A stretch of DNA of 64,000 nt from Nocardioides mesophilus (GTDB lineage: Bacteria > Actinomycetota > Actinomycetes > Propionibacteriales > Nocardioidaceae): NCBI RefSeq assembly GCF_014395785.1, contig NZ_CP060713.1:2198501-2262500 (forward strand), given 5' to 3'. Below the pieces are notes generated by a model. The model was not told the DNA's origin. It saw only the letters and a list, made by a program, of their open reading frames with translations, and did not search any database. Position 1 is the stretch's first letter, and the number at the start of each line of letters is the position of its first letter. Shown in pieces: positions 1 to 64,000 of this stretch. Both the position numbers and the translations under genes were made by a program.

Positions 1-31
1 GGTCGTCGGTTCGATTCCGACAGGCGGCTCC
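1..31 (+). tRNA. tRNA 3' end (partial) = left attachment site
   Basis: The window opens inside a tRNA gene. A T-arm (stem GTCGG/CCGAC with loop TTCGATT) is followed by the acceptor strand AGGCGGC and TCC. The same 31 bases recur at 39,088-39,118, which marks the two as attL and attR of an element integrated in the tRNA 3' end. The right copy extends into an anticodon loop CTCGTAA (CGT), so the gene is probably tRNA-Thr. The 5' half and anticodon of this copy lie outside the window. This copy ends CCG rather than CCA. Confidence 0.8.
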
Positions 32-100
32 GGTGAAAGCCCAGGTCAGCGGCCCCTTTTCGGCTGGTGGCCTTGGTGTTTCCAAGCCGGGGGGCCCTGG

Positions 101-121
101 GTAAGCCAATCGGTAAGCCAA
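101..121 (+). promoter_or_regulatory. Tandem integrase arm-type repeats (left end)
   Basis: Two copies of GTAAGCCAA start at 101 and 113, a 12-bp period, about 70 bp inside the left tRNA repeat and just beyond the integrase stop codon. A matching pair, GTGAGCCAA at 38,950 and 38,962, has the same spacing and orientation near the right end. Paired short direct repeats on both flanks of the core are typical arm-binding sites of tyrosine integrases. Their function here is inferred from position and symmetry. Confidence 0.6.
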
Positions 122-126
122 TGCTG

Positions 127-1264
127 TCACTGTTCGCTCCATAGGGCCGCCTCCATTCGGTCGGTCGCCACCCGATTCAGCTCGGGGTCGACGTGGGTGT
201 AGGTGTTCAAGGTGACGCCGATCTGCGAGTGACCGAGAATCTCCATCACGACGCGGGCGGGTACGCCCTGGGCGAGCAGCAGGCTGGCCGCGTGTGCCGG
301 AGGTCGTGGACGCGGATCCGGCGCAGCCCCGCTCTCTTTGTCAGACTCTGGAACGATCGGTAATCGTTGCGAGGGTGGACGGGAGTGCCCAAGCTGGTGG
401 TGAACACGAGGTCACTCTCTTGCCACAAGTCGCCAGCTGCCTCGCGCTCCTGGTGCTGGACGTTGCGACGGCGGACCAGAGAAGCGGCCAATGACGGTGG
501 CATGGGGATCACGCGGTTGGAACGGTCCGTCTTTGTTCGGACCAGCGCGAGAGTCCCATCCGGTTGGCGCTGCAGGGCGCGTTCGACGAAGAGGAGTGAG
601 TTCTCGAGATCCACGTGCTGCCATCCGAGGCCGAGGACCTCGCCTTGTCGCAGTCCTAGGGAGAGGGCGATCAACCAACGAGCCTCAAGCCGGTCGCGGC
701 TGGCCGCCTCCAGGAAGCTCCGCGCCTCCGCGACGGTGTAGGGCTTGACCGTCGCTCGGGTCAACGGTGGCGGATCGACCAGCAGGGCCGGATTGGTCGT
801 GATCAAACCCCACCGCACGGCCACGGTGAGGGCGCGTCGAAGGACGGCATGGATACGACGGACGCTCGCGGGCGCGAGGGTCTTCCCCATCTCGCGGTAG
901 AACGCCGTTACGTGCTGGGGTCGTCCAGGCGGTACTTGCCGAGCCAGGGGTTGATGTGGAGCTTCGCGAACTGCTCGTAGCTGTGCAACGTGGACGGACG
1001 GACTCGATCAGCGGCCACCTCGCGGAGGTACGTTGCCATCCACTCCTGCACCGTCGGCGAACGGTCGGGGCTGAGTTGTCCAGCCTCAGCAGCGGCGAGC
1101 AGCCGGCGTACCTCGCGCCCCACCTCAGCCTTGGTTCGACGGGTCACCTGTTTGCGCCGGCGGGTGCCTCCATGCCAGCCGAGGTCGACCGCGCCTCGCC
1201 ATCGCCCGTCTGACAACTGATAGATAGAGCCTTCTCCCTTGGCGCGTCGCTGCCGATCAGCCAT
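127..1264 (-). pseudogene. int: Tyrosine-type site-specific integrase, frameshifted
   Basis: Read from 1264 to 127 this is a full-length phage/ICE tyrosine recombinase of about 379 residues in three reading frames. The N-terminal segment (1264-908) has an AP2-like arm-binding region (GEGSIYQLSDGRWRG) and a SAM-like core-binding domain ending in a stop at 908. The frame resumes at about 905 (QHVTAFYREMGK), and a second single-base shift falls near 305, just after HDLRHT. Active-site boxes are all present across the frames: Arg in LGLRQGEVLGL, HDLRH, LGHSQ, and the nucleophile Tyr in NTYTHV. The ATG overlaps the stop of the upstream gene. It lies directly beside the tRNA repeat, as expected for the enzyme that integrated the element. 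It is inactive as read, unless the shifts are sequencing errors. Confidence 0.9.
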
Positions 1265-1574
1265 GTGACCATCCCGGCTCGTCCGGAAGCAGAGGATCCG
1301 GCACTGTTATCCAACTGAGGTCGTCCAGGTGCTGCTGGCAGACGGGGATCCGATCGCCGTCGGTGTCGGGGGCAATGGAGATGGCGTCGAGCCAGCAGCC
1401 GGGACGACAGCACCGCGGAAGCTCAATCAGCTGGACCATCCGGATGCGCCCCTCACTGGCGATGAGGGCTTCTCGCCAGTGGTCTACGCAACTCCTCCGA
1501 TGCAAGCCCTTCGCGTCGCGGATAGTGACGCGCTGAATCATCGTGCAGTCGGGGCGTTCACAGACCTGAATCAT
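1257..1574 (-). CDS. Small Cys-rich protein between xis and int
   Basis: This 105-residue protein starts at the ATG at 1574, in a 4-base ATGA overlap with the excisionase stop. Its own stop overlaps the integrase ATG. It has a CERPDC pair near the N terminus, an isolated Cys-His in RSCVDHW, and CCRPGCW plus CQQH towards the C terminus, so a zinc-binding fold is plausible. No known family was recognised. The tight overlaps on both sides put it in one translationally coupled unit with the recombination genes, so a role in integration or excision control is possible but unproven. Confidence 0.65.
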   Translation of the reverse strand: MIQVCERPDCTMIQRVTIRDAKGLHRRSCVDHWREALIASEGRIRMVQLIELPRCCRPGCWLDAISIAPDTDGDRIPVCQQHLDDLSWITVPDPLLPDEPGWSHG

Positions 1575-1756
1575 GACGCCACTAGATTCGCTCTGAGGCT
1601 CTCGACGTAGGCCGTCACGGCGGCCCGGGGGACCCGGCGGCAAGCGCCGATCTGGACCGATTCGAGCGCGCCGGCGCGCATCAGCTCGTAGACCTTCGAG
1701 CGCCCGACGTTCAGGCACTCGGCCACTTCCTCTGGCTTCAACAACATCGACTCCAC
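1571..1756 (-). CDS. xis: Excisionase-family HTH protein
   Basis: This 61-residue protein has the helix-turn-helix signature of the MerR-like excise/BldC family (KPEEVAECLNVGRSKVYELM, followed by RVPRAAVTAYVESL). Such proteins bend DNA at attachment sites and bias tyrosine integrases towards excision. It is the first gene of the xis / Cys-rich / int cluster on the minus strand. Its stop overlaps the next start by four bases. The reading frame is intact, unlike the integrase. Confidence 0.85.
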   Translation of the reverse strand: MESMLLKPEEVAECLNVGRSKVYELMRAGALESVQIGACRRVPRAAVTAYVESLRANLVAS

Positions 1757-2033
1757 TGTTTCCTCCGTTGCGAGTGCGGCTTAGCTGTCCGTGGGCGTTT
1801 TCGCTTGTCCACCCAACATCGGACCAGGCCGTGCGCTCGCTCGGCAGAGGGCTGGGGTTGCCGAGGGTTGCCGCAACGGTCGGAAGTTGTTCGCTGCACT
1901 GGCGGCGGAGTGACGCACCTATCACGCCAGGGTGCCGGCCAGCACCCGCTGAATGAGCGACGTCGCGGGTCTGGCGCAAGTGCGTGCGACGTGAACGGAG
2001 CGCCCACCAAAGACGCTTCGGAAAGTCAGGGAC

Positions 2034-2303
2034 TCAGCGGCCGAACTTCCCAGTGGTGCCCTTGGAGTACCAGCGGTCCAGCATCCGCAGCGCGTGACGG
2101 CCATAGCCAATCTCGGCCATGCACTGTTTCACGCGCTCTAGGCCGATTGACTCGTCGAGCGCGACTATGAACTTCGGCATGATCGCTTCGGTCTGGGAGT
2201 TGCGGGCCCAACCGTTGTTGCCGATGTAGTCGAGGAAATCGAGGTCTCCCAGCTGATCCTCGGTGAAGTCGAGCCACTGGAAGTTGGCAGGCTTGCGAGC
2301 CAC
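2034..2303 (-). CDS. Hypothetical protein, 89 aa
   Basis: An intact small ORF starting MARKPANFQWLDF. It is acidic and rich in aromatic residues and has no recognised domain. It begins three bases after the stop of the frameshifted gene at 2307-2563, so the two probably form one minus-strand transcript. Codon use is GC-rich like its neighbours. It is kept because of the tandem arrangement and normal amino-acid composition. Confidence 0.5.
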   Translation of the reverse strand: MARKPANFQWLDFTEDQLGDLDFLDYIGNNGWARNSQTEAIMPKFIVALDESIGLERVKQCMAEIGYGRHALRMLDRWYSKGTTGKFGR

Positions 2304-2306
2304 GGC

Positions 2307-2563
2307 CTACATGCCCTCGCGGTATCCCGGGAAGGTGTGCGTCGGCGTGCCTGTAACGGGGTTGATCCACGGATCCTTGCCATTCGCCTCGCGCAGGGTC
2401 TTCTCGACATACGCGCGGTCGTTGGTGTCCTTTGTACGAGCACCTTGAGCTCTGTCGGGCCGACGATGGCCTGACGACTGCACTTGAAGCCTGTTTCGGT
2501 CAATGCCCTCTCGGCGCTTGGGCTGCCGTGACCTACGCCGATGTGAAGCCATTCCATGTCCAT
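2307..2563 (-). pseudogene. Hypothetical protein, single frameshift
   Basis: A roughly 86-residue protein reads MDMEWLHIGVGHGS... to TELKVL in one frame (start ATG at 2563). It continues in another frame as RTKDTNDRAYVEKTLREANG and ends at 2307. One base is missing near 2440. No family was recognised. It lies directly upstream of the 89-residue gene, and the pair may be a small functional module. Whether the shift is real or a sequencing error cannot be told from the sequence. Confidence 0.5.
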
Positions 2564-2744
2564 GCGGCGCACCCTACTGGTAGGGACCGACACCTGGCCG
2601 AGTCCTGTCCAGGCCCCGTCGGAGCCAAGGAGCCCGCTGTCCTACTCCCAGCCTTTGCAGGGCCGAGCGTGCTGACGTGCCAGAGGACTGACCGACACCC
2701 CACCATCGAAATAAGCGGATGTTCCGAGGTGCACCGACAGGCGG

Positions 2745-2782
2745 CGGAATGCAGCGGCCGCGAGCCGGCAGGCTACTCGCGG
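2745..2782 (+). repeat. 38-bp direct repeat flanking an IS110 element (left copy)
   Basis: Bases 2745-2782 and 4361-4398 are identical except for one C/T difference. They sit immediately outside the two ends of the IS110-family element at 2783-4360. The repeat begins CGGAATGCAGCGG and ends GGCTACTCGCGG (GGTTACTCGCGG on the right). IS110 elements normally make no long target duplication, so this may be a duplicated or paired target. Confidence 0.8.
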
Positions 2783-4360
2783 CTACTTGAGACTTCTCCT
2801 ACGGCTGCGGCCCGGCCAGGCTGTTGTCGAGGTGCTCGGCGGGACGCTCTCTATCGCGGCTGCCCAGCCTTTGGTTGTGGCTCTTTTTCGGAATGCGTTT
2901 CCGTCGGGCACCGATGGTGAGGTCGTGGCCCAAGAGGGGATTGCCCGGCTCAAAGTAGCTCTGCCCGCCCTCGCCGACAGGTGACGCTCGAGGGCAAGGA
3001 GGCAGCAGCATGAGTGACGTGATCGTGGGGGTGGATCCCCACAAGAAGTCGGTGACCATCGAGGCCATCGACGGCCAGGGCAAGAAGTTGGCCACCGGGA
3101 GGTTCGGCACCGGGACCCGGGACTACAAGGCGATGCTCGGGTACGTGCGCCGGCAGTGGCCGCACCACCGGTGGGCCATCGAGGGCGCCCACGGCGTGGG
3201 CCGCCCGCTGGCACAACGGCTGCTCGCCGACGGCGAGAGCGTGGTCGACGTCCCCGCCAAGCTCGCCGCGCGGGTGCGGGTGTTCGACACCGGCAACGCG
3301 CGCAAGACCGACACCACCGATGCGCACGCGATCGCGGCCGTAGCACTGCGCACCCCGGACCTGCAGGTACTCAGCTTCGACGAGGAACTGGTCGCGCTGC
3401 GGTTGCTGGCCGACCGTCGTGATGAGTTGTCGGCGCGCCGGGTGCAGACCGTGAACAGGCTGCACAGACTGCTCACCGAGCTGATCCCCGGGGGCGCCGG
3501 CAAAGACCTCACCGCGACCAAGGCGAAGCGGCTGCTGGCCACGGTGAAGCCCAGATCCGTGCTGGGCAAGACGACCAGGCGGATGGCCGCCGACGAGATC
3601 GTCGACCTGGTAGCCACCGACGCCAGGCTGAAGTCCCTGACCAAGGAGCTCAAGACCGCGGTCCAGGCACGGGGTTCGCACCTGATGGACCTGCCCGGGA
3701 TCGGCCCCGCCGGCGCCGCCCGCATCCTGGCAGATGTCGGTGACGTCGCCCGGTTCCCCGACCGCAACCACTTCGCCTCCTGGACCGGCACCGCGCCGCT
3801 GGACGCCACCTCCGGTGAGCAGATCCGGCACCGGCTTTCCCGGGCCGGGAACCGACGGCTGAACCATGTCCTGCACATGGCCGCCATCGCCCAAATCCGG
3901 CTCGACACCGAAGGACGGACCTACTACCGACGCAAGCTGGGCGAGGCCAAGACCCGCAAGGAGGCCCGACGCTGCCTGAAGCGACGCCTGTCCGACATGG
4001 TCTACCGCCAGCTCGTCGCCGACGCCCAGCTCACCGAGCACGCCGCCGCGGACACCGATGAGCACGACACTGAGACGGGTCCGGGAGGGCACTCGGGGGC
4101 GTCACTCACATCCAGCGCGGCCGACCTGCACACCCCGGTCATCGGCTCTTCGGATCAGCCACAACCCGGACCCGCAGTGCCGACGCTACCCGTGCCATCG
4201 CCTCGTGCGAAGACCCGCGCGGGCTCGGCTACCCAGCCCCAGCGTCGACGCGCAGGAGCCGTCAAGATGGAGCGCCCCACCGGACGAACGATCTTGACGG
4301 CGACAAGCGCCGACGCACACTCACAGGCGCCGAGACCCCGCTCTTGACACAGAGGGGAAC
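2783..4360 (+). mobile_element. IS110-family insertion sequence (copy 1)
   Basis: Boundaries come from comparison with the two near-identical copies at 22,785 and 31,267. All share a left end with CTACTTG and GGCCCGGCCAGGCT, and a right end with TTGACACAGAGGGGA. The left non-coding end (2783-3009, about 227 bp) precedes the transposase, and the right end is short. That is the IS110-group layout, in which the bridge RNA is encoded upstream of the recombinase. The element is flanked by 38-bp direct repeats. Exact ends are uncertain by a few bases. Confidence 0.75.
3010..4347 (+). CDS. IS110-family DEDD transposase
   Basis: This 445-residue protein starts at ATG 3010, seven bases after GGAGG. 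The N-terminal RuvC-like DEDD domain shows IVGVDPHKKS (Asp), WAIEGAHGVG (Glu) and KTDTTDAHAIA (paired Asp). The C-terminal transposase_20 domain shows LMDLPGIGPAGAARIL followed by HRLSRAGNRRLNHVLH, where the catalytic Ser is expected. About 100 residues after the usual end form a Pro/Ser-rich tail of doubtful meaning, longer than in the other IS110 copies here. It catalyses RNA-guided recombination in known family members. It is related to, but clearly different from, the transposases at 23,014 and 31,496. Confidence 0.92.
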   Translation: MSDVIVGVDPHKKSVTIEAIDGQGKKLATGRFGTGTRDYKAMLGYVRRQWPHHRWAIEGAHGVGRPLAQRLLADGESVVDVPAKLAARVRVFDTGNARKTDTTDAHAIAAVALRTPDLQVLSFDEELVALRLLADRRDELSARRVQTVNRLHRLLTELIPGGAGKDLTATKAKRLLATVKPRSVLGKTTRRMAADEIVDLVATDARLKSLTKELKTAVQARGSHLMDLPGIGPAGAARILADVGDVARFPDRNHFASWTGTAPLDATSGEQIRHRLSRAGNRRLNHVLHMAAIAQIRLDTEGRTYYRRKLGEAKTRKEARRCLKRRLSDMVYRQLVADAQLTEHAAADTDEHDTETGPGGHSGASLTSSAADLHTPVIGSSDQPQPGPAVPTLPVPSPRAKTRAGSATQPQRRRAGAVKMERPTGRTILTATSADAHSQAPRPRS

Positions 4361-4398
4361 CGGAATGCAGCGGCCGCGAGCCGGCAGGTTACTCGCGG
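4361..4398 (+). repeat. 38-bp direct repeat flanking IS110 copy 1 (right copy)
   Basis: Right partner of the repeat at 2745-2782, one mismatch (T for C). It abuts the IS110 right end TTGACACAGAGGGGAACC. The following 292 bases (4399-4690) hold no gene that can be supported. Confidence 0.8.
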
Positions 4399-4690
4399 CG
4401 GGATGACTCACCCCCGGATGCCGCTTGAGCGGTTTGCCTCAGCGCGGCACGAGCGGACGGTGCCGATAGGTCTGGGCCGCATATTTATGCTGGTTCCGGG
4501 TACACGACTGAACAGCGGCGCTCATGCACTTGAGGCATGGCTGGACGCGGCGCCCATTCCTCGCGACCAGGAGAACGGGCCTCTAGCCCGTCGCTCAAGG
4601 GCTCGTGACAAGGCGGGCTGCGCGACCACTACCCGGTCCGACCCACGGACTGCATCCGCACCACTCAGCCCCCTATGAAGGAGGGACTCG

Positions 4691-5101
4691 ATGTTCGACA
4701 AGAAGACAAACATCGCAGCGCAGGAGGCCTTCGGTGAGGCCATCAACACCGGCCACGTGGACGCTTTCGACGACCTAGTCGACCCGAACAGCGTCGACCA
4801 CGACCCGGCACCGGGCCAACAGCCCGGACCGGAGGGCTACAAGAAGTTCTTCACCGAGATGCGGACCGCGTTTCCCGATCTCCACGTCGATGTCGAAACC
4901 CTGGTCGCCGACGATGACCAGGTCGCCTTCGCCTACACCCTCACCGGCACCCACCAGGGCCCGTTCCAAGGACATGAGGCCACCGGCAAGTCCGTCCAGG
5001 TCCGCGGCATGCAGATCAGCAGGTTCGCCGAGGGCAAGCTGACAGAGCGCTGGGGTAGCACCGACGAGGTCGGCATCCTCACCCAGCTCGGGCTCAACTA
5101 G
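4691..5101 (+). CDS. SnoaL-like / ester cyclase family protein
   Basis: This 136-residue single-domain protein belongs to the SnoaL-like polyketide cyclase (NTF2-like) fold. Typical features are the N-terminal helix with NTGHVDAFDDLVDPNSVDHD, the middle GYKKFFTEMRTAFPDLHVDVE, and the core GTHQGPFQGHEATGKSVQVR followed by ISRFAEGKLTERWGSTD. The start ATG follows GAAGGAGG by a few bases. Its stop is immediately followed by the GTG of the alpha/beta hydrolase, so the two are co-transcribed. Family members range from aldol cyclases to proteins of unknown function, and the substrate cannot be read here. Confidence 0.85.
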   Translation: MFDKKTNIAAQEAFGEAINTGHVDAFDDLVDPNSVDHDPAPGQQPGPEGYKKFFTEMRTAFPDLHVDVETLVADDDQVAFAYTLTGTHQGPFQGHEATGKSVQVRGMQISRFAEGKLTERWGSTDEVGILTQLGLN

Positions 5102-5883
5102 GTGACGTTGAACCACGTCCGACGAGGAAGCGGCAGCCCGCTGTTGCTCGTGCATGGACTGGGCGCCGGGTGGCAGTCCTGGTCCCCGATACTCGGGGAA
5201 CTCGCCGAGCGCCGCGAGGTGATCGCCGTCGACTTACCGGGGTTCGGCGACACGCCGCCGCTGATCGGCGAGGTCACGATTGCCACCCTGACCGACTCCG
5301 TCGCGAACTTCATTCGCGACGAAGGCCTGGACGGGGTCTCGACCGTCGGCCAGTCGATGGGCGGTCGAATAGTGCTTGAGCTCGCACGGCGGGGAGTCGG
5401 CGGCGACACGGTGGCGTTGGACCCGGGCGGCTTCTGGAGCGACCGTGAGCTCGCCGTCTTCGGCGCCACGCTCCGGCCGTCGCTCGCCCTGGTCCGAGCG
5501 CTTCGAGGAATGCTGCCCTCGCTGCTCAGCAACCCGGTGGGACGGACTCTGCTGCTGGCGCAGTTGTCCGCGCGCCCATGGGCACTCTCGCGCGAGACCG
5601 TGCTTCCGGACGTCCGCGGGCTGGCCGATTCCCCATCGAGTGGCGCTGCCCTGGACGCGCTGACCAAGGGGCCAAGCAACAGGGAGCCCCGGCTGGCACA
5701 GTCCCCGGCCATGTGACGATCGGCTGGGGTCGCCGTGACCTGGTCACCGTGCCGCGACAGGCCGCACGTGCCACGGAGCTGTACCCCGACGCGGTCCTGC
5801 ACTGGTTCGAGCGGTGCGGTCACTTCCCACAGTGGGACGCACCGCACGAAGCGACCCAACTGATCCTCAACAGCACCGATTGA
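5102..5883 (+). pseudogene. Alpha/beta hydrolase, one frameshift
   Basis: An alpha/beta hydrolase of about 260 residues begins with GTG directly after the SnoaL-like gene. It has the oxyanion motif LLVHGLGAGWQSW, the nucleophile elbow GQSMGG, and in the second frame the acid in WGRRDLVT and the catalytic His in ERCGHFPQWDAP. The frame breaks in a GGGG run near 5668: the first frame reads TKG-PSNREP to a stop at 5716, the second AKQQGAPAG to 5883. Restoring one G gives a complete enzyme. The substrate is unknown. Confidence 0.8.
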
Positions 5884-5943
5884 GGTTTGTTGCCCGCCCG
5901 TTCGCGTACATCACTATCGCCAAGCCGGCACAACTGAGACTTG

Positions 5944-5982
5944 CGCTCATCGGCAGCTCCAAGCGTCCGACAGGCGGCGGAA
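5944..5982 (+). repeat. Dispersed intergenic repeat (CGCTCATCGGCA type, with CCGACAGGCGGCGGAA)
   Basis: CGCTCATCGGCA occurs exactly at 5944, 19,285, 31,241 and 34,141, always on the plus strand and outside confident genes. Here it is followed 11 bases later by CCGACAGGCGGCGGAA, a 16-mer that also occurs at 2734-2749 and, with one change, at 7470-7485. The unit ends about 180 bp before the CHAT gene. Its nature is unknown. Confidence 0.6.
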
Positions 5983-6159
5983 AGACTCACCTCGGACAGC
6001 GCGCGACGCACGGCCATGTCCGGATGGTCGCGGACCTGCGGAACGTATCCGTCGGCAGGTGCGCTTCTTCCGCGCCCGCGAGGTTCCAACAGGCGCCCGG
6101 TCCCGGGTGTCGGTGTTGCCACGCATACTAAGAAGCCTTCGACCAGTGGGGAGGATCTC

Positions 6160-7260
6160 ATGGCCCGTAGTGACACGCTTCGCAGCGATATCGCGCGTCT
6201 GCAGGACAAGAAGGCGAGACACGCGAAGACGATTGCCGACCAGGAGAAGGTAGCGGCAGCAGCGCGCGAAGCCGCTCGGAAGAAGCGTGAGCAGGCCGCA
6301 AAGACGAAGAGCCCCAGTTCCGCACGGACATACCTTGCCGCCGCGGAGCGCGAGGAAAAGAAGGCTGCCGCCGCCGAGGACAAGATCGCGAAGGCCCGTA
6401 AGGATCAAGCCGCTGTGGACAAGGCGATCGCAACGAAGACCACTTCCCTGAAGACAGCTGAGGCGTCGGAGGCACGGACAGCAGAAGCCGCACGGAAGCG
6501 CGCCGACGCCCGACGGCGCAGCGACGAACTCTCGCACGCGCGGAGCATTGCGCAGGCCAGCACGCCAACTGCGGAGATCAGGTACGTGCATGTGCGCCCG
6601 CCCGAGCCTGAGAAGCTGCGAGTCCTCTACTTGACCGCGAACCCGCAGGCCATCGAAGAGACGGTGACCGACCCCGACGGCACTGTGCACGAATACGGGA
6701 CCTGGCTCCGCGTGGACCAGGAAGTCCGACAGGTGAAGCAGAGCATCAGGGGATCCAGGTACCGAGATCTGGTAATGATCGAACACGCTCCCGCAGCGAG
6801 GGTGGCCGATCTCATCGACGGCCTCAACGACCACAGGCCCCACATCGTGCACTTCTCCGGCCACGCAAACAGTTTCGAACTACTCATGGAGAACGAGGCC
6901 GGCGACGAGGACGGAGACGACGTGGAGTTCGCCCTGCTGGCTCGAATCCTCGCGGCTACTGACGAGGCTCCGCGACTCGTGGTCTTGAACGCCTGCGAGA
7001 GCCTCGACGGTGCCGACGACCTGCTCCGGACAGCCCCGGTGGTAATTGGGATGTCCGACAGCATTGGCGATACGGCCGCCATCGTCTTCGCGGCGACTTT
7101 CTACTCCGCGATCGCCTCAGCTCAGTCGGTTCAGTCAGCGGTTGAACAGGGGCGTGTGAAGATGGCTGCCGCGTCTCTTGGGGACTCCGAGCTTCCCGTG
7201 ATCCGCTGCCGGGACGACGTTGACCCGACAAAGGTCGTGCTCGTCACTCCGCCGTTCTGA
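6160..7260 (+). CDS. CHAT-domain (caspase-like) protease with N-terminal coiled coil
   Basis: The likely start is ATG 6160, after GGGGAGG, giving 366 residues; the frame is open further upstream but without a ribosome site. Residues 1-130 are a highly charged Ala/Lys/Glu/Arg coiled coil. After a linker, residues from about 145 form a CHAT (caspase-fold) peptidase. The catalytic His lies in [10 protein letters not shown] and the catalytic Cys in LVVLNACES, with the expected strand before each. CHAT proteases act as effectors in several antiphage systems, for example type III-E CRISPR-Cas (Craspase) and bacterial gasdermin loci. No gasdermin or Cas gene is adjacent, so this one appears to stand alone at the start of the defence-like block. 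Confidence 0.85.
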
Positions 7261-7604
7261 CGGTACTTGTACAGCCAACTTCGGTTCGATGACCTTGCCC
7301 ATTGCGAATCCTGACCGCGCGGCGCAACCTCGTGATGCCGATCAAGTTCTCACCGATGAGGCCTGCCCCGCACCGAACGTCGTAGACCCGGGGCATGGGG
7401 TGACGACAGCCGCGGCGCGCGACTGCACGGACGCGCGCTCACAAGCAGTTGAGTGCGTTTCGAGGGACACCGGCAGGCGGCGGAACGACGCAGGCACGCA
7501 CAGCGCCGTCCCGGGTCGCTGAGTCGAACTAAGGTCGTCGCCGTCGCGCCCCTCGTGACCTCGAGGCGTCGTACGAGGGGGTCGGTCGAATATCATCGTT
7601 CAGT
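7261..7604. other. Intergenic, no gene supported
   Basis: No ORF with a convincing start or composition is seen in these 344 bases. They hold one CCGGCAGGCGGCGGAA repeat (7470-7485). Confidence 0.6.
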
Positions 7605-8922
7605 TCAGTCATCGGCGATGCCGCGCTTCATCCGCCACATACCGCTCTCAATAGTTGAATCGGGGACGCCGATGCGGCGCGCCAACCAGACTCGAAACAC
7701 GAGTCGGTTCTTGATCAGCATCGTATGGAGTTCAGCCGCCGTGGGATCACGTCTGTCTGCGTGCTTCACGTCGTTGTAGATCTCGGTTGACTCCGTTGCC
7801 CACTCGATGCCGTTGAATGGGAGCACGTCGGCGACCTCGGACACGATATCCCGGAGATGAGCATGGTGACCGCGCCGCCCGCCTCCGCCTCGAAGAAGGT
7901 CGATCGTGTGGCCGATCTCCTCGAGCCCGATACCGGCGTCAGAAATCATTCCGTCCAAGGACGTTCCGCTGTTTCGGATCGAGAAGGTCATTGCGTGAAT
8001 GCCGCGACTAAACCGATCCCTGAGCCGCAAGCGCCGCCGCACGCCGAGAGCTTCGATGTCCTTGTAGGTAAAGAGGAACTCGACCCTGCCATCGTCCTTG
8101 GGCATTGGGAGCGAGTAGGTCTTCACAGGTGCCCACCGGTCCCCGACCTTCTCGCCGGATAGCACTCGCTCGGGATCTCGGCGATGCATGACTTTGGCCT
8201 GTTGGAAACCGAGCGCCTTCCACGCGCTGATCTCCAGCAGTTGATGTATCGCGCGGTGGCGCTCGAGGTGGTTGGCCCACGGTCGCCCACGCTGCACGGT
8301 GGTTCTGATCGACCCAACCTCTTCCAAATGCGTCAGTCCGGGTTCGCCCGGCAGCCGCCAGTCCGCGCCCGCAACGACTGAGAGGTTGAGTCCGGCATCA
8401 AGCCGTTTTTCTCCGTGGCGGAGAGATCGTCAGGGAGAACTCCTGCGTCGACCGTGGTCGATTGTGCAGATCATTCCTGATTGATCGATGGCCGAACCAC
8501 CTATCGAGTCCTTCGACGCGGGTGGTCAGCCCGTTGACCGTTGAGTAGTCCACGCCCGGTTCTCCCGCAAACACCGCGTAGTCGATGCCGATTCGGCACT
8601 GATTGAAGATCGTGGGGCCGCCAGCAATCGGCTCGACAGTGCGAGATCGGATGCCGTTGAGTGACACGAACCCTCGCGCGTCCATGAACCAGAACTGCCG
8701 TGGCAGTTCGTAGTCGAATCGGTTCATCTCAGGATCGTCGCCCCAGCGCACCATCGAGCCGATGTATCGACGGTTCGAGGTCTCGTCCGACGAGTCGTAA
8801 GGGATGACGAGTTCGATCTGAGCCTTGAGGTCGCAGAGCATCGCGGGATAGGGAGTGGTGACCTTCGCGTCCCATGCCCAGCCGACGCGACTATCAGCTG
8901 CGTCCAGCCGATTTCCCGGCAT
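7605..8922 (-). pseudogene. ApeA-like HEPN-domain protein, one frameshift
   Basis: The start is ATG 8922, with AGGAGG four bases upstream; about 439 residues in two frames. The N-terminal half resembles the ApeA N-terminal domain: SLNGIRSRTVEPIAGG, then YAVFAGEPG and the signature GLTTRVEGLDRWFG. The C-terminal half (from LTHLEEVGSI) is helical and carries a HEPN-type motif, YNDVKHADR, followed by LVFRVWLARRIGVPD. The reading frame breaks in an A5 run (TTTTT at about 8406-8411 on the plus strand); dropping one A joins both halves as SPPRRKRLDAGLNLSVV. ApeA proteins are single-gene abortive-infection HEPN ribonucleases. The usual Arg before Asn in RNxxxH is Tyr here. The family assignment is by eye. 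Confidence 0.6.
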
Positions 8923-9257
8923 CGATCCTCCTGACGTCCTCGACCCTTCCCTCGGTGTTTCTACACGGCAGTTCCGACGTCCTCGAACGAATTCGCCAAA
9001 GAGCTTCTGGGTTGCTAGCACGAGAGGTACGTCGCGAGCTTGTAAGGCGGCCTGCAAGCGGCGGAATGGGCTAGGTCCGTGATGCCATGCCCCAAGTCAA
9101 GTCAAGCCGAACGGGGCGGAGGCTGGTGGCCGCAAGCAATGTTCTTGCAGACTGTTGATCTCGAGAATTCGCTTGGTCGCGAACGCCGGGATGACGTTCG
9201 CCGGTCTCCATGGCACAACCCGGGTAGCCTCCGGCGAGACACTACGACTGGAGACTT
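8923..9257. other. Divergent intergenic region, no gene supported
   Basis: These 335 bases separate the minus-strand HEPN gene from the plus-strand ATPase operon and so must hold both promoters. No clear -35/-10 pair stands out. A degenerate relative of the dispersed repeat (CTGCAAGCGGCGGAA) is at about 9052. Confidence 0.5.
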
Positions 9258-11042
9258 GTGACAAACATGAGCATGAGGGCTGGCGGAGGGCCATACCGCC
9301 GAGAGACCCGCGCCACAGAATGGGCCGTTGAGAACTTCAAGGCACTGGAGCACGTCGACCTACCGTTGGCGGGGCTCGTGGTGCTCACGGGAGCAAACAG
9401 TTCCGGCAAATCCAGCTTGGTGCAGAGTCTGCTTCTGCTAGCCCAAAGCACTGACGACGAAATAATCCTCAACGGACCGCTCGTCCGACTCGGTGAACCC
9501 GCGGATGTGATCAGGTCCGGACATCAAGCAATGACCGTCGGCTGGACGACGTCGGTCAGAGATCGGCCCAATCGTGGGCAAGCAGACGTCCTTGACAGCG
9601 AGGGGACGACATCGCAACGTCGTTGCTACGATTTCTCTGTCTCTCTCCACGCTGACGGCCCTCAGCTGCGCGTAAGTGAGTTTTTTGCAGCTGTTGACGG
9701 CGAAGCGGCAGTTTCTGCCAGCACGTCTCGGGTGACGCGAGAGGTCGCAACGCAGGTCAATCCCGATGATGCATTTGGCGACGCGCTGCTACGGATCACC
9801 GAAATTGGTGGGCGGCCCGCGCCGCCTCGAACATACTTGACCTTCCGCGGCTTCTATCCCGAAGCGGTTCTCGTGCGCCGACGCGCCAGTGAAGTATTGG
9901 CGATGCTGCGCCGCGACTTCCGCCGATCTCAGCTTCGGAAGAATCCAGATCGTGCTTTTATGCTGATCGACGAACTGGGCCCCTGGGTTCGTAACCAGCA
10001 GGTAGTCGCGCGCGAGCGCAACATCGATCTGAGCCCTGGCCTCGCGGCATTTGCGGCAGCGGTCGGGAGACCGGGCGCTGGCGCATCTCCCGCAAAATTG
10101 GCCTACACCCTTGAGGACGCCGACCTCAACGCTGCATTTGAGGAGTTCACCCAAGCGCTTGGTGAGGAAGAGTGGGTGCCGGTCCCGATCTCCCGGTATC
10201 ACTCAATGGCCTACCGGCCATACTCGCAACGAGCCTCGCTCGTAACTCACACACTCGACCTTGAACTGATGCGCGCCTTGACCGTGGGAGTTGATGCTCT
10301 CAGGTCTATCCGCGAGTCGGTCCGTTACCTGGGTCCTTTGCGAGAAGAACCCCAGGTAGTGTCCGCGACTGGTGGCCGTAACCGAACGGCAACGGCTGGC
10401 CCAAAGGGCGAATACACCGCGGATCTGCTAGCTCGAGAGAAGCGCACGTTCGTGGAATTTCGTGATTGGTCGAGGGTTCGGCGCAAGGAACTCCTGCCAG
10501 AGGCGGTCACGCTTTGGACCACCTACCTTGGCGTGGGCGAAGCCGTTGCCGTCGAAGATCAGGGCAAACTGGGTCGCGGGCTGCGCATTCTCGTTAATGG
10601 CGTGGAACGTGACCTGACCACTGTCGGTGTCGGTGCGAGCCAAGTACTACCAGTGCTAGCGGTCGTGCTTGCCGCGCCTCGAGGCTCCGTAGTGATGCTT
10701 GAGCAGCCGGAACTCCACCTGCACCCAGCTGTACAGAGCCGCCTTGCGGATTTTTTTGCCCAAGCGCGCCCAGACATCACCCTGATCATCGAGACGCATA
10801 GCGAATACCTGATCACTCGACTTCGACGCCGGGCGGCGGAGCGCGAGCTGAACCCAAGCAACGTCACGATCATGTTTGCCGAGCAACTAGCGGGTTCGAC
10901 CAGTATGCGCCGTATCGCAATCGGAGCCACAGGCGACCTCTCGGCATGGCCCTCTGGCTTCTTCGACACGCAAGACGAAGAGGCCCGCGCGCTCGTACAG
11001 GCGGTTTCTCAGCGAATTGGCGAGACGCGGTCGGAACAGTGA
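9258..11042 (+). CDS. DUF3696-type AAA/ABC-like ATPase (OLD/SMC-related)
   Basis: This 594-residue protein starts at GTG 9258 after GGAG. Walker A is GANSSGKSS (residues about 45-53), preceded by the AAA_15/AAA_21-type strand WAVENFKALEHVDLPL. The lid and arm region (60-440) is poorly conserved. Walker B is VVMLEQPELHLHP (about 475-487), followed by an H-loop in IIETHSEYLITRL. The C-terminal part (FAEQL... SGFFDTQDEEA) matches the DUF3696 extension. Such ATPases power several nuclease-effector defence systems. No TOPRIM nuclease domain is present, so an effector must be supplied in trans. The next gene overlaps its stop by four bases and is the obvious partner. Confidence 0.88.
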   Translation: MTNMSMRAGGGPYRRETRATEWAVENFKALEHVDLPLAGLVVLTGANSSGKSSLVQSLLLLAQSTDDEIILNGPLVRLGEPADVIRSGHQAMTVGWTTSVRDRPNRGQADVLDSEGTTSQRRCYDFSVSLHADGPQLRVSEFFAAVDGEAAVSASTSRVTREVATQVNPDDAFGDALLRITEIGGRPAPPRTYLTFRGFYPEAVLVRRRASEVLAMLRRDFRRSQLRKNPDRAFMLIDELGPWVRNQQVVARERNIDLSPGLAAFAAAVGRPGAGASPAKLAYTLEDADLNAAFEEFTQALGEEEWVPVPISRYHSMAYRPYSQRASLVTHTLDLELMRALTVGVDALRSIRESVRYLGPLREEPQVVSATGGRNRTATAGPKGEYTADLLAREKRTFVEFRDWSRVRRKELLPEAVTLWTTYLGVGEAVAVEDQGKLGRGLRILVNGVERDLTTVGVGASQVLPVLAVVLAAPRGSVVMLEQPELHLHPAVQSRLADFFAQARPDITLIIETHSEYLITRLRRRAAERELNPSNVTIMFAEQLAGSTSMRRIAIGATGDLSAWPSGFFDTQDEEARALVQAVSQRIGETRSEQ

Positions 11043-11896
11043 CACTTCTCCTCGACCCTCAGATGTTGGTACCGCCTGTCGACGCGACTGAGCTCTCGGA
11101 AGCAACCCACTTCTGGAACCGAATCATTAGGTGGGCCTCTGACACCCGAGCCAGGCTTGGCCCGGAGTCGCACACGCTCGTTTTCACGCACTACGCCAAA
11201 TTTGGTTACCCAAACGATCGACTCGACATGCGGGTCCCGCACCTCTCGCGCGAATATCAGGCAGCACTTTCACGACTCCTGTCCCGGGTTTTGGTTTATG
11301 ACGTCGACAGCGAAGACCGGACTTTCGCACCGACGTACCTCGGAGACGAGGACGCACATCTCGCCCTGCAATGGGACATCTCAGGCACCTCGTCAGCGGA
11401 AGATCCCGTCATAGGGATCGGTACCTCTCCAGAAAATTGGAGTGATGCAACCGCCTCGGTCGTCTCTATTGCTCCATCTCCGCCACAACAACTCGAACTG
11501 TGCTTTGACGCGGGTGCGACGCTTGCCGCCGAACAGGACGAAAGCGTTCGCAACTACTTCAAGGGCTTCCGCCTTCACCTAGTCGGCGGCCGTCCCGACG
11601 CGAACGTCTTAGCGACGATCGTGGAGACGACAGGGCTATCCGAGGGGGAGATCTCATGGATCCCGTGCGAGAAGGCCAAGCCACCGCGAAACCTTGACGA
11701 GCGGTGGGGCGGTCTGCGAGCCACCCAGGATATAACAATCTGCATAACGGGTCGCGTGGGTCATGCGACCTCGGGAAAGGCGAAGGTAGCTGCGACCAAG
11801 GCAGGGGTAACGCACCTGCAGGTCGAGTCGGCAAATGACGTATGTGGTGCTTTACGGCAACTGGCGGCCCGGTCTACCGAGCAAACGGACCCCTAA
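11039..11896 (+). CDS. ATPase partner protein with DUF2325-like C-terminal domain
   Basis: The start is GTG 11039 in a GTGA overlap with the ATPase stop, giving 285 residues. Residues 1-170 are not recognised; they begin MTLLLDPQMLVPP and contain THYAKFGYP. The C-terminal 100 residues look like a Rossmann-type DUF2325 domain: LHLVGGRPDANVLATI, an internal strand DITICITGRVGHATSGKAK, and an ending with VTHLQVESANDV. The VGG...GH...K pattern is what suggests this, and the assignment is tentative. The coupled start implies a fixed stoichiometry with the ATPase. No nuclease motif is seen, so whether it is effector or sensor is open. Confidence 0.75.
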   Translation: MTLLLDPQMLVPPVDATELSEATHFWNRIIRWASDTRARLGPESHTLVFTHYAKFGYPNDRLDMRVPHLSREYQAALSRLLSRVLVYDVDSEDRTFAPTYLGDEDAHLALQWDISGTSSAEDPVIGIGTSPENWSDATASVVSIAPSPPQQLELCFDAGATLAAEQDESVRNYFKGFRLHLVGGRPDANVLATIVETTGLSEGEISWIPCEKAKPPRNLDERWGGLRATQDITICITGRVGHATSGKAKVAATKAGVTHLQVESANDVCGALRQLAARSTEQTDP

Positions 11897-12226
11897 ATGG
11901 CTGCCGAAAGGGTCCGCGACCTTCGATGGCACGCGGGTTCCTCGGCTGCCCGGCACAGCCATTGCACGAGGTCCTGCATGATCGAGGTCCCATTCCTAAG
12001 CCACCGCCTGCGTCAATCTGGGCGCTGTGACTGACTCGCTGTGCGACATGTATAGGCATCCCGGCGTCGCCACGCACCCGCTGTGAATCGCGACGGGCCG
12101 TTATCCACAGCTCGCGCCCTCGCCGTTGCGCCGCCCCGACGAGTCGGGGACCTTGATTCTTGGCTGCCGCCCCAATTATTGGCCGGAGCCCGTAAGACTC
12201 TTCGATCGACGCGAACGGGGTGTGTC
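11897..12226. other. Intergenic, no gene supported
   Basis: About 330 bases between the end of the ATPase pair and the XRE regulator. An upstream extension of the XRE frame exists but lacks a ribosome site, and nothing else is recognisable. Confidence 0.5.
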
Positions 12227-13347
12227 ATGGCGTCTCGGGTCAAGGCAGCTCGGCAGGAGCGCGGTTGGTCGCAGTCACGGCTGATCGCGGAGATGGAGAT
12301 CGCGGCATCGCGGCAAGGGGTGACGCTGCCCTCGCGCGAGACCTTGAAGTCGCGAGTCTCTCGGTGGGAGAACAACCACGCCCGCCCCGATGACTTCTAC
12401 CGCCAGCTGCTTCGCGAGGCGCTCGGTCTTGACGACCGTGAGCTCGGCTACGTTGTGGAATCGCCGCCTGACCCCGGGGTCACAGCGAGTGAGGAACTGG
12501 CCAGCCGCATCCAGCTCGCGACCGAGGCGGACGCCACGTTGCTGGGAGCCCTCGCGGCCCAGACGGAGTCGGTAAGGCTGCAGGATCGCCAGTACGGCGC
12601 CGGGGCGCTTCTCGAACAGATGCGCGGCCACGTCGACAACATCGAGACGCACCTCAGCCATGCAGTCTTCGAGTCCTCACGGCAGCCGCTGGCCCGGCAT
12701 CTGGCCGATGCTGCCGCTCTCACGGGTTGGCAGGCGCTCGATCTCGGCGCGCTCGCCCAGGCGTGGCGTTACTTCGAGCTCGCCACGCGTGCGGCGCAGC
12801 AGGCCGGCGACCGGTCGCTCTACGCGTTCGCTCGGCTCGAGCAGGCGCAAGCGCTCGCCGATCTCGGGCGCCCGGTCGAGGCGGCCGCTCTTGCGCAGGA
12901 GGTGTGGGACCGGGCGCACAGTCGGGTCATGCCTATGGCGCGGTGCTGGATGGCGGCTGCCGCGGCGGAGATGCTCGCAAATGGATTCGATGGCCGGTCC
13001 GCCAGGTCGATGCTCATGCTGGCCGAGGCGGCGGCCGATTCGCTCGACGGGGAGCGTCCGCCGTACCTCGTTTTCAACGCCACTCATCTGGACCGCTGGA
13101 TCGGGCATACGCTGGTGATCCTTGGCGACACGGCCGCCGAGCAGCGCCTGCGCCAAGCGGATCAGGGGATGGACGGCTCGTTTACGCGCGCTTCAGCGTC
13201 GCTCAAGCTCGACCTGGCGACGCGTTGCTGCGTAACGCTGAGCGGGAGGAGGCTCGCGCCCTGATTGCCGAGGGAGAGCAGCTCGCGCGGCGGGTGGGGT
13301 CACGCCGGCAGCTGCTGCGAGCGAGCCGGTTACGCGCCGGCGCGTGA
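12227..13347 (+). pseudogene. XRE-family regulator with TPR-like C terminus, one frameshift
   Basis: The start is ATG 12227 (MASRVKAARQERGWSQ), about 373 residues once repaired. An XRE helix-turn-helix occupies residues 1-65 (RGWSQSRLIAEMEIAA... SRVSRWENNHARPDD). The rest is an alpha-helical TPR-like repeat array rich in Ala and Leu (AQAWRYFELATRAAQQAGD and similar). A one-base loss near 13,222 diverts the frame to a stop at 13,264; the alternative frame continues LLRNAEREEARALIAEGEQL to 13,347. Streptomyces and relatives often carry such XRE-TPR genes beside a NUDIX gene, as here, where the two 3' ends overlap by 18 bp in convergent orientation. Confidence 0.8.
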
Positions 13348-13896
13348 CGCCAGCAGGTGGAGTACGGCGACCAGGGTGGCGCCGTCACGGACCCGCCCGT
13401 CGTTGACCATCGCCAACAGGTCGCCAACCGGAACCCACGCCACGTCCTGAGCCTCGGTGATGTCTGTCGGTTCCCCGACGTGCTCGGCGCCGACGGCCAA
13501 GAAGACCTCGTGCGGGGTGTCCGCGATGCCGATCGCCGGTTGGAACTCCACCAGTCGGGTCATCTGGCCCGGGCTCCAGCCGGTCTCTTCGAGCACCTCA
13601 CGGGCAGCTGTCCGGAGGGACTCCTCACCGGGCTCCACGATGCCAACCGGCACCTCCCAACCCCATGAGCCGTCGATGAAGCGATGCCGCTTGAGCATGA
13701 GCACCTGGTCGCGCTGCTCATTGACCACCACCGCGACCGCGACGCGCTGCATCCGAAGCACGTGGTGTTCGAACCGTTCTCCGTCTGGCGCCTCCACATC
13801 GGCGAGGCGTACGTCGACCCATCTGCTTCTGTAGATCGACCGTTCGCCGTGCACAAGCCACTCGGTGCTTGCGGAGACGCCTTCGGAGGAGACCAT
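13330..13896 (-). CDS. NUDIX hydrolase
   Basis: About 188 residues from ATG 13896; an in-frame ATG at 13,920 is an alternative. The NUDIX box GIVEPGEESLRTAAREVLEETGWS fits GX5EX7REUXEEXGU and gives the metal-binding Glu residues. The upstream part (VRLADVEAPDGERFEHHVL) is like ADP-ribose/nucleotide-sugar pyrophosphatases. It is convergent with and overlaps the XRE-TPR regulator, a pairing seen widely in actinobacteria. The substrate is not assignable. The frame is intact. Confidence 0.88.
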   Translation of the reverse strand: MVSSEGVSASTEWLVHGERSIYRSRWVDVRLADVEAPDGERFEHHVLRMQRVAVAVVVNEQRDQVLMLKRHRFIDGSWGWEVPVGIVEPGEESLRTAAREVLEETGWSPGQMTRLVEFQPAIGIADTPHEVFLAVGAEHVGEPTDITEAQDVAWVPVGDLLAMVNDGRVRDGATLVAVLHLLASRAGA

Positions 13897-14017
13897 GTAG
13901 CCGACCGTACTAGTGCGCATCGACTGCGGGGAGCCCTCCACGTTGTGCTGCGGTGCGCTCCCCGGAGCCACCCGTGGGCCCCTTCTGCGCGTGCAGGTCA
14001 CGCCCGACGCTGGCGTC

Positions 14018-14347
14018 ATGACAACCACGAACCAACCGCCCCTGACTGACGAAGTCCAGTGCGCCCGCAGCATCCTGGCCGAGCTCGCCGAAGCCGGAAC
14101 CACTCTGCTCACGAGGGAACGCCATCTCGATGTGCTCCTGGCCTTGGACAACCTTGAGCGAGCGTCACGCGGGGCCTGGCCTCCACCTCCAGCTCGTCGG
14201 GAGGTCAGCAGCGTCGACGACGCCCTGCGCGAAGCCAGGGCGTCACTCGAGGCGGTCCTCGGCGACCTCACCCGTCACGGCGTAGAGGCGCTGCCCCTCG
14301 CGTTTGCCATCGACCACGTGCGGCAGGCTCTGGGGCGGCGGTCGTGA
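14018..14347 (+). CDS. Hypothetical protein, 109 aa
   Basis: Starts at ATG 14018 (MTTTNQPPLTDEVQ). Mostly helical and Leu/Ala-rich, with no recognised motif (ARSILAELAEAGTTLLTRERHLDVLLALDNLERA). The stop overlaps the next start by four bases (GTGA), so the two genes are translationally coupled. It is divergent from the NUDIX gene. Confidence 0.5.
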   Translation: MTTTNQPPLTDEVQCARSILAELAEAGTTLLTRERHLDVLLALDNLERASRGAWPPPPARREVSSVDDALREARASLEAVLGDLTRHGVEALPLAFAIDHVRQALGRRS

Positions 14348-14709
14348 GGTACGGCTTCCACCACATCCGATCGACGGATGCCCTCGCGTGGCTTCTGGTC
14401 CACGACGAGCCAGTCCCTCCCGAGGAGCACCCCGTGCTCCTCAGCTGTCGAGCAGCACTCCTGGCCGCCTATCGGGAGCGCTGCGAGCGGACCGTGCGCG
14501 GCGCGGACGTGCAGGTGGCGATGTTCAACAACCGGCGGCTTGGCCGCGACCTCGCCGTGCTCGCCCGCGGGGGAGCGACGGCGCTGGGCATCCTGCTCGA
14601 CGAGTACCCGGCTTTTCCGGAGAAGGCCGCGCCCCGAGTTACGATCCTGAGTACTTACAGCACTCGCGCAGACCAGATCAACGAGGTCTTCCCAGGCACC
14701 ATTGTTTGA
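14344..14709 (+). CDS. Hypothetical protein, probably truncated at the 3' end
   Basis: Starts at GTG 14344, coupled to the preceding gene. Residues 1-80 (MRYGFHHIRSTDALAWLLVH... DVQVAMFNNRRLGRDLAVLA) have normal composition, but no family was recognised. From about 14,640 the sequence becomes a minus-strand remnant of another gene, so the last 20 or so residues (ILSTYSTRADQINEVFPG) are probably not native. This looks like a deletion or insertion junction. Confidence 0.4.
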   Translation: MRYGFHHIRSTDALAWLLVHDEPVPPEEHPVLLSCRAALLAAYRERCERTVRGADVQVAMFNNRRLGRDLAVLARGGATALGILLDEYPAFPEKAAPRVTILSTYSTRADQINEVFPGTIV

Positions 14710-15328
14710 GCCCGAATAGTAGTCAACGAACGCCCTTAGGACAAGGTAGAAGAGTCCGATCGTCATTGCCGCGAGCTTCATCGGGACCTCGGAGTTGAGC
14801 TGGAGCTCGAGGGCCGACCTCTCGGGGTCGGCGCTGATCCGGCGCAGTTCACGGATCCGGAGCAGCGTCGGATGCGAGGCGGTAGAGGAATCCGTAGACA
14901 GGATTGGTCTCCTTCGATGTCGCCACCAGTGCCTCGTGGTTGAGCGTGGTGTTGAAGAAGTACTTCACCATCGCTACCAAGCCGGGCAGTTCCTCGCCCG
15001 CCAAGCGCGGTGCGCGGGTCGGAGACCCCTCGACCTCCCGAGTTGTCGAGGTGGGAAACGTCGCTCTACACCGCCGCTTAGCCTCCACGAGGCGCGCTGC
15101 GCCGGGCTTCGTGTCTCCCGCGCGGATGGCGTCGAGCTCCTTATCGCGGACGGCGCTCGCGATATGGAGCAGGTACGCTCGCGCCAGCCTGGCTCGAGTC
15201 GCGTCTGTTGACGCGACTTCCTGCGGCCTCTTTCGGCCCCGCTTGTCTGGCTCGAAGTCAGTAGGCGCGAGCATCCACAGGGCGTGTCCGAGGGCTTCGA
15301 CGATAGAGCGGATGACGACGTCAGGAGT
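14650..15328 (-). pseudogene. Remnant of a membrane-associated protein, possibly M48-peptidase-like
   Basis: A minus-strand remnant with junctions at both ends. It continues in frame from the truncated ABC ATPase at 15,328 (DVVIRSIVEALGHALWMLAP) through YFFNTTLNHEALVATSKETN and YGFLYRLASD. It shifts frame near 14,880 to ASHPTLLRIRELRRISADP, then shows a hydrophobic segment (MTIGLFYLVLRAFVDYY) near 14,740. The pattern 'ASHPTLLRIRELR' recalls the C-terminal part of M48-type metallopeptidases, but no HExxH zinc motif is present. The assignment is weak; the broken state is clear. Confidence 0.4.
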
Positions 15329-15742
15329 GATGCCCAGCCGCTGGCGCATGCCGAGGGAGTAACCCTTGATGCGACGGCTAGCAGTCTTACCCAGTCCGAC
15401 CTGCTCGATGACGGTTTCGACCTGACTCAACGGGATGCCGTTGCTGCGTGCGCCGATCCGCAGATGGGACCGGCCCGTGCGGCCCAGGTGCATGGCGCCG
15501 GCATCGAGCAACCCACCGACCTCTCGCAGGGGTGCGGGCAGGTCGGCGTACCGCCGCCCGTTGACGGTGGCCGTTCCTGACGCGGGGCGGTCCAGGCCCA
15601 TGATCATGCGCATCGTCGTGGACTTGCCTGCGCCGTTGGGGCCGAGGAAACCGGTGACCAGGCCTGGTCCGACCGTGAAGGTGAGGTCGTCGACGGCGAC
15701 GGTGTCGCCGTATCGCTTGGTCAAATCCTGGACGGCGATCAT
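15329..15742 (-). pseudogene. Truncated ABC transporter ATP-binding protein
   Basis: Starts at ATG 15742 in an ATGA overlap with the HTH gene upstream. The first 138 residues are a standard DrrA/CcmA-type ABC ATPase: MIAVQDLTKRYGDTVAVDDL, Walker A GPNGAGKST at 34-42, and signature YSLGMRQRLGI at about 128-138. The sequence then switches abruptly to an unrelated remnant, so Walker B and the H-loop are missing. The continuous ORF to 14,849 is a chimera. No permease partner remains. Confidence 0.8.
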
Positions 15743-15993
15743 GACCGTGCCTCTCGATCGCTCGGGTGGGTCCGACCGGCGTCCGCGGCGTCCGGTTCCC
15801 AGCGTAGGAGGTCGCCCGGTTGGCAATCGAGCGCCTCGCACAGCGCCGCCAAGGTGGTGAACCGCACTGCCTTGGCACGGCCGTTCTTCAGTACGGCGAT
15901 GTTCGCCGGCGTAATCCCGACCTGCTCCGCAAGGGTGCCAACCGCCATCTTGCGGCGGGCGAGCATGACGTCGATGTCGACGATGATCGGCAT
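15739..15993 (-). CDS. Small XRE/Cro-type HTH regulator (YozG-like)
   Basis: 84 residues. The HTH is typical of the YozG-like subgroup: MLARRKMAVGTLAEQVGITP, then NIAVLKNGRAKAVRFTTLAALCEALDCQPGDLLRWEPD. It starts one base before the end of the DUF2975 gene and its stop overlaps the ABC fragment start, so the three form a coupled minus-strand operon. YozG-like regulators are commonly linked to DUF2975 membrane proteins, as here. Confidence 0.85.
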   Translation of the reverse strand: MPIIVDIDVMLARRKMAVGTLAEQVGITPANIAVLKNGRAKAVRFTTLAALCEALDCQPGDLLRWEPDAADAGRTHPSDREARS

Positions 15994-16500
15994 TCAGATC
16001 ACCTCGTCGAGCTCGGATTGCAGGTGCTTGGCTTCGACGTCCCGGGCGACTGCCTGGGCCAACAGGGATCGCATCACGTAGACGACCAGGGCGACGCCAG
16101 CGGCCACGAGTGCGAACCCGCAGATCAGGCCGACCAGGCCGGGAGCGACCTCGTCTCCTGGCGTGGCGTGGTTGGCGAAGCGCGCGACCACGGCAATGGC
16201 GAAGATGAGTACTGATGAGGCGCCAATCGCGCCGATCACGATGTCGACGTAGCGGAACGCCTGGTGGGAGAAGACCGTGCCGCGCCCGACCATCGTCAAG
16301 AGCCGCCAGATGCACACCGCGACCACTTGCAGTGCCAGCACGCCGAGCACCCCAATGACGACCAGTGAGATCCCAATTCCAGTGGGCTCATCGTCGGTGT
16401 CGAGCCACAGCAGGGCCACCATTCCCGCCTGCACCACGAGGGACCCTGCCAGCGCGACAACAATCACCACACGCAGTGTCCGGATAGCCCAGCCGCTCAT
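15994..16500 (-). CDS. DUF2975 membrane protein
   Basis: 168 residues with four predicted membrane spans, at about 7-30 (TLRVVIVVALAGSLVVQAGM), 43-66, 88-108 and 120-145, separated by the conserved GRGTVFSHQAFRYVD loop. This is the DUF2975 layout. The ATG follows AAAGGAG by seven bases. The gene precedes and overlaps the YozG-like regulator; such pairs are thought to act as membrane-linked regulators. The upstream region is unusually AT-rich for this window (AACGATAGATTCCCCTTGAT). Confidence 0.82.
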   Translation of the reverse strand: MSGWAIRTLRVVIVVALAGSLVVQAGMVALLWLDTDDEPTGIGISLVVIGVLGVLALQVVAVCIWRLLTMVGRGTVFSHQAFRYVDIVIGAIGASSVLIFAIAVVARFANHATPGDEVAPGLVGLICGFALVAAGVALVVYVMRSLLAQAVARDVEAKHLQSELDEVI

Positions 16501-16705
16501 TTATCGACTCCTTTACATTGTCTATCAAGGGGAATCTATCGTTATTCAGCAGGTGGCGCAACCGGACCCGGCCCGCTGAGGCGACGGCTCCGGCGTCGCA
16601 AGGCGGCGAACCAGCAGTCCTCGACCCGGGCATCGACGGGTGACGCATTATTGGCGCCGCTTCAGTCATTGTCCGAGGAGAAGGCCACCTGGACCCGGTG
16701 GATCT

Positions 16706-16912
16706 TCATCGCCGAGCGCGCACCCGCAGCCGGTCGTAGGGGTACCAGCTGACTCGGTTCTCGCCCGGGCCGGTGGACCAGCGGACGAAGCCCTCCCACT
16801 GCTGCTCGGCCTGGCGTCGGTGCTCGAGCACCCCGGGCCACCAGGTGTCGTCGACGAGGACCTTGATGTCGACGTCAAGTCGCTCGGTGGGAAGCATGCG
16901 TCCGGTGGTCAT
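16706..16912 (-). CDS. Small conserved actinobacterial protein, 68 aa
   Basis: MTTGRMLPTERLDVDIKVLV... ends with WSTGPGENRVSWYPYDRLR. This composition, with conserved W/G/Y and a GENR motif in an SH3-like small beta protein, is common among short hypothetical proteins of actinobacteria. No function is known. The ORF is intact, and the pattern of aromatic residues argues that it is real. Confidence 0.6.
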   Translation of the reverse strand: MTTGRMLPTERLDVDIKVLVDDTWWPGVLEHRRQAEQQWEGFVRWSTGPGENRVSWYPYDRLRVRARR

Positions 16913-17083
16913 CGCCGGAGGCTACGTCGCGCCGCCGACCCTGCCGGGCCGCCGTGACTAGGGATCATCCGTCTTCCGGTGCTCTGCTCAGGTGAACGAA
17001 CAGTGCCCCGCCTTCCGTTGGGAGTGCCGGAAGGCGGGGCGGCCCGAGGACTGGTGGGAATCCGGGGAGGCGCCTTGCTCGAT

Positions 17084-17290
17084 TCAGAGCGAGCTCACTC
17101 CAGGGGACTGCCCGAGGTGCGGGTCGAGTCCCGCGGGTTCTGGGCCGACGCCCTCCGGCCGGTTCGTCCACGACTCGCCGCAGCGGGTGCACTCCCATGG
17201 AGGCAGTGGGCCGCCTATCAGGGCGGGAAGTGGTTCGGGCAGCACCACACGCCAAACCGTGCCGCGGTGACCGCAGCTCTGCTCACACAT
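17084..17290 (-). CDS. Possible small zinc-ribbon protein
   Basis: 68 residues with CEQSCGH near the N terminus and WECTRCGESWTNRPEG in the middle, so a Cys-pair zinc site is conceivable. Overlapping plus-strand ORFs of similar length exist, so coding status is doubtful. It is listed because of the CxxC spacing. Confidence 0.3.
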   Translation of the reverse strand: MCEQSCGHRGTVWRVVLPEPLPALIGGPLPPWECTRCGESWTNRPEGVGPEPAGLDPHLGQSPGVSSL

Positions 17291-17338
17291 GAATGCCCTA
17301 ACGGAACAGAAGAACTGGATGGAAGACCGTATGCGGGG

Positions 17339-17731
17339 TCAGCGTCTCAGATATGTGCGTTCGTCGTCAGCGACTTGGGCGATTCCTCCGTTTTCAACGG
17401 CGTCGGGCAGGACGACCTCGGCCCGGAGCTCGTGCCACCTGAAGTGCCAGCGGCCGTCATGCCAGAGGGCAGGCAGGCTGCCCGCGTGCGCCCGCCGGCG
17501 GACCCAGCTGCAGCTGATGCCGAGGGCCTCGGCGGCCTCGGCGGCTGTGGCCCAGTACGGGTGGGGGCGGCCGAGCAGCATCCACTGCAGGGACACCTGC
17601 TCAACGTCGTCGCGGTCGAGATCGGCGTGCTTCGGGTCGTCTCCAGGCCGATCTGCACGCGGCAGGTAGTGGTGGAGTCTGCCCACCGGTACGCCGAGAA
17701 TTTCGGCGGCCTCGGCGGTGGTGATCCGCAT
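17339..17731 (-). CDS. Double helix-turn-helix (excisionase-type) protein A
   Basis: About 130 residues from ATG 17731. Two MerR/excisionase-like HTH units are in tandem: TTAEAAEILGVPVGRLHHYL and, after a linker with RPHPYWATAAEAAEALGISC, a second unit ending SLPALWHDGRWHFRWHEL. The arrangement and the linker motif PHPYWA(T/S)(A/T)(A/T)EAA are shared with the gene at 18,077-18,454, so the two are paralogs. Probably a DNA-binding regulator; the target is unknown. Confidence 0.7.
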   Translation of the reverse strand: MRITTAEAAEILGVPVGRLHHYLPRADRPGDDPKHADLDRDDVEQVSLQWMLLGRPHPYWATAAEAAEALGISCSWVRRRAHAGSLPALWHDGRWHFRWHELRAEVVLPDAVENGGIAQVADDERTYLRR

Positions 17732-18076
17732 GGCGAGCACGGTAGCCGTTCGGCGGCCTTCGGCCACGGCGCTCTCTGCGCCGTCCCATCAGGTGACTAG
17801 CCCAACCGCGTCTGGGCTGTTGACCGAGTATCCGATGGACGCGTGGGGCAATCGTGAGGAACATCCCTGGTGGAACCACCCACCCGCGGGTCACGGGGGT
17901 GCTTCGGGTTCAAGGTGGCGGCACGGCGCCTCTGAGGTCACTCGGCCTCGGGGGTGCCGTGGGGGGACGGAACGCGGGGCGCCCCCGCCATCCGGTACGG
18001 GGGAGGACCAGACGACGGGGACGCGGACTGCGAGCCTACATTGCGTCTCGAAACGAACCGGGAGGGTCGAAGGTCC
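17732..18076. other. Intergenic, no gene supported
   Basis: 345 bases between the two double-HTH genes. Overlapping ORFs on both strands look like shadows; no promoter or repeat was recognised. Confidence 0.5.
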
Positions 18077-18454
18077 CTACTCGGTGCGGAGACGCACAGT
18101 AACTCGTTCCAGTGCTCGCGCTTCACGAGCGTTGGCGACGACCTCGAGCTGGGCCTGGCGGAAGAACCAGGTCCGGCCCCGCTGTCTCCCGGGGATCCGG
18201 CCGCGTTCGGCAAGCTGGCGGACGCGTGTCTTGGTGACGCCGAGCAGCGCCGCCGCCTCTGTGGTGCTGGCCCAGTAGGGGTGGGGCTGGCCGCGGCGGA
18301 GTCGACTGAGGGCGAGCTCTTCGACCTGGTCCCGGTCGAGGGCTGCGTTGGCGTAGGGGCGGTCCTTGCTGAGGCGTCCCTCGGCGACGTAGCGGTGCAC
18401 TGTCCCTTCAGCGATGTCGAGGATCTCGGCGGCTTCGGCTGCGGTGAGGCCCAT
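18077..18454 (-). CDS. Double helix-turn-helix (excisionase-type) protein B
   Basis: 125 residues: first HTH GLTAAEAAEILDIAEGTVHR, then a linker with GQPHPYWASTTEAAALLGVT, and a second HTH with KTRVRQLAERGRIPGRQ and RTWFFRQAQLEVVANAREA. Paralog of the gene at 17,339-17,731, in the same order and on the same strand. Two recognition helices in one chain suggest binding to an extended or bipartite site. A role in control of element genes is possible but not shown. Confidence 0.72.
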   Translation of the reverse strand: MGLTAAEAAEILDIAEGTVHRYVAEGRLSKDRPYANAALDRDQVEELALSRLRRGQPHPYWASTTEAAALLGVTKTRVRQLAERGRIPGRQRGRTWFFRQAQLEVVANAREARALERVTVRLRTE

Positions 18455-18662
18455 GGCGGTTAGCTAGATGGGGCCGGCCGGTCGCGACCACAGCTCGTTC
18501 GAGAACACCACCACCTCCGCAACCGGCTGGCTCCAGGTCGCCTGCACCGCAACCACCCTGCGCCACCTCCCACGCGGGGGAACCCACCGGCGGGCACAGC
18601 CACTCGCCGCCTGAGCGCCGCGCCGGCGTCCGCACGGAAGTCGGCAAATGCAGGCGTCCAGG

Positions 18663-19093
18663 TCAGTGACCTCGGGGCGTCGCCACTGGCAGGCGTTCAG
18701 GGGAGAGGCGCTTGTCGAACGATGCCCACACGGACTTCCCGCCGTCGGCAGTGGGCGTGCTGCCCCAGCGGTCGCTGAGTTCGGCGACGATGGCTAGGCC
18801 GCGACCACCCGTGTTGATCGGCTGTGCAACCAGAGCGATGGGGGCGACCGCTGATCCGTCCTGCACGACAAGCATCACCGACTCATTGTTCCCCTGCATG
18901 TCACGGAGAAGGTTGTCTGTGCGTGGAGTATCGCGTTGGTGGCGAGTTCACTGGTGACAACGCTCAGGTCTTCGACCAGGCCGGGGAACCCGTGCCTGGC
19001 GAGGTGAACCCGGACGAAGTCGCGGGCCAGACCTGCGCTCCCGGGGTCGCCGGGGTGGTGGCTTCGGTGCGACCACGGGGTGGTCTGATACAC
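18663..19093 (-). pseudogene. RsbW-like ATP-binding (HATPase_c) protein, one frameshift
   Basis: Starts at GTG 19093, with AGGAGA ten bases upstream; about 143 residues. The N-terminal part has the serine-kinase anti-sigma pattern ARDFVRVHLARHGFPGLVED with N-box VVTSELATNAILHA. The frame breaks near 18,895 (SVTCRG against SVT-MQGNNES) and resumes with VMLVVQDGS, the G-box NTGGRGLAIVAELSDRWG, and GGKSVWASF to the stop at 18,663. It belongs to the small ATP-binding regulators that are numerous in streptomycete-like actinobacteria. Confidence 0.75.
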
Positions 19094-19284
19094 GGTTCCG
19101 TGTCTCCTACCCTCGCCGCCATTGCGGCGACAGCAAGATTCGGGGGTCCCGGCAATGGCCAAGTCGTGCTTGCGCACTACATCTCTATGGTGCCCGCGAA
19201 GGCGTCACCTAACCGGCCGGGCGGCCTTTTTCGTCCAGGCACGCCATCAGAGCCTTCCGATCGCCGGAGGGCGACAGGGTTTTC

Positions 19285-19326
19285 CGCTCATCGGCATGAC
19301 CGCGCTTTCACTATCCGCGGCAGAGA
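19285..19326 (+). repeat. Dispersed intergenic repeat (CGCTCATCGGCA ... TCCGCGGCAGA)
   Basis: CGCTCATCGGCA at 19,285-19,296 and TCCGCGGCAGA starting at 19,314, the same two halves as in the intact unit at 34,141-34,184. It lies about 35 bp from the 3' end of the DinB gene, between it and the ATP-binding protein gene. Confidence 0.55.
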
Positions 19327-19360
19327 TCCGGATGTTGCTCGATGCCTCCGAGTTCGCGGT

Positions 19361-19927
19361 TCATGCCGGGGCGGGCGACTTGCGGTAAAGGTCGCGAAGC
19401 AGGCAGACCTCGGCCCCGTGGTGGAAGGCTTCGACGCTCATGTAGAGAACGACGCGTGCGACCGGGGCATGGGCGAACGCCGGCGGGCTGCGGTGGCCTT
19501 GCGGCTTGGCCAGCCCGGCGTCACCGAGCGATCGGACCCCGGCGGTGAAGTCGGCATACATCTCGTCGAGGCGCGCGAGAGCGGACGCGGCCGTGCCGGG
19601 GTAGTCGAAGGTCTCGGCGTCCACGCGCGGCCCGCCAAAGTAGACCCCGTTGGTGGAAGCGAAGCTCTCTATCAGGTGCCCAAGGCGCCACGCGATCGTG
19701 GTCACCGGCGTCGGCTCCGGGTCGGGCCCGTAGTCCCAGGTGAACTCGCCCGAGCCCCACGAGATCGGTGCTGTGCTCTCTCCGTGCCGGTGGACTGACC
19801 AGCAGCCGGGAACCGGTTCCCAGAAGTACTCCGCGTCGGTCAGCCCCTCGAGTCGTGGTCGCAATCGCTCCTGCCAGTGGGTCTCGATCTGGTCGAGTAC
19901 CTCGGCGGTCCAGTCGATGGCGGCCAT
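19361..19927 (-). CDS. DinB-family (DinB_2) protein
   Basis: 188 residues starting MAAIDWTAEVLDQIETHWQE. The four-helix DinB/YfiT-like fold is suggested by the first helix with LEGLTDAEYFWEPVPGCWSV, the metal-site His in IAWRLGHLIESFAS, and a distal His pair in YMSVEAFHHGAEVCLLRDLY. Family members include thiol-dependent metalloenzymes and proteins of unknown role. A second, different DinB protein is at 29,595. The frame is intact. Confidence 0.85.
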   Translation of the reverse strand: MAAIDWTAEVLDQIETHWQERLRPRLEGLTDAEYFWEPVPGCWSVHRHGESTAPISWGSGEFTWDYGPDPEPTPVTTIAWRLGHLIESFASTNGVYFGGPRVDAETFDYPGTAASALARLDEMYADFTAGVRSLGDAGLAKPQGHRSPPAFAHAPVARVVLYMSVEAFHHGAEVCLLRDLYRKSPAPA

Positions 19928-20186
19928 TGAAGGAGGCTATCCGAGCCGGTCCCCGGCTACGTTGACCACAGCCTTCCACCCGGCGGGGCCGCCCTGACCG
20001 TGATGCGGAACGACGCCGAGTTGCTCAACTCCAACGCGGGCGGAGCGCCGACCTTCCGCTCATCGTCAGGACGTCACCATCTGCGGCCGGATCCGTTTGG
20101 CCGCAGCGCACGCGACGCGGCTACGTACGTTCGGGAACCACAACGGTAAGCAGCCGTCGCAGTCACAAGAGAAGGAGACTGTGACC

Positions 20187-20582
20187 ATGAAGGCTGCCGC
20201 AGTGACCGTTGCCGTGACGCTCAACTTCGCCTTGACCAGTTGCGCAGGGACGGGCGGTTCCCAGACCTCTAGTGACTGTTCGGCCCAGGTGAGAGCAGCC
20301 GGCATCGTCTACACCTCCCACGGCTACACCGAACGCAGCGCAACCAAGCGTTCGTCGGCAGAAGAGGCTGACTGTGAAGACATGGGTCCAGACGCAGCTG
20401 ATTCGGTCTTCCCCGAGTCACCACGCCACGTCACGACGTGGACATTCGCGAACTACCCGCCGGCCAAGGTCCTGGGTGTCCGGTCGGGCAAGACGGACTC
20501 CTTCGTGGTCTTCGTCGCCGACTCCGTCCCCGATGAGGAAAGCGACCGGATCTACGAGGACCTCGCCAGCGAAGCGCGCTAG
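20187..20582 (+). CDS. Small lipoprotein (possibly DUF6281)
   Basis: 131 residues from ATG 20187, with an in-frame GTG six bases upstream nearer to GGAG. The signal peptide ends in a lipobox, LTSCAG, followed by a Gly/Ser-rich segment and SSDCSAQVRAAGIVYTSHGY. A second Cys lies in EADCEDMGPD; the tail VLGVRSGKTDSFVVFVAD is beta-rich. The spacing of CSAQVR... and ADCED is reminiscent of DUF6281 lipoproteins, a tentative assignment. It should be anchored to the outer face of the membrane. Confidence 0.65.
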   Translation: MKAAAVTVAVTLNFALTSCAGTGGSQTSSDCSAQVRAAGIVYTSHGYTERSATKRSSAEEADCEDMGPDAADSVFPESPRHVTTWTFANYPPAKVLGVRSGKTDSFVVFVADSVPDEESDRIYEDLASEAR

Positions 20583-20719
20583 CTGGGGAGCAAGCTCATC
20601 GGCAAGTCCGCGCGGATCGCGGCATAGAAAGACGTTCTGCGCGCTGAGGTGTAGACGGAGGAACGTCCCCCTGCTGCGCTTGTCGGGCTTGGTGTCCCAT
20701 CGCAGACAGGAGGACGTTC

Positions 20720-22073
20720 ATGACCAACGGTAATGGCGTGTCACGGGGTGACCGGAAGGAACGCTCGGCTGGCGAGGCTGCGGGAGCTGGTGCCGGTAGA
20801 CCACGCGATCGTCGCGATCGACCTGGCCGACAAGAAGCAGATGGTCGTGGTCACCGATCACGACTCCAAGGTGCTGGCCCGCAAGACGTTCCGCTGCCGG
20901 GCCTGGGATCTCGGGATCGCGTTGGACTGGGCCGCGCAGCGCGCGGCCGGCAAGGGCTGGGCCGGGGTGACGGTCTCGTGTGAGCCGACCGGACACCGGT
21001 GGCGGGTGCTCGGCCAACTCGCCGCCGATCGGTCTATGCCGTTCGTGTGCGTGCAGCCGATGGTCACCTCCTGGGCTCGCCGCGCCGAGGACCTGACGTT
21101 CGACAAGACCGACGACAAGGACGCGGTGCTGATCGCCCGGCTGACCGCACAGCTGCGCTGCTACATCCCCGAACCGGTCGACGAGACCTGGGGCCGGCTA
21201 CGGCACCTGGGGGCCCGCCGGGAACGGCTGATCGTCGAGGCCGGTGCCCAGGTCCAGCAGATCCGCGACCTGCTCGAGTGCGTGTGGCCGGCCGCGCTGG
21301 AGACCGCCAACTGGCCGTTCCGGTCCAAGACCTGGGCGGCGGCGCTGTGGGTGATCCTGGACCGCGACGGCGGCGACTTCACCCGCACCCGCCGACTCGG
21401 CCTGATCCGGTTCGAGACCGCCGTGCGACGCGAGATCACCAACCGGGGCGGTCAGAGACCGTGCCTGCGGATCGTCCGCAAGCTGTTCACCGCACTGGCC
21501 GACCCGACCGGCGTGGTCGCCCACCGTCGCGGTGCATTGGAGCGGGTGCAGCTGCTGCTGGAGGACTGGGCCGACACCCAGCGCAAGCTCGTCGACACCG
21601 AGGCACGGATGACTGCGGTGCTCGACGAGCTCGAGCTCACCGAGCTGGTCACCAGCATCCATGGACTGTCACCGGTCGGCGCCGCGGCGATCCTCGCCGA
21701 GACCGGCGACCCGACCCGGTTCGCCACCGCCCGGGCATTGGTCAAGCACGCCGGCTTGGCACCCCGGGAGAAGCTGTCCGGCACCTTCACCGGCCGCACC
21801 AAGCTCACCGGGCAGGGCCGCCCCGGGCTACGGCTGGCCGCCTGGCGCGCGGTCTGGGGATCGCTGCAGACCAACACCGTCTACGCCGCCCGCTACCGCC
21901 ACCTGACCACCCGGGAGGACAACCGGCTCACCCCGACCCAGGCGCAGACCGTGATCGCCGCCGCGATCCTGCGACACCTGCACGCGGTGATCACCGCCGG
22001 CCGAGCGTGGGACCCGGTCATCGCCACGAACGGCACCCGAGGCACGAATGAGACCACCACCCTGGCTGCCTGA
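20720..22073 (+). CDS. IS110-family transposase, distinct subgroup
   Basis: About 446 residues. DEDD domain: IVAIDLADKKQMVVVTD (Asp), VSCEPTGHRW (Glu), DKTDDKDAVLIARL (paired Asp). C-terminal transposase_20 region: LVTSIHGLSPVGAAAILAET with TKLTGQGRPGLRLAAWRAVW. The ribosome site AGGAGG points to ATG 20720 (MTNGNGVSRGDRK), which is one base out of frame with the main ORF. Either a base is missing near 20,765 or translation begins at ATG 20733. Non-coding flanks of about 140 bp upstream and 200 bp downstream may belong to the element, but no second copy exists to define its ends. A long downstream end would fit the IS1111 group. Confidence 0.85.
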
Positions 22074-22317
22074 CCCACCCCAGCGTCGGCGGCATCCGCA
22101 AGCTGACGGTCGGGGCGAGCCCTACGCGGCATCGAGGACCACCGAGTACCTCGCCGGACATCATGGGCAGCCCGTCCGTCGTCTCCTCAACCCGATTACA
22201 CGCTGTCGGGCACAGCCCGATTCACCGCTATGCAGGGACAGACGACGGACGCGGCACTGACCCGACGCTTGACGTAAACCGCCTTACGCTGATGTCAGGA
22301 AAGACTGGGGACGGGGA

Positions 22318-22683
22318 CTACAAGTCTCCGGCGCAAGCCAGGATGGTGCCGTCAGCGTCCTTGACTTGCCGGTTCCGCAGCCCGCCGAACGTATCGACAC
22401 GAGTCTCGCCGTGCAATGCGATGGCCGGGTGAGGGCCGGGTGCGGTGTCGAGATGGAGGGACACCACGATGGCCTGATCGTTCGGTGCGACTAAGGTCGT
22501 GACTTTGTCGCCTGCCCCGTACGTGTAGCGCAGCACAAGGGTGCCGTCCACATCCACGCTGCATGAGTCGAAGTGGTGGTTGCCCCTTGAATGGGCAGCC
22601 AAGTACCAGCCGGTCGCGTTGATTATGGTGCTCAACGCCAAACCGGTTACCGCCAGCGGCTTGGCGAGGCGAGTCAATCGCAC
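22318..22683 (-). CDS. Hypothetical exported or membrane-anchored protein
   Basis: 121 residues from GTG 22683, seven bases after AGGGGGGA. A short basic N terminus (MRLTRLAKP) precedes a hydrophobic segment (LAVTGLALSTIINATGWYLA), then a soluble beta-rich domain with two Cys (DSCSVDVDGTLVLRYTYG, and ILACAGDL at the end). It resembles a signal-anchored secreted protein with one possible disulfide. No family recognised. Confidence 0.6.
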   Translation of the reverse strand: MRLTRLAKPLAVTGLALSTIINATGWYLAAHSRGNHHFDSCSVDVDGTLVLRYTYGAGDKVTTLVAPNDQAIVVSLHLDTAPGPHPAIALHGETRVDTFGGLRNRQVKDADGTILACAGDL

Positions 22684-22784
22684 CTGGGAGTCCCCCCTTC
22701 AACGGCAGTGAGGCCGTCACATGATTGTGACGCTCCGGACCCACCTTCGGTTTCGTTCGCCGCCACCTGTAGTTGCGCTGCTAT

Positions 22785-23013
22785 CGGCTACTTGTTTCAT
22801 TGCCTCAGGACCGTGGCCCGGCCAGGCTTCGGTCCAGACGTCCGGGCTGTCGCTCGCAAATCGGCTGCCCACGCACGTCGTGTGGCTCTCACATGGCCTG
22901 CGCAGTCCCGGGCGTCACCCCAGGGCGGGGAGAGGCTCAAGAGGGGTTTGCTCTGCTCGAAGTAGCGTTGCCCTCCCGGCTCGAACTCTCTGTTGGATCC
23001 ATCGGAGGACTCG
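22785..23013 (+). ncRNA. Candidate bridge-RNA region of IS110 copy A
   Basis: This 229-bp left end has no coding role and is preserved in copy B. It shares blocks (CTACTTG, GGCCCGGCCAGGCT, GGCTGCCCA, a CTC-AAGAGGGG block) with the left end of the divergent copy at 2783-3009. In IS110-group elements such as IS621 this region encodes the bridge RNA that specifies target and donor. The RNA itself cannot be folded reliably by eye. Confidence 0.4.
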
Positions 23014-24192
23014 TTGAGCTCCACACCTGAGCGCGTGGTCATCGGTATGGACCCGCACAAGCGTTCCGCCACCATCGAGGTGATGACCGGCGACGAGACC
23101 ATCGTCGGTGGTGGCCGGTTCGGCACCGACCGCGACGGCTACGCGGCAATGAAGAACTACGCCAAGCAGTGGCCGGACCGGGTCTGGGCGATCGAGGGCT
23201 GCCAGGGCATCGGCCGGCACATCGCCAACCGACTCCTCGCCGATGGTGAGGAGGTCGTCGACGTCCCCCCGAAACTGTCCGCGCGGGCTCGGGTGTTCGC
23301 CACCGGGCAGGGTCGTAAGACCGACGCCACCGACGCCCACTCCGTCGCCCTGGTCGGCACCCGGATGAGCGGGCTGCGTCCGGTGGTCAACGACGAGCAG
23401 CTCGCGCTGCTGCGGATCCTGGTCGACCGCCGCCGGTCCCTGGGTGAGGACCACACCCGGATGATCAGCCAGCTGCACCAGCTGCTGCTGGAGCTGATCC
23501 CGGGCGGCGCGAAGAAGTACCTGTCGGCCGCCCAGGCCAAGGTCCTGCTGGCCAAGGTCCGTCCCCGCGACGTCGCCGGTAAGGCACGACGGCGGGTCGC
23601 CGCGGAGCTGATCGCCGACCTCGAGCGCGTCTACCGACGCTCGAAAGAGGCCGACAAGGAGCTGAAGGAACTCGTCGCCGCGACCGGCACGACCCTGATG
23701 GACCTGCACGGCATCGGCCCGTCCGGAGCCGCCCGGCTGCTGGTCGAGGTCGCCGACATCACCCGCTTCCCCACCAAGGCGCACTTCGCGTCCTGGAACG
23801 GCACCGCACCCATCGACGCCTCCTCCGGCGACCAGGTCCGGCACCGGCTGTCGCGGGCAGGCAACCGGCAGATCAACCGAGTGCTGCACATCATGGCCAC
23901 CGTCCAGCTGCGCACCCCCACTGAAGGTCGCGCCTACTTCGACCGCAAGAAGGCCTCGGGCAAGACCTCGATGGAAGCGATGCGCTGCCTGAAACGACGT
24001 CTGTCCGACCTCGTGTACCGGCGGATGGTCGACGACGCCATCGCCCGAGCAGCGACGGGCCCGGGAGGGCAACGGGGACACGACTCTGACTCCAGCGCGA
24101 CCGGCTCACATCCCCACACCGGCTCTTCGGACAAGCCACTTCCCGGACCCGCCACCAGCCAGCCTAAGACACCACTTCGCAAGGCCGGTTGA
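23014..24192 (+). CDS. IS110-family DEDD transposase (copy A)
   Basis: TTG 23014 is favoured because GGAGG lies five bases upstream; an earlier in-frame TTG at 22,993 is possible. About 392 residues. DEDD motifs: VVIGMDPHKRSATIE, VWAIEGCQGIGRH, RKTDATDAHSVAL. C-terminal domain: LMDLHGIGPSGAARLL, HRLSRAGNRQINRVLHI, with a conserved Ser-rich tail. It differs from copy B by one Lys to Arg change (RKTDAT against RRTDAT), one residue before the conserved TDATDAH Asp motif. It catalyses recombination of its own IS. Confidence 0.93.
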   Translation: MSSTPERVVIGMDPHKRSATIEVMTGDETIVGGGRFGTDRDGYAAMKNYAKQWPDRVWAIEGCQGIGRHIANRLLADGEEVVDVPPKLSARARVFATGQGRKTDATDAHSVALVGTRMSGLRPVVNDEQLALLRILVDRRRSLGEDHTRMISQLHQLLLELIPGGAKKYLSAAQAKVLLAKVRPRDVAGKARRRVAAELIADLERVYRRSKEADKELKELVAATGTTLMDLHGIGPSGAARLLVEVADITRFPTKAHFASWNGTAPIDASSGDQVRHRLSRAGNRQINRVLHIMATVQLRTPTEGRAYFDRKKASGKTSMEAMRCLKRRLSDLVYRRMVDDAIARAATGPGGQRGHDSDSSATGSHPHTGSSDKPLPGPATSQPKTPLRKAG

Positions 24193-24284
24193 CACAGAGG
24201 GGAGCCATGACAGAGTTTCACTCTCCGCGGCAGATGAGGGCGTTCGTTAACGCGGGTTCCTTAGGCAACGACGCGCGTCTCCGG

Positions 24285-25707
24285 AGTTGAGTCCCCGATG
24301 GTGGTGTAGCGCGGTCGCCAGGATCGTCACCGGCGTGTACGGCAGACGAAGACGCGGCCACCGCGTGATCCTTCGAGTGAACCTCTCACAGCACTCTCGA
24401 ATGGAGTCATCACGATGACCGCACCACACATTGTCGACCCTGCGCGCCTGCTCGGCGAAGCCCTTGCCGAGGCGAGTCCGGATCTGATGCGCGGGTTGTT
24501 GCAGACGATCATCAACGCCCTGCTGTCCGCGGACGCCGATGCCGTGGTCGGGGCCGAGTACGGGCGTCCCTCTCCGGGTCGGGTCGCGCAGCGCAACGGC
24601 TATAGGCATCGGGACCTGGACACCCGGGTCGGCACGATCGAGGTCGCGGTGCCGAAGCTGCGCAGGGGCACCTACTTTCCCGAGTGGCTGCTCGAGCGCC
24701 GCAAGCGTGCCGAGGCCGCGCTGATCACCGTGGTCGCGGACTGCTACCTCGCCGGCGTGTCCACCCGGCGGATGGACAAGCTGGTCAAGACCCTCGGCAT
24801 CGACTCGCTGTCGAAGTCGCAGGTCTCGCGGATGGCCGCCGAGCTCGACGAGCACGTCGAGCAGTTCCGCCACCGGCCCCTCGACACCGCCGGACCGTTC
24901 ACGTTCGTCGCTGCCGACGCGCTGACGATGAAGGTCCGCGAAGGCGGACGCGTGATCAACGCCGTGGTGCTCTTGGCGACCGGGGTCAACGGCGACGGGC
25001 ACCGCGAGGTCCTCGGCATGCGGGTCGCGACCAGCGAGACCGGTGCAGCATGGAACGAGTTCTTCGCCGACCTGGTCGCCCGCGGCCTGGCCGGGGTCCG
25101 CCTGGTCACCAGCGACGCCCACGCCGGGCTCGTCGACGCCGTCGCGGCGAACCTGCCCGGCGCTGCCTGGCAACGCTGCCGGACCCACTACTCAGCGAAC
25201 CTCATGAGCGTGACACCGAAGAGCATGTGGCCAGCGGTCAAGGCGATGCTGCACAGCGTCTACGACCAGCCCGACCGACCCGCGGTGCACGCCCAGTTCG
25301 ACCGGCTGCTCGACTACGTCGACGGCAAACTGCCCGAGGTCCACAACCACCTCGACACCGCCCGCGCCGACATCCTGGCCTTCACCGAGTTCCCCAAAGA
25401 CGTCTGGACCCAGATCTGGTCCAACAACCCCGCCGAACGACTCAACCGCGAGATCCGCGGCCGCACCGACGCCGTCGGCATCTTCCCCACCCGCGAAGCC
25501 ATCGTCCGGCTCGTCGGCGCCGTCCTGGCCGAGCAGACCGACGAATGGGCCGAAGGACGCCGCTACCTCGGACTCGAAGTCCTCGCCCGCTGCCGCGTCA
25601 CCATCGTCCCCGACAACGACACCGAGATCGGAGCTGATCAACTGCCCGCACTCACCGCCTGACCCGACAGAAGGAACGCAGCGCTACACCACTACCTGGG
25701 ACTTGAC
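24285..25707 (+). mobile_element. IS256-family insertion sequence
   Basis: 1,423 bp bounded by a 9-bp duplication CGTCTCCGG (24,276-24,284 and 25,708-25,716). Terminal inverted repeats of about 27 bp share GTGGTGTAGCGC at their inner ends and match at about 22 of 27 positions. It is inserted just downstream of IS110 copy A, close to the dispersed-repeat half at 24,225. Confidence 0.9.
24415..25662 (+). CDS. IS256-family (mutator-type) transposase
   Basis: 415 residues, intact. Typical mutator-type sequence: [59 protein letters not shown], the DDE-fold catalytic region with [19 protein letters not shown] (first Asp), [14 protein letters not shown] (second Asp) and [20 protein letters not shown] (Glu). 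[12 protein letters not shown] is the conserved C/H segment. It acts on the inverted repeats at 24,285 and 25,707. Confidence 0.95.
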
Positions 25708-25867
25708 CGTCTCCGGTGACGAGTCCCGGTTCCGATCTGAGTCTCGTCCATGCCCAACTCGCGGAGGGCAGGCGATGCTGATTCCGTCGGGGGCAACCAC
25801 TGAAGCCGTACGTCGTACGGTCCTGGTCGCCATCAGGACCGATCCACTCGCCCTGTTCCCTGGTCGC

Positions 25868-27107
25868 TTACTGCGGCGGTGCGCTTCGCTGGACGGGCGA
25901 AGGCGGCCTGTTGAGGGGATCGCTGACTGGCGTCGGCCTGGAGCGGCGCAGGCCGGGGGTGAGCGTCGCGGTCACGATGAGGGACGCGACGGCGAGGATG
26001 CCCATGGCATAGGCGGTGCCGGTCACGCCGGCGTTGAAGACGTCGCTGAGCAGGCCACCGAGCCCTGCACCGACGCCCTGCATGACCATCATTCCGGTAC
26101 CCCGCAGTCCGAGCACGTGCCCGCGTTGGTCCGGTGTGGTGTGCGCGAGCAGCCGTTCCTGAAGCGGCAGGCTGGCGCCGTATCCGATGGAGGCGAGGAA
26201 CGCTGCAGCGATCGCGATGCCGAGTCCTGGCACCAGCCAGAACACCAGAAACGGCGCGGCGAGCAGCAGGCGCAGCGGCTCGATCAGCCTGTCGCGGCGC
26301 TGCTCGCTAAGGAACCGGCCGACAACGACGTCGCCCACCAGCATGCCCGCCGCCGCAGAGGCGAACAGGAAACCGGCGCGTTGCCCGGCGTAGGGCACGA
26401 ACAGCGCCTCGCAGCCGACGATCAGTCCGTTGGGCACCCAGAGGCAGAGGTAGATCGGACGAAGCAGCCGCGACCCGAGTAGCTGCCGGTTCACCGTGCG
26501 GGTGCGCTTCACGACCGGGCCGGTTGCCCGGGCCGGTCGTTCGCGCAGACCGAGGCGCACCAACACCAGGGAGATCGCGCCGGTGCTGGCCGCGGCCAGG
26601 AACAGCTCGCTGGTCGAGAACACCAGCAGCAACAGCCCGGCGGTTCCATAGCCAACGATCTGCATGACGCCAACCGCAATGTTGAGGGTCGAGCGTCCGA
26701 GCACGAACCCCTCGGGGGGAAGGATCTCCGACATCACCGCGATCCCGCTGCCCGCTGTGGCTGACATTGCCAGGAAGGGCAGGGCGACCAGCACGAACCG
26801 CACCGCCAGCGGCAGGTCAGGCAACGCCTGTACGGCGTTCACCGCGGTCAGCAACGCCCCGATGAGGAGGATGGCGAACCGGGGCCGCAGCAGGTCGGAG
26901 GCGGACAGCAGCAGCGTCGAGCCCAGCAGCGTCACCAGCGGACCGCCGAACATGGCCAGTGCGGTCAACGCGGCGGAGTCGGTTGTCGTGAACGTGATCG
27001 TGCCCAGTGCCAGCGATGCCATCGACGAGGCGCCGACGTTGAGGCACGTGGAGATGAACAGGACCCGGAACTCACTGAACGCGAACAGTTCGGTGTAGGT
27101 GCGCACC
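25868..27107 (-). CDS. MFS transporter, probable drug/solute exporter
   Basis: About 412 residues; GTG 27107 is the chosen start, since the longer frame would overlap the divergent regulator gene. Twelve hydrophobic segments are visible, for example VLFISTCLNVGASSMASLAL, IAVGVMQIVGYGTAGLLLL and FLASIGYGASLPLQERLLA. The loop HTTPDQRGHVLGLRGTG between segments is typical of MFS exporters. It is divergently transcribed from an ArsR-like regulator, the usual arrangement for an inducible efflux pump. The substrate is unknown. Confidence 0.85.
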
Positions 27108-27164
27108 AACGCAGCATGACCTGTGACGAGACGCTCGCGGTAATGTTTCGGTTGGAGGCGAAAC

Positions 27165-28121
27165 ATGGGCATGTGGAAGGTGCCGGCCGACCTGCTGGCC
27201 CGGGCCCGGTTCGCGATCTCGCCGATGGCCGATGTAGTCGAGGCGATCTTCGCGCTCGCATCTCCCGAGGAGGGCCGACAGCGTGCGTTCGTCGCTGCCC
27301 ATCTGGACTCGTTCCGACAGATGCTGGCCGAGCACCCGGGCCGCGCTGCGCTGCTCGCCCATTCCCTCCGACGGGGATGGGTCGCCGACTTCCTGGGACT
27401 TCCACCCACCGACACGTCGATGGATTTCTATGACGAGCTCGCGCTGGTCGAGGCGCTCGGCGACGCCCGGATCCGAACGGACCTGCGTGAGGTTGCCACA
27501 GGCCCGCTCCCACGGATGCTCAACCGACCGGGTGTGACCACGTACGCCACTGAACTCCTCGATTGGGTCTGGACCCGCACGCTCTCCACAGACTGGCCGC
27601 GACGGGAACGGATTCTGCGAGCGGACATCGTCTCCCGCACCTCACGGTTGGCCTCCCACGGCTGGGCGGCGGTCCTCCACGACCTCGGCCGCGACCGGGA
27701 GTGGATCGGCAACGGCGAGCTGCGGATCAATCGCTACGGCCTACCCACGCGAATGCTCGACCCCGACTCGCAGCTCTTCTTCGTCCCGGTCAATGGCACC
27801 GGCTCCATGGTGGGCTGGGACATTCCTTACAGGTACGCCCTGTACTACCCGGTCGCCGGGGCACTCGCCTCACCGGACGCGACCGTCCACGACGGTCTGG
27901 CGTCCCTGGTGGGCAGGAACCGCGCCGCCCTACTCACCGCTCTCAGCGATCCGGCGAGCACCACCCAGCTGACGGTTGTCACCGGGCTCTCGCTTGGCAC
28001 CGTGGGCGACCACCTCAAGGTGCTGCTCGGCGCGGGCCTTGTGCTGCGACGCAGATCCGGACGGGAAGTGCTCTATTGGCGCACCGCACTCGGCGACACC
28101 CTCGTGGCCGCGGCGACCTGA
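27165..28121 (+). CDS. ArsR-like winged-helix regulator (DUF5937-type N terminus)
   Basis: 318 residues from ATG 27165, seven bases after GGAGG. The N-terminal 230 residues (VPADLLARARFAISPMADVV... LDWVWTRTLSTDWPRRERIL) match the DUF5937/ArsR regulators of actinobacteria. The C terminus is a winged HTH: TTQLTVVTGLSLGTVGDHLK, VLLGAGLVLRRRSGREVLYW. It is divergent from the MFS gene and probably represses it from the 57-bp shared intergenic region. Confidence 0.87.
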   Translation: MGMWKVPADLLARARFAISPMADVVEAIFALASPEEGRQRAFVAAHLDSFRQMLAEHPGRAALLAHSLRRGWVADFLGLPPTDTSMDFYDELALVEALGDARIRTDLREVATGPLPRMLNRPGVTTYATELLDWVWTRTLSTDWPRRERILRADIVSRTSRLASHGWAAVLHDLGRDREWIGNGELRINRYGLPTRMLDPDSQLFFVPVNGTGSMVGWDIPYRYALYYPVAGALASPDATVHDGLASLVGRNRAALLTALSDPASTTQLTVVTGLSLGTVGDHLKVLLGAGLVLRRRSGREVLYWRTALGDTLVAAAT

Positions 28122-28207
28122 ATCCCAACCACGTCGCTCATCGGGGCATGAACCGGCGATCGCTCTGCGGGGCAGATCCGTGCATTAGTGGTGACCGCGA
28201 TTGGACG

Positions 28208-28851
28208 TCAGACTGGTTTGTGCGCGAGCCAGATGGCTCCGGAAGCCGGATAGTCCGGGCCGAGCGCGACGGTGGCGTCGACCACCAGTCCGGCATCGCG
28301 CAGAAGGTGCGCGTAGGTTTCGGGGCTGCGGCGAGCGAAGAGCACTCGCATGGGGAGACCGCCGTAGCCCTCGGTCTTGACGTACGTGCTGTCGCCGACG
28401 TGGCCGCCGAGCATGAGAGAACCGCTTGGGGCGATCACCCGAGCGACTTCTCGGATCGCGGCCCTAAGGTCCTCGTCCGGGACATGGTGCAGCACGTACC
28501 AGCAGAAGACGCCTGCGGTCGCACCGTCGGCAACGGGGATCTGTGTAAGCGACGCTGCGGCGAAGCCGAGTCTTGGGTTTTGGTGCGTGCCAGGCGGAGC
28601 ATCGCGGTCGAGATGTCGATGCCCGAGACCGCCAGACCTCGTGACGCCAGGTCTCGGGTCAGCAAGCCAGGTCCGCACCCGATGTCGAGTACCGGCCCTC
28701 CGCCCGCCTCGGCGACTCTCTGTGCGAAGTGGTCGACGAGCCGCTTCTCGAGCGGAAGGGCCTCCAAACCGGCCCGCACGAGGTCGGCATACCGATCGGC
28801 GACCCGGTCATAGGAGTCGCCGGTCTCGGCGATCCAGGACCCGGGTTTCAC
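28208..28851 (-). pseudogene. Class I SAM-dependent methyltransferase, one frameshift
   Basis: About 214 residues from GTG 28851 (MKPGSWIAETGDSYDRVADR). Motif I VLDIGCGPGLLTRDLA and motif II LAVSGIDISTAMLRLART are in the first frame. Near 28,575 the frame shifts, and the rest (IPVADGATAGVFCWYVLHHV, EVARVIAPSGSLMLGGHVGD) is read in another frame to 28,208. This is the Methyltransf_11/25 layout for small-molecule substrates. One base restores it. Confidence 0.8.
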
Positions 28852-28865
28852 AAGACCGCAGCCTA

Positions 28866-28915
28866 ACTGCGAGCGCACGCTCTTCGGCCCGACAGCGCGG
28901 ACAGCGGCATGTGCG
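28866..28915 (+). repeat. Gene-boundary repeat (GCGAGCGCACGC ... GCGGCATG type)
   Basis: Similar GC-rich segments lie at the three consecutive gene boundaries 28,866-28,915, 29,510-29,555 and 30,228-30,262. Each includes GCGGCATG and a GCGAGCGCACGC or GTGCGCTCGC half. They separate the methyltransferase, kinase, DinB and GNAT genes. The nature is unknown; they may act as terminators. Confidence 0.4.
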
Positions 28916-28933
28916 TGCGATTCCGACGCCCCT

Positions 28934-29473
28934 CTAGAGGAAGCGGCGGGCGTCTCTCGCTGTGAACACCGGGTTGCCAAGCGCGGACATGATCGCGTCG
29001 ACGGTCACCCGGACGTCCGCGGTCGCGTCGAGCACGACTTCGTTAGGTACGCCGAGCAAATCAGACGGGACGTACCAACGCCGGAACTCCTCAGGCGACA
29101 CCTCCAAGCCGAGGGGGCGCCCTTGGTGCCGTCGCAACGCCTCGTCGAACGACACCTCCAGGTAGAAGACGTGGGATGGCCCCGGATGCTCAGCGATGAC
29201 CCGGCACAACATCTCGCGATAGTGCGACGACACGAGAATGCCCTCGATGATGACGTTGTACCCGATGCCCGCGCAGTAGCAGATGGTGTTCGCCAGGAGG
29301 CCGATGTTGTCGCCGTTGGCAATGTCGTGCTCACGCAGGACAACCCGGCGAAAGTGGTCCTGTCCAATGTTCGCTGTACCCGCACCGAGATTGCCCTGAA
29401 GCTCGCTGGCCACGGTGCTCTTGCCAGACGCGGAGTTGCCGCGCAGCACGATCAAGTGCGGGGCGTGGTCCAT
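28934..29473 (-). CDS. P-loop kinase (AAA_33/zeta-toxin-like)
   Basis: 179 residues. Walker A GNSASGKST (residues about 12-20) is followed by a helix, then IGQDHFRRVVLREHD (substrate-binding Asp) and NVIIEGILVSSHYREML (Walker B-like). The lid contains RHQGRPLGLEVSPEEFRRWY. This matches small P-loop kinases annotated as zeta-toxin family or phosphotransferases. No antitoxin partner is seen, so a toxin role is unlikely. Substrate unknown. Confidence 0.8.
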   Translation of the reverse strand: MDHAPHLIVLRGNSASGKSTVASELQGNLGAGTANIGQDHFRRVVLREHDIANGDNIGLLANTICYCAGIGYNVIIEGILVSSHYREMLCRVIAEHPGPSHVFYLEVSFDEALRRHQGRPLGLEVSPEEFRRWYVPSDLLGVPNEVVLDATADVRVTVDAIMSALGNPVFTARDARRFL

Positions 29474-29594
29474 GACCGAGACGGTAGCGGCTATGCGTCC
29501 TCCTCATCTCGGCACGTCCGCGCGGACGGCGGCATGTCCGTGCGCTCGCTGTGCTTGACGCCAGTACCGAAGCGACACGGCCTAGGCTCGGAAC

Positions 29595-30218
29595 ATGTCC
29601 ACCGACCAGAAGGCCATCTGGCAGCGGTACTACAAGGAACGCCGCGACGCGCTGATCTCCAAGGTCGAGGACCTGTCGGAGTACGAGGCCCGGATGCCCC
29701 GCACACCGACCGGAACCAGCCTGATCGGCATCATCAAGCACGTCCTCAACGTGGAAGCGGTGTATCTCGGCGTCACCTTCGGACGCCCGTTCCCTTACGC
29801 GGATGAGCTGGTCGCCGAATCGGCGTACGAGGTCGATCCGCAGGCCGACTGGTACGCCACCGCCGACGAGACCACCGCCGGCATCATCGATCTCTACCGC
29901 CGACTGATCACCCACTGCGAGCAGACCCTCGAACTGCTCGATCTCGACACCGTCGGCCACGTCCGGCACTGGGGTGGCAGGGAGGTCACGCTGCACTGGA
30001 TCCTGGTGCACAACTTCAACGACCTCGCGCAGCACAACGGCCAGGCGGACATCCTGCGCGAACAGGTCGATGGCAGCGTGGGGTGGCGGCAGCCGGGCGA
30101 CAACGTGCCAGGCGGGTATGACTGGCCGGCGTACGTCGCGAAACTGACCGGGCTCGCCGAGGGGTTTCGTGATCAACCTGAGAACGTGTCCGCCACTCCA
30201 GGGGGCGAGCGGCAGTAG
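29595..30218 (+). CDS. DinB-family metal-dependent protein
   Basis: 207 residues, intact. Probable metal-site His residues are in SLIGIIKHVLNVEAVYLG and in LHWILVHNFNDLAQHNGQAD, in the usual DinB three-His spacing. The tail (SVGWRQPGDNVPGGYDW, YVAKLTGLAEGF) is like the DUF664/DinB_2 subgroup. Function unknown; some relatives are thiol (mycothiol) transferases. It lies in a run of small single genes flanked by similar short repeats. Confidence 0.85.
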   Translation: MSTDQKAIWQRYYKERRDALISKVEDLSEYEARMPRTPTGTSLIGIIKHVLNVEAVYLGVTFGRPFPYADELVAESAYEVDPQADWYATADETTAGIIDLYRRLITHCEQTLELLDLDTVGHVRHWGGREVTLHWILVHNFNDLAQHNGQADILREQVDGSVGWRQPGDNVPGGYDWPAYVAKLTGLAEGFRDQPENVSATPGGERQ

Positions 30219-30343
30219 TGCGTCTGCGAGCGCACGCCCGGCGGCATGAGCGGGCGCTACTCGTGTGTCGCTTCGAGGCGAGCAACCGCGACCCGACGAG
30301 AAAATGCAGTGTTCAGCAGGCCGGGCACTGGTTGGGTTGACGC

Positions 30344-31225
30344 ATGGACCTCGATGCCCGCATTGACCTGGTCGCTCGCACGTGGACGCCGACGCAGCAA
30401 CTGCACCCGGGCAACATCGCCTGGCACGGGAGCGGGTGCGACAGTGCTCCACCGGCAGACATCAACCTGCAGGGCGAGGGCTGGTTTGCCGAATTGTGGC
30501 TTCAGGACGGTGCGCCGGCTGAGGTCGACGGACACTTCTCGCCCGGCCTCGCGCCGGACGATCGTCGCGCCGCGTTCGAGCAGATCCGCACGGTCGCACC
30601 GCAGGGCACGATCAGTCTCGCCTCGGACGCCCCAATGGCTGACGCCGTGCGGGCACATGGCGCGCGTGAGGTAGGTGGTCCGTTTTTCCTGCTCCAGCAT
30701 CGGGACCTGGACCGGATTCCACAGCCGATCCTGCCGTCGGGATACGCCATCGTTTCGGCCGACATCGCGGGAGAACACGTGCGGGTCGACGCGCACCGTC
30801 AAGCTTGGGCACCTGCTCGTATCAAGGCCCTACTGGGACTGACCATGACCGGCAATGAGCCGCCCAGCGGGTTCACGCTTGAAAAGTACCGGGCAATGAA
30901 AGCTGTCAGCATCTATCGATGCGAACTCGATCTCGTCGTCTGCGCACCCGACGGCAGCCCCGCCGCGTTCGCGCTTGGTTGGTTCGACGGCCGATCCAAA
31001 AGCGTGCTCTTCGAACCAGTCGGCACAAGCCCCGACCACGCACGGCGCGGATTGTCCCGGGCGGTCTGCTCAGCCGTCATGTCGGCAGCCCGTGACCTCG
31101 GCGCGACGCAGTCCGTCGTGGGTCCGCGCGGCGACGAGGCGTACCCGGCACCGCGTCGCCTCTACGAGTCCCTTGGCTTCACGACCCTCGCACGCACCAC
31201 CACCCTCACATGGGGCGCTAATTAG
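30344..31225 (+). CDS. GNAT-family N-acetyltransferase
   Basis: 293 residues, likely a two-lobe GNAT protein. The first half (FAELWLQDGAPAEVDGHFSP... GPFFLLQHRDL) is degenerate. The second half has the acetyl-CoA motif region (VLFEPVGTSPDHARRGLSRA) and ends with APRRLYESLGFTTLARTTTL, typical of motif B. Substrate unknown; small-molecule inactivation is possible. IS110 copy B begins about 40 bp downstream. Confidence 0.83.
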   Translation: MDLDARIDLVARTWTPTQQLHPGNIAWHGSGCDSAPPADINLQGEGWFAELWLQDGAPAEVDGHFSPGLAPDDRRAAFEQIRTVAPQGTISLASDAPMADAVRAHGAREVGGPFFLLQHRDLDRIPQPILPSGYAIVSADIAGEHVRVDAHRQAWAPARIKALLGLTMTGNEPPSGFTLEKYRAMKAVSIYRCELDLVVCAPDGSPAAFALGWFDGRSKSVLFEPVGTSPDHARRGLSRAVCSAVMSAARDLGATQSVVGPRGDEAYPAPRRLYESLGFTTLARTTTLTWGAN

Positions 31226-31240
31226 CACCCGCCGCACGAC

Positions 31241-31252
31241 CGCTCATCGGCA
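31241..31252 (+). repeat. Dispersed repeat half at IS110 copy B insertion
   Basis: CGCTCATCGGCA, then TTCCGCGCGGAAAG, then the IS110 left end. The second half of this repeat type is missing here, but CCGCGGCAGATGAG lies right after copy A at 24,225. This suggests that the IS inserted in such repeats. Confidence 0.55.
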
Positions 31253-31266
31253 TTCCGCGCGGAAAG

Positions 31267-32691
31267 CGGCTACTTGTTTCATTGCCTCAGGACCGTGGCC
31301 CGGCCAGGCTTCGGTCCAGACGTCCGGGCTGTCGCTCGCAAATCGGCTGCCCACGCACGTCGTGTGGCTCTCACATGGCCTGCGCAGTCCCGGGCGTCAC
31401 CCCAGGGCGGGGAGAGGCTCAAGAGGGGTTTGCTCTGCTCGAAGTAGCGTTGCCCTCCCGGCTCGAACTCTCTGTTGGATCCATCGGAGGACTCGTTGAG
31501 CTCCACACCTGAGCGCGTGGTCATCGGTATGGACCCGCACAAGCGTTCCGCCACCATCGAGGTGATGACCGGCGACGAGACCATCGTCGGTGGTGGCCGG
31601 TTCGGCACCGACCGCGACGGCTACGCGGCAATGAAGAACTACGCCAAGCAGTGGCCGGACCGGGTCTGGGCGATCGAGGGCTGCCAGGGCATCGGCCGGC
31701 ACATCGCCAACCGACTCCTCGCCGATGGTGAGGAGGTCGTCGACGTCCCCCCGAAACTGTCCGCGCGGGCTCGGGTGTTCGCCACCGGGCAGGGTCGTAG
31801 GACCGACGCCACCGACGCCCACTCCGTCGCCCTGGTCGGCACCCGGATGAGCGGGCTGCGTCCGGTGGTCAACGACGAGCAGCTCGCGCTGCTGCGGATC
31901 CTGGTCGACCGCCGCCGGTCCCTGGGTGAGGACCACACCCGGATGATCAGCCAGCTGCACCAGCTGCTGCTGGAGCTGATCCCGGGCGGCGCGAAGAAGT
32001 ACCTGTCGGCCGCCCAGGCCAAGGTCCTGCTGGCCAAGGTCCGTCCCCGCGACGTCGCCGGTAAGGCACGACGGCGGGTCGCCGCGGAGCTGATCGCCGA
32101 CCTCGAGCGCGTCTACCGACGCTCGAAAGAGGCCGACAAGGAGCTGAAGGAACTCGTCGCCGCGACCGGCACGACCCTGATGGACCTGCACGGCATCGGC
32201 CCGTCCGGAGCCGCCCGGCTGCTGGTCGAGGTCGCCGACATCACCCGCTTCCCCACCAAGGCGCACTTCGCGTCCTGGAACGGCACCGCACCCATCGACG
32301 CCTCCTCCGGCGACCAGGTCCGGCACCGGCTGTCGCGGGCAGGCAACCGGCAGATCAACCGAGTGCTGCACATCATGGCCACCGTCCAGCTGCGCACCCC
32401 CACTGAAGGTCGCGCCTACTTCGACCGCAAGAAGGCCTCGGGCAAGACCTCGATGGAAGCGATGCGCTGCCTGAAACGACGTCTGTCCGACCTCGTGTAC
32501 CGGCGGATGGTCGACGACGCCATCGCCCGAGCAGCGACGGGCCCGGGAGGGCAACGGGGACACGACTCTGACTCCAGCGCGACCGGCTCACATCCCCACA
32601 CCGGCTCTTCGGACAAGCCACTTCCCGGACCCGCCACCAGCCAGCCTAAGACACCACTTCGCAAGGCCGGTTGACACAGAGGGGAGCCATG
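31267..32691 (+). mobile_element. IS110-family insertion sequence, copy B
   Basis: 1,425 bp, identical by eye to copy A at 22,785-24,209 apart from the G at 31,800. Same orientation. The left non-coding end (31,267-31,495) again may encode the bridge RNA. Recent duplication is implied. Confidence 0.85.
31496..32674 (+). CDS. IS110-family DEDD transposase (copy B)
   Basis: TTG start at 31,496 with GGAGG five bases upstream; about 392 residues. Identical to the copy A protein except Arg for Lys just before TDATDAHSVAL. All DEDD and C-terminal motifs are intact (VVIGMDPHKRS, WAIEGCQGIG, SRAGNRQINRVLH). Confidence 0.93.
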   Translation: MSSTPERVVIGMDPHKRSATIEVMTGDETIVGGGRFGTDRDGYAAMKNYAKQWPDRVWAIEGCQGIGRHIANRLLADGEEVVDVPPKLSARARVFATGQGRRTDATDAHSVALVGTRMSGLRPVVNDEQLALLRILVDRRRSLGEDHTRMISQLHQLLLELIPGGAKKYLSAAQAKVLLAKVRPRDVAGKARRRVAAELIADLERVYRRSKEADKELKELVAATGTTLMDLHGIGPSGAARLLVEVADITRFPTKAHFASWNGTAPIDASSGDQVRHRLSRAGNRQINRVLHIMATVQLRTPTEGRAYFDRKKASGKTSMEAMRCLKRRLSDLVYRRMVDDAIARAATGPGGQRGHDSDSSATGSHPHTGSSDKPLPGPATSQPKTPLRKAG

Positions 32692-33031
32692 TGCGGACGA
32701 TGCTGGCAGGCATCCGATTGACGTCCCGCGCCAATGCGCCAGATACCCCGGGTCAACTGGAGGAGGGTAGGTCGTCGGCGGTCCAGAGCGTTCCCGGACA
32801 TCCACGACTCTTACGGTGCCTCCACGCCAGGCCGACCGCCGCAATGGGGCGGCCCTCCCGCCGGGCGAGGAGGCCGGGTGTGCTGTCCCACATGACTCGG
32901 TGACGGGCGTTTCGGCAACCAACATCACCGCGGGGGGCGTCCCTTGAGGTGCGTCCCATCACGGGCTTGACTGAGCGTATGACGATGCCGCGGACCACCG
33001 GCTCGCATGGCAACCAGGTGTCGAGCCGGCT
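32692..33031. other. Intergenic, no gene supported
   Basis: 340 bases between IS110 copy B and the SRPBCC gene. Short overlapping ORFs on both strands lack ribosome sites and recognisable motifs. Confidence 0.5.
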
Positions 33032-33511
33032 GTGAACCGGTTAGACTACCGCGGCGCGTTCTGGTTCCCGGTCGAGCCGAACGAGCTGTGGGACACTATC
33101 GAGCGCTTCGACCAGTTCGAGTCCTGGTGGGCCTGGCTGCGAGACTTCGGTGCCGACTCGGACCGGCTCGTCACCGGCAACGTGCTACACGCCACCGTCA
33201 TTCCGCCGGTCCCGTATCGGCTGGCCCTGGACATCCGGCTGGAGGGGTCCCTGCGACCGCACGTGCTCGAGGCGACGATCGACGGAGATGCGCGCGGCTT
33301 TGCGGTCATACGGCTGGACCCCGTCGACGACGGGGCGCAGGTCGCGGTGGTGTGGTCGCTGGGCATGGTGAGCACACCGTTGCGCATCGCGGCGCTCGTC
33401 GCCTACCCGCTCATGCGCTGGGGGCACGACCGCGTGGTGGAGATGGCGGTCGCCGGGTTCCGCCAGCAGGCGCTGGCGGGCACACGGGATGGTGGCCCCG
33501 GTGAGCGCTAG
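33032..33511 (+). CDS. SRPBCC-family (START-like) protein
   Basis: 159 residues from GTG 33032. The opening MNRLDYRGAFWFPVEPNELWDTIERFDQFESWWAWLRDF and the pattern of a beta-grip with C-terminal helix (RWGHDRVVEMAVAGFRQQAL) fit the polyketide_cyc2/SRPBCC fold. These proteins have a hydrophobic ligand cavity; the ligand is unknown. The frame is intact. Confidence 0.78.
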   Translation: MNRLDYRGAFWFPVEPNELWDTIERFDQFESWWAWLRDFGADSDRLVTGNVLHATVIPPVPYRLALDIRLEGSLRPHVLEATIDGDARGFAVIRLDPVDDGAQVAVVWSLGMVSTPLRIAALVAYPLMRWGHDRVVEMAVAGFRQQALAGTRDGGPGER

Positions 33512-33723
33512 CTCGTTCTCGCCCGTGCCACGAGACGAGGAGGCCAAGGCGCTGGCCAACTGGTTCGACTGATCACCCGAGCACGACCGAATGCGCTTTC
33601 CTGCATGCAGCCAGGTTGAGACGTGAGCACCGGCATGATCGCGCGAATCGCGACAGATGCGTGCGCCCGGCTCAGAACAGATCGAACGTTCTACGGCGTA
33701 CACCAGAGCGCATTCGCTATCTT

Positions 33724-34056
33724 CTAACCCTCGCGAGTGCGGACGAGATGAACGTACTCGTGGTACGGCTCAGAACGGACAAGCGCTGAAGCGATGTCGT
33801 TCTTGACGTCGAGCACCTCGACCTCAATCGTGCGGTCGGCGAGACCGCTGGCGACCTGGACGCCCTCGCCCTCGCCCGTCCAGGTGATCATCTGCTCAGC
33901 CGTCACGAACGAGAGTGTGGATGCCTGGTCCCGCTCAGACGACCGCTTTACGAGATCGCGGTGCAGCGCTCGCTCCATTCGCGAAACGTCACCGTCGAAC
34001 CAGCCGTCGAAGTAATCGTGAACCGTCACGATGATGAGTGCTGAGTCGTTGTCCAT
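33724..34056 (-). CDS. NTF2-like (lumazine-binding-type) protein
   Basis: 110 residues from ATG 34056 after AAGGAG. MDNDSALIIVTVHDYFDGWF and GDVSRMERALHRDLVKRS, followed by IEVEVLDVKNDIASALVRSEPYHEYVHLVR, match the Lumazine_bd_2/NTF2-like family, minus the usual final segment. Role unknown. Confidence 0.75.
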   Translation of the reverse strand: MDNDSALIIVTVHDYFDGWFDGDVSRMERALHRDLVKRSSERDQASTLSFVTAEQMITWTGEGEGVQVASGLADRTIEVEVLDVKNDIASALVRSEPYHEYVHLVRTREG

Positions 34057-34140
34057 AACGTTCTCCTTCCGCGGCTGGCGCCAGCGGGCGACCGCCTCAA
34101 ACGCTATCCGCACCGCGCGCTGAACGCATGTCACGAAGAC

Positions 34141-34184
34141 CGCTCATCGGCAGTTGCGTCTACCTGTCCGCGGCAGATGAGTGC
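34141..34184 (+). repeat. Dispersed intergenic repeat, intact unit
   Basis: CGCTCATCGGCA (34,141-34,152) ... CCGCGGCAGATGAG (34,168-34,181). The ends CTCATC and GATGAG are complementary, so the unit is an imperfect palindrome with a central spacer. Both halves recur separately elsewhere (5944, 19,285, 31,241; 24,225). It lies in the gap between the NTF2-like gene and the next plus-strand gene. Confidence 0.6.
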
Positions 34185-34240
34185 ATTCCACAGCGCTGCA
34201 TGGCAGAGTCCAACTCGTCGTTCCAAGGAGTGCGGAGCGG

Positions 34241-34614
34241 ATGCAAGATTCGGATCTCGATGAAGTGAACGCTTGCCTTGCGCGGTTCCAGGTCACGATG
34301 TACCGAGGCAGCGACCGTCGGTACCGCATCTGGGGCGACATCAACCGGATACAAGACGTCGTCGATAGCCCTTGCGTGGAGCGCTTTCCCGGCGGCGCGT
34401 TGGACGACTTGAACTGGTTCTTCACGCACGAGGTCGACGCACGCGTGGCGACGAACCTCGAACGGTGTGGTGTTCGCGTCGACTACGAGCCCGGCGACTC
34501 CATCGGCTTGTCGTTCAATGGGACGGGCCCACCGATGAGCAGATGGCAGAGGCGACCAGGGCCACCTACGACTGGTATCGACTTCCGCCTGCCCGCAGGG
34601 GCACACGCATCTGA
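34241..34614 (+). pseudogene. Hypothetical protein, one frameshift
   Basis: ATG 34241 (MQDSDLDEVNACLARFQVTM), about 124 residues. The first frame reaches DSIGLSFNGT near 34,520; a one-base shift then continues GPTDEQMAEATRATYDWYRL to 34,614. No family was recognised; the sequence is globular, with conserved-looking RRYRIWGDINRIQDVVD. Confidence 0.5.
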
Positions 34615-34681
34615 TTGACCGCTACCAGTCACGCCCGCACATCGGCAGATCCGGTAAACGAAAGTGCCACGCACAGGTTCC

Positions 34682-37600
34682 TCATGTGCGGAGAGCGGGC
34701 CCATGCGTTGGGGTCGGCGGTGGGCGGACAGCCAAGGGTGCGGAAGGTGCTCTGCCGGCCATTGCCGTCATGACTTCGATCCGGTGGTTGAGGACCTTGG
34801 CCACAGATGCGGCCGTGTCGAGCTCGTGACGTTGCGCTGCCCGTCGGAGCATCCGGCCGGGGTCGTGTCCGGCGGCCTCCAAGCGTGCGAGCGTTTTGGA
34901 CAGTGTCCGGAACGCGGCGTCATGGATGACAGCGTCCGCGAGGCCTTCACCAAGCACTCGATTCACGGTCTCTATGTAGTCGGGCCTGCGCCCAGCGCCG
35001 CCTCGAAGAAAGGACTCGCTGGCCCGTCGCCGCTGCGCGGCACGTGTAGTGGCTTCACGTTGTACCTCGGTGGCCGACCGTTCGCTGCTCTCCCGGTGTA
35101 GAACCTCGGCAAGGACGTCTCGTGTGCCGAGCGCCGGGGCCGGGGGGCGCTCGGCATCGATCCCGATCAGGTCCTCGCTGGCGACATATAGCCGGGCGCC
35201 GAGGCGGCCGCGCGTGGCAGCGACGTAAAGCGACTCACGGCTGGTGTTGGTGTCGACCAGGACGTGGGCGGTGTCGACGGTCATCCCTTGGGCCCGCGCG
35301 GTGGTGGTGGCGTAAGCCAACTCGACGGACTCGGCGACGTACCCGCTTGGCAGGCGAACTCGGCCACTGTGACGTCCATGGCGAACGGTCAGGTCGCCGT
35401 TGCGGTGACGCCCCTCGACGGCCCAGACATCACCGTTCTTGACGAAGTCACGGCCGCCGCGGGTGGTCAGGCCGCGGTCGTTGACGCGAGTGACGATGCG
35501 ATCGCCCACCCCTGCGCGGTTTCCGTCGTGTAGCTCGACCCCGTCCACCGTGACGTCCCCGGCGGCGATGCGTTCGAAGCGGGCGCGAGCGTTCAGTGCG
35601 GAGACGTCGCGGCCCGCGGACGCGATCAGCAGGCTGGTCCTGCCTTGACGGGTGTCTGTCGCCCAGGCCTCGTAGCTGTCCTCGAGCATCGCTTCGCTGG
35701 TTCCATGCGCCACCCGGTCGCGATCGAAGTAGAAGTCGAGCGCCTCGGCACGACCTTCGCGAAGCTGCAGCGTTGCTTCGGCCTCGGCGGGGTCGGTGAA
35801 CCGGTGCAGGTCGTTGAGCTGGACTGCGCCGACGTCGTTGACCAGAAGCCGAAGCGCGCCGCCCGCTTCAACTGCCGACATTTGGGAGGGGTCGCCGAGG
35901 AGCCGCACGACGGCGCCTCGCTCACGTGCGTAACGCACCACCCAGTCGAGCCTGCGGGTGCCGGCCATCCCGGCCTCGTCGATCAGGACCAAGTCGCCGG
36001 GTTGCAGTCTGAACCAGTCGTCGACGGACTGAGCGTCGGTGTGGGCGTGCTGGAACTTATGCAGGTTCTCTGCCCGGCAGCCCAGCTCTGCGCCGAGGAC
36101 CTCTGCTGCTGCGGCCGAGGGTGCGAGAGGGACGACCCGGCGGCCAGTCGTGCGCCATGCCTCGGCGACCGCCCTCATGGCGGTGGTCTTGCCCGCGCCC
36201 GCGGGGCCGATGCCGACCACGATCCGCCGAGGGTCGGCGGCGAAGCCGAGCACCAGCGCCCGCTGTCCCTCGTCGAGGGTGAGGTCGTAACGCTTCTCGA
36301 AGGCGCCGATCATCTCAGTGACTGCATCGGTGGTGAGTCCGTAGCGGGTTCGTTGGGTTGCTGTCTCCAGGAGGCGTTGCTCGGCGTCGAGGATGTCGCG
36401 TGTGGTGAAGCGGACAGCTCCGTGCTCGGTGAACACGCTCTCGCCGTTAGACCTGCGCAGCGGGGTGCTGGCCGCGTGCTCCTGCTCGACGGTGACGGCG
36501 ATGTCGACGTCGGCGGGCGTGAGCTGGACCGACAGCTGGGGATCGGTCGCGCGGGCGACGACCGCGTCGGTAGCGGCGTCCCGGTCAGCGTTGGTAGGGA
36601 ACCTGTACGGGCGCAGCTGGCGTTCGGTCTCGGCGATGAGGTTCCAACGGGTCCAGGTGGCCTTCTCCTCGGAGACGACGCTGAGCACCGTGGCTGCGAG
36701 GTCGTCGACCGGGAGGTCCGCGATTGTTGTGGTGGAGCCCTGACGGTTCAACGTCTGGTGTTCGAGGTCGGCGAGCTCGTGGTCGCCGAGCACCGCGGCC
36801 GCCTCCTCGCGCCAGCCGGTGATCTGTCCGGCCAGTGATGCGGGCGCGGCCTTGCGGTCGCGTGTCTCGAGGGTCGCCTGTTGGGCGAGCTTGAGCTGCG
36901 CCTCGCGGGGCGGTTCGTGGCCGTGGCTGTGCCGGTAGTCGGAGGCGAGCTCTCGGTAACGGTCCTCGATTGCGGCCCGGCGGCGGGAGAAGTGCTTGAT
37001 GAGGGCGACCGGCACGCCCGCGACCTCACGTACGGACCGTTTGTCGCGTCGGATCGAGTCGGCGCGTTCGGTGAACTCGACCCCCAGGCGCCGGGACATG
37101 GCCTCCTCGAGTCGAGTGTTGTAGCGCTCGCTTGCGGCGACTGCGGCAGCGTGGATGACCCTTGCGTCCAGGGATAACCAGCGTGGCCGGCCGTCGGCGT
37201 GGTCCTCGCGGGCGCGGACCTTGTTGGAGATCGCCACGTGGGTGTGCAGATCGGGGTCGCCGGCGCGTGAGTCGCGGTGGTCGAACGCGGCGGCGACGAA
37301 GCCGCGGGTCTCGATCTGGGCCTCCCCTGCGCTGCCGATCCGGGCAAACCCGGTCTCGCGCTCGAGCCAGGCCAAGGTGTCGGCGACCGCCTCGTGGTGG
37401 GCTGCCTCGACCTGCTCCCGGGTCGTGGCCGAGCCCAGCGCCCACAGCAGGGAGGCGCTCTTGACCGGGGTGAAGACCAAGTCGTAGCCGGCGACCGCGC
37501 GACGGTCACGCCGGGCCTCCTCGGCCTCGATCCTGGACCGCTCGCTGCTCGTGGGAGGGCGTCCGTACTCGTCGGCGAAGGTAGTGACGCGCTGGGTTAC

Positions 37601-37951
37601 TCTCTCGGCTCGCGGAGGCAGCGGAGTGTAGTTCGGAAATGCGCGTCCGAGCTTGGCCGCACGTTCGGCGTCGGCCTGGGTGTGTCCGGCGGCCAGCTCG
37701 AAGGCGATGATCTGGTCGGCGTCCGGATGCATGCCTTGGCCGAACAGGGCGCGCATCTGGTCCTCGCGGACCCGGCCCGTCACAGCCAGGTCCTTGGCTC
37801 CGGAACCCACCCATCGTCCCGGTGGATTCCCGGAGGCGGTGTAGTAGTCGGCCAGCTTCTGGCCGGGGGAGCGGCCCTCGTCGCCGGCGGCGACCTGGCG
37901 GGTGAGGTAGGTGTACCCGTCGCCGGCGTGGAGCTTGTGCAGCGTCATCAT
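34682..37951 (-). CDS. MobF-family relaxase / helicase (TraA/TrwC-like)
   Basis: 1,089 residues from ATG 37951 (MMTLHKLHAGDGYTYLTRQV). The TrwC relaxase domain occupies the first 350 residues: nucleophile Tyr candidates in GDGYTYL, substrate recognition region YDLVFTPVKSASLLWALGS, and the HUH metal site in GDPDLHTHVAISNKV. A RecD-like helicase follows: Walker A GIGPAGAGKTTAMRAV at about 600, Walker B LVLIDEAGMAG, LLGDPSQMSAVEAGG, then SVELAYATTTARAQGMTVDT and ESLYVAATRGR. It would nick the element at an origin of transfer and unwind it. Its ATG overlaps the stop of the preceding gene (TGATG). No coupling protein or secretion genes are nearby. Confidence 0.92.
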   Translation of the reverse strand: MMTLHKLHAGDGYTYLTRQVAAGDEGRSPGQKLADYYTASGNPPGRWVGSGAKDLAVTGRVREDQMRALFGQGMHPDADQIIAFELAAGHTQADAERAAKLGRAFPNYTPLPPRAERVTQRVTTFADEYGRPPTSSERSRIEAEEARRDRRAVAGYDLVFTPVKSASLLWALGSATTREQVEAAHHEAVADTLAWLERETGFARIGSAGEAQIETRGFVAAAFDHRDSRAGDPDLHTHVAISNKVRAREDHADGRPRWLSLDARVIHAAAVAASERYNTRLEEAMSRRLGVEFTERADSIRRDKRSVREVAGVPVALIKHFSRRRAAIEDRYRELASDYRHSHGHEPPREAQLKLAQQATLETRDRKAAPASLAGQITGWREEAAAVLGDHELADLEHQTLNRQGSTTTIADLPVDDLAATVLSVVSEEKATWTRWNLIAETERQLRPYRFPTNADRDAATDAVVARATDPQLSVQLTPADVDIAVTVEQEHAASTPLRRSNGESVFTEHGAVRFTTRDILDAEQRLLETATQRTRYGLTTDAVTEMIGAFEKRYDLTLDEGQRALVLGFAADPRRIVVGIGPAGAGKTTAMRAVAEAWRTTGRRVVPLAPSAAAAEVLGAELGCRAENLHKFQHAHTDAQSVDDWFRLQPGDLVLIDEAGMAGTRRLDWVVRYARERGAVVRLLGDPSQMSAVEAGGALRLLVNDVGAVQLNDLHRFTDPAEAEATLQLREGRAEALDFYFDRDRVAHGTSEAMLEDSYEAWATDTRQGRTSLLIASAGRDVSALNARARFERIAAGDVTVDGVELHDGNRAGVGDRIVTRVNDRGLTTRGGRDFVKNGDVWAVEGRHRNGDLTVRHGRHSGRVRLPSGYVAESVELAYATTTARAQGMTVDTAHVLVDTNTSRESLYVAATRGRLGARLYVASEDLIGIDAERPPAPALGTRDVLAEVLHRESSERSATEVQREATTRAAQRRRASESFLRGGAGRRPDYIETVNRVLGEGLADAVIHDAAFRTLSKTLARLEAAGHDPGRMLRRAAQRHELDTAASVAKVLNHRIEVMTAMAGRAPSAPLAVRPPPTPTHGPALRT

Positions 37952-38928
37952 CACGCGGCTCCATCTACGCCGCGTTGGATCAGCAACTGGTAGGCGGCCC
38001 GGGTGACCGCGTCGCGCGTGATCGGGAGACCAGCCTCCGAGAGCGCTCGACGGGCCTGGAGCTGCAGCTCGATGCGCGCGCCATCGCACTCCAGCAGCGC
38101 GAGCTCCATCGCCCGCAGATCCTCCCCATCTCCGGCCGCGTCGGTGGCAGGTGTCTCGTCCCACCACGGGCCCGCCTCCGCGACCCGCATCGGGCTCTTC
38201 GTCTGTGGATCCGCGGCCACGCGGCACAGGGCCTGTGCGGCCCGTTCGGCCGGCCAGCCGCGGCCCCGGGTCGTGAGCTGGAGTGCTGCGGCGAGGCACG
38301 GGCCGGCCCATCGCGTCATCGGGGCGCCGAGCTGACGTCGGGTCCGCTGAACCTCGGCGACGAAGCCGGGCCAGTCTGCGATCCCGCATTCGGCCGCCAC
38401 CTCCTCCTCGATTGCCCGGCTGTGACTCGTGGTGCGGCGGGACGCGGTGGAGGAGGGGGTGCTTTCGGTCAGGTGCTTTGGGTCATGCCCGGAATCTGCG
38501 GCCACCCTGTCCGCATCGGTGCGGCCTCCCCTGGCCGATTTCGCGGGGGTAGCCGCAGATCTGCGGCTACCCGCTCCATCTGGGGTAGGGGGTTCAACAC
38601 GGCAGGGGCGCGAGGTCCGAACGTGGTAGGCGTTCGTCAGCCGCTGGGCCCCGTCGTACCGGTGCTCGACCCGAACCGCGCCGATCCCGGTGAGCTCCTT
38701 CATCGCCCGGTCCACCGAGTCGGTCGATCGCTTGCGCAGACGCCGGGCCAGCGTCGCCCGAGACGGCATCCGGGCCCCCGATGACTGGCCGTACCGGAGC
38801 AGCACCGCATAGAGCCTCACGGCGGCGTCGCCGATCTGGGCGTCGAGCAACCACTCCGGCACGATCGCGAACCGGTCCTCGAGGACAAGGTCCCCGCTTT
38901 CGTCCGCCCCCTGCGGACGCCGGCTCAC
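37951..38928 (-). CDS. Winged-HTH protein, probable replication/mobilisation accessory
   Basis: About 325 residues from GTG 38928; an in-frame TTG at 38,958 overlaps the arm repeats. The N-terminal helix-turn-helix, VPEWLLDAQIGDAAVRLYAV followed by MPSRATLARRLRKRSTDSVD and ELTGIGAVRVEHRYD, resembles the winged helix of replication-initiator and DnaD-like proteins. A variable Ser/Arg-rich linker follows, then a helical region (AECGIADWPGFVAEVQRTRR... LGAPMTRWAGPCLAAAL). It is coupled to the relaxase. Genes of this type occupy the same place in many actinobacterial integrative elements. Confidence 0.65.
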   Translation of the reverse strand: MSRRPQGADESGDLVLEDRFAIVPEWLLDAQIGDAAVRLYAVLLRYGQSSGARMPSRATLARRLRKRSTDSVDRAMKELTGIGAVRVEHRYDGAQRLTNAYHVRTSRPCRVEPPTPDGAGSRRSAATPAKSARGGRTDADRVAADSGHDPKHLTESTPSSTASRRTTSHSRAIEEEVAAECGIADWPGFVAEVQRTRRQLGAPMTRWAGPCLAAALQLTTRGRGWPAERAAQALCRVAADPQTKSPMRVAEAGPWWDETPATDAAGDGEDLRAMELALLECDGARIELQLQARRALSEAGLPITRDAVTRAAYQLLIQRGVDGAA

Positions 38929-38949
38929 GGTGCAGCCCCGGCAGCGGGA

Positions 38950-38970
38950 GTGAGCCAATCAGTGAGCCAA
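38950..38970 (+). promoter_or_regulatory. Tandem integrase arm-type repeats (right end)
   Basis: GTGAGCCAA at 38,950 and 38,962, a 12-bp period, the same design as GTAAGCCAA at 101 and 113. They lie about 100 bp inside the right tRNA fragment. Confidence 0.6.
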
Positions 38971-39074
38971 ACCGGCGTACGAGTGCGCACACGACCGGAC
39001 CCGAGCATCCAGGGAAACGGCCCTGACCTGCACGAACGCACCTGCGCGGACGGGCGCGGACAGGGTGGGTGCGC

Positions 39075-39119
39075 CTCGTAATGAGAAGGTCGTCGGTTCG
39101 ATTCCGACAGGCGGCTCCA
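39075..39119 (+). tRNA. tRNA-Thr(CGT) 3' fragment = right attachment site
   Basis: Read 5' to 3': anticodon loop CTCGTAA, stem TGAGA, variable AGGTC, T-arm GTCGG-TTCGATT-CCGAC, acceptor AGGCGGC, T, and an encoded CCA. Upstream of the loop the sequence does not pair with TGAGA, so the 5' half is absent. This marks the end of the element. Positions 39,088-39,118 equal 1-31. The anticodon CGT decodes ACG (Thr). Confidence 0.8.
39105..39119 (+). repeat. 15-bp target duplication of the IS481 element
   Basis: CGACAGGCGGCTCCA is present at 39,105-39,119 and again at 40,454-40,468, directly flanking the IS481-family element. It is the last 15 bases of the tRNA fragment including CCA. Confidence 0.9.
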
Positions 39120-40453
39120 TGTGATCTCTCAAGAGATCGGCGACACCCGGACCCACGATTCGTGGGTCCGGGTTTCGTCATTTTCGGGTGGGTCCTTTGG
39201 GTGCTCCGGTGGCTTGGTAGTTCTTGGTGGGGTCGATGGTGAGCTCGCGGAGGAGTTCGCCGGTGACGGCGTTGACGATCCGGACGTGGAGGTCTTGGAC
39301 GAGCAGGATCACGTGGGTTCGGGCTTGGGTTCGGCCGATGCCGATGTGGTGGAGCGTGCCGTTGACGCGCAGGGTGACGCAGCCGGAGTCGTCGATGCGG
39401 TCGTGGCGGATCCGGTCGTGGGTGTCGGTGTCGCGGCTGGGACCGGGTAGCGCTTTGGGGAGTGAGTTGTAGATCGTGGCGGGGGTGGCTCGCTGCGGCA
39501 GGGAGCGGTGGGGTCGGCGGTGGTTGTACTCGTCGCTGAACTGGTCCAGGAGCCTCTGGAGCTCGGCGATGGTGGCGGGTTGGGCGGGCTGGCCGCGGAG
39601 CCATTTCTTCATGGTCTGTTGGAACCGCTCGACTTTGCCGCAGGTGGTGGGGTGGTTGGGGCGGGAGTTCTTCTGGGCGATGTGGAGCCCTCGGAGCTCG
39701 GCTTCGAGTGAGTTGCGTCCGCCGCGGCCGCCGGCGAAGCGGGTGGTGTAGACCATGCCGTTGTCGGTGAGGGTGGAGGCGGGGATCCCGTGTGCGGTCA
39801 GGGTGTTGCGGAAGGTGGCCAGGACGATCGGCCCGGTGATGCGGGGGTGGGCGCTGATGTGCAGGGCGTAGCGGGAGCAGTCGTCGAGCCAGCTGATGAT
39901 CTCGACATCGCGGCCGGGTTGGCCGGTGGCGGGGGTGAGTCGGTAGTGGGTGAAGTCCGATTGCCAGGTCTCGTTCGGCATGGCTGCCTGGAACCGGATG
40001 TAGGAGGCCTTGGGACGCTTCTTCGGCTCGGGGACCACCAGCCCGGCGCGGGTGAGGTAGCGGCTGATCGTGGCCAGAGACACGGTCACCTGGTGGTGCT
40101 GGGCCAGGTGCCAGGCGATGGTGTCCGGTCCGGCGTCCAGGCCGGCGGCGGACAGCTTCTCGCGCAGCTCGATGATCAGGTCGACGGTCGCTCGGGGTAG
40201 TGCGGTGGGGTTGGTCTTCGGTCGGCGGGACCGGGGCTCGAACGCGGCCTCGCCTTCGGCCTCGTAGCGGGCCTTGAGCTTGTAGACCCAGGCCCGGCTC
40301 ACGCCGTATCGGGTGGCGACCTCCGCCGGTCTCTGGTGGTCAACGAACAGGGCGGTCAGGACCAGGCGCGCCTTCGACATGGCTGAGCATCGCCACGAGA
40401 CAGGTGTCGCCGATGTCTTGAGAGATGTGTCGCCGATGTCCTGATGGAACACA
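39120..40453 (-). mobile_element. IS481-family insertion sequence
   Basis: 1,334 bp between the two 15-bp duplications. The left end TGTGATCTCTCAAGAGATC and the reverse of the right end TGTGTTCCATCAGGACATC share TGTG, a TC-rich centre and CGGCGACAC. A second TCTCAAGACATCGGCGACAC lies inside the right end. The IS sits exactly at the junction of the attachment site and chromosome. Confidence 0.9.
39178..40380 (-). CDS. IS481-family transposase (DDE)
   Basis: 400 residues from ATG 40380. N-terminal HTH: LTALFVDHQRPAEVATRYGV, SRAWVYKLKARYEAEGEA. DDE core: WQSDFTHYRL (Asp), STLTDNGMVYTTRF (Asp), GKVERFQQTMKKWL (Glu), then YNHRRPHRSLPQRATPA. The C-terminal extension VTLRVNGTLHHIGIGRT is typical of the subgroup. 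Intact. Confidence 0.95.
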   Translation of the reverse strand: MSKARLVLTALFVDHQRPAEVATRYGVSRAWVYKLKARYEAEGEAAFEPRSRRPKTNPTALPRATVDLIIELREKLSAAGLDAGPDTIAWHLAQHHQVTVSLATISRYLTRAGLVVPEPKKRPKASYIRFQAAMPNETWQSDFTHYRLTPATGQPGRDVEIISWLDDCSRYALHISAHPRITGPIVLATFRNTLTAHGIPASTLTDNGMVYTTRFAGGRGGRNSLEAELRGLHIAQKNSRPNHPTTCGKVERFQQTMKKWLRGQPAQPATIAELQRLLDQFSDEYNHRRPHRSLPQRATPATIYNSLPKALPGPSRDTDTHDRIRHDRIDDSGCVTLRVNGTLHHIGIGRTQARTHVILLVQDLHVRIVNAVTGELLRELTIDPTKNYQATGAPKGPTRK

Positions 40454-40473
40454 CGACAGGCGGCTCCACGCAG

Positions 40474-40513
40474 AACCCCAGGTCAGCGGCCCAGCCCGAT
40501 GCCTGGGGTTTTC
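40474..40513 (+). terminator. Rho-independent terminator of the tRNA
   Basis: AACCCCAGG and CCTGGGGTT form a 9-bp stem around a 19-base loop and are followed by TTCT. It lies immediately downstream of the target-duplication copy of the tRNA end, so it was probably the terminator of the original tRNA. Its first part, CCCAGGTCAGCGGCC, recurs at 40-54 beside the left copy. Confidence 0.75.
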
Positions 40514-40771
40514 TCGTCTTGGGCCTCGGGCCCGACCGGTGCCCCCGTGGTGCCCCCGATCAGGTCATCGCCCACGCGGCGCGCTGACCGCTGGGCGAAA
40601 GCATCCGTTGGGGGTGATGGCCACGGCCGTGGCGAATGCCAGCCTGGCGGTGAGCGTCAGAACGGAGGCCAGCGTGACTCTGCGTCGATCCCCCGTTCGG
40701 GCACCGGCCGCCTCAACGCCTGCGACGTCGCGGCATAACCGTGTCACACGCTGGTGGAACAGGAGAGACGG

Positions 40772-42511
40772 GTGACGGCGCGAGGTGGGGCCGGCTCCGG
40801 ACGCCTCGCCGCATCTCTGCCCGGCCTGGCGGTCGTCAGGGGCTACCAGAGGGCCTGGCTGGCCAAGGACGTTGTTGCCGGGCTGGTCCTGTCAGCGTTG
40901 CTGGTGCCGCAGGGTATGGCGTACGCGGAGCTGGCGGGCCTCCCGGCGATCACCGGTCTGTACACGTCGATCCTCTGCTTGGTGGGGTACGCCGTCTTCG
41001 GGCCGTCCCGGGTTCTGGTTCTAGGCCCGGACTCGTCGCTGGGTCCGATGATCGCAGCGACGATCGCACCGCTCCTGCTGGCTGACGGCGATCCTGCGCG
41101 AGCGGTCGCCCTGGCCTCGATGCTGGCGGTGATGGTCGGCGTCCTCATGACCGTCGCGGGCCTGGCGAAGTTCGGTTTCGTCGCCGACCTGCTCTCCAAA
41201 CCGACCCAGATCGGCTACCTGAACGGCCTTGCTCTGACGATCCTGGTCGGTCAGCTTCCGAAGCTGTCCGGGTTCTCCGTGGACGCCGACGGCCTGATCG
41301 AAGAGGCGAAGGCCTTCGTCTCGGGTGTGGCCAACGGCGACGTAAACGGCACCGCCGCCGCGATCGGGCTCGTGTCCCTGGTCGGCATCCTTCTGCTGCA
41401 GCGTCTGCTGCCGCGAGTACCGGCGGTGCTCGTCGCGGTAGTCCTCTCCTCGCTGGCCGTCAAGCTCTGGGACCTGGGGGCGAACGGGGTCAACACGATC
41501 GGAGTGCTGCCCAGCGGCTTCCCGCCGTTCACGATCCCGACCGCTGCTTGGGGTGAGGTGCCGATGCTGGTCGTCGGTGCACTGGGGATCTCGTTGGTCG
41601 CCCTCGCGGACACGATGTCGACCGCCTCCTCGTTCGCAGCTCGGCGAGGTGAACGGGTGCACGGCAACCAGGAGATGGTGGGGATCGGCGCGGCGAACAT
41701 CGCCGCCGGGTTCTTCCAGGGCTTCCCGGTCAGCACGAGCGGGTCCCGAACCGCTGTTGCGGAGCAGAACGGGTCGAAGTCACAGCTGACGGGGGTGGTC
41801 GGTGCGGTGGCGATCGCGCTCATCCTGGTGCTGGCGCCGTGGCTCATGCAGTACGTCCCCCAGCCGACCCTCGGCGCCGTGGTGATCGCTGCCGCGCTCT
41901 CGTTGGCCGATCTCGCTGCCACGAGGCGGCTGTGGCACCAGCGACGCATGGAGTTCGGCCTGTCGATGGCCGCGTTCCTCGGAGTGGCACTCCTCGGCGT
42001 GCTCCCGGGGATCCTGATCGCCGTGGCCCTGTCCATCCTGAACGTCTTCCGGCGGCTCTGGTGGCCCTACCAGACCAGCCTCGGACGGGTCGCGGAGATA
42101 CCTGGTCTGCACGACACCACCCAGTATCCCGACGCCAAGCTCCTTCCCGGCCTGGTCGTGTTCCGGTTCGACGCCCCCCTGATCTTCGCCAACGCCCGCA
42201 TCTTCAACGAGCAGGTCCGCGCCCTCGTCGCCGACCACCCGGACCTGCGCTGGGTGCTGGTCGCCGCAGAACCCATCACCGACGTCGACACCACGGCTGC
42301 CGACATGCTCGAGCTGCTCGACGACTGGCTGAACGAGCGCGGGGTGTCCCTGGTGTTCGCCGAGCTTAAGGATCCGGTGCGGGCCAAGGTGGAGGCCTAC
42401 GAGCTGACCCGCACGATCAATCCCGACCACTTCTTCCCGACGCTGGACGCGGCGATCGACGCCTTCAGGGCATCGACCGGCGCGACCTGGCAGTCCCCGA
42501 CCGAGCCATGA
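40772..42511 (+). CDS. SulP-family anion transporter
   Basis: 579 residues from GTG 40772, six bases after AGGAG. About 10-12 membrane spans, with the conserved N-terminal VLSALLVPQGMAYAELAGLP and YTSILCLVGYAVFGPSRVLV. Motif GNQEMVGIGAANIAAGFFQG and STSGSRTAVAEQNGSKSQLT are the SulP hallmarks. A cytosolic STAS domain (from about 440, LPGLVVFRFDAPLIFANARI ... VDTTAADMLELLDDWLNERG) closes the protein. Probable sulfate or bicarbonate uptake; the ion is not resolvable. Confidence 0.92.
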   Translation: MTARGGAGSGRLAASLPGLAVVRGYQRAWLAKDVVAGLVLSALLVPQGMAYAELAGLPAITGLYTSILCLVGYAVFGPSRVLVLGPDSSLGPMIAATIAPLLLADGDPARAVALASMLAVMVGVLMTVAGLAKFGFVADLLSKPTQIGYLNGLALTILVGQLPKLSGFSVDADGLIEEAKAFVSGVANGDVNGTAAAIGLVSLVGILLLQRLLPRVPAVLVAVVLSSLAVKLWDLGANGVNTIGVLPSGFPPFTIPTAAWGEVPMLVVGALGISLVALADTMSTASSFAARRGERVHGNQEMVGIGAANIAAGFFQGFPVSTSGSRTAVAEQNGSKSQLTGVVGAVAIALILVLAPWLMQYVPQPTLGAVVIAAALSLADLAATRRLWHQRRMEFGLSMAAFLGVALLGVLPGILIAVALSILNVFRRLWWPYQTSLGRVAEIPGLHDTTQYPDAKLLPGLVVFRFDAPLIFANARIFNEQVRALVADHPDLRWVLVAAEPITDVDTTAADMLELLDDWLNERGVSLVFAELKDPVRAKVEAYELTRTINPDHFFPTLDAAIDAFRASTGATWQSPTEP

Positions 42512-42581
42512 CCGGCTCACGTCCCAGCGAGCTCATGCCTCGAACGACCCCATGCTGGACCACCTTCATGAGGAGGACGCC

Positions 42582-43967
42582 ATGACGGGCGACGACGAAC
42601 AAGAACGGGCAGTCGCCCTCGGCGGCACTCCTGTCCCGACAACGCGGGAGCGGTGGCTGGCCCGCCTGGCGTTCGCCGCCGCGACCGGCGCAGTTGTCGT
42701 CCTGCTGGCGGCGGGCCGCGGCAGACTCACCGTGCTCGCTGTCGGCGTCCTCGGCCTGGCACTGATGCTCGCGGGCGCGTGGTGGTTCCTCAGCCGCCGC
42801 GGGGTGGTGCGGTGGCTGGCCGCGTCGCTGGTCGTTGCGGCGCCGATCGGCGTACTCGTCTTCTACGCCTCCCAGGATCGGCTCAACGACGTCGTCGCAG
42901 CGCTTCTCCTTGCCGCGGTGGCCCTCACCGCGGCGCGGGCCGCGTTGACCCGATCGCAGCCGCCGGCGGCCGGCATGCCGGAGCGACGTACGCCGCCCCC
43001 GGCCCGTCCCCGCCTGATCATGAACCCACGATCCGGTGGCGGGAAGGTGGCCCGGTTCGGGCTGGTCGCGAAGGCGGAGGAGCTCGGTGCCGACGTGACC
43101 CTGCTCGACGGAACCGGACTCATCGACGTCGCGGAGCTAGCGCGAGCGGCGGTCGTCGACGGCGCGGACCTGCTGGGGGTCGCGGGCGGCGACGGCACCC
43201 AAGCACTGGTGGCCGGTATCGCCTCCCAGCACGGTCTGCCCTTCCTCGTGATCTCGGCAGGCACGCGCAACCACTTCGCGCTGGACCTCGGACTCGACCG
43301 CGATCGTCCTGATCTCGGCCTCGATGCGCTGCGCGACGGCGTCGAGGTCAGGATCGACCTCGGCTTGATCGGCGATCGGACGTTCGTCAACAACGCGTCG
43401 TTCGGCGCGTACGCCGACGTGGTGCAGAGCCCGGCATACCGCGACGACAAGCGCGGAACCACCCTGCAGCGGCTGCCGGACATCCTCTCGGGCCACCGCG
43501 GGCCACGTTTGGTGGTCAGGGTGGACGACGTACTCGTCGAGGCGCCAAAGGCTCTGCTCGTCAGCAACAACCCCTACGCACTCGGTGACGTGGCAGGCCT
43601 CGGGCGCCGGGCCCGGCTCGACACCGGTGTGCTCGGCGTCGTCGCCATCACGGTCGACAGCGCAGCCCAGGCTGCCGGCCTGCTGGCCGGTCATCGCGCC
43701 AAGAGTCTGCAGCGGCTGACCGCCCGAGAAGTGGTGGTCGATGCGGACGTCCCGGAGATACCGGTAGGCATCGACGGTGAGGCCGTGCTCATGCCGACCC
43801 CGGTGCGGTGCAGCATCCAGCCACTGGCACTACGGGTGCGTCTGCCCGTGGACCGTCCGGGTCTGGTCGTGCCGAAAGCGCTGCTAGACCTGACCATGCT
43901 GCGACACCAGGCGGGGAGCGTGCGACGCGCGGCGAGGGATGAGGCTCAGCGCGGTCGGTCGAGGTAG
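42582..43967 (+). CDS. Diacylglycerol-kinase-like protein with N-terminal membrane domain
   Basis: 461 residues from ATG 42582 after GGAGG. Three or four hydrophobic segments fill the first 120 residues (FAAATGAVVVLLAAG, VGVLGLALMLAGAWWFLS, AASLVVAAPIGVLVF). The DAGK_cat/LCB5-like kinase domain follows: LIMNPRSGGGKVARFGLVAK, LLGVAGGDGTQALVAG, ISAGTRNHFALDLGLDRDR, VNNASFGAYADVV. It would phosphorylate a lipid at the membrane. Its 3' end overlaps a convergent PAP2 gene by 22 bp, pairing kinase with phosphatase. Confidence 0.87.
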   Translation: MTGDDEQERAVALGGTPVPTTRERWLARLAFAAATGAVVVLLAAGRGRLTVLAVGVLGLALMLAGAWWFLSRRGVVRWLAASLVVAAPIGVLVFYASQDRLNDVVAALLLAAVALTAARAALTRSQPPAAGMPERRTPPPARPRLIMNPRSGGGKVARFGLVAKAEELGADVTLLDGTGLIDVAELARAAVVDGADLLGVAGGDGTQALVAGIASQHGLPFLVISAGTRNHFALDLGLDRDRPDLGLDALRDGVEVRIDLGLIGDRTFVNNASFGAYADVVQSPAYRDDKRGTTLQRLPDILSGHRGPRLVVRVDDVLVEAPKALLVSNNPYALGDVAGLGRRARLDTGVLGVVAITVDSAAQAAGLLAGHRAKSLQRLTAREVVVDADVPEIPVGIDGEAVLMPTPVRCSIQPLALRVRLPVDRPGLVVPKALLDLTMLRHQAGSVRRAARDEAQRGRSR

Positions 43968-44551
43968 CGGTCGATCGCCCGCGTCGTCAGCTGGGCGACC
44001 ACCGTGCCCAGCACCGACCCGACTACCACGTCGCCGGGATAGTGCACGCCGGTGTGCACCCGCGAGTACGCGACGACACCCGCCAGGCCATGCAGCGGCA
44101 CGCCAACGGCGGGGAGCCGGTTCCCGACCCCGGCGGCGAACGCGAACGCCGACGCGGAGTGCCCCGACGGGAAGGACAGGGAGGTGGGCATCGGCACGTG
44201 GCGGGCCGGCGGCACGAGGGCACTCTCACGGTCCGGTCGCCGGCGGCTGCCCAGTCGCTTGACCCCCTGGTTGACCACCGTGCTGGCGACCGCGACGGAG
44301 GCGAGGCCTTGCAGAGCCGCGTGCCAGCCAGGGCCTCGTCCCACCACCGCCAGCGCGGCGGCCGCCGAGATCCAGATCTTGGAATGGTTGGCGCTGTGCG
44401 ACAGTCGCCGCATGCCGACGTCGAGGGCAGGTGTCGGCGTGGCCGCGATGGCACTGTAGACAGCCTGGTCCACCCGTCGAGCCTCCGTCAGCCACTGCCA
44501 GGGCGACGACCCGGGCGCCGAGTCAGCGGCTGCCTCGCTCGTCTCGCCCAC
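43946..44551 (-). CDS. PAP2-family lipid phosphatase
   Basis: 201 residues. Acid-phosphatase motifs: KRLGSRRRPDRES (motif 1), LSFPSGHSASAFAF (motif 2) and AYSRVHTGVHYPGDVVVGSV (motif 3), with four to five hydrophobic spans. An integral membrane phosphatase acting on lipid phosphates or diphosphates. Convergent with the DAGK-like gene. Confidence 0.88.
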   Translation of the reverse strand: MGETSEAAADSAPGSSPWQWLTEARRVDQAVYSAIAATPTPALDVGMRRLSHSANHSKIWISAAAALAVVGRGPGWHAALQGLASVAVASTVVNQGVKRLGSRRRPDRESALVPPARHVPMPTSLSFPSGHSASAFAFAAGVGNRLPAVGVPLHGLAGVVAYSRVHTGVHYPGDVVVGSVLGTVVAQLTTRAIDRYLDRPR

Positions 44552-44839
44552 CGCGTCCCCTCCCGTCCGGCCACTGACCGGGTGTCCACGCGCGGACGAA
44601 CACCCTGCGTGCAGGTTAGTCCGCTGATCAGGCAGCTGACGACCGGCTGCGCTTGGACGTCATTTCCCGGAACGACGCGGTCGTGACGACCGACTGCACC
44701 TCAAGAACCCGTTGGCGGCAAGAGCGCGGGTAGCGGACTCCCGCCAAGGGTGGAGGGGCGGGCGCCGCCGATGTTGCCGCGTACCTGGCCCACCGGGACC
44801 CCGACACCCTCGAGGAGCGCTCGAACACGTACAGGCCGC

Positions 44840-44930
44840 ACGTCGCACCATTGGAGCCCGAGGACTTCGCCCTGGCGCATGCCCAGGGAGAGTCCGACCA
44901 CCCGGCGTGCGTTCGGGCGGTCCTCCTCCG
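44840..44930 (-). pseudogene. Tyrosine-integrase remnant
   Basis: A short segment reads EDRPNARRVVGLSLGMRQGE then VLGLQWCDV, the Arg box of a tyrosine recombinase. It is very close to the LSLGLRQGEVLGLGW of the integrase at 127-1264. The flanking bases (about 44,640-44,960) show no other clear integrase segment. It lies outside the element, so it may be a trace of an earlier integration. Confidence 0.5.
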
Positions 44931-44960
44931 GGCATCACCCCATGTACTCAGTGGCCCCGG

Positions 44961-46208
44961 TCAGCTGATCAGGAGTTGGTCATGGGTTCGGGATAGACCG
45001 GCTGGGGAGAGCAGCTCGTCGACCACCATGAATGCGGCGCCGCGCAGGCCAGCGCGGTCGGCCAGGGGGGACTGCAGGATCTCTAGGTGCCGGGTGGCCA
45101 GCGGCAGCGATCGACCCAGGACCGCGAGCCGCACCTGACTTAGGTAGAGATCTCCAGCCGAGGCCACGCCGCCCCCGATCAGGATCAGGGAGGGGTTGAA
45201 GAAGTTCACCACGCGGGCCAGGGCCCCTCCGAGCAGTCGGGCGGACTCCGTGACCAGCCGGCGAGCGGCGGGGTCACCGCGCAGTGCGGCGTCGACCACG
45301 GATTGCGCGGTGACCTCGTGTCCTGCGGCGAGCTCGCCGGCCAGGACCGGGCTCTGCCCCGAATGCGCCAACTCGAGGCCGTCCCGGCCCAGGGCATGGC
45401 CGCCGGCCAGAGCCTCGAGGCACCCTAACTGGCCACAACGGCACTGGACGGTGCTCTCGCCCACTGCCATGTGGCCGATGTCCCCAGCGCAACCCTGCGC
45501 GCCGCGGTGCAGCAGACCTCGAGAGACGAGTCCAGCGCCGATCCCGGTGCCGATCTTGACGAACACGACGTCCTGGTGGCCAGCGGCCAGGCCCCCTCGG
45601 AGCTCGCCGAGAGCCATGACGTTCACATCGTTGTCCACCCAGACAGGCGCGTGGTAGCGGGAGGCGAAGAAGGACCTCACGTCGTAGCCGTCCCAGCCTG
45701 GCATGATCGGTGGTGAGACCGGCCTGCCAGTGTCGAACTCCACCGGTCCGGGCAGCCCCACGCCGACGCCCCACACGTGCGCGTCCCCGGGTAGGGAGTC
45801 GACCAGTTCGTCGAACAGTTCGGCCACGCGGCTCAGGATGTGAGTCGGACCTAGGGTGACGTCTGCGGCCTCGCCCCGGGCATTCGAGATGCTGCCTGCA
45901 AGGTCGGCGGTGGCTACCTCGATGCTGGTGGCTCCGAGATCTGCGACCAGGATCACTCCGGCGGCTGCGTTGAAGCGCAGCTCGCGGGGGGCTCGGCCGC
46001 CGGTGGAGCGGCCTAGCGGACCCTCGGTGAGAAGGCCGGCAGCGATGAGTTGGGCCGCACGGTCTGTGACGACGTTGCGCCCGAGCCTCGTAACCCGGGC
46101 GATCTCAGGACGGGTCGTCGCCCCTGAGACTCGCACGGCGTCGAGTACGGAGACAACCGACTCGATGTTCTCTCCTGCCAGTGCGGTGATCGCGTGCGCC
46201 CGTTCCAT
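44961..46208 (-). CDS. ROK-family transcriptional regulator
   Basis: 415 residues. The N-terminal winged HTH is VLDAVRVSGATTRPEIARVT and RNVVTDRAAQLIAAGLLTEG. The ROK sugar-kinase-like domain has VILVADLGATSIEVATADL, KIGTGIGAGLVSRGLLHRG and the zinc motif CRCGQLGCLEALAGG. It is divergent from the sugar operon beginning at 46,323, with 114 bp between, and is probably its repressor, responding to the sugar or its phosphate. Confidence 0.92.
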   Translation of the reverse strand: MERAHAITALAGENIESVVSVLDAVRVSGATTRPEIARVTRLGRNVVTDRAAQLIAAGLLTEGPLGRSTGGRAPRELRFNAAAGVILVADLGATSIEVATADLAGSISNARGEAADVTLGPTHILSRVAELFDELVDSLPGDAHVWGVGVGLPGPVEFDTGRPVSPPIMPGWDGYDVRSFFASRYHAPVWVDNDVNVMALGELRGGLAAGHQDVVFVKIGTGIGAGLVSRGLLHRGAQGCAGDIGHMAVGESTVQCRCGQLGCLEALAGGHALGRDGLELAHSGQSPVLAGELAAGHEVTAQSVVDAALRGDPAARRLVTESARLLGGALARVVNFFNPSLILIGGGVASAGDLYLSQVRLAVLGRSLPLATRHLEILQSPLADRAGLRGAAFMVVDELLSPAGLSRTHDQLLIS

Positions 46209-46259
46209 GAACCTGCCTTGCCTTTAGTCTCCCGGAATTGAACCTAAGCCTATCAGGTG

Positions 46260-46288
46260 TTGACTTTCGCACGAGACGTGCTTAAGGT
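46260..46288 (+). promoter_or_regulatory. Probable promoter of the sugar operon
   Basis: TTGACT (46,260-46,265) and TAAGGT (46,283-46,288) are separated by 17 bp, a good housekeeping-sigma spacing, about 35 bp ahead of the GTG at 46,323. It sits between the divergent ROK gene and the operon, where the regulator would bind. Confidence 0.5.
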
Positions 46289-46322
46289 TGCCCAATCCAT
46301 CCGGAACGCAGGGGAGGCAATA

Positions 46323-47186
46323 GTGCGAGTCGGCTACCACACGATCACTTGGGGAGGCGTCGTCGGCGACCCCGTCGGCGTCACCAGCGTGAAAGACCTG
46401 TACTACCGGGTGAACGGTCCGATGGACCGGGCCATCGCTGAGATCGCCTCCCTCGGTTACGAGGGCATCGAGATGTTCGACGGCAACGTCGCTGACTTCG
46501 CCGGGCGCCCCCAGGAACTGGTCTCGCTGCTGGAGTCGGCGGGCGTGCAGCTCGTCGGCGTCTATACCGGCGGCAACTTCATCTACGACGAGATTCTCCC
46601 GGAGGAACTCAGCAGGGTGACACGCGCTGCCGAGCTTGCCTCGCGGTTCGGGGCCTCCAGCCTGGTCGTGGGTGGAGGCGCCCGGCGCGCCTCGGGCACC
46701 CGGGGCGAGGACTACAAGCGTTTGGCCGCCGCCCTCGACAAGGTCAATGACATCGCCCAAGCACACGGCCTCGAGGCGTGCTACCACCCGCACCTCTCGA
46801 CGATCGTGGAGAGCCCCGAGGAGCTCGACCTGCTGATGCCGATCACCCGCATCGGCTTCTGCCCGGACACTGCACACCTCGCAGCCGGCGGCGGCAACCC
46901 GGCCGAGTTGATTCGCCGCTACCCAGATCGGGTCCGCCACGTCCACCTCAAGGACGCCCGGTTGTCCCCCCTCGAGTTCCTCCCGCTAGGGGCAGGGGAG
47001 GTTGACTTCGTCGCCGTCCTTGATGCACTCGTCGAGACCGGCTACGACGGCTGGCTCATCGTCGAGCTCGACTCCTATGACGGCGATCCCCGTGAGGCCG
47101 CCGCCCAAAGCAAGACATACCTCGATCGGCTCCTGGCCACGATCGGCCCGGCTGTCACTCACCCCACCAATGGAGATGCACCATGA
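46323..47186 (+). CDS. Sugar phosphate isomerase/epimerase (TIM barrel, IolE-like)
   Basis: 287 residues from GTG 46323 after GGGGAGG. AP-endonuclease-2 TIM barrel: MRVGYHTITWGGVVGDPVG, IASLGYEGIEMFDGNVADF, LEACYHPHLSTIVESPEEL, IGFCPDTAHLAAGGGNPAEL (metal Asp), HVHLKDARLSPLEFLPLG, DGWLIVELDSYDGDPREAA (metal Glu). First gene of the operon; its stop overlaps the ATG of the binding-protein gene. Relatives act on inosose, keto-sugars or C-glycosides; the exact reaction is not assignable. Confidence 0.9.
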   Translation: MRVGYHTITWGGVVGDPVGVTSVKDLYYRVNGPMDRAIAEIASLGYEGIEMFDGNVADFAGRPQELVSLLESAGVQLVGVYTGGNFIYDEILPEELSRVTRAAELASRFGASSLVVGGGARRASGTRGEDYKRLAAALDKVNDIAQAHGLEACYHPHLSTIVESPEELDLLMPITRIGFCPDTAHLAAGGGNPAELIRRYPDRVRHVHLKDARLSPLEFLPLGAGEVDFVAVLDALVETGYDGWLIVELDSYDGDPREAAAQSKTYLDRLLATIGPAVTHPTNGDAP

Positions 47187-48336
47187 GAAGCAGAATCCGT
47201 TACGCGGCCGCGGCCGCGGCCGTTGCGCTAGCCGTGAGTGGGTGCAGTTCGGCCACCTCGTCGTCGTCCTCGCAGGACCCGGGCGTCACGAAGCAGGTCG
47301 ACGACGCCCTCGCCGCGATCCAAGGCAAGGTCCTGAGCAAGGGCCCGCACGGGGAGGCACCCGAGCCGGCCGAGGCCGCAGCGCTCACCGAGGATGAGAT
47401 CACCCAGGTCAAGGAACTCGGCGCCACCGCCGCCATCGTGATGCACTACGGCGGCAACGACTGGGCCAACGCCCAGGTCGACGGGCTCAAGGACCAGTTC
47501 GCCAAGCTCGGTATCAAGGTCGTCGCCGTCACCGACGCGAACTTCAAGCCCGACAAGCAGGTTTCCGACCTCGAGACGGTGATGGTCAAGAAGCCGGACA
47601 TCATCGTGTCGATTCCCACCGACCCGGTTGCGACCGCCGCGGCGTACAAGAAGGCGGCCGACGCGGGCGTGAAGCTCGTCTTCATGGACAACGTCCCGCA
47701 GGGGCTCGAGGCCGGCAAGGACTACGTCTCGGTGGTCTCCGCAGACAACTATGGCAACGGCGTTACGTCGGCGCACCTGATGGCCAAGGCGCTGGGGGCA
47801 AGGGCGAGATCGGTCTGATCTACCACGAGGCCGACTTCTTCGTGACCAAGCAGCGCTACGAGGGCTTCAAGTCGACGATCGACAAGGAGTACCCGGACAT
47901 CAAGATCGTCGACGAGAAGGGCATCGCGGGGCCGGACTTCGCCGGTGACGCGCAGGCAGCTGCCAACGCCATGCTCACCGAGAATCCCAACCTGGGCGGT
48001 ATCTGGGCGGTGTGGGACGTCCCTGCCGAGGGCGTGATGGCAGCGGCCCGAGCCTCGGGCCGCGCGGACCTCAAGATCGCAACCGAGGACCTCGGCACCA
48101 ACGTGGCGATCGCCCTGGCCAAGGACCAGCTCGTGGTCGGACTCGGCGCGCAGCGCCCCTTCGACCAGGGCGTCACCGAGGCTCTGCTGGGCGCGGGTGC
48201 GCTGATCGGCAAGCAGGCGCCGCCATACGTCGCCCTGAGCGCACTGCCAGTGGAGCACAACAACGTGTTGGACGCCTGGAAGCAGGTCTACCACGCGGAT
48301 CCGCCGCAGGACCTCGCGGACTCCTTCAAGCAGTAG
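47183..48336 (+). pseudogene. Sugar ABC transporter substrate-binding lipoprotein, one frameshift
   Basis: About 384 residues. Lipoprotein signal with lipobox VSGCSS, then a Peripla_BP_4-type two-lobe domain: AAIVMHYGGNDWANAQVDGL, PDIIVSIPTDPVATAAAYKK, VKLVFMDNVPQGLEAGKDYV, and in the second frame EIGLIYHEADFFVTKQRYEG to the end at 48,336. The frame breaks in the GGGGG run near 47,800 (ALGARARSV against ALGGKGEIG), where one G is missing. The rest of the operon is intact, so this may be a sequencing error. Confidence 0.85.
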
Positions 48337-48403
48337 GACAACCGGCATTGGCCGGCGGGGAGCCCCTCCCCGCCGGCCACCCAGGAAGATGAAGGACTTC
48401 GCG

Positions 48404-49912
48404 ATGGCCCAGCCCCCAACTGCCGTGCAGATGACCGGCATCCACAAAGCGTTCTACGGCACCACAGTCCTCGACGACGTCGACTTCGAGGTGCTGCCGG
48501 GCGAGGTGCATGCGCTCGCCGGAGGCAATGGCGCGGGCAAGTCCACCCTGATGAAGATCCTCCAGGGCGTCTACTCGATGGACCGTGGGGACATCTCGAT
48601 CGCGGGACAGCCGGTGCAGATCAACTCGATCCACGAGGCCCGCGCGAACGGGATCGGCATGGTGTTCCAGGAGTTCAGTCTGGTGCCCAGCCTCACTGTC
48701 GCCCAGAACGTCTTTCTGACTGCCGAGCCACTGGGACGAGGCGGTCTGATCAGCGACCGCGAGGCGGTACGCCGGGCACGCGAGGTGTTTGCCGAGATGG
48801 AGGTCGAGGTCGACCCGAAGGCCGTAGTCGCCGACCTCGGCACCGCGTACTGGCAGCTGACCGAGATCGCCAAAGCTCTCGGCCAGGACGCCCGCGTCCT
48901 GATCATGGACGAGCCGACCGCCAGCCTCGCCAAGCACGAAACCGAGGCGCTGTTCGACCTCGTCGAAAGGCTGAAGGCCCGCGGGATCTCGATCATCTAC
49001 ATCTCTCACCGCATGGACGAGGTGTACCGCATCGCTGACCGAATCACGATCCTGCGCGACGGAAGCAGGTTGCTCACCGAGAAGTTGACGGACGTCACGC
49101 CCGAACAAATCGTCGAGGGAATCGTCGGCCGGAAGATCGAGGGCCTCAGCTATCGCAATCGCGGTCACGAGACCGAGGCCACCCCACTCTTGGAGGTCAC
49201 AGACCTGCGAGCCGGTTCCAGGGTCAACGGCGTGACCTTCACGGTGCGACCCGGCGAGATCATCGGGCTGGCTGGGTTGATGGGAAGCGGTCGGACCGAG
49301 CTTGCCCGGGTCCTGTTCGGTATCGACAAGCTCGACAGCGGCGAAGTGAAGCTGCACGGGGAGGTCGTGACGATCTCGAACCCGCAGCAGGCCATCTCCC
49401 ATGGTCTGGCCCTCATCCCCGAGGACCGTCGAGCCCAGGGACTGGTGTTGGAGCACTCGGTGCGAGACAACTTGCTGCTTCCACTACTGGACCGGACCCG
49501 CAAGGGGCCATTCCTGAGCGCGACTGTCGCGCGCGAGCTCTCCGAGAGGCTGATCTCGCAATTCGCGGTCAAGGTCGACAACCCGAGCCGGCCGGTGCGG
49601 CTGCTGTCAGGTGGCAACCAGCAGAAGGTCGTCCTGGCCAAGTGGCTGGGCACGGAGCCTGACCTTCTCATCCTCGACGAGCCGACCGCCGGAGTCGACA
49701 TCGGCACGAAAAGCGAGATTCTGGAGATGATCCGCAACCTCGCCGACGACGGCAAGGCTGTCATCGTCATCTCCTCCGAATACCCCGAGCTCCTCGCGGT
49801 CAGCGACCGCATCCTCGTCCTGCGCGACGGGGCCGTCTCAGCAGATCTTCCCCGTCGCGAGATCGCGGACGAGGAAACACTTCAACTGGCCGTCCAAGGA
49901 GTCCACTCATGA
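48404..49912 (+). CDS. Ribose-type ABC transporter ATP-binding protein (two domains)
   Basis: 502 residues. ATG 48404 is favoured over ATG 48389 because AAGGA lies seven bases upstream. Both ABC domains are complete: first Walker A GGNGAGKST, Walker B LIMDEPTASLAK; second degenerate Walker A GLMGSGRTEL, signature LLSGGNQQKV, Walker B LILDEPTAGVDIG. The order matches RbsA/XylG-type proteins energising uptake of pentoses and related sugars. Overlaps the permease gene by four bases. Confidence 0.93.
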   Translation: MAQPPTAVQMTGIHKAFYGTTVLDDVDFEVLPGEVHALAGGNGAGKSTLMKILQGVYSMDRGDISIAGQPVQINSIHEARANGIGMVFQEFSLVPSLTVAQNVFLTAEPLGRGGLISDREAVRRAREVFAEMEVEVDPKAVVADLGTAYWQLTEIAKALGQDARVLIMDEPTASLAKHETEALFDLVERLKARGISIIYISHRMDEVYRIADRITILRDGSRLLTEKLTDVTPEQIVEGIVGRKIEGLSYRNRGHETEATPLLEVTDLRAGSRVNGVTFTVRPGEIIGLAGLMGSGRTELARVLFGIDKLDSGEVKLHGEVVTISNPQQAISHGLALIPEDRRAQGLVLEHSVRDNLLLPLLDRTRKGPFLSATVARELSERLISQFAVKVDNPSRPVRLLSGGNQQKVVLAKWLGTEPDLLILDEPTAGVDIGTKSEILEMIRNLADDGKAVIVISSEYPELLAVSDRILVLRDGAVSADLPRREIADEETLQLAVQGVHS

Positions 49913-50904
49913 GTCACACCGTCCATACGGCTCCGGCAGACGCCGACGCCACCACCGCCTCGACGTCCCTGACAGACGTCCTCAAGCGGGTCGACTGGCA
50001 CCGCTATGTCATCTACATCGCGTTCTTCGTGGTGTTCCTCTTCTTTGCGGTGCTGCTGGGTGACCAGGGCTTCCTCAGCTCGAACAACCTGCTCAACATC
50101 CTGCGTCAGACCGCCACGATCACGGTGATCGCCGTCGGCATGACCTATGTGATCGCGTGCGCGGAGATCGACCTCTCGGTCGGGTCGGTGGCGGGTTTGG
50201 CCAGCGTCTCGTGCGCGATGGCGATCTCGAATTGGGGTCTCGTCCCCGGCATCCTGGCCGGCCTGGCGGTCGGCCTCGTCGTCGGAACCATCAACGGGGG
50301 TCTGGTCAGCCTGCTGGGAATCCCCTCCTTCCTGGTCACCCTGGGCATGCTCGGCATCGCCGCGGGCGTGGCGCAGTGGATCACCAGCTCAGCGCCGCAG
50401 CCAATCCTCAATGACACCTTCAATATGACCTTCGGGGGCGGCGACTTCGGGCCCGTCCCCGGCCTGATCGTCTGGGGTGCGGTCTTCGTGGCCGTGGGGG
50501 CGGTGGTGCTGAACAAGACGCGGTTCGGGCGCCAGGTCCTGGCCACCGGCGGCAACCGCACTGCAGCGGAGTTCACCGGCATCAAGACCCGTCGGATCAA
50601 GTTCCAGGTGCTGCTGATCTCCGCCACCGTCGCGTCGGTCGCCGGGATGCTGTACGCCGGCCGCCTCCAGTCTGGCCGCTTCCAGTGGGGCGCTGGTGAC
50701 GAGCTCTCGGCCATCGCCGCGGTCATCCTGGGGGGGACCAGTCTCTTCGGCGGCAGCGGCGCGGTGGTCGGCACGATGTTCGGCGCCCTGCTGATCGGAC
50801 TGATCAACAACGGCCTGATCCTGGCAGGCCTGGACAGCTCCCAGCAGCAGGTGGTGCGCGGCGTGATCATCATCTTGGCCGTGGCCCTGGCACGGAAGAA
50901 GTGA
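49909..50904 (+). CDS. Ribose-type ABC transporter permease
   Basis: 331 residues. BPD_transp_2 family with about 8-10 spans: YIAFFVVFLFFAVLLGDQGF, GMTYVIACAEIDLSVGSVAG, LLGIPSFLVTLGMLGIAAGV, the cytosolic loop with VLATGGNRTAAEFTGIKTRR (coupling region), and AVILGGTSLFGGSGAVVGTM. RbsC/XylH-like. Membrane component of the transporter encoded with the two preceding genes. Confidence 0.92.
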   Translation: MSHTVHTAPADADATTASTSLTDVLKRVDWHRYVIYIAFFVVFLFFAVLLGDQGFLSSNNLLNILRQTATITVIAVGMTYVIACAEIDLSVGSVAGLASVSCAMAISNWGLVPGILAGLAVGLVVGTINGGLVSLLGIPSFLVTLGMLGIAAGVAQWITSSAPQPILNDTFNMTFGGGDFGPVPGLIVWGAVFVAVGAVVLNKTRFGRQVLATGGNRTAAEFTGIKTRRIKFQVLLISATVASVAGMLYAGRLQSGRFQWGAGDELSAIAAVILGGTSLFGGSGAVVGTMFGALLIGLINNGLILAGLDSSQQQVVRGVIIILAVALARKK

Positions 50905-50908
50905 CCTG

Positions 50909-52008
50909 ATGTCGTCCACACCGGTGCGCGCCGGTCTTATCGGCGCAGGTTTCATCGGCGGGGTGCATGCCCACGCCATCCGCTCGGCCGGGGGCATCCT
51001 GACTCGGGTCGCGGACTCGTCACCCGAGCAAGCCGCACAGGCGGCCCACCGCCACGGCGCCCTGGCGCCAGCCGAGTCGGCCCTGGCCCTGATCGCATCC
51101 GACGACGTGGATGTCGTCCACATCTGCACTCCCAATGCCACCCACGCCGAGCTCGCCGAGCTCGCAATCGCGCACGGCAAGGCCGTGGTCTGCGAGAAGC
51201 CGCTGGCCACTTCGGTCGGCGACGCTGAAAGGCTGGTTTCCCTCGCCCGAGATGCCAGCGTAGTGAACGCCGTACCGTTCGTGTACCGCTACTACCCGAC
51301 GGTTCGCGAGGCCCGCTCCCGCATCGCCAAGGGCGAGGCTGGCCGGCTCTGGCTCTTGCACGGTTCCTATCTGCAGGACTGGCTCGCCGGGCAGGGCGAG
51401 ACCAACTGGCGCCTGGACCCTCTCCACGGTGGCGGATCGCGTGCCTTCGGGGACATCGGAGTGCACTGGTGCGACCTGATGGAGTTCGTGACCGGTCATC
51501 GGATCATCCGGCTGATGGCTCGGCTGTCCAACGCGTATGCGGAACGGGTCACCTCCGACGGGTTGCATGCGGCGGGCACTGAAGACGGCGCCATGGTGGT
51601 ATTCGAGACCGACAAGGGGCGACTGGCTCCGTAGTGGCCAGCCAGGTCTCGCTGGGGCGCAAGAACAAGTTGTGGTTCTCGTTCGACGGCACCGAGTCCT
51701 CCTACGTCTTCGACCAGGAGCAGCCCGACTCGCTCTGGATCGGCGGGGGCTCCGAGAATCGCGTGATCCCGCGAGGCCCGCAGACGCTTGGCTCGGAAGA
51801 GGGGCGGCGGCTGTCCTTCCTCCCGGCCGGGCACCCCCAGGGCTACCAGGACTGCTTCAACGCCTTCGTGGCCGACACCTACGCGGCAGTGGCTGGCGCA
51901 GTCCCGCACGGATTGCCGACGTTCACAGACGGGCACCGTGCCGCACTCATCACCGCGGCAGTGCTCGACTCCGCCAAGACCGACTCTTGGATCGAGGTCC
52001 CAGTATGA
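50909..52008 (+). pseudogene. Gfo/Idh/MocA-family oxidoreductase, one frameshift
   Basis: About 366 residues. N-terminal Rossmann GLIGAGFIGGVHAHAI, catalytic-region EKPLATSVGDAERL, then RLDPLHGGGSRAFGDIGVHW CDLM across the active site. A GGGG run near 51,617 shifts the frame (TDKGRLAP to a stop at 51,634; the second frame reads TDKGATGSVVASQVSLGRKN). The second frame reaches 52,008, where TGA overlaps the next ATG. Known members oxidise sugars or keto-glycosides with NAD(P). Confidence 0.85.
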
Positions 52009-52925
52009 AGCTCGGATTTCTGACCGCCTGCCTGCCCGACCGGTCCCTGGAGGACATTGTCACCTGGGCCGCACTGCACGGCTACGAGGCACTCGAAGTG
52101 GCGGCCTGGCCCAATCTGGGCAGCCGGCCGTTCACCGCGACCCACCTCAACGCCGAGGGCTTCGGTCCCGGTGACGCGGACCGAGTCTCGTCCCTGTTCC
52201 GCGGGCACGGGCTCACGCTTTCCTCGCTGGCGTTCTACGACAACAACCTGCACGCCGACGCGGACGAACGGCAGAGCATCAATGATCACGTGATGTCGCT
52301 CATCGACGCGGCGGCACTGCTCGACTGCCCCACCGTAGGTACCTTCGTCGGCCGCGACCCGGGCAAGTCGGTTGCGGAAAATCTGCGGATGGCCGAGAAG
52401 GTGTTCCCGCGCCTGGTCGACCACGCAGGCGAGAAGGGCGTCAAGCTCGTTATCGAGAACTGCGTGATGGAGGGGTGGCATCCCGACGGCTACCCCGGCA
52501 ACCTCGCGTACAGCCCTGAGCTGTGGGAGTGGATGTTCGATCTCGGGCTCTATCTCAACTACGACCCGTCCCACCTGCTGTGGATGGGCATCGACCCAGT
52601 AGCGGCTGTCCGGCCGTACATCGACAAGGTCGCCCACGCCCAGGCGAAGGACATCGAGCTGTTCCCCGAGAAGCGCAACCGGTACGGCTGGCCGGGAATC
52701 GCGGTGGAGCGTCGGGACCCGTGGAATGTCGGTTGGTGGCGTTACCGCGTTCCCGGTCTGGGCCAGGTCGACTGGGTGCGGGTCGTCGACGCGCTCTACG
52801 AGGGCGGGTTCGACGGCGTGCTCTCCGTGGAGCACGAGGACCCGGTTTGGGGCGGCACCGAGGACCGGATCGAGACCGGCCTGCAGGTCGCTCACCGCAC
52901 GCTCCGGCCCCTCATCGTGGCTTGA
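52005..52925 (+). CDS. Sugar phosphate isomerase/epimerase (TIM barrel)
   Basis: 306 residues from ATG 52005 (ATGA overlap). AP-endonuclease-2 fold: MKLGFLTACLPDRSLEDIVT, LEVAAWPNLGSRPFTATHL, KLVIENCVMEGWHPDGYPGN (metal Glu), GLYLNYDPSHLLWMGIDPVA (metal Asp), HAQAKDIELFPEKRNRYGWP, VLSVEHEDPVWGG (metal Glu). Not closely related to the epimerase at 46,323, so the operon has two different barrels. Confidence 0.9.
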   Translation: MKLGFLTACLPDRSLEDIVTWAALHGYEALEVAAWPNLGSRPFTATHLNAEGFGPGDADRVSSLFRGHGLTLSSLAFYDNNLHADADERQSINDHVMSLIDAAALLDCPTVGTFVGRDPGKSVAENLRMAEKVFPRLVDHAGEKGVKLVIENCVMEGWHPDGYPGNLAYSPELWEWMFDLGLYLNYDPSHLLWMGIDPVAAVRPYIDKVAHAQAKDIELFPEKRNRYGWPGIAVERRDPWNVGWWRYRVPGLGQVDWVRVVDALYEGGFDGVLSVEHEDPVWGGTEDRIETGLQVAHRTLRPLIVA

Positions 52926-52961
52926 TCCCGCCCGCCGCGCCCCGATTGACCCGGAGGACCA

Positions 52962-53636
52962 ATGAACATTCACGCGACCTTCTTTGACAACCACCAACGC
53001 GCCACCGTTGAGGCAGCGATGGCGCGCATCATCCCCTCAGACGACACGCCAGGGGCGCGCGAGGCCCGGACCGTCGACTTCGTCGATCGCTACCTCTCCG
53101 GCATCGACTACATCTACGCCCTTCCCGACGGCAGTGGCTTCGAGCAGCTCGAGGGCCGCCGGGCCGCCGCCTGGCAGCAACGCGTTGACCTGGCACGGTC
53201 AAAATACGTCGCCGGCATCGCCGAGCTGGACCGGCTCTGTCTCGAGCAGCACCGTGCCCAGTTCGTCCACCTCGACGAGCATGAGCAGGACGAGATGCTG
53301 CGACGTATCGAGCGGGCCGGTACCCCGGAAGCCGAACGCGCCTGGCGTGACACCCCGGCGATCGCTTACGGCGGCCCGGTAGAGCCGGCACTCCAGCAGA
53401 CCAACGCGGAGGCGGACATGGACTTCTTCAACCTGCTGGTCACCCACACGCGCCAGGGGTTCCTGGCTGACCCGATCTACGGCGGCAACAGGGACCAGCT
53501 CGGCTGGCAGGTGATCGGTTTTCCCGGTCCCGCAAGCCTTGCCGAGGTCCACGCCGGCCGCTACAACACCCTCGACTTCTTCGCCGACAACCGCGTCCAC
53601 CGCGGGCAGGAGGACAACCATGACCGGCAAGCCTGA
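52962..53636 (+). CDS. Gluconate 2-dehydrogenase subunit 3-like protein
   Basis: 224 residues. FFDNHQRATVEAAMARIIPS, DYIYALPDGSGFEQLEG and AEADMDFFNLLVTHTRQGFL plus ADPIYGGNRDQLGWQVIGFP match the small subunit family that accompanies FAD-dependent GMC sugar dehydrogenases. It overlaps the start of the GMC gene. No clear Tat signal is seen at its N terminus, so the complex may be cytosolic or exported by other means. Confidence 0.88.
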   Translation: MNIHATFFDNHQRATVEAAMARIIPSDDTPGAREARTVDFVDRYLSGIDYIYALPDGSGFEQLEGRRAAAWQQRVDLARSKYVAGIAELDRLCLEQHRAQFVHLDEHEQDEMLRRIERAGTPEAERAWRDTPAIAYGGPVEPALQQTNAEADMDFFNLLVTHTRQGFLADPIYGGNRDQLGWQVIGFPGPASLAEVHAGRYNTLDFFADNRVHRGQEDNHDRQA

Positions 53637-55251
53637 CCGCGTCGATGCGGTCATCATCGGTGCCGGAGCCTCCGGCGCCGCAGCCGCAAAGGTGCTGACC
53701 GAGCGGGGCTTGCGTGTCGTCGCCTTGGAGAAGGGTCCTTGGCGCACCAAGGAGAGCTTCGGTGGCGACGAGCTCGCCAACGTCAACCGGTACAACCTGT
53801 GGCCTGACCCCATCCTGAATCCGCGCACCTCGCGGACCTCACCCGAGGTCGCCGCTGAGGTCGATCCGTTCTGTCCGGTGCCGCAGATGGTCGGCGGAGG
53901 TACGGTCCACTGGCAGGGCTGGCTGCCCCGGTTCACTCCCAACGACTTTCGGCTGCGCACCGTGGCGGGTGACCTTGCCGGCACCACGCTGGCGGATTGG
54001 CCGATCACCTACGAGGAGCTCGAGCCTTACTACGACGCAGTGGAGTGGGCTTTCGGCGTCTCCGGGCAGGCGGGTGCGAACCACTTCGAGGGTCCGCGCC
54101 GCCGCGGCTACCCCTGCCCGCCTATGCCGCAGTCGCGGTACGCGGAGAAGTTCCACGACGGGTGCGCGAAGCTCGGATGGAACTCGTTCCCAACACCGCA
54201 GGCGGCGCTCTCCCAGCCGTTCAACGGGCGGCCGGCGACTGTGGTCAGCGCGTTCGCGCAGCAGCACGGCGACCCCACCGGAACGCGGTCCAGCGCCCTG
54301 AACGTGTTCATCCCGGACGCGGTTGCCACGGGCCGCTATGAGTTGCGTCCCGAGAGCTACGTCCGCGAGCTAGTGCTCGACGACCGCGGACGAATCAAGG
54401 CTGCGGTGTACGAGGACGCCGCTGGTGTCATGTTCGAGCAGGAGGCCGATGTGTTCCTGCTCGCGTGCGGCGCGGTCGAGACTGCCCGGTTGATGCTGAT
54501 GTCGACCTCGGCCCGCTTCCCCGGGGGACTGGCCAACGGCAACGACCTGGTCGGGCGCAACGTGACCTTCCACGAGTACAGCGCCTCGGTCGCCACCTTC
54601 GACGACCCGATCTACGCGTGGGCGGGAGGTGGCTATGTCTCGGCGAGCAGCTTCCAGTTCTACGAGCACGACGCATCACGCGGCTTCGTTAGCGGCGGCC
54701 ACATCGCAGCTGCCGGAGTCGGCATCCCGCTGCCGATCAACTGGGGCCTGCCCGGGAAGCCGACTTGGGGTGTGGAGGCCAAGCAGGTCGATCGTGATTA
54801 CTTCAACCATTCGATGGCGGTCGCGATGGTCCTGCACGACATGCCGCAGCACGACAACCGTGTCGACCTGGATGACACGGTCGTGGATGCCTGGGGACTG
54901 CCCGTTGCTCGTATCACCTTGATCCCGCACGAGAACGACCTCGCTCAGGGACGCTTCCTGGTGGACCGCTGTGGGGAGATCCTCGAGGCAGCCGGCGGCA
55001 AAGATGTGACCAAGGTGTACGCCGAGAAGGTCACCGGCAACTGTTCGCACCAGCACGGAACCGCCCGGATGGGAGACGACCCAGACACCTCGGTGACTGA
55101 CCGGCACTGTCGGACTCACGAGGTGGACAACCTCTTCATCGTCGACGGCAGCCCGTTCCCGACGGCCACCGGGGCCAACCCGACGCTGACGATCATGGCG
55201 AACGCGTGGCGGGTGGCCGAATTCATCGTCACCAGCAAGGGGAACCGGTGA
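53620..55251 (+). CDS. GMC-family FAD-dependent sugar oxidoreductase
   Basis: 543 residues from ATG 53620 after GGAGG. Dinucleotide-binding motif AVIIGAGASGAAAAKVL (residues about 10-26), GGGTVHWQGWLPRFTP near 90, and the C-terminal active-site His region NCSHQHGTARMGDDPDTSV plus FIVDGSPFPTATGANPTLTI. It pairs with the subunit-3-like gene, as in glucoside 3-dehydrogenase and gluconate 2-dehydrogenase complexes. Relatives oxidise sugars or glycosides at C3 or C2. The specific position is an inference from the operon. Confidence 0.9.
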   Translation: MTGKPDRVDAVIIGAGASGAAAAKVLTERGLRVVALEKGPWRTKESFGGDELANVNRYNLWPDPILNPRTSRTSPEVAAEVDPFCPVPQMVGGGTVHWQGWLPRFTPNDFRLRTVAGDLAGTTLADWPITYEELEPYYDAVEWAFGVSGQAGANHFEGPRRRGYPCPPMPQSRYAEKFHDGCAKLGWNSFPTPQAALSQPFNGRPATVVSAFAQQHGDPTGTRSSALNVFIPDAVATGRYELRPESYVRELVLDDRGRIKAAVYEDAAGVMFEQEADVFLLACGAVETARLMLMSTSARFPGGLANGNDLVGRNVTFHEYSASVATFDDPIYAWAGGGYVSASSFQFYEHDASRGFVSGGHIAAAGVGIPLPINWGLPGKPTWGVEAKQVDRDYFNHSMAVAMVLHDMPQHDNRVDLDDTVVDAWGLPVARITLIPHENDLAQGRFLVDRCGEILEAAGGKDVTKVYAEKVTGNCSHQHGTARMGDDPDTSVTDRHCRTHEVDNLFIVDGSPFPTATGANPTLTIMANAWRVAEFIVTSKGNR

Positions 55252-55553
55252 TGAACGCTGACGGGGTCGTCCACCTTCAGCCTGCCTTCGTGGCTCGACC
55301 GGGCCAGGAGTTGGCGCTCCGGGAGGCGCTGATCAGGCTCACCGGCCATAGCCGCGAGGAGGTCGGCTGCTTGGAGTACACCTTGCTCGAAGACCCCGAC
55401 GATCCGATGTGGCTCTCGATCTACGAGCGGTGGGCCGGTAGTGCGGCCATCGATGCCCACGACCGAACCGCGCACGTAGCCGCGTTCGTGGCGCGTTTCG
55501 ATGAGCTTCTCGCCGAGCCACTCGCCACGCGCCGCCTGCGCCGGCTCGTCTAG
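55251..55553 (+). CDS. Antibiotic biosynthesis monooxygenase (ABM) domain protein
   Basis: 100 residues from ATG 55251 (TGATG overlap with the GMC stop). ABM dimeric alpha-beta barrel: VHLQPAFVARPGQELALREAL, EEVGCLEYTLLEDPDDPMWL, IYERWAGSAAIDAHDRTAHV. Last gene of the operon. YgiN/ABM proteins can act as small oxygenases; a role in handling an oxidised intermediate is possible. Confidence 0.85.
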   Translation: MNADGVVHLQPAFVARPGQELALREALIRLTGHSREEVGCLEYTLLEDPDDPMWLSIYERWAGSAAIDAHDRTAHVAAFVARFDELLAEPLATRRLRRLV

Positions 55554-56386
55554 TAGTTGTGGTGGTGCCGTCGAGGGTGCGGGCCTCGGTGAGCTGAGCG
55601 GAGGGGGCGTCCGCGGCCCTCGACCCGACTCTCACCATGTCGTTCGCCGAGCTCGAGGTCATCATCGGTCGTCGGGGGACCTCAACTGATTCGCCGCTCG
55701 GCAGAGTGCGGCCATGCGTCTCGAGCGGACGTGGGCCGTCCACCCGGATCAACCGCCCGACCAGGGGTGTCGACCATCCGGCCTGGGGGACGAGGCATGA
55801 CTGACGGAGGTCCGGTCACGCCGGATCACGTTGCTGCAGGCATTCGCCGAGACGGGGCTCGGCCGCCGTCTGAACGCGGTCGAGCGCAACGCTCTCTACC
55901 TCGCTCACGACGACGTGGTCCGGGCCGAGGCGAGCGTGGACCGGCAAAGCGTCCCGGTACTCCCCGCAGATCCTCGACGCACTGATGCGACCGAATGAAG
56001 CGATGGCGCAGGCTTCGACGCGCCCATCCAGGTGGTCGACACCTCACGGCTCGCGGGTGATGACACCGCGGTGGCCCCACCTGATGTCTTGCGCGGCGGC
56101 GTAGATGGAGTTCGCGATCAGTGACCCGAGCTCCGGGCGGAGGCTGGTCGTGCACGACGAGGCGTGGCGAGTGATGCGCGCGCCGCTCTGGTCCGGCGGA
56201 TGCACGCGCACTGGGTCTGGGGCAGGACGGCCTGCTCGCCGGCCGTCGCGTCGTCTCGGAGCGGTCGTTCGTTCCCCGACCATTCGCCTGGAAGAGCGCG
56301 AGCGTCAACTCGCCCCTCATAACGTCGCCCAGCAGAGGAGAGCTCGGTCTCCTCGGTGGACTCCGATCTCGGGATGGAGGTGGGCC
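55554..56386. other. Region without a supported gene
   Basis: 833 bases between the sugar operon and the ABC exporter. Long GC-rich ORFs on both strands overlap each other and have no recognisable domain or ribosome site. A segment near 55,820-55,980 reads FAETGLGRRLNAVERNALYL in one frame, which may be a gene remnant, but no family was recognised. Confidence 0.45.
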
Positions 56387-57347
56387 ATGCCTGCCCTCGC
56401 TGTGCGGGTACGCGGCCTCACCAAGACCTTCGGCGACGTCATCGCCCTGGACGGCGTGGATCTCGACATCCCCGCCGGCCAGATCCACGGCCTCGTCGGG
56501 CCCAACGGCGCCGGGAAGACCACCCCTCCTCGGTCTCCTGCTCGGCCTCTCCCGACCGGGGTCCGGCACGCTCGAGGTGCTGGGCACGCCAGTGGGGCAA
56601 CACCTCGCCGTGCCCGAGGGGGTCGCCGGGTTTGTGGACGGCCCGGGCCTCTACCCCACGCTGACCGCCCGCCAGAACCTCTCCGCCATGGCCGCCCTGC
56701 GCCCCGGTCCGCGACGCGCGGCCGCCGACATCGACAGGCTGCTCGACCGGGTCGGCCTGCTGGACGTGGCGGATGACTCGATCCGGGGCTTCTCCCTGGG
56801 GATGCGGCAGCGACTCGGCCTGGCCGCCGCCCTCCTCGGCGAGCCGCGGCTGCTCGTCGTCGACGAGCCGGCCAACGGCCTCGACCCCGCCGGCAAGCGA
56901 CAGGTGCACCGGGTCCTGACCGACCTCGCGAGCGAGGGCGGAACCGTGATCCTCTCGAGCCACCGGATGGACGACCTCGCAGCGCTGTGCGACGAGGTGA
57001 CGTTGCTGAATGAGGGCCGGGTCGTGTTCTCCGGTCCGATCCGCAAGCTGGCCGCTGAGAGCGGCGAGCTCGACTGGCAGCTGGTCACCTCCGACCTCGC
57101 GGCGGCGCGCGGGCTGGCGGCCGTCACCCCGTCCGTGCGGCTGGTCGCCGGGCAGCGCTGGTCCTCGCCGGCCGACGACCGTGCCCTCGTCGTACGCGGC
57201 CCGGAGGCCGGACTCGATGACCTGGTCGGGCGACTCGTGTCGGCCGGCATCGCGATCCGCGAGCTGGGTCCGGTAGTGCCACCTCTCGAGGCCGCCTTCC
57301 TCGCCCTGACCGGCGCCGGCGCCGAGACGGACGAGGACCACCGGTGA
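56387..57347 (+). pseudogene. ABC transporter ATP-binding protein, one frameshift
   Basis: About 320 residues from ATG 56387 after GGAGG. First frame: [20 protein letters not shown] and Walker [10 protein letters not shown]. An extra C in CCCCTCC near 56,523 breaks the frame; the other frame reads [20 protein letters not shown] and continues with signature SLGMRQRLGLAA, Walker B LLVVDEPANGLDP and the H-loop VILSSHRMDDL to 57,347. DrrA/CcmA-type ATPase. Overlaps the permease gene. Confidence 0.85.
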
Positions 57348-58729
57348 CCGCCGCCACGGTCGATGTGGTTGTTGCGGCCCGGCCCGCCGGCCGGGCCCCC
57401 TTGCGTCGCTGCTACCGCTTCGAGCTCCTCAAGCTGGTGTCGCAGTGGCGGTTGCGGTTGGTGTTCCTCGCCTGCCTGGTCGCCCCGGCCGTCTACGCCG
57501 GCGTCGTCAGCCAGCAGACCTCACTCCCGGCGGACGCGCTCTACGGCCGCTGGATGAATCAGTCCGGGTGGGCCAGCTCACTGGCCGTGCTGGTGTTCAT
57601 GGGCACCCTGGTCCTGCCCCTCCTCACCGCTGTCGTCGCCGGTGACGTCTTCGCCGTCGAGGACCGCCTGGGCACCTGGCGGCACCTGCTGGTCGCCGTC
57701 CGATCGCCGCGGTTGATCTTCCTGGCCAAGGCGCTGGCGGCGCTGACGGTGATCCTCGCGCTGCTGGTCGCCCTGGTCGCGTCGTCGATCGGCGGCGGCC
57801 TGGTCTCGATCGGCAGCCACCCGCTCCCAGGCCTCGACGGACACCTGATGGGATCCGGCGAGCTCACCCGGACCGTCCTGCTGGCCTGGCTCAGCATCGT
57901 CCCGCCCACCCTGGCATTCTCCGCGGTCGGCCTGCTCGGTTCGGTGGCGCTCGGCCGCTCACCACTGGGCCTGCTGCTGCCGGTCGTCCTGGCCCTCGTC
58001 CTGCAGGGCGTGGCCCTCATGCCGGTGCCCGTCGCGCTGCGGGTGGCGCTGCCGATGAGCGCGTTCACCGGCTACCGGGGGCTGCTCACCGATCCGGTGC
58101 AGCAGGGTCCGCTGTGGGCAGGCATCGCCGTCAGCCTCACCTGGGCGGCGCTGGCGACGTGGCTCGCCCATCGTCTGTTCGTCCGGCGCGACTTCACCGA
58201 CCTGGCGTACGACGGCTCCGGCCGCCGCTTCCTCCTGGCCGGCTTGGTGCCACTGGTGGCCCTGGTCGCGGTGACCACAGGCGTCGTGGCGGCGTCGACC
58301 GGCGCCACTGGCTCCGGCATCGAGCGGCCGAAGCTCGAGGCGGCGCACGCGACGTCGTTCTCCCACCTCTACGTCCTGCAGACCGACCGGCTGCGGCGCC
58401 CGGCGGTCACCAGCGACCAACTGCGTGCGACGGCCCGGTGCGACAAGGGGGGCGGCCGCGTGGCCGACACCGGCCCGGGCTCCGACTGGCGCTGCGTCGT
58501 GAGCTGGACGCTGCCCGGCTCCACCGCGACCGGCACCGCGATCTACCAGCTCGACGTCGCCGCCGACGGGCGCTACGTCGCCGACGGCGACGGCCCCAAG
58601 GAGGTCAACGGCTTCTTCCAGGTCCGCACGCCCACAGGCGACGCGCCCAACCCGCTGTGGCAGTTCGACGGTTCCGTCGACCTGCTCGAGAACACCACCC
58701 CCCGGATACACCAGGAAGGTCCACGATGA
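57344..58729 (+). CDS. ABC-2-type permease with extracytoplasmic domain
   Basis: 461 residues from GTG 57344 (GTGA overlap). Six hydrophobic segments typical of ABC-2 permeases: RLVFLACLVAPAVYAGVVS, LAVLVFMGTLVLPLLTAVVA, ALTVILALLVALVASSIGGG, PTLAFSAVGLLGSVALG, LLLPVVLALVLQGVALMPV, LAGLVPLVALVAVTTGVVA. The last 140 residues (SFSHLYVLQTDRLRRPAVTS, two Cys) are soluble. Its stop overlaps the next gene by four bases. Confidence 0.8.
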   Translation: MTAATVDVVVAARPAGRAPLRRCYRFELLKLVSQWRLRLVFLACLVAPAVYAGVVSQQTSLPADALYGRWMNQSGWASSLAVLVFMGTLVLPLLTAVVAGDVFAVEDRLGTWRHLLVAVRSPRLIFLAKALAALTVILALLVALVASSIGGGLVSIGSHPLPGLDGHLMGSGELTRTVLLAWLSIVPPTLAFSAVGLLGSVALGRSPLGLLLPVVLALVLQGVALMPVPVALRVALPMSAFTGYRGLLTDPVQQGPLWAGIAVSLTWAALATWLAHRLFVRRDFTDLAYDGSGRRFLLAGLVPLVALVAVTTGVVAASTGATGSGIERPKLEAAHATSFSHLYVLQTDRLRRPAVTSDQLRATARCDKGGGRVADTGPGSDWRCVVSWTLPGSTATGTAIYQLDVAADGRYVADGDGPKEVNGFFQVRTPTGDAPNPLWQFDGSVDLLENTTPRIHQEGPR

Positions 58730-61369
58730 ATGTGACCCGCAACCGCGTGACGAGGAGCGCCGGCAGCGGCTTCTCCCGCGCCCGACGGCTCGGCGTCGTC
58801 GCCGGCACCGTGACGCTCGCCATCACCGGCGGCATCGCCTACGGCTCCACCGTCGGCTTCGGCGACAACGAGGTCGGGACGGAGTACGCAGACGGCCTGC
58901 AGATCTCCTCCGACCAGGTCCTCAACCCCCTCGGTGAGCGGCTGATGACGCCGTACGGCAAGTTCATGGGCTCCACCGTGAGTCCCGACGGCCGCTTCCT
59001 CGCCGCGACGGCCAACGACCGATCGGTGTCGCTCCAGGTCTTCGACCTGCAGTCCTTGAGCCTGATCTGGCGCGGCGGTACGGCCGCCGGCGTCAACCAG
59101 CGCCTCACCGACAACACCGTCGGCCAGGAGGGCCCGCTCTACTCACCCGACGGCAGCGTGCTCTGGATGCCTAACGCCACGGGCCTCACCCGGTTCCCGG
59201 TCAACGCCGACGGCACGCTGGGCACCGCCACCCGGTTCCCGATCCCCACGGTCGCAGGCGTCCGAGCGCTGACGTCCGGGCTGACGTACTCCTCGGATGG
59301 CTCCACGCTCTACGCCGCGCTCAACGGACAGAACACGGTCGTGTCGATCGACCCGGCTACCGGGGCGGTGAAGCGGTCGTGGGACGTCGGCATCGCCCCC
59401 CGCCAGCTGACCTTCATGGGCAGCAAGCTCTACGTCAGCAACGAGGGCGGCCGCCGCGCCGTCGCCGGTGACTCCACGCAGGGGTCTTACGGCACCAACG
59501 TGCCGGCCGATCCGGTGCTCGGCACGTCGACGACCGGCACGCTGAGCGTCATCGACACCGCTGCCCCGGCGGCATCCACCGGCCAGGTGGACGTCGGCCT
59601 GCACCCGACGGCGATGTACGCCGCCGACGGCGCCCTCTACGTCGCCAACACCAACGACGACACGGTCTCCGTGGTCGACACCGCGACCGACCGGGTGGTG
59701 CAGACCATCTCGACCAGCCCGTGGCAGGGATCAGACGTCGGCTACGCGCCCGACGCGATCACGATCCACCAGGGCCGCCTGCTGGTGAGCCTCGGCCGCG
59801 CCAACGCGATCGCGGTCTACCGGCTCGGCGAGAGCGCGCTCGACCCGGTCCGCTACGTCGGGCTCGTGCCCACCGACTACTACCCCGAGGACGTCGTCCC
59901 GGTCGGCGACCAGCTCGTCGTCGTGAACCGTCGGGGCGTCGACGCCCGCGGTCCACTCATCACGTTCGACAAGGGCTACGGCACCACCCCGGCCACCGGG
60001 CGAGGCACCCACGGCACGACCGCGTCACTGACGAGGTTCACCCTGCCCGACGACACCGAGATCACCGAGACCCTCACGCCGCAGGTCTTCGCCCAGAACG
60101 GATGGGGCGCCGCCGACACCGACGTCAAGCAGGCGAAGGGCAAGCGAGCCAAGGCGGTGCCGGTGCCCAAGCGGATCGGCGACCCGTCGACCATCAAGCA
60201 CGTGTTCATGGTGGTCAAGGAGAACCGGACCTACGACCAGATCCACGGTGACATGCCTGAGGGCAACGGCGACCCGTCGCTCGCCCAGTTCGGCGAGCAG
60301 GTCACGCCCAACATCCACGCCCTGTCGCGCCAGTTCGGGCTCTACGACAACGTCTAAGACACGGGTACCAACTCCGCCGAGGGCCACAACTGGCTGATGC
60401 AGGGCGACAACCCGGAGTACACCGAGTCGAGCGCCGGTGAGTATGTCCGCAGCTACGACACCGAGGAGGACGTGCTCGGTCACCAGCGCTCCGGCTTCCT
60501 GTGGACTGCCGTCCAGGCCGCGGGCAACTCCGCCAGGAACTACGGCGAGTTCATCTACACCGAGGGCAAGCCCGCCGGCACCTGGCAGCAGTACTACTGC
60601 GCCAGCCGGAGCGTCGAGAACGGCGGTGACCCCGCCCAGCTCACCACGCCCGAGCTCGCCGGCAACTACGGCTCGGTGATCCCGTCGCTCAACGCGATCA
60701 CGCACCCGCTCTCGCCGCCGTTCGACATGTCCACCCCGACCTCTACCGGTACTCGATCTGGAAGGAAGACTTCAAGGCGAACGGTCCGAAGGACTTCCAG
60801 ATGATCTGGCTCTCCGACGACCACACCGGCGGCCCGGTCTCCGCTCGCTCCAACGTGGCCAGCGGCGACCTCGCGGTCGGCAAGATCGTCGAGACCATCT
60901 CGCACAGCCAGTACTGGAAGGACTCGGCGATCTTCGTGGTCGAGGACGACAGCCAGAACGGCGCCGACCACGTCGACGGCCACCGGGCACCGGTGCAGGT
61001 GATCAGCCCCTGGGCGACGCACGGCCAGACCGTCTCGCGCTACTACACGCAGATGAACATGGTGCGCACGATCGAGCAGATTCTCGGCGCCGAGCCGGGC
61101 TCGACGCCCCGGCCAACGGCGGCCCGTCGGCCAAGGCACCGGCCACCCCGGACGCCTACGACTCCTACGTCGCGACGTGGGCGAAGTGGGCCGGCAAGCA
61201 GCACCTGACCGGGAAGCGGGCGCGGGCCGACTTCGCCAACCCGGAGCTGATGAACCGCTACACCTGGTACGACGCCCACCACTGGGACCTGCCCTACCCG
61301 GGCGACCCGAAGATCTACCTGCCCAGTGAGGTCCCGGGCGCGGCCCTCCCTGGCTCGGACACCGACTGA
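58726..61369 (+). pseudogene. YncE-like beta-propeller / alkaline-phosphatase-family protein, broken
   Basis: About 880 residues when repaired. An exported N terminus (RARRLGVVAGTVTLAITGGI) leads into a YncE-like beta-propeller (TVSPDGRFLAATANDRSVSL, VGLHPTAMYAADGALYVANT). An alkaline-phosphatase/sulfatase-like domain follows from about residue 490: IKHVFMVVKENRTYDQIHGD, FIYTEGKPAGTWQQYY, MIWLSDDHTGGPVSARSNVA, FVVEDDSQNGADHVDGHRAP. It is interrupted by TAA at 60,355 (YDNV-stop-DTGTN, where TAC would give Tyr), and by shifts near 60,733 and 61,090. It ends at 61,369. Three separate lesions make error alone less likely here. Confidence 0.8.
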
Positions 61370-61392
61370 CACGCGCCTGCCGCAGACGAGCG

Positions 61393-61418
61393 GCCCGGCC
61401 GGGACACTCCGGCCGGGC
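61393..61418 (+). terminator. Probable rho-independent-type hairpin
   Basis: GCCCGGCCGG and CCGGCCGGGC form a perfect 10-bp stem with a GACACT loop, 24 bases after the YncE-type stop. TCCTCGTTTG follows, so the T tract is weak. Confidence 0.7.
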
Positions 61419-61447
61419 TCCTCGTTTGCGTCCACGCCTGCGGCACG

Positions 61448-62218
61448 ATGACGGTCATGATGACCGAGATGACGCAGGTCCACCTCGTGGGTGGCGGTGT
61501 CGACACGCTGGGCGATCCCGCCTTGCTGAGACCGTTCGTGGAGTCCGCTCTGGCACGCGCCGCCGGCCACGCCTCCCGGCCTCGTCTCGCGTTGGTCCTT
61601 GCCGATGACAGGGGCTTGGCGGCGAAGTTCCGTCCGCCGTACATCGAGCCGTTCGAGGCGTTGTTGCCCGGCGGCTTCGACTTCATGGATGTCTTCGTGG
61701 GCGGGGCGACACCCGCGGACCCCGCGGTCCTCGGCAGCGCGGACGGTTTCGTCGTCGGGGGTGGACCAACGCCGGTCTACCTCGCCGCACTGGCGCCTGT
61801 CGCACCCGTCTTACGCTCGGCCGTCGCTGCGGGGGTGCCCTACCTGGGGTTCTCGGCGGGCGCGATGGTGGCGGCCTCGCCGGCGCTCGCGGGTGGCTGG
61901 TGCCACGGCGGGCTCGCCGTGTGCGAGGAGGACTGGTCTGAGGGCCTTGTCGAGATCGAGGTGCGTGAGGGCCTCGACCTGGTGCCGTTCTGCGTGGACG
62001 TGCATGCGACACAGGGCGGCCTGCTGAGTCGCGCCGCCTCGCTGCCAGGGCTGCCGGGAGTCGAGCGCGCCATGGGCATCGACGAAGGCACCTGCTTGAG
62101 CGTCTGTGCCGAACCTACGGGTGAGCTGAGGTTGCGGGTGAGCGGCCGCGGCTTCGTCTGGGACGTCGCCCGGGGCGGGGACGACACGATGCTGCTGCGG
62201 AGACTCGCATCGCTGTAG
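61448..62218 (+). CDS. Peptidase S51-like (dipeptidase E / cyanophycinase-type) protein
   Basis: 256 residues from ATG 61448; nearby in-frame ATGs are alternatives. Class I GAT-like fold: VHLVGGGVDTLGDPALLRPF, ADGFVVGGGPTPVYLAALAP and the nucleophile Ser in VPYLGFSAGAMVAAS. His candidates are in GGWCHGGL and CVDVHATQGG. Members cleave Asp-containing or cyanophycin-like peptides. Intact. Confidence 0.85.
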   Translation: MTVMMTEMTQVHLVGGGVDTLGDPALLRPFVESALARAAGHASRPRLALVLADDRGLAAKFRPPYIEPFEALLPGGFDFMDVFVGGATPADPAVLGSADGFVVGGGPTPVYLAALAPVAPVLRSAVAAGVPYLGFSAGAMVAASPALAGGWCHGGLAVCEEDWSEGLVEIEVREGLDLVPFCVDVHATQGGLLSRAASLPGLPGVERAMGIDEGTCLSVCAEPTGELRLRVSGRGFVWDVARGGDDTMLLRRLASL

Positions 62219-62327
62219 GGGCAGATCGGCCCCACACAAAGATCTCTCTCGACGTCGGGACGGAGGAGCGCGGCGCCCGAGCAGGTGGCAACGGGGGGTG
62301 CGCGGCTCTCTGTGGGATCGGACCGCG

Positions 62328-62933
62328 TCAGATCCAGCCGTTCGAGTGGGCGAGTTGTGCGGCTTCGGCCCGGGTTGACGCGCCCGTCTTGCCGATGGCG
62401 GCCGACAGGTGGTTGCGGACGGTGCCGACGGAGAGCTGAGCGCGCGCAGCGATCACCGCGACCGGAGAGCCGTCGAGCGCAAGCAGCAGAATCTCCGACT
62501 CCCGGGTGGTGAGCGGCGATGGGCCGGACATCATCGCCTCGGCCGCCAGGTTCGGGTCCACCACGCGGAGCCCTGCATGCACGCGCCTGACGGCGTCCGC
62601 GAGCTCGCGCGCCGGAGTGTCCTTGATCAAGAAGCCGGCGGCGCCTGCGTCGAGGGCACGGCGTACGTAGCCTGGCCGTCCGAAGGTCGTCACGATCAGC
62701 GACCGCACGGCCGGCAGCTCGGCGCGCAGCTGCTCGGCGACCTCGAGGCCGGTGGAGCCCGGCATCTCGATGTCGAGCAGGCACACCTCGGCCCGCGACG
62801 AGCGTGCAGCGGCCACCACCTCGTCGCCGCGACCGACCTGGGCGACCACGTCAAGGTCGGTCTCGAGATCGAGCAGCGCCGCGAGCGCACCACGGACCAG
62901 CGCCTGGTCATCGGCGAGCAGGATTCTGATCAC
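62328..62933 (-). CDS. NarL/LuxR-family response regulator
   Basis: 201 residues. Receiver: MIRILLADDQALVRGALAAL, phospho-acceptor Asp55 in VCLLDIEMPGSTGLE, Lys in GFLIKDTPARELADAV. C-terminal LuxR HTH: LTTRESEILLLALDGSPVAV, QLSVGTVRNHLSAAIGKTG. It overlaps the kinase gene stop by four bases (62,930-62,933). Confidence 0.93.
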   Translation of the reverse strand: MIRILLADDQALVRGALAALLDLETDLDVVAQVGRGDEVVAAARSSRAEVCLLDIEMPGSTGLEVAEQLRAELPAVRSLIVTTFGRPGYVRRALDAGAAGFLIKDTPARELADAVRRVHAGLRVVDPNLAAEAMMSGPSPLTTRESEILLLALDGSPVAVIAARAQLSVGTVRNHLSAAIGKTGASTRAEAAQLAHSNGWI

Positions 62934-63994
62934 GGCAGAGAGACCTCCACGCGAGTTCCGGGATCTCCCGACAGATGGAGTGTGCCTCCTGCTGCCGACA
63001 CGCGCTCGCGCATGCCGCGCAGCCCGTTGCCGTCGTGACCGCCGTTCGCCTCGAATCCGGTGCCGTCGTCGGCGACGACCAGCCCGGACGGCGAGAGCTC
63101 GATCGAGACCATCGATGCCCGGGCGTGTCGGACCACGTTGGTCACCGACTCCCGCAGCACCCAGGCGAGCAAGGTGCGGTGCCGAGGATCGGTGTCGGCA
63201 ACGGTGCCGACCAGGTGCGTCTCGATGCCGGCATCCGCGAGGACCCGGGGCGCGGTGGCCAGCTCAGCCTCGAGGTTGGCTGCCCGCAGACCGCCGACCG
63301 TCGACCGGACCTCCCTGAGCGCCTGCCGGGCCGTTTCCTGGATCGACTCCAGCTCGGCACGAGCCCGCGCGGGGTCGACGTCGATGAGCCGGGCGGCGAG
63401 CTCGGCCTTGATCGAGAGCGCCGTCAACGAGTGACCGAGCACGTCGTGTACGTCGCGGGCGAGCCGATCACGCTCGGCGACCAGCGCCAGCTCCGCCCGG
63501 GCGTCCTCGGACCGCGCTTCAAGCTCGAAGAAGACACGCATTGCCGTGCAGAAGCCGATGATGGGCCACACCATCAGGAAGAAGAAGGCCGGGAAGTCAC
63601 CGCCGATCAGGGACAGGATCGGCAGCAGGGCGCTGATGACCGTGGTCCCCTTCCACCAGGGCGCCGGCACCATCAGCGCGGAGAACGCGCCCAGGTAGGG
63701 GGTGAGTCCGATGGCCTCGATGCCGATCACCGGCACTGTCCCCAGGGCCAGCAAGAGCATCGCGACCCAGATCTTCAACGCGTGGTCGCGCCACACGCTC
63801 CACCCGAACAGGTACACCACCGCATAGGCCGCGATGAGCGCCAGCGCCACCCCCTTGACGGGTGCCGACGCATCGGTCTGGAAGGTCTCGATCACCGGGT
63901 AGGCGAGGAAGACCAGCCACACCGCCGCAACGGCCCAACCCCACCGCTCCCAGGGGGACCGGCTGGAGTCGGCATCGGCGTGGGGTGCGGTCAC
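62930..63994 (-). CDS. Two-component sensor histidine kinase (DesK/LiaS-type)
   Basis: 354 residues from GTG 63994, close to the window end, so the start is not fully verified. About five membrane segments in the first 140 residues (WGWAVAAVWLVFLAYPVIET, GVALALIAAYAVVYLFGW). HisKA_3 dimerisation: AERDRLARDVHDVLGHSLTA (phospho-His). HATPase_c: VLRESVTNVVRHARASMVSI, VVADDGTGFEANGGHDGNGL. It precedes and is coupled to the LuxR regulator; the pair likely responds to membrane state. Confidence 0.9.
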   Translation of the reverse strand: MTAPHADADSSRSPWERWGWAVAAVWLVFLAYPVIETFQTDASAPVKGVALALIAAYAVVYLFGWSVWRDHALKIWVAMLLLALGTVPVIGIEAIGLTPYLGAFSALMVPAPWWKGTTVISALLPILSLIGGDFPAFFFLMVWPIIGFCTAMRVFFELEARSEDARAELALVAERDRLARDVHDVLGHSLTALSIKAELAARLIDVDPARARAELESIQETARQALREVRSTVGGLRAANLEAELATAPRVLADAGIETHLVGTVADTDPRHRTLLAWVLRESVTNVVRHARASMVSIELSPSGLVVADDGTGFEANGGHDGNGLRGMRERVSAAGGTLHLSGDPGTRVEVSLP

Positions 63995-64000
63995 ACCCGC

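What the first reader, a model, noticed from the sequence alone, without database searches (positions are those of the whole stretch)
2745..4398. IS110 element bracketed by 38-bp direct repeats
Repeats at 2745-2782 and 4361-4398 (37 of 38 identical) abut both ends of the element. IS110 insertion does not usually duplicate long targets, so this may be a paired target, a tandem repeat entered by the IS, or a product of recombination. The repeat contains palindromic GC-rich parts.
Basis: seen in the sequence. Interest (0 to 1): 0.55.

Follow-up and report, generated by a model that had tools for sequence, protein, structure and literature searches.

The report
Jumping gene inside a tandem repeat
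An RNA-guided bacterial jumping gene of the IS110 family sits at the joint between two side-by-side copies of a 38-base repeat, so the long repeats around it were most likely there before it landed and are not a product of its insertion; this is a neat but ordinary example of how these elements choose sites.

Summary
In detail: 2745-2782 and 4361-4398 are a 37/38 direct repeat, with no other copy in the genome. The IS is 2784-4360: an IS110 recombinase gene plus an upstream bridge-RNA region. Across relatives the RNA's donor guides track each element's own ends and its target guides track each copy's own flanks (0 of 5000 permutations as good). Both repeats therefore lie outside the IS, and the guides read across their joint (TCGCGG-C-GGAA). 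Of 40 copies with both ends only this one has a long flanking repeat, so the family does not make such duplications. Best reading: the IS entered the joint of a pre-existing two-unit tandem array, with one C shared by both ends. Outside the array, 2733-2744 plus 4399-4412 rebuild an interspersed motif known from other genomes (29.1 bits; intact copies here 30.9 and 26.7), so the whole repeat-IS-repeat block splits that motif at the same core. No empty site was found, and the guide fit is good but not unique (rank 24 of 42,073). Ordinary IS110 biology around an array of unknown origin.

The parts
2745..2782 (+). left 38-bp unit, ends in the left-target sequence TCGCGG
   Evidence: fits the left target guide
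2783..2783 (+). core C at left junction (shared with 4361)
   Evidence: single-C spacing of GCGGC-AGATCCGG sites; comparison of ends
2784..4360 (+). IS110-family element (1577 bp), TACTTG...AGAGGGGAAC
   Evidence: end conservation in relatives
2784..3009 (+). bridge-RNA (seekRNA) region upstream of the recombinase gene
   Evidence: consensus structure of 21 relatives, 18 of 47 predicted pairs with changes on both sides; own fold z -1.76
2851..2860 (+). left target guide region (CTATCGCGGC); its last seven bases TCGCGGC equal left flank 2777-2783, the first three do not match
2884..2891 (+). right target guide (TTTTTCGG); reverse complement CCGAAAAA pairs with CCGGAA at 4360-4365 with one G-U
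   Evidence: relative L045 has right flank CCGAAATG
2933..2940 (+). left donor guide AGAGGGGA, equals right end 4351-4358
2953..2959 (+). right donor guide AAGTAGC, complement of left end GCTACTT 2782-2788
3010..4347 (+). IS110 recombinase gene (445 aa; PF01548 and PF02371)
4361..4398 (+). right 38-bp unit, begins with core C and right target GGAATG
2733..2744 (+). left half (ACCGACAGGCGG) of an interspersed motif split by the repeat-IS-repeat block
   Evidence: top left-half match in the window; motif in other genomes
4399..4412 (+). right half (CGGGATGACTCACC) of the same interspersed motif
   Evidence: rank 4 of 127,948 positions

Best explanation
An IS110-group element (2784-4360) inserted by bridge-RNA-guided recombination at the joint between two adjacent 38-bp units, ...CTCGCGG-C-GGAATG... 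The left target guide reads TCGCGGC at the end of unit 1 and the right target guide reads C-GGAA at the start of unit 2. Only the single core C is present at both ends; the long direct repeats are pre-existing tandem units now separated by the IS. The two-unit array itself lies inside, and splits at the same GCGG-C core, a member of an interspersed 26-bp motif whose right half resembles the right flanks of other IS110 copies. Shown: ends, guide-flank agreement, copy numbers, absence of long repeats at the other copies, motif halves. Inferred: that the RNA is made and guides insertion here, the order of events, that the array had two units before insertion, and how the units got into the motif.
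For: IS ends defined from relatives: LE ..CGGC|TACTTG and RE AGAGGGGAAC|. Donor guides track own ends: RD positions 4-7 mean 3.91 vs 3.15 permuted (43 copies), LD 7.0 vs 6.52 of 7 (41 copies; only two of the seven positions were free in my search expression), each 0 of 5000 permutations as good. Target guides fit own flanks better than others' flanks: RT positions 3-6 mean 3.56 vs 2.53, LT last 5 mean 3.23 vs 2.44, each 0 of 5000 (39 distinct copies). The relative L045 (97% in its best segment) has right flank CCGAAATG, an exact fit to the window's right guide over six bases (L045's own guide region is not held). Long flanking direct repeat in 1 of 40 copies. GCGGC-AGATCCGG sites in 6 genomes: 29 with no extra base, 4 with one, 13 with two, though the latter two classes comprise 20 possible sequences. 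A related case: L058 in G068 lies next to units of a 34-bp tandem array, and L112 of that genome shows such units joined with no IS in the stretch held. The joint ranks 24th of 42,073 C-centred sites in the IS-free window by guide score.
Against: No empty site with the 38-bp units was found. The guide fit is not unique: 23 window sites score higher. Right-target fit stops at position 6: positions 7-8 show no excess (0.23 own, 0.30 permuted). 10 of 39 copies fail the 4/4 fit, seven with 3/4, L013 and L078 with 1/4, L034 with 0/4. The permutation tests do not control for relatedness. Right flanks of one clade are conserved beyond the guide (GACGC), unexplained by it. The left edge of the array alone already scores 19.6 bits for the interspersed motif, so the claim of a split rests on the right half.
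Confidence: 0.78

Rival explanations
1. The pre-insertion site had a single 38-bp unit; a circle carrying the IS plus one unit (from another array) integrated by homologous recombination through the unit, giving unit-IS-unit.
For: The two units differ by one base, as expected if they came from two molecules; the outer motif halves show only that something entered the core.
Against: Needs a donor locus with the same unit; none in the 293 other family genomes searched. The fit of both target guides at the joint would be a by-product.
Confidence: 0.1
2. The IS insertion itself duplicated 38 bp of target (a long target-site duplication).
For: Repeats abut both ends.
Against: The 39 other copies with both ends show no such repeat (best direct match otherwise 11, in L058, where the matching word is the target motif itself); a passage read says duplication is not characteristic of the family (PMC11187229).
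Confidence: 0.04
3. The repeat is part of the IS (long terminal direct repeats carried by the element).
For: Found only with this IS in the genome.
Against: Three 79% copies (L012, L018, L021) lack it; their alignment to the window stops within 7 bp of the IS ends. L045, whose right end only is held, lacks it too.
Confidence: 0.02
4. Two independent short palindromic repeats that came to flank the IS, brought next to it by later deletion.
For: The window holds other mobile DNA (integrase-like ORF, two further IS110 copies).
Against: Both copies abut the IS to the base, in the register the guides predict.
Confidence: 0.03

Closest known systems
IS621 and other IS110-group elements with bridge RNA (PMC11208160, passages; PMC11208158, listing only)
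   Same: Non-coding region with target and donor loops; left target guide pairs with the bottom strand, right target guide with the top strand; IS621 inserts into repeated palindromic (REP) DNA
   Different: IS621 has a CT core dinucleotide; here the sequence shared by donor and target appears to be one C. The target here is the joint of a low-copy 38-bp tandem pair, not a high-copy REP
ISPa11, ISPpu9, ISPpu10, ISRm19 in REP sequences (PMC1525189, passages)
   Same: IS110-family elements with all listed copies inserted in short palindromic repeats
   Different: ISPa11 at least is placed in the IS1111 group by PMC11187229; in the passages seen none is described as bracketed by two whole repeat copies
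seekRNA-guided IS1111/IS110 (PMC11187229, passages)
   Same: Non-coding RNA encoded upstream of tnp in the IS110 type, with guide pieces for each target strand
   Different: Different targets; the word 'tandem' does not occur in the main text

Membership tests
IS110 family, IS110 group | DEDD N-terminal and Transposase_20 C-terminal domains | tested here: met
   PF01548 E 1.5e-24 and PF02371 E 7.2e-25; catalytic residues not checked
IS110 family, IS110 group | longer non-coding region upstream of the gene | tested here: met
   226 bp upstream (2784-3009), 13 bp downstream (4348-4360)
IS110 family, IS110 group | bridge RNA with guides matching own target and donor | tested here: met
   sequence level only; expression not testable
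IS110 family, IS110 group | no long target duplication | tested here: met
   39 other copies with both ends
IS110 family, IS110 group | circular intermediate and RNA-guided recombination activity | not testable with these tools
   needs experiment
IS1111 group | non-coding region downstream of the gene | tested here: not met
   region is upstream; PMC11187229 notes rare exceptions
IS1111 group | 11-13 bp subterminal inverted repeats | tested here: inconclusive
   none of the 9 inverted pairs of 12 nt or more in 2400-4800 joins the two IS ends; 11-nt pairs were below the limit
REP element (for the 38-bp unit) | many interspersed copies | tested here: not met
   2 copies in own genome, 0 of 293 others
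REP element (for the 38-bp unit) | palindromic | tested here: inconclusive
   8-bp inverted arms, but fold no better than shuffles

The most novel reading that the evidence does not exclude
The short palindromic units are themselves moved or multiplied by IS110 bridge-RNA recombinases acting on target-like GCGG-C cores: unit ends coincide with the core, and the block of two units plus IS splits an otherwise intact interspersed target motif exactly there. Arrays of IS110 target sites would then be products of the recombinase (target-by-target exchange), not mere landing pads.
Probability: 0.1. Interest if true: 0.68.

Novelty: new member of a known kind. Interest (0 to 1): 0.33.

Why it matters
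It shows that long direct repeats beside an IS110 element can be read as a pre-existing target, not as a duplication, and it gives a sequence-level test: the guides of the element's own RNA name the joint. It also points to short arrays of target units in these (apparently actinobacterial) genomes whose origin is open. The flanking 38-bp repeats could let the host delete the IS and one unit by recombination (inference).

Tried and rejected
Looked for the 38-bp unit elsewhere: own genome (2 places only), 294 family genomes including own, viral contigs with an exact 28-mer (0). Looked for the empty site with the right flank and left flank: in G279, G239 and G223 the downstream genes are conserved, but homology begins at window 4444 or later and, in the flank held, nothing longer than a 16-mer matches window 1001-2783; so no empty site. 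The left-flank hits in other genomes were pieces of the interspersed motif. Plasmid and phage records gave only partial matches under 80% identity to the element (20 plasmid records and 1 phage record; the rows shown were transposases where annotated). Rfam: no bridge-RNA family hit; best was a sub-threshold antisense match. At first I took CGGAATG at the right end for IS sequence and the left repeat for an extra copy; dropped when the right guide proved to pair with it. Tested whether target sites in general lie in arrays of GCGG-C units: GCGGC 20 seen against 13.0 expected near 36 copies, p 0.04 uncorrected, with its shifted neighbour CGCGG as high (19 against 11.6), and 8-mers of the target itself up to 4.6-fold near 51 sites: weak, not claimed.

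Rows left out: one search left out L030 and L049 and every locus in which my expressions did not find both ends; its 40 rows still hold L057 and L059, whose flanks are identical; 43 rows became 40 with a right flank and 39 distinct; window, L018, L021, L049, L059 and the two own-genome motif copies (L137, L141) left out; matrix from the 14 motif copies outside the own genome, of 16; also L030 left out. Papers: passages only of PMC11208160, PMC1525189, PMC11187229; PMC11208158 from the search listing only; a search for IS110 with tandem repeat and insertion site gave 7 papers, listing only.

Full report
Observation. The repeat is real and at the stated coordinates: 2745-2782 and 4361-4398, 37 of 38 identical, extending one base further to 38 of 39. 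It has no further copy in the 4.49-Mb genome with up to 3 mismatches; its last 32 bases occur in none of the other 293 family genomes searched, and a 28-mer of it has no exact match in viral contigs. No repeat of comparable length and identity was reported in 2400-4800.

The element. The gene 3010-4347 codes for a 445-aa IS110 recombinase with both family domains. Relatives were found in the same genome (70%, L002), the same genus (79%, three copies in G002), many genomes of the family (213 of 294 with any match to the element, own included) and named contigs, largely actinobacterial (22 loci). Comparing ends across copies fixes the left end at ..CGGC|TACTTG and the right end at AGAGGGGAAC|, so the IS is taken as 2784-4360 (one base of slack because of the shared C) and both 38-bp repeats lie outside it.

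Bridge RNA. The region upstream of the gene aligns across 21 relatives; the consensus structure has 47 pairs, 18 with changes on both sides, in the two-loop layout described for bridge RNAs (PMC11208160, passages). The window's own sequence folds better than most shuffles (z -1.76, 10 of 200 as good). In the second loop the left donor guide equals the element's own right end over 7 of 7 positions in 41 of 41 copies, but five of those positions were fixed by my search expression; permuted pairs give 6.52. The right donor guide complements the left end: mean 3.91 of 4 variable positions in 43 copies, 3.15 permuted; 0 of 5000 permutations as good for either. In the first loop the right target guide complements the first bases right of the element, and the left guide resembles the last bases left of it; both beat all 5000 permutations. 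29 of 39 distinct copies fit 4 of 4 right-target positions (3-6) allowing G-U, 24 strictly; 10 do not, three of them badly (L013, L034, L078). Positions 7-8 show no excess. Relatedness was not controlled.

Reading the window with these guides. The right guide specifies CCGAAAAA; the right flank is CCGGAATG (one G-U within the first six). L045 has CCGAAATG there. The left guide specifies CTATCGCGGC; the left flank is TACTCGCGGC, a run of seven, the three outer bases not matching. So the guides read the end of unit 1 and the start of unit 2, which puts the IS at their joint. In the IS-free window this joint ranks 24th of 42,073 C-centred sites under the single-C model and 11th of 12,001 under a CC model: good, not unique. 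The own genome holds three places within one mismatch of TCGCGGCGGAATGC, none occupied by this IS as the match is unbroken.

Single or double C. GCGGC-AGATCCGG, the target of a sister clade, occurs 29 times in six genomes without an extra base, against 4 times with one and 13 times with two extra bases, although those comprise 4 and 16 possible sequences; the one-base class holds no GCGGCCAGATCCGG. Inserted copies carry a C at both junctions. This is inferred from a sister clade, not from an empty site of this copy.

Is the repeat made by insertion? Of 40 copies with both ends, only the window has a long flanking direct repeat within about 80 bp (score 36; the others 5 to 11; flanks of different copies paired at random at most 20). 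The 11 is L058, where the IS lies beside a tandem array of 34-bp units; L112 in the same genome shows such units joined with no IS in the stretch held, and two of the three G002 copies (L012, L018) lie beside 34-35-bp units. So landing at a unit edge is seen more than once, and making a long duplication is not.

The outer frame. Left of unit 1 is ACCGACAGGCGG and right of unit 2 is CGGGATGACTCACC. These are the halves of an interspersed motif found at 16 places in 13 of 120 genomes, two of them in the own genome (reversed control 1 place). A matrix from the 14 copies outside this genome scores the joined site 29.1 bits, next to 30.9 and 26.7 for the two intact copies in this window (5966, 7469) and 15.5 for the next best position. 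Unjoined, the left edge scores 19.6, the right edge 3.4 and the unit joint -0.9; the right half at 4399 ranks 4 of 127,948 positions on its own. I wrote the search pattern after seeing the window's halves, but the matrix does not use them. The whole block 2745-4398 thus splits this motif at the same GCGG-C core. How the units came to lie there is not known. A general excess of such cores near insertion sites is weak (20 against 13.0, p 0.04 uncorrected).

Verdict. An ordinary IS110-group element in a guide-matched target that happens to be the joint of a small tandem array. The open and more interesting point is the array.

Noticed in passing
window 22784-24206 and 31266-32688: Two further IS110-group copies in direct orientation, 2 mismatches in 1423 bp, about 7 kb apart with different flanks.
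   Followed up: partly
window 5966-5991 and 7469-7494: Intact copies of the interspersed motif ACCGRCAGGCGGCGGRAWGACKCACC (up to 3 mismatches), found at 16 places in 13 of 120 family genomes; origin unknown.
   Followed up: partly
L111 and L112 (G068): Tandem arrays of 34-bp units with GCGG-C joints, one beside an IS110 copy and one with no IS in the stretch held.
   Followed up: partly
window 4067-4164, minus strand: Sub-threshold Rfam match (42.5 bits, cut-off 45) to Mycobacterium sRNA ncrMT1302, antisense to the 3' part of the recombinase gene.
   Followed up: no
window 246-1264, minus strand: Two neighbouring ORFs that look like pieces of a phage-type integrase; PF00589 hit in 246-890, the other ORF was not scanned.
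   Followed up: no
window 4444-5893: SnoaL-like gene and following DNA conserved in G279 and G239, with no match to window 1001-2783 beside it in the flank held, so the site may lie at the edge of a conserved block.
   Followed up: partly
right flanks of L002, L014, L019, L065, L072, L073, L077, L080 (and L023 with GACTC): Right flank conserved as CGGNNNGACGC beyond the guide length, not explained by the guides.
   Followed up: no
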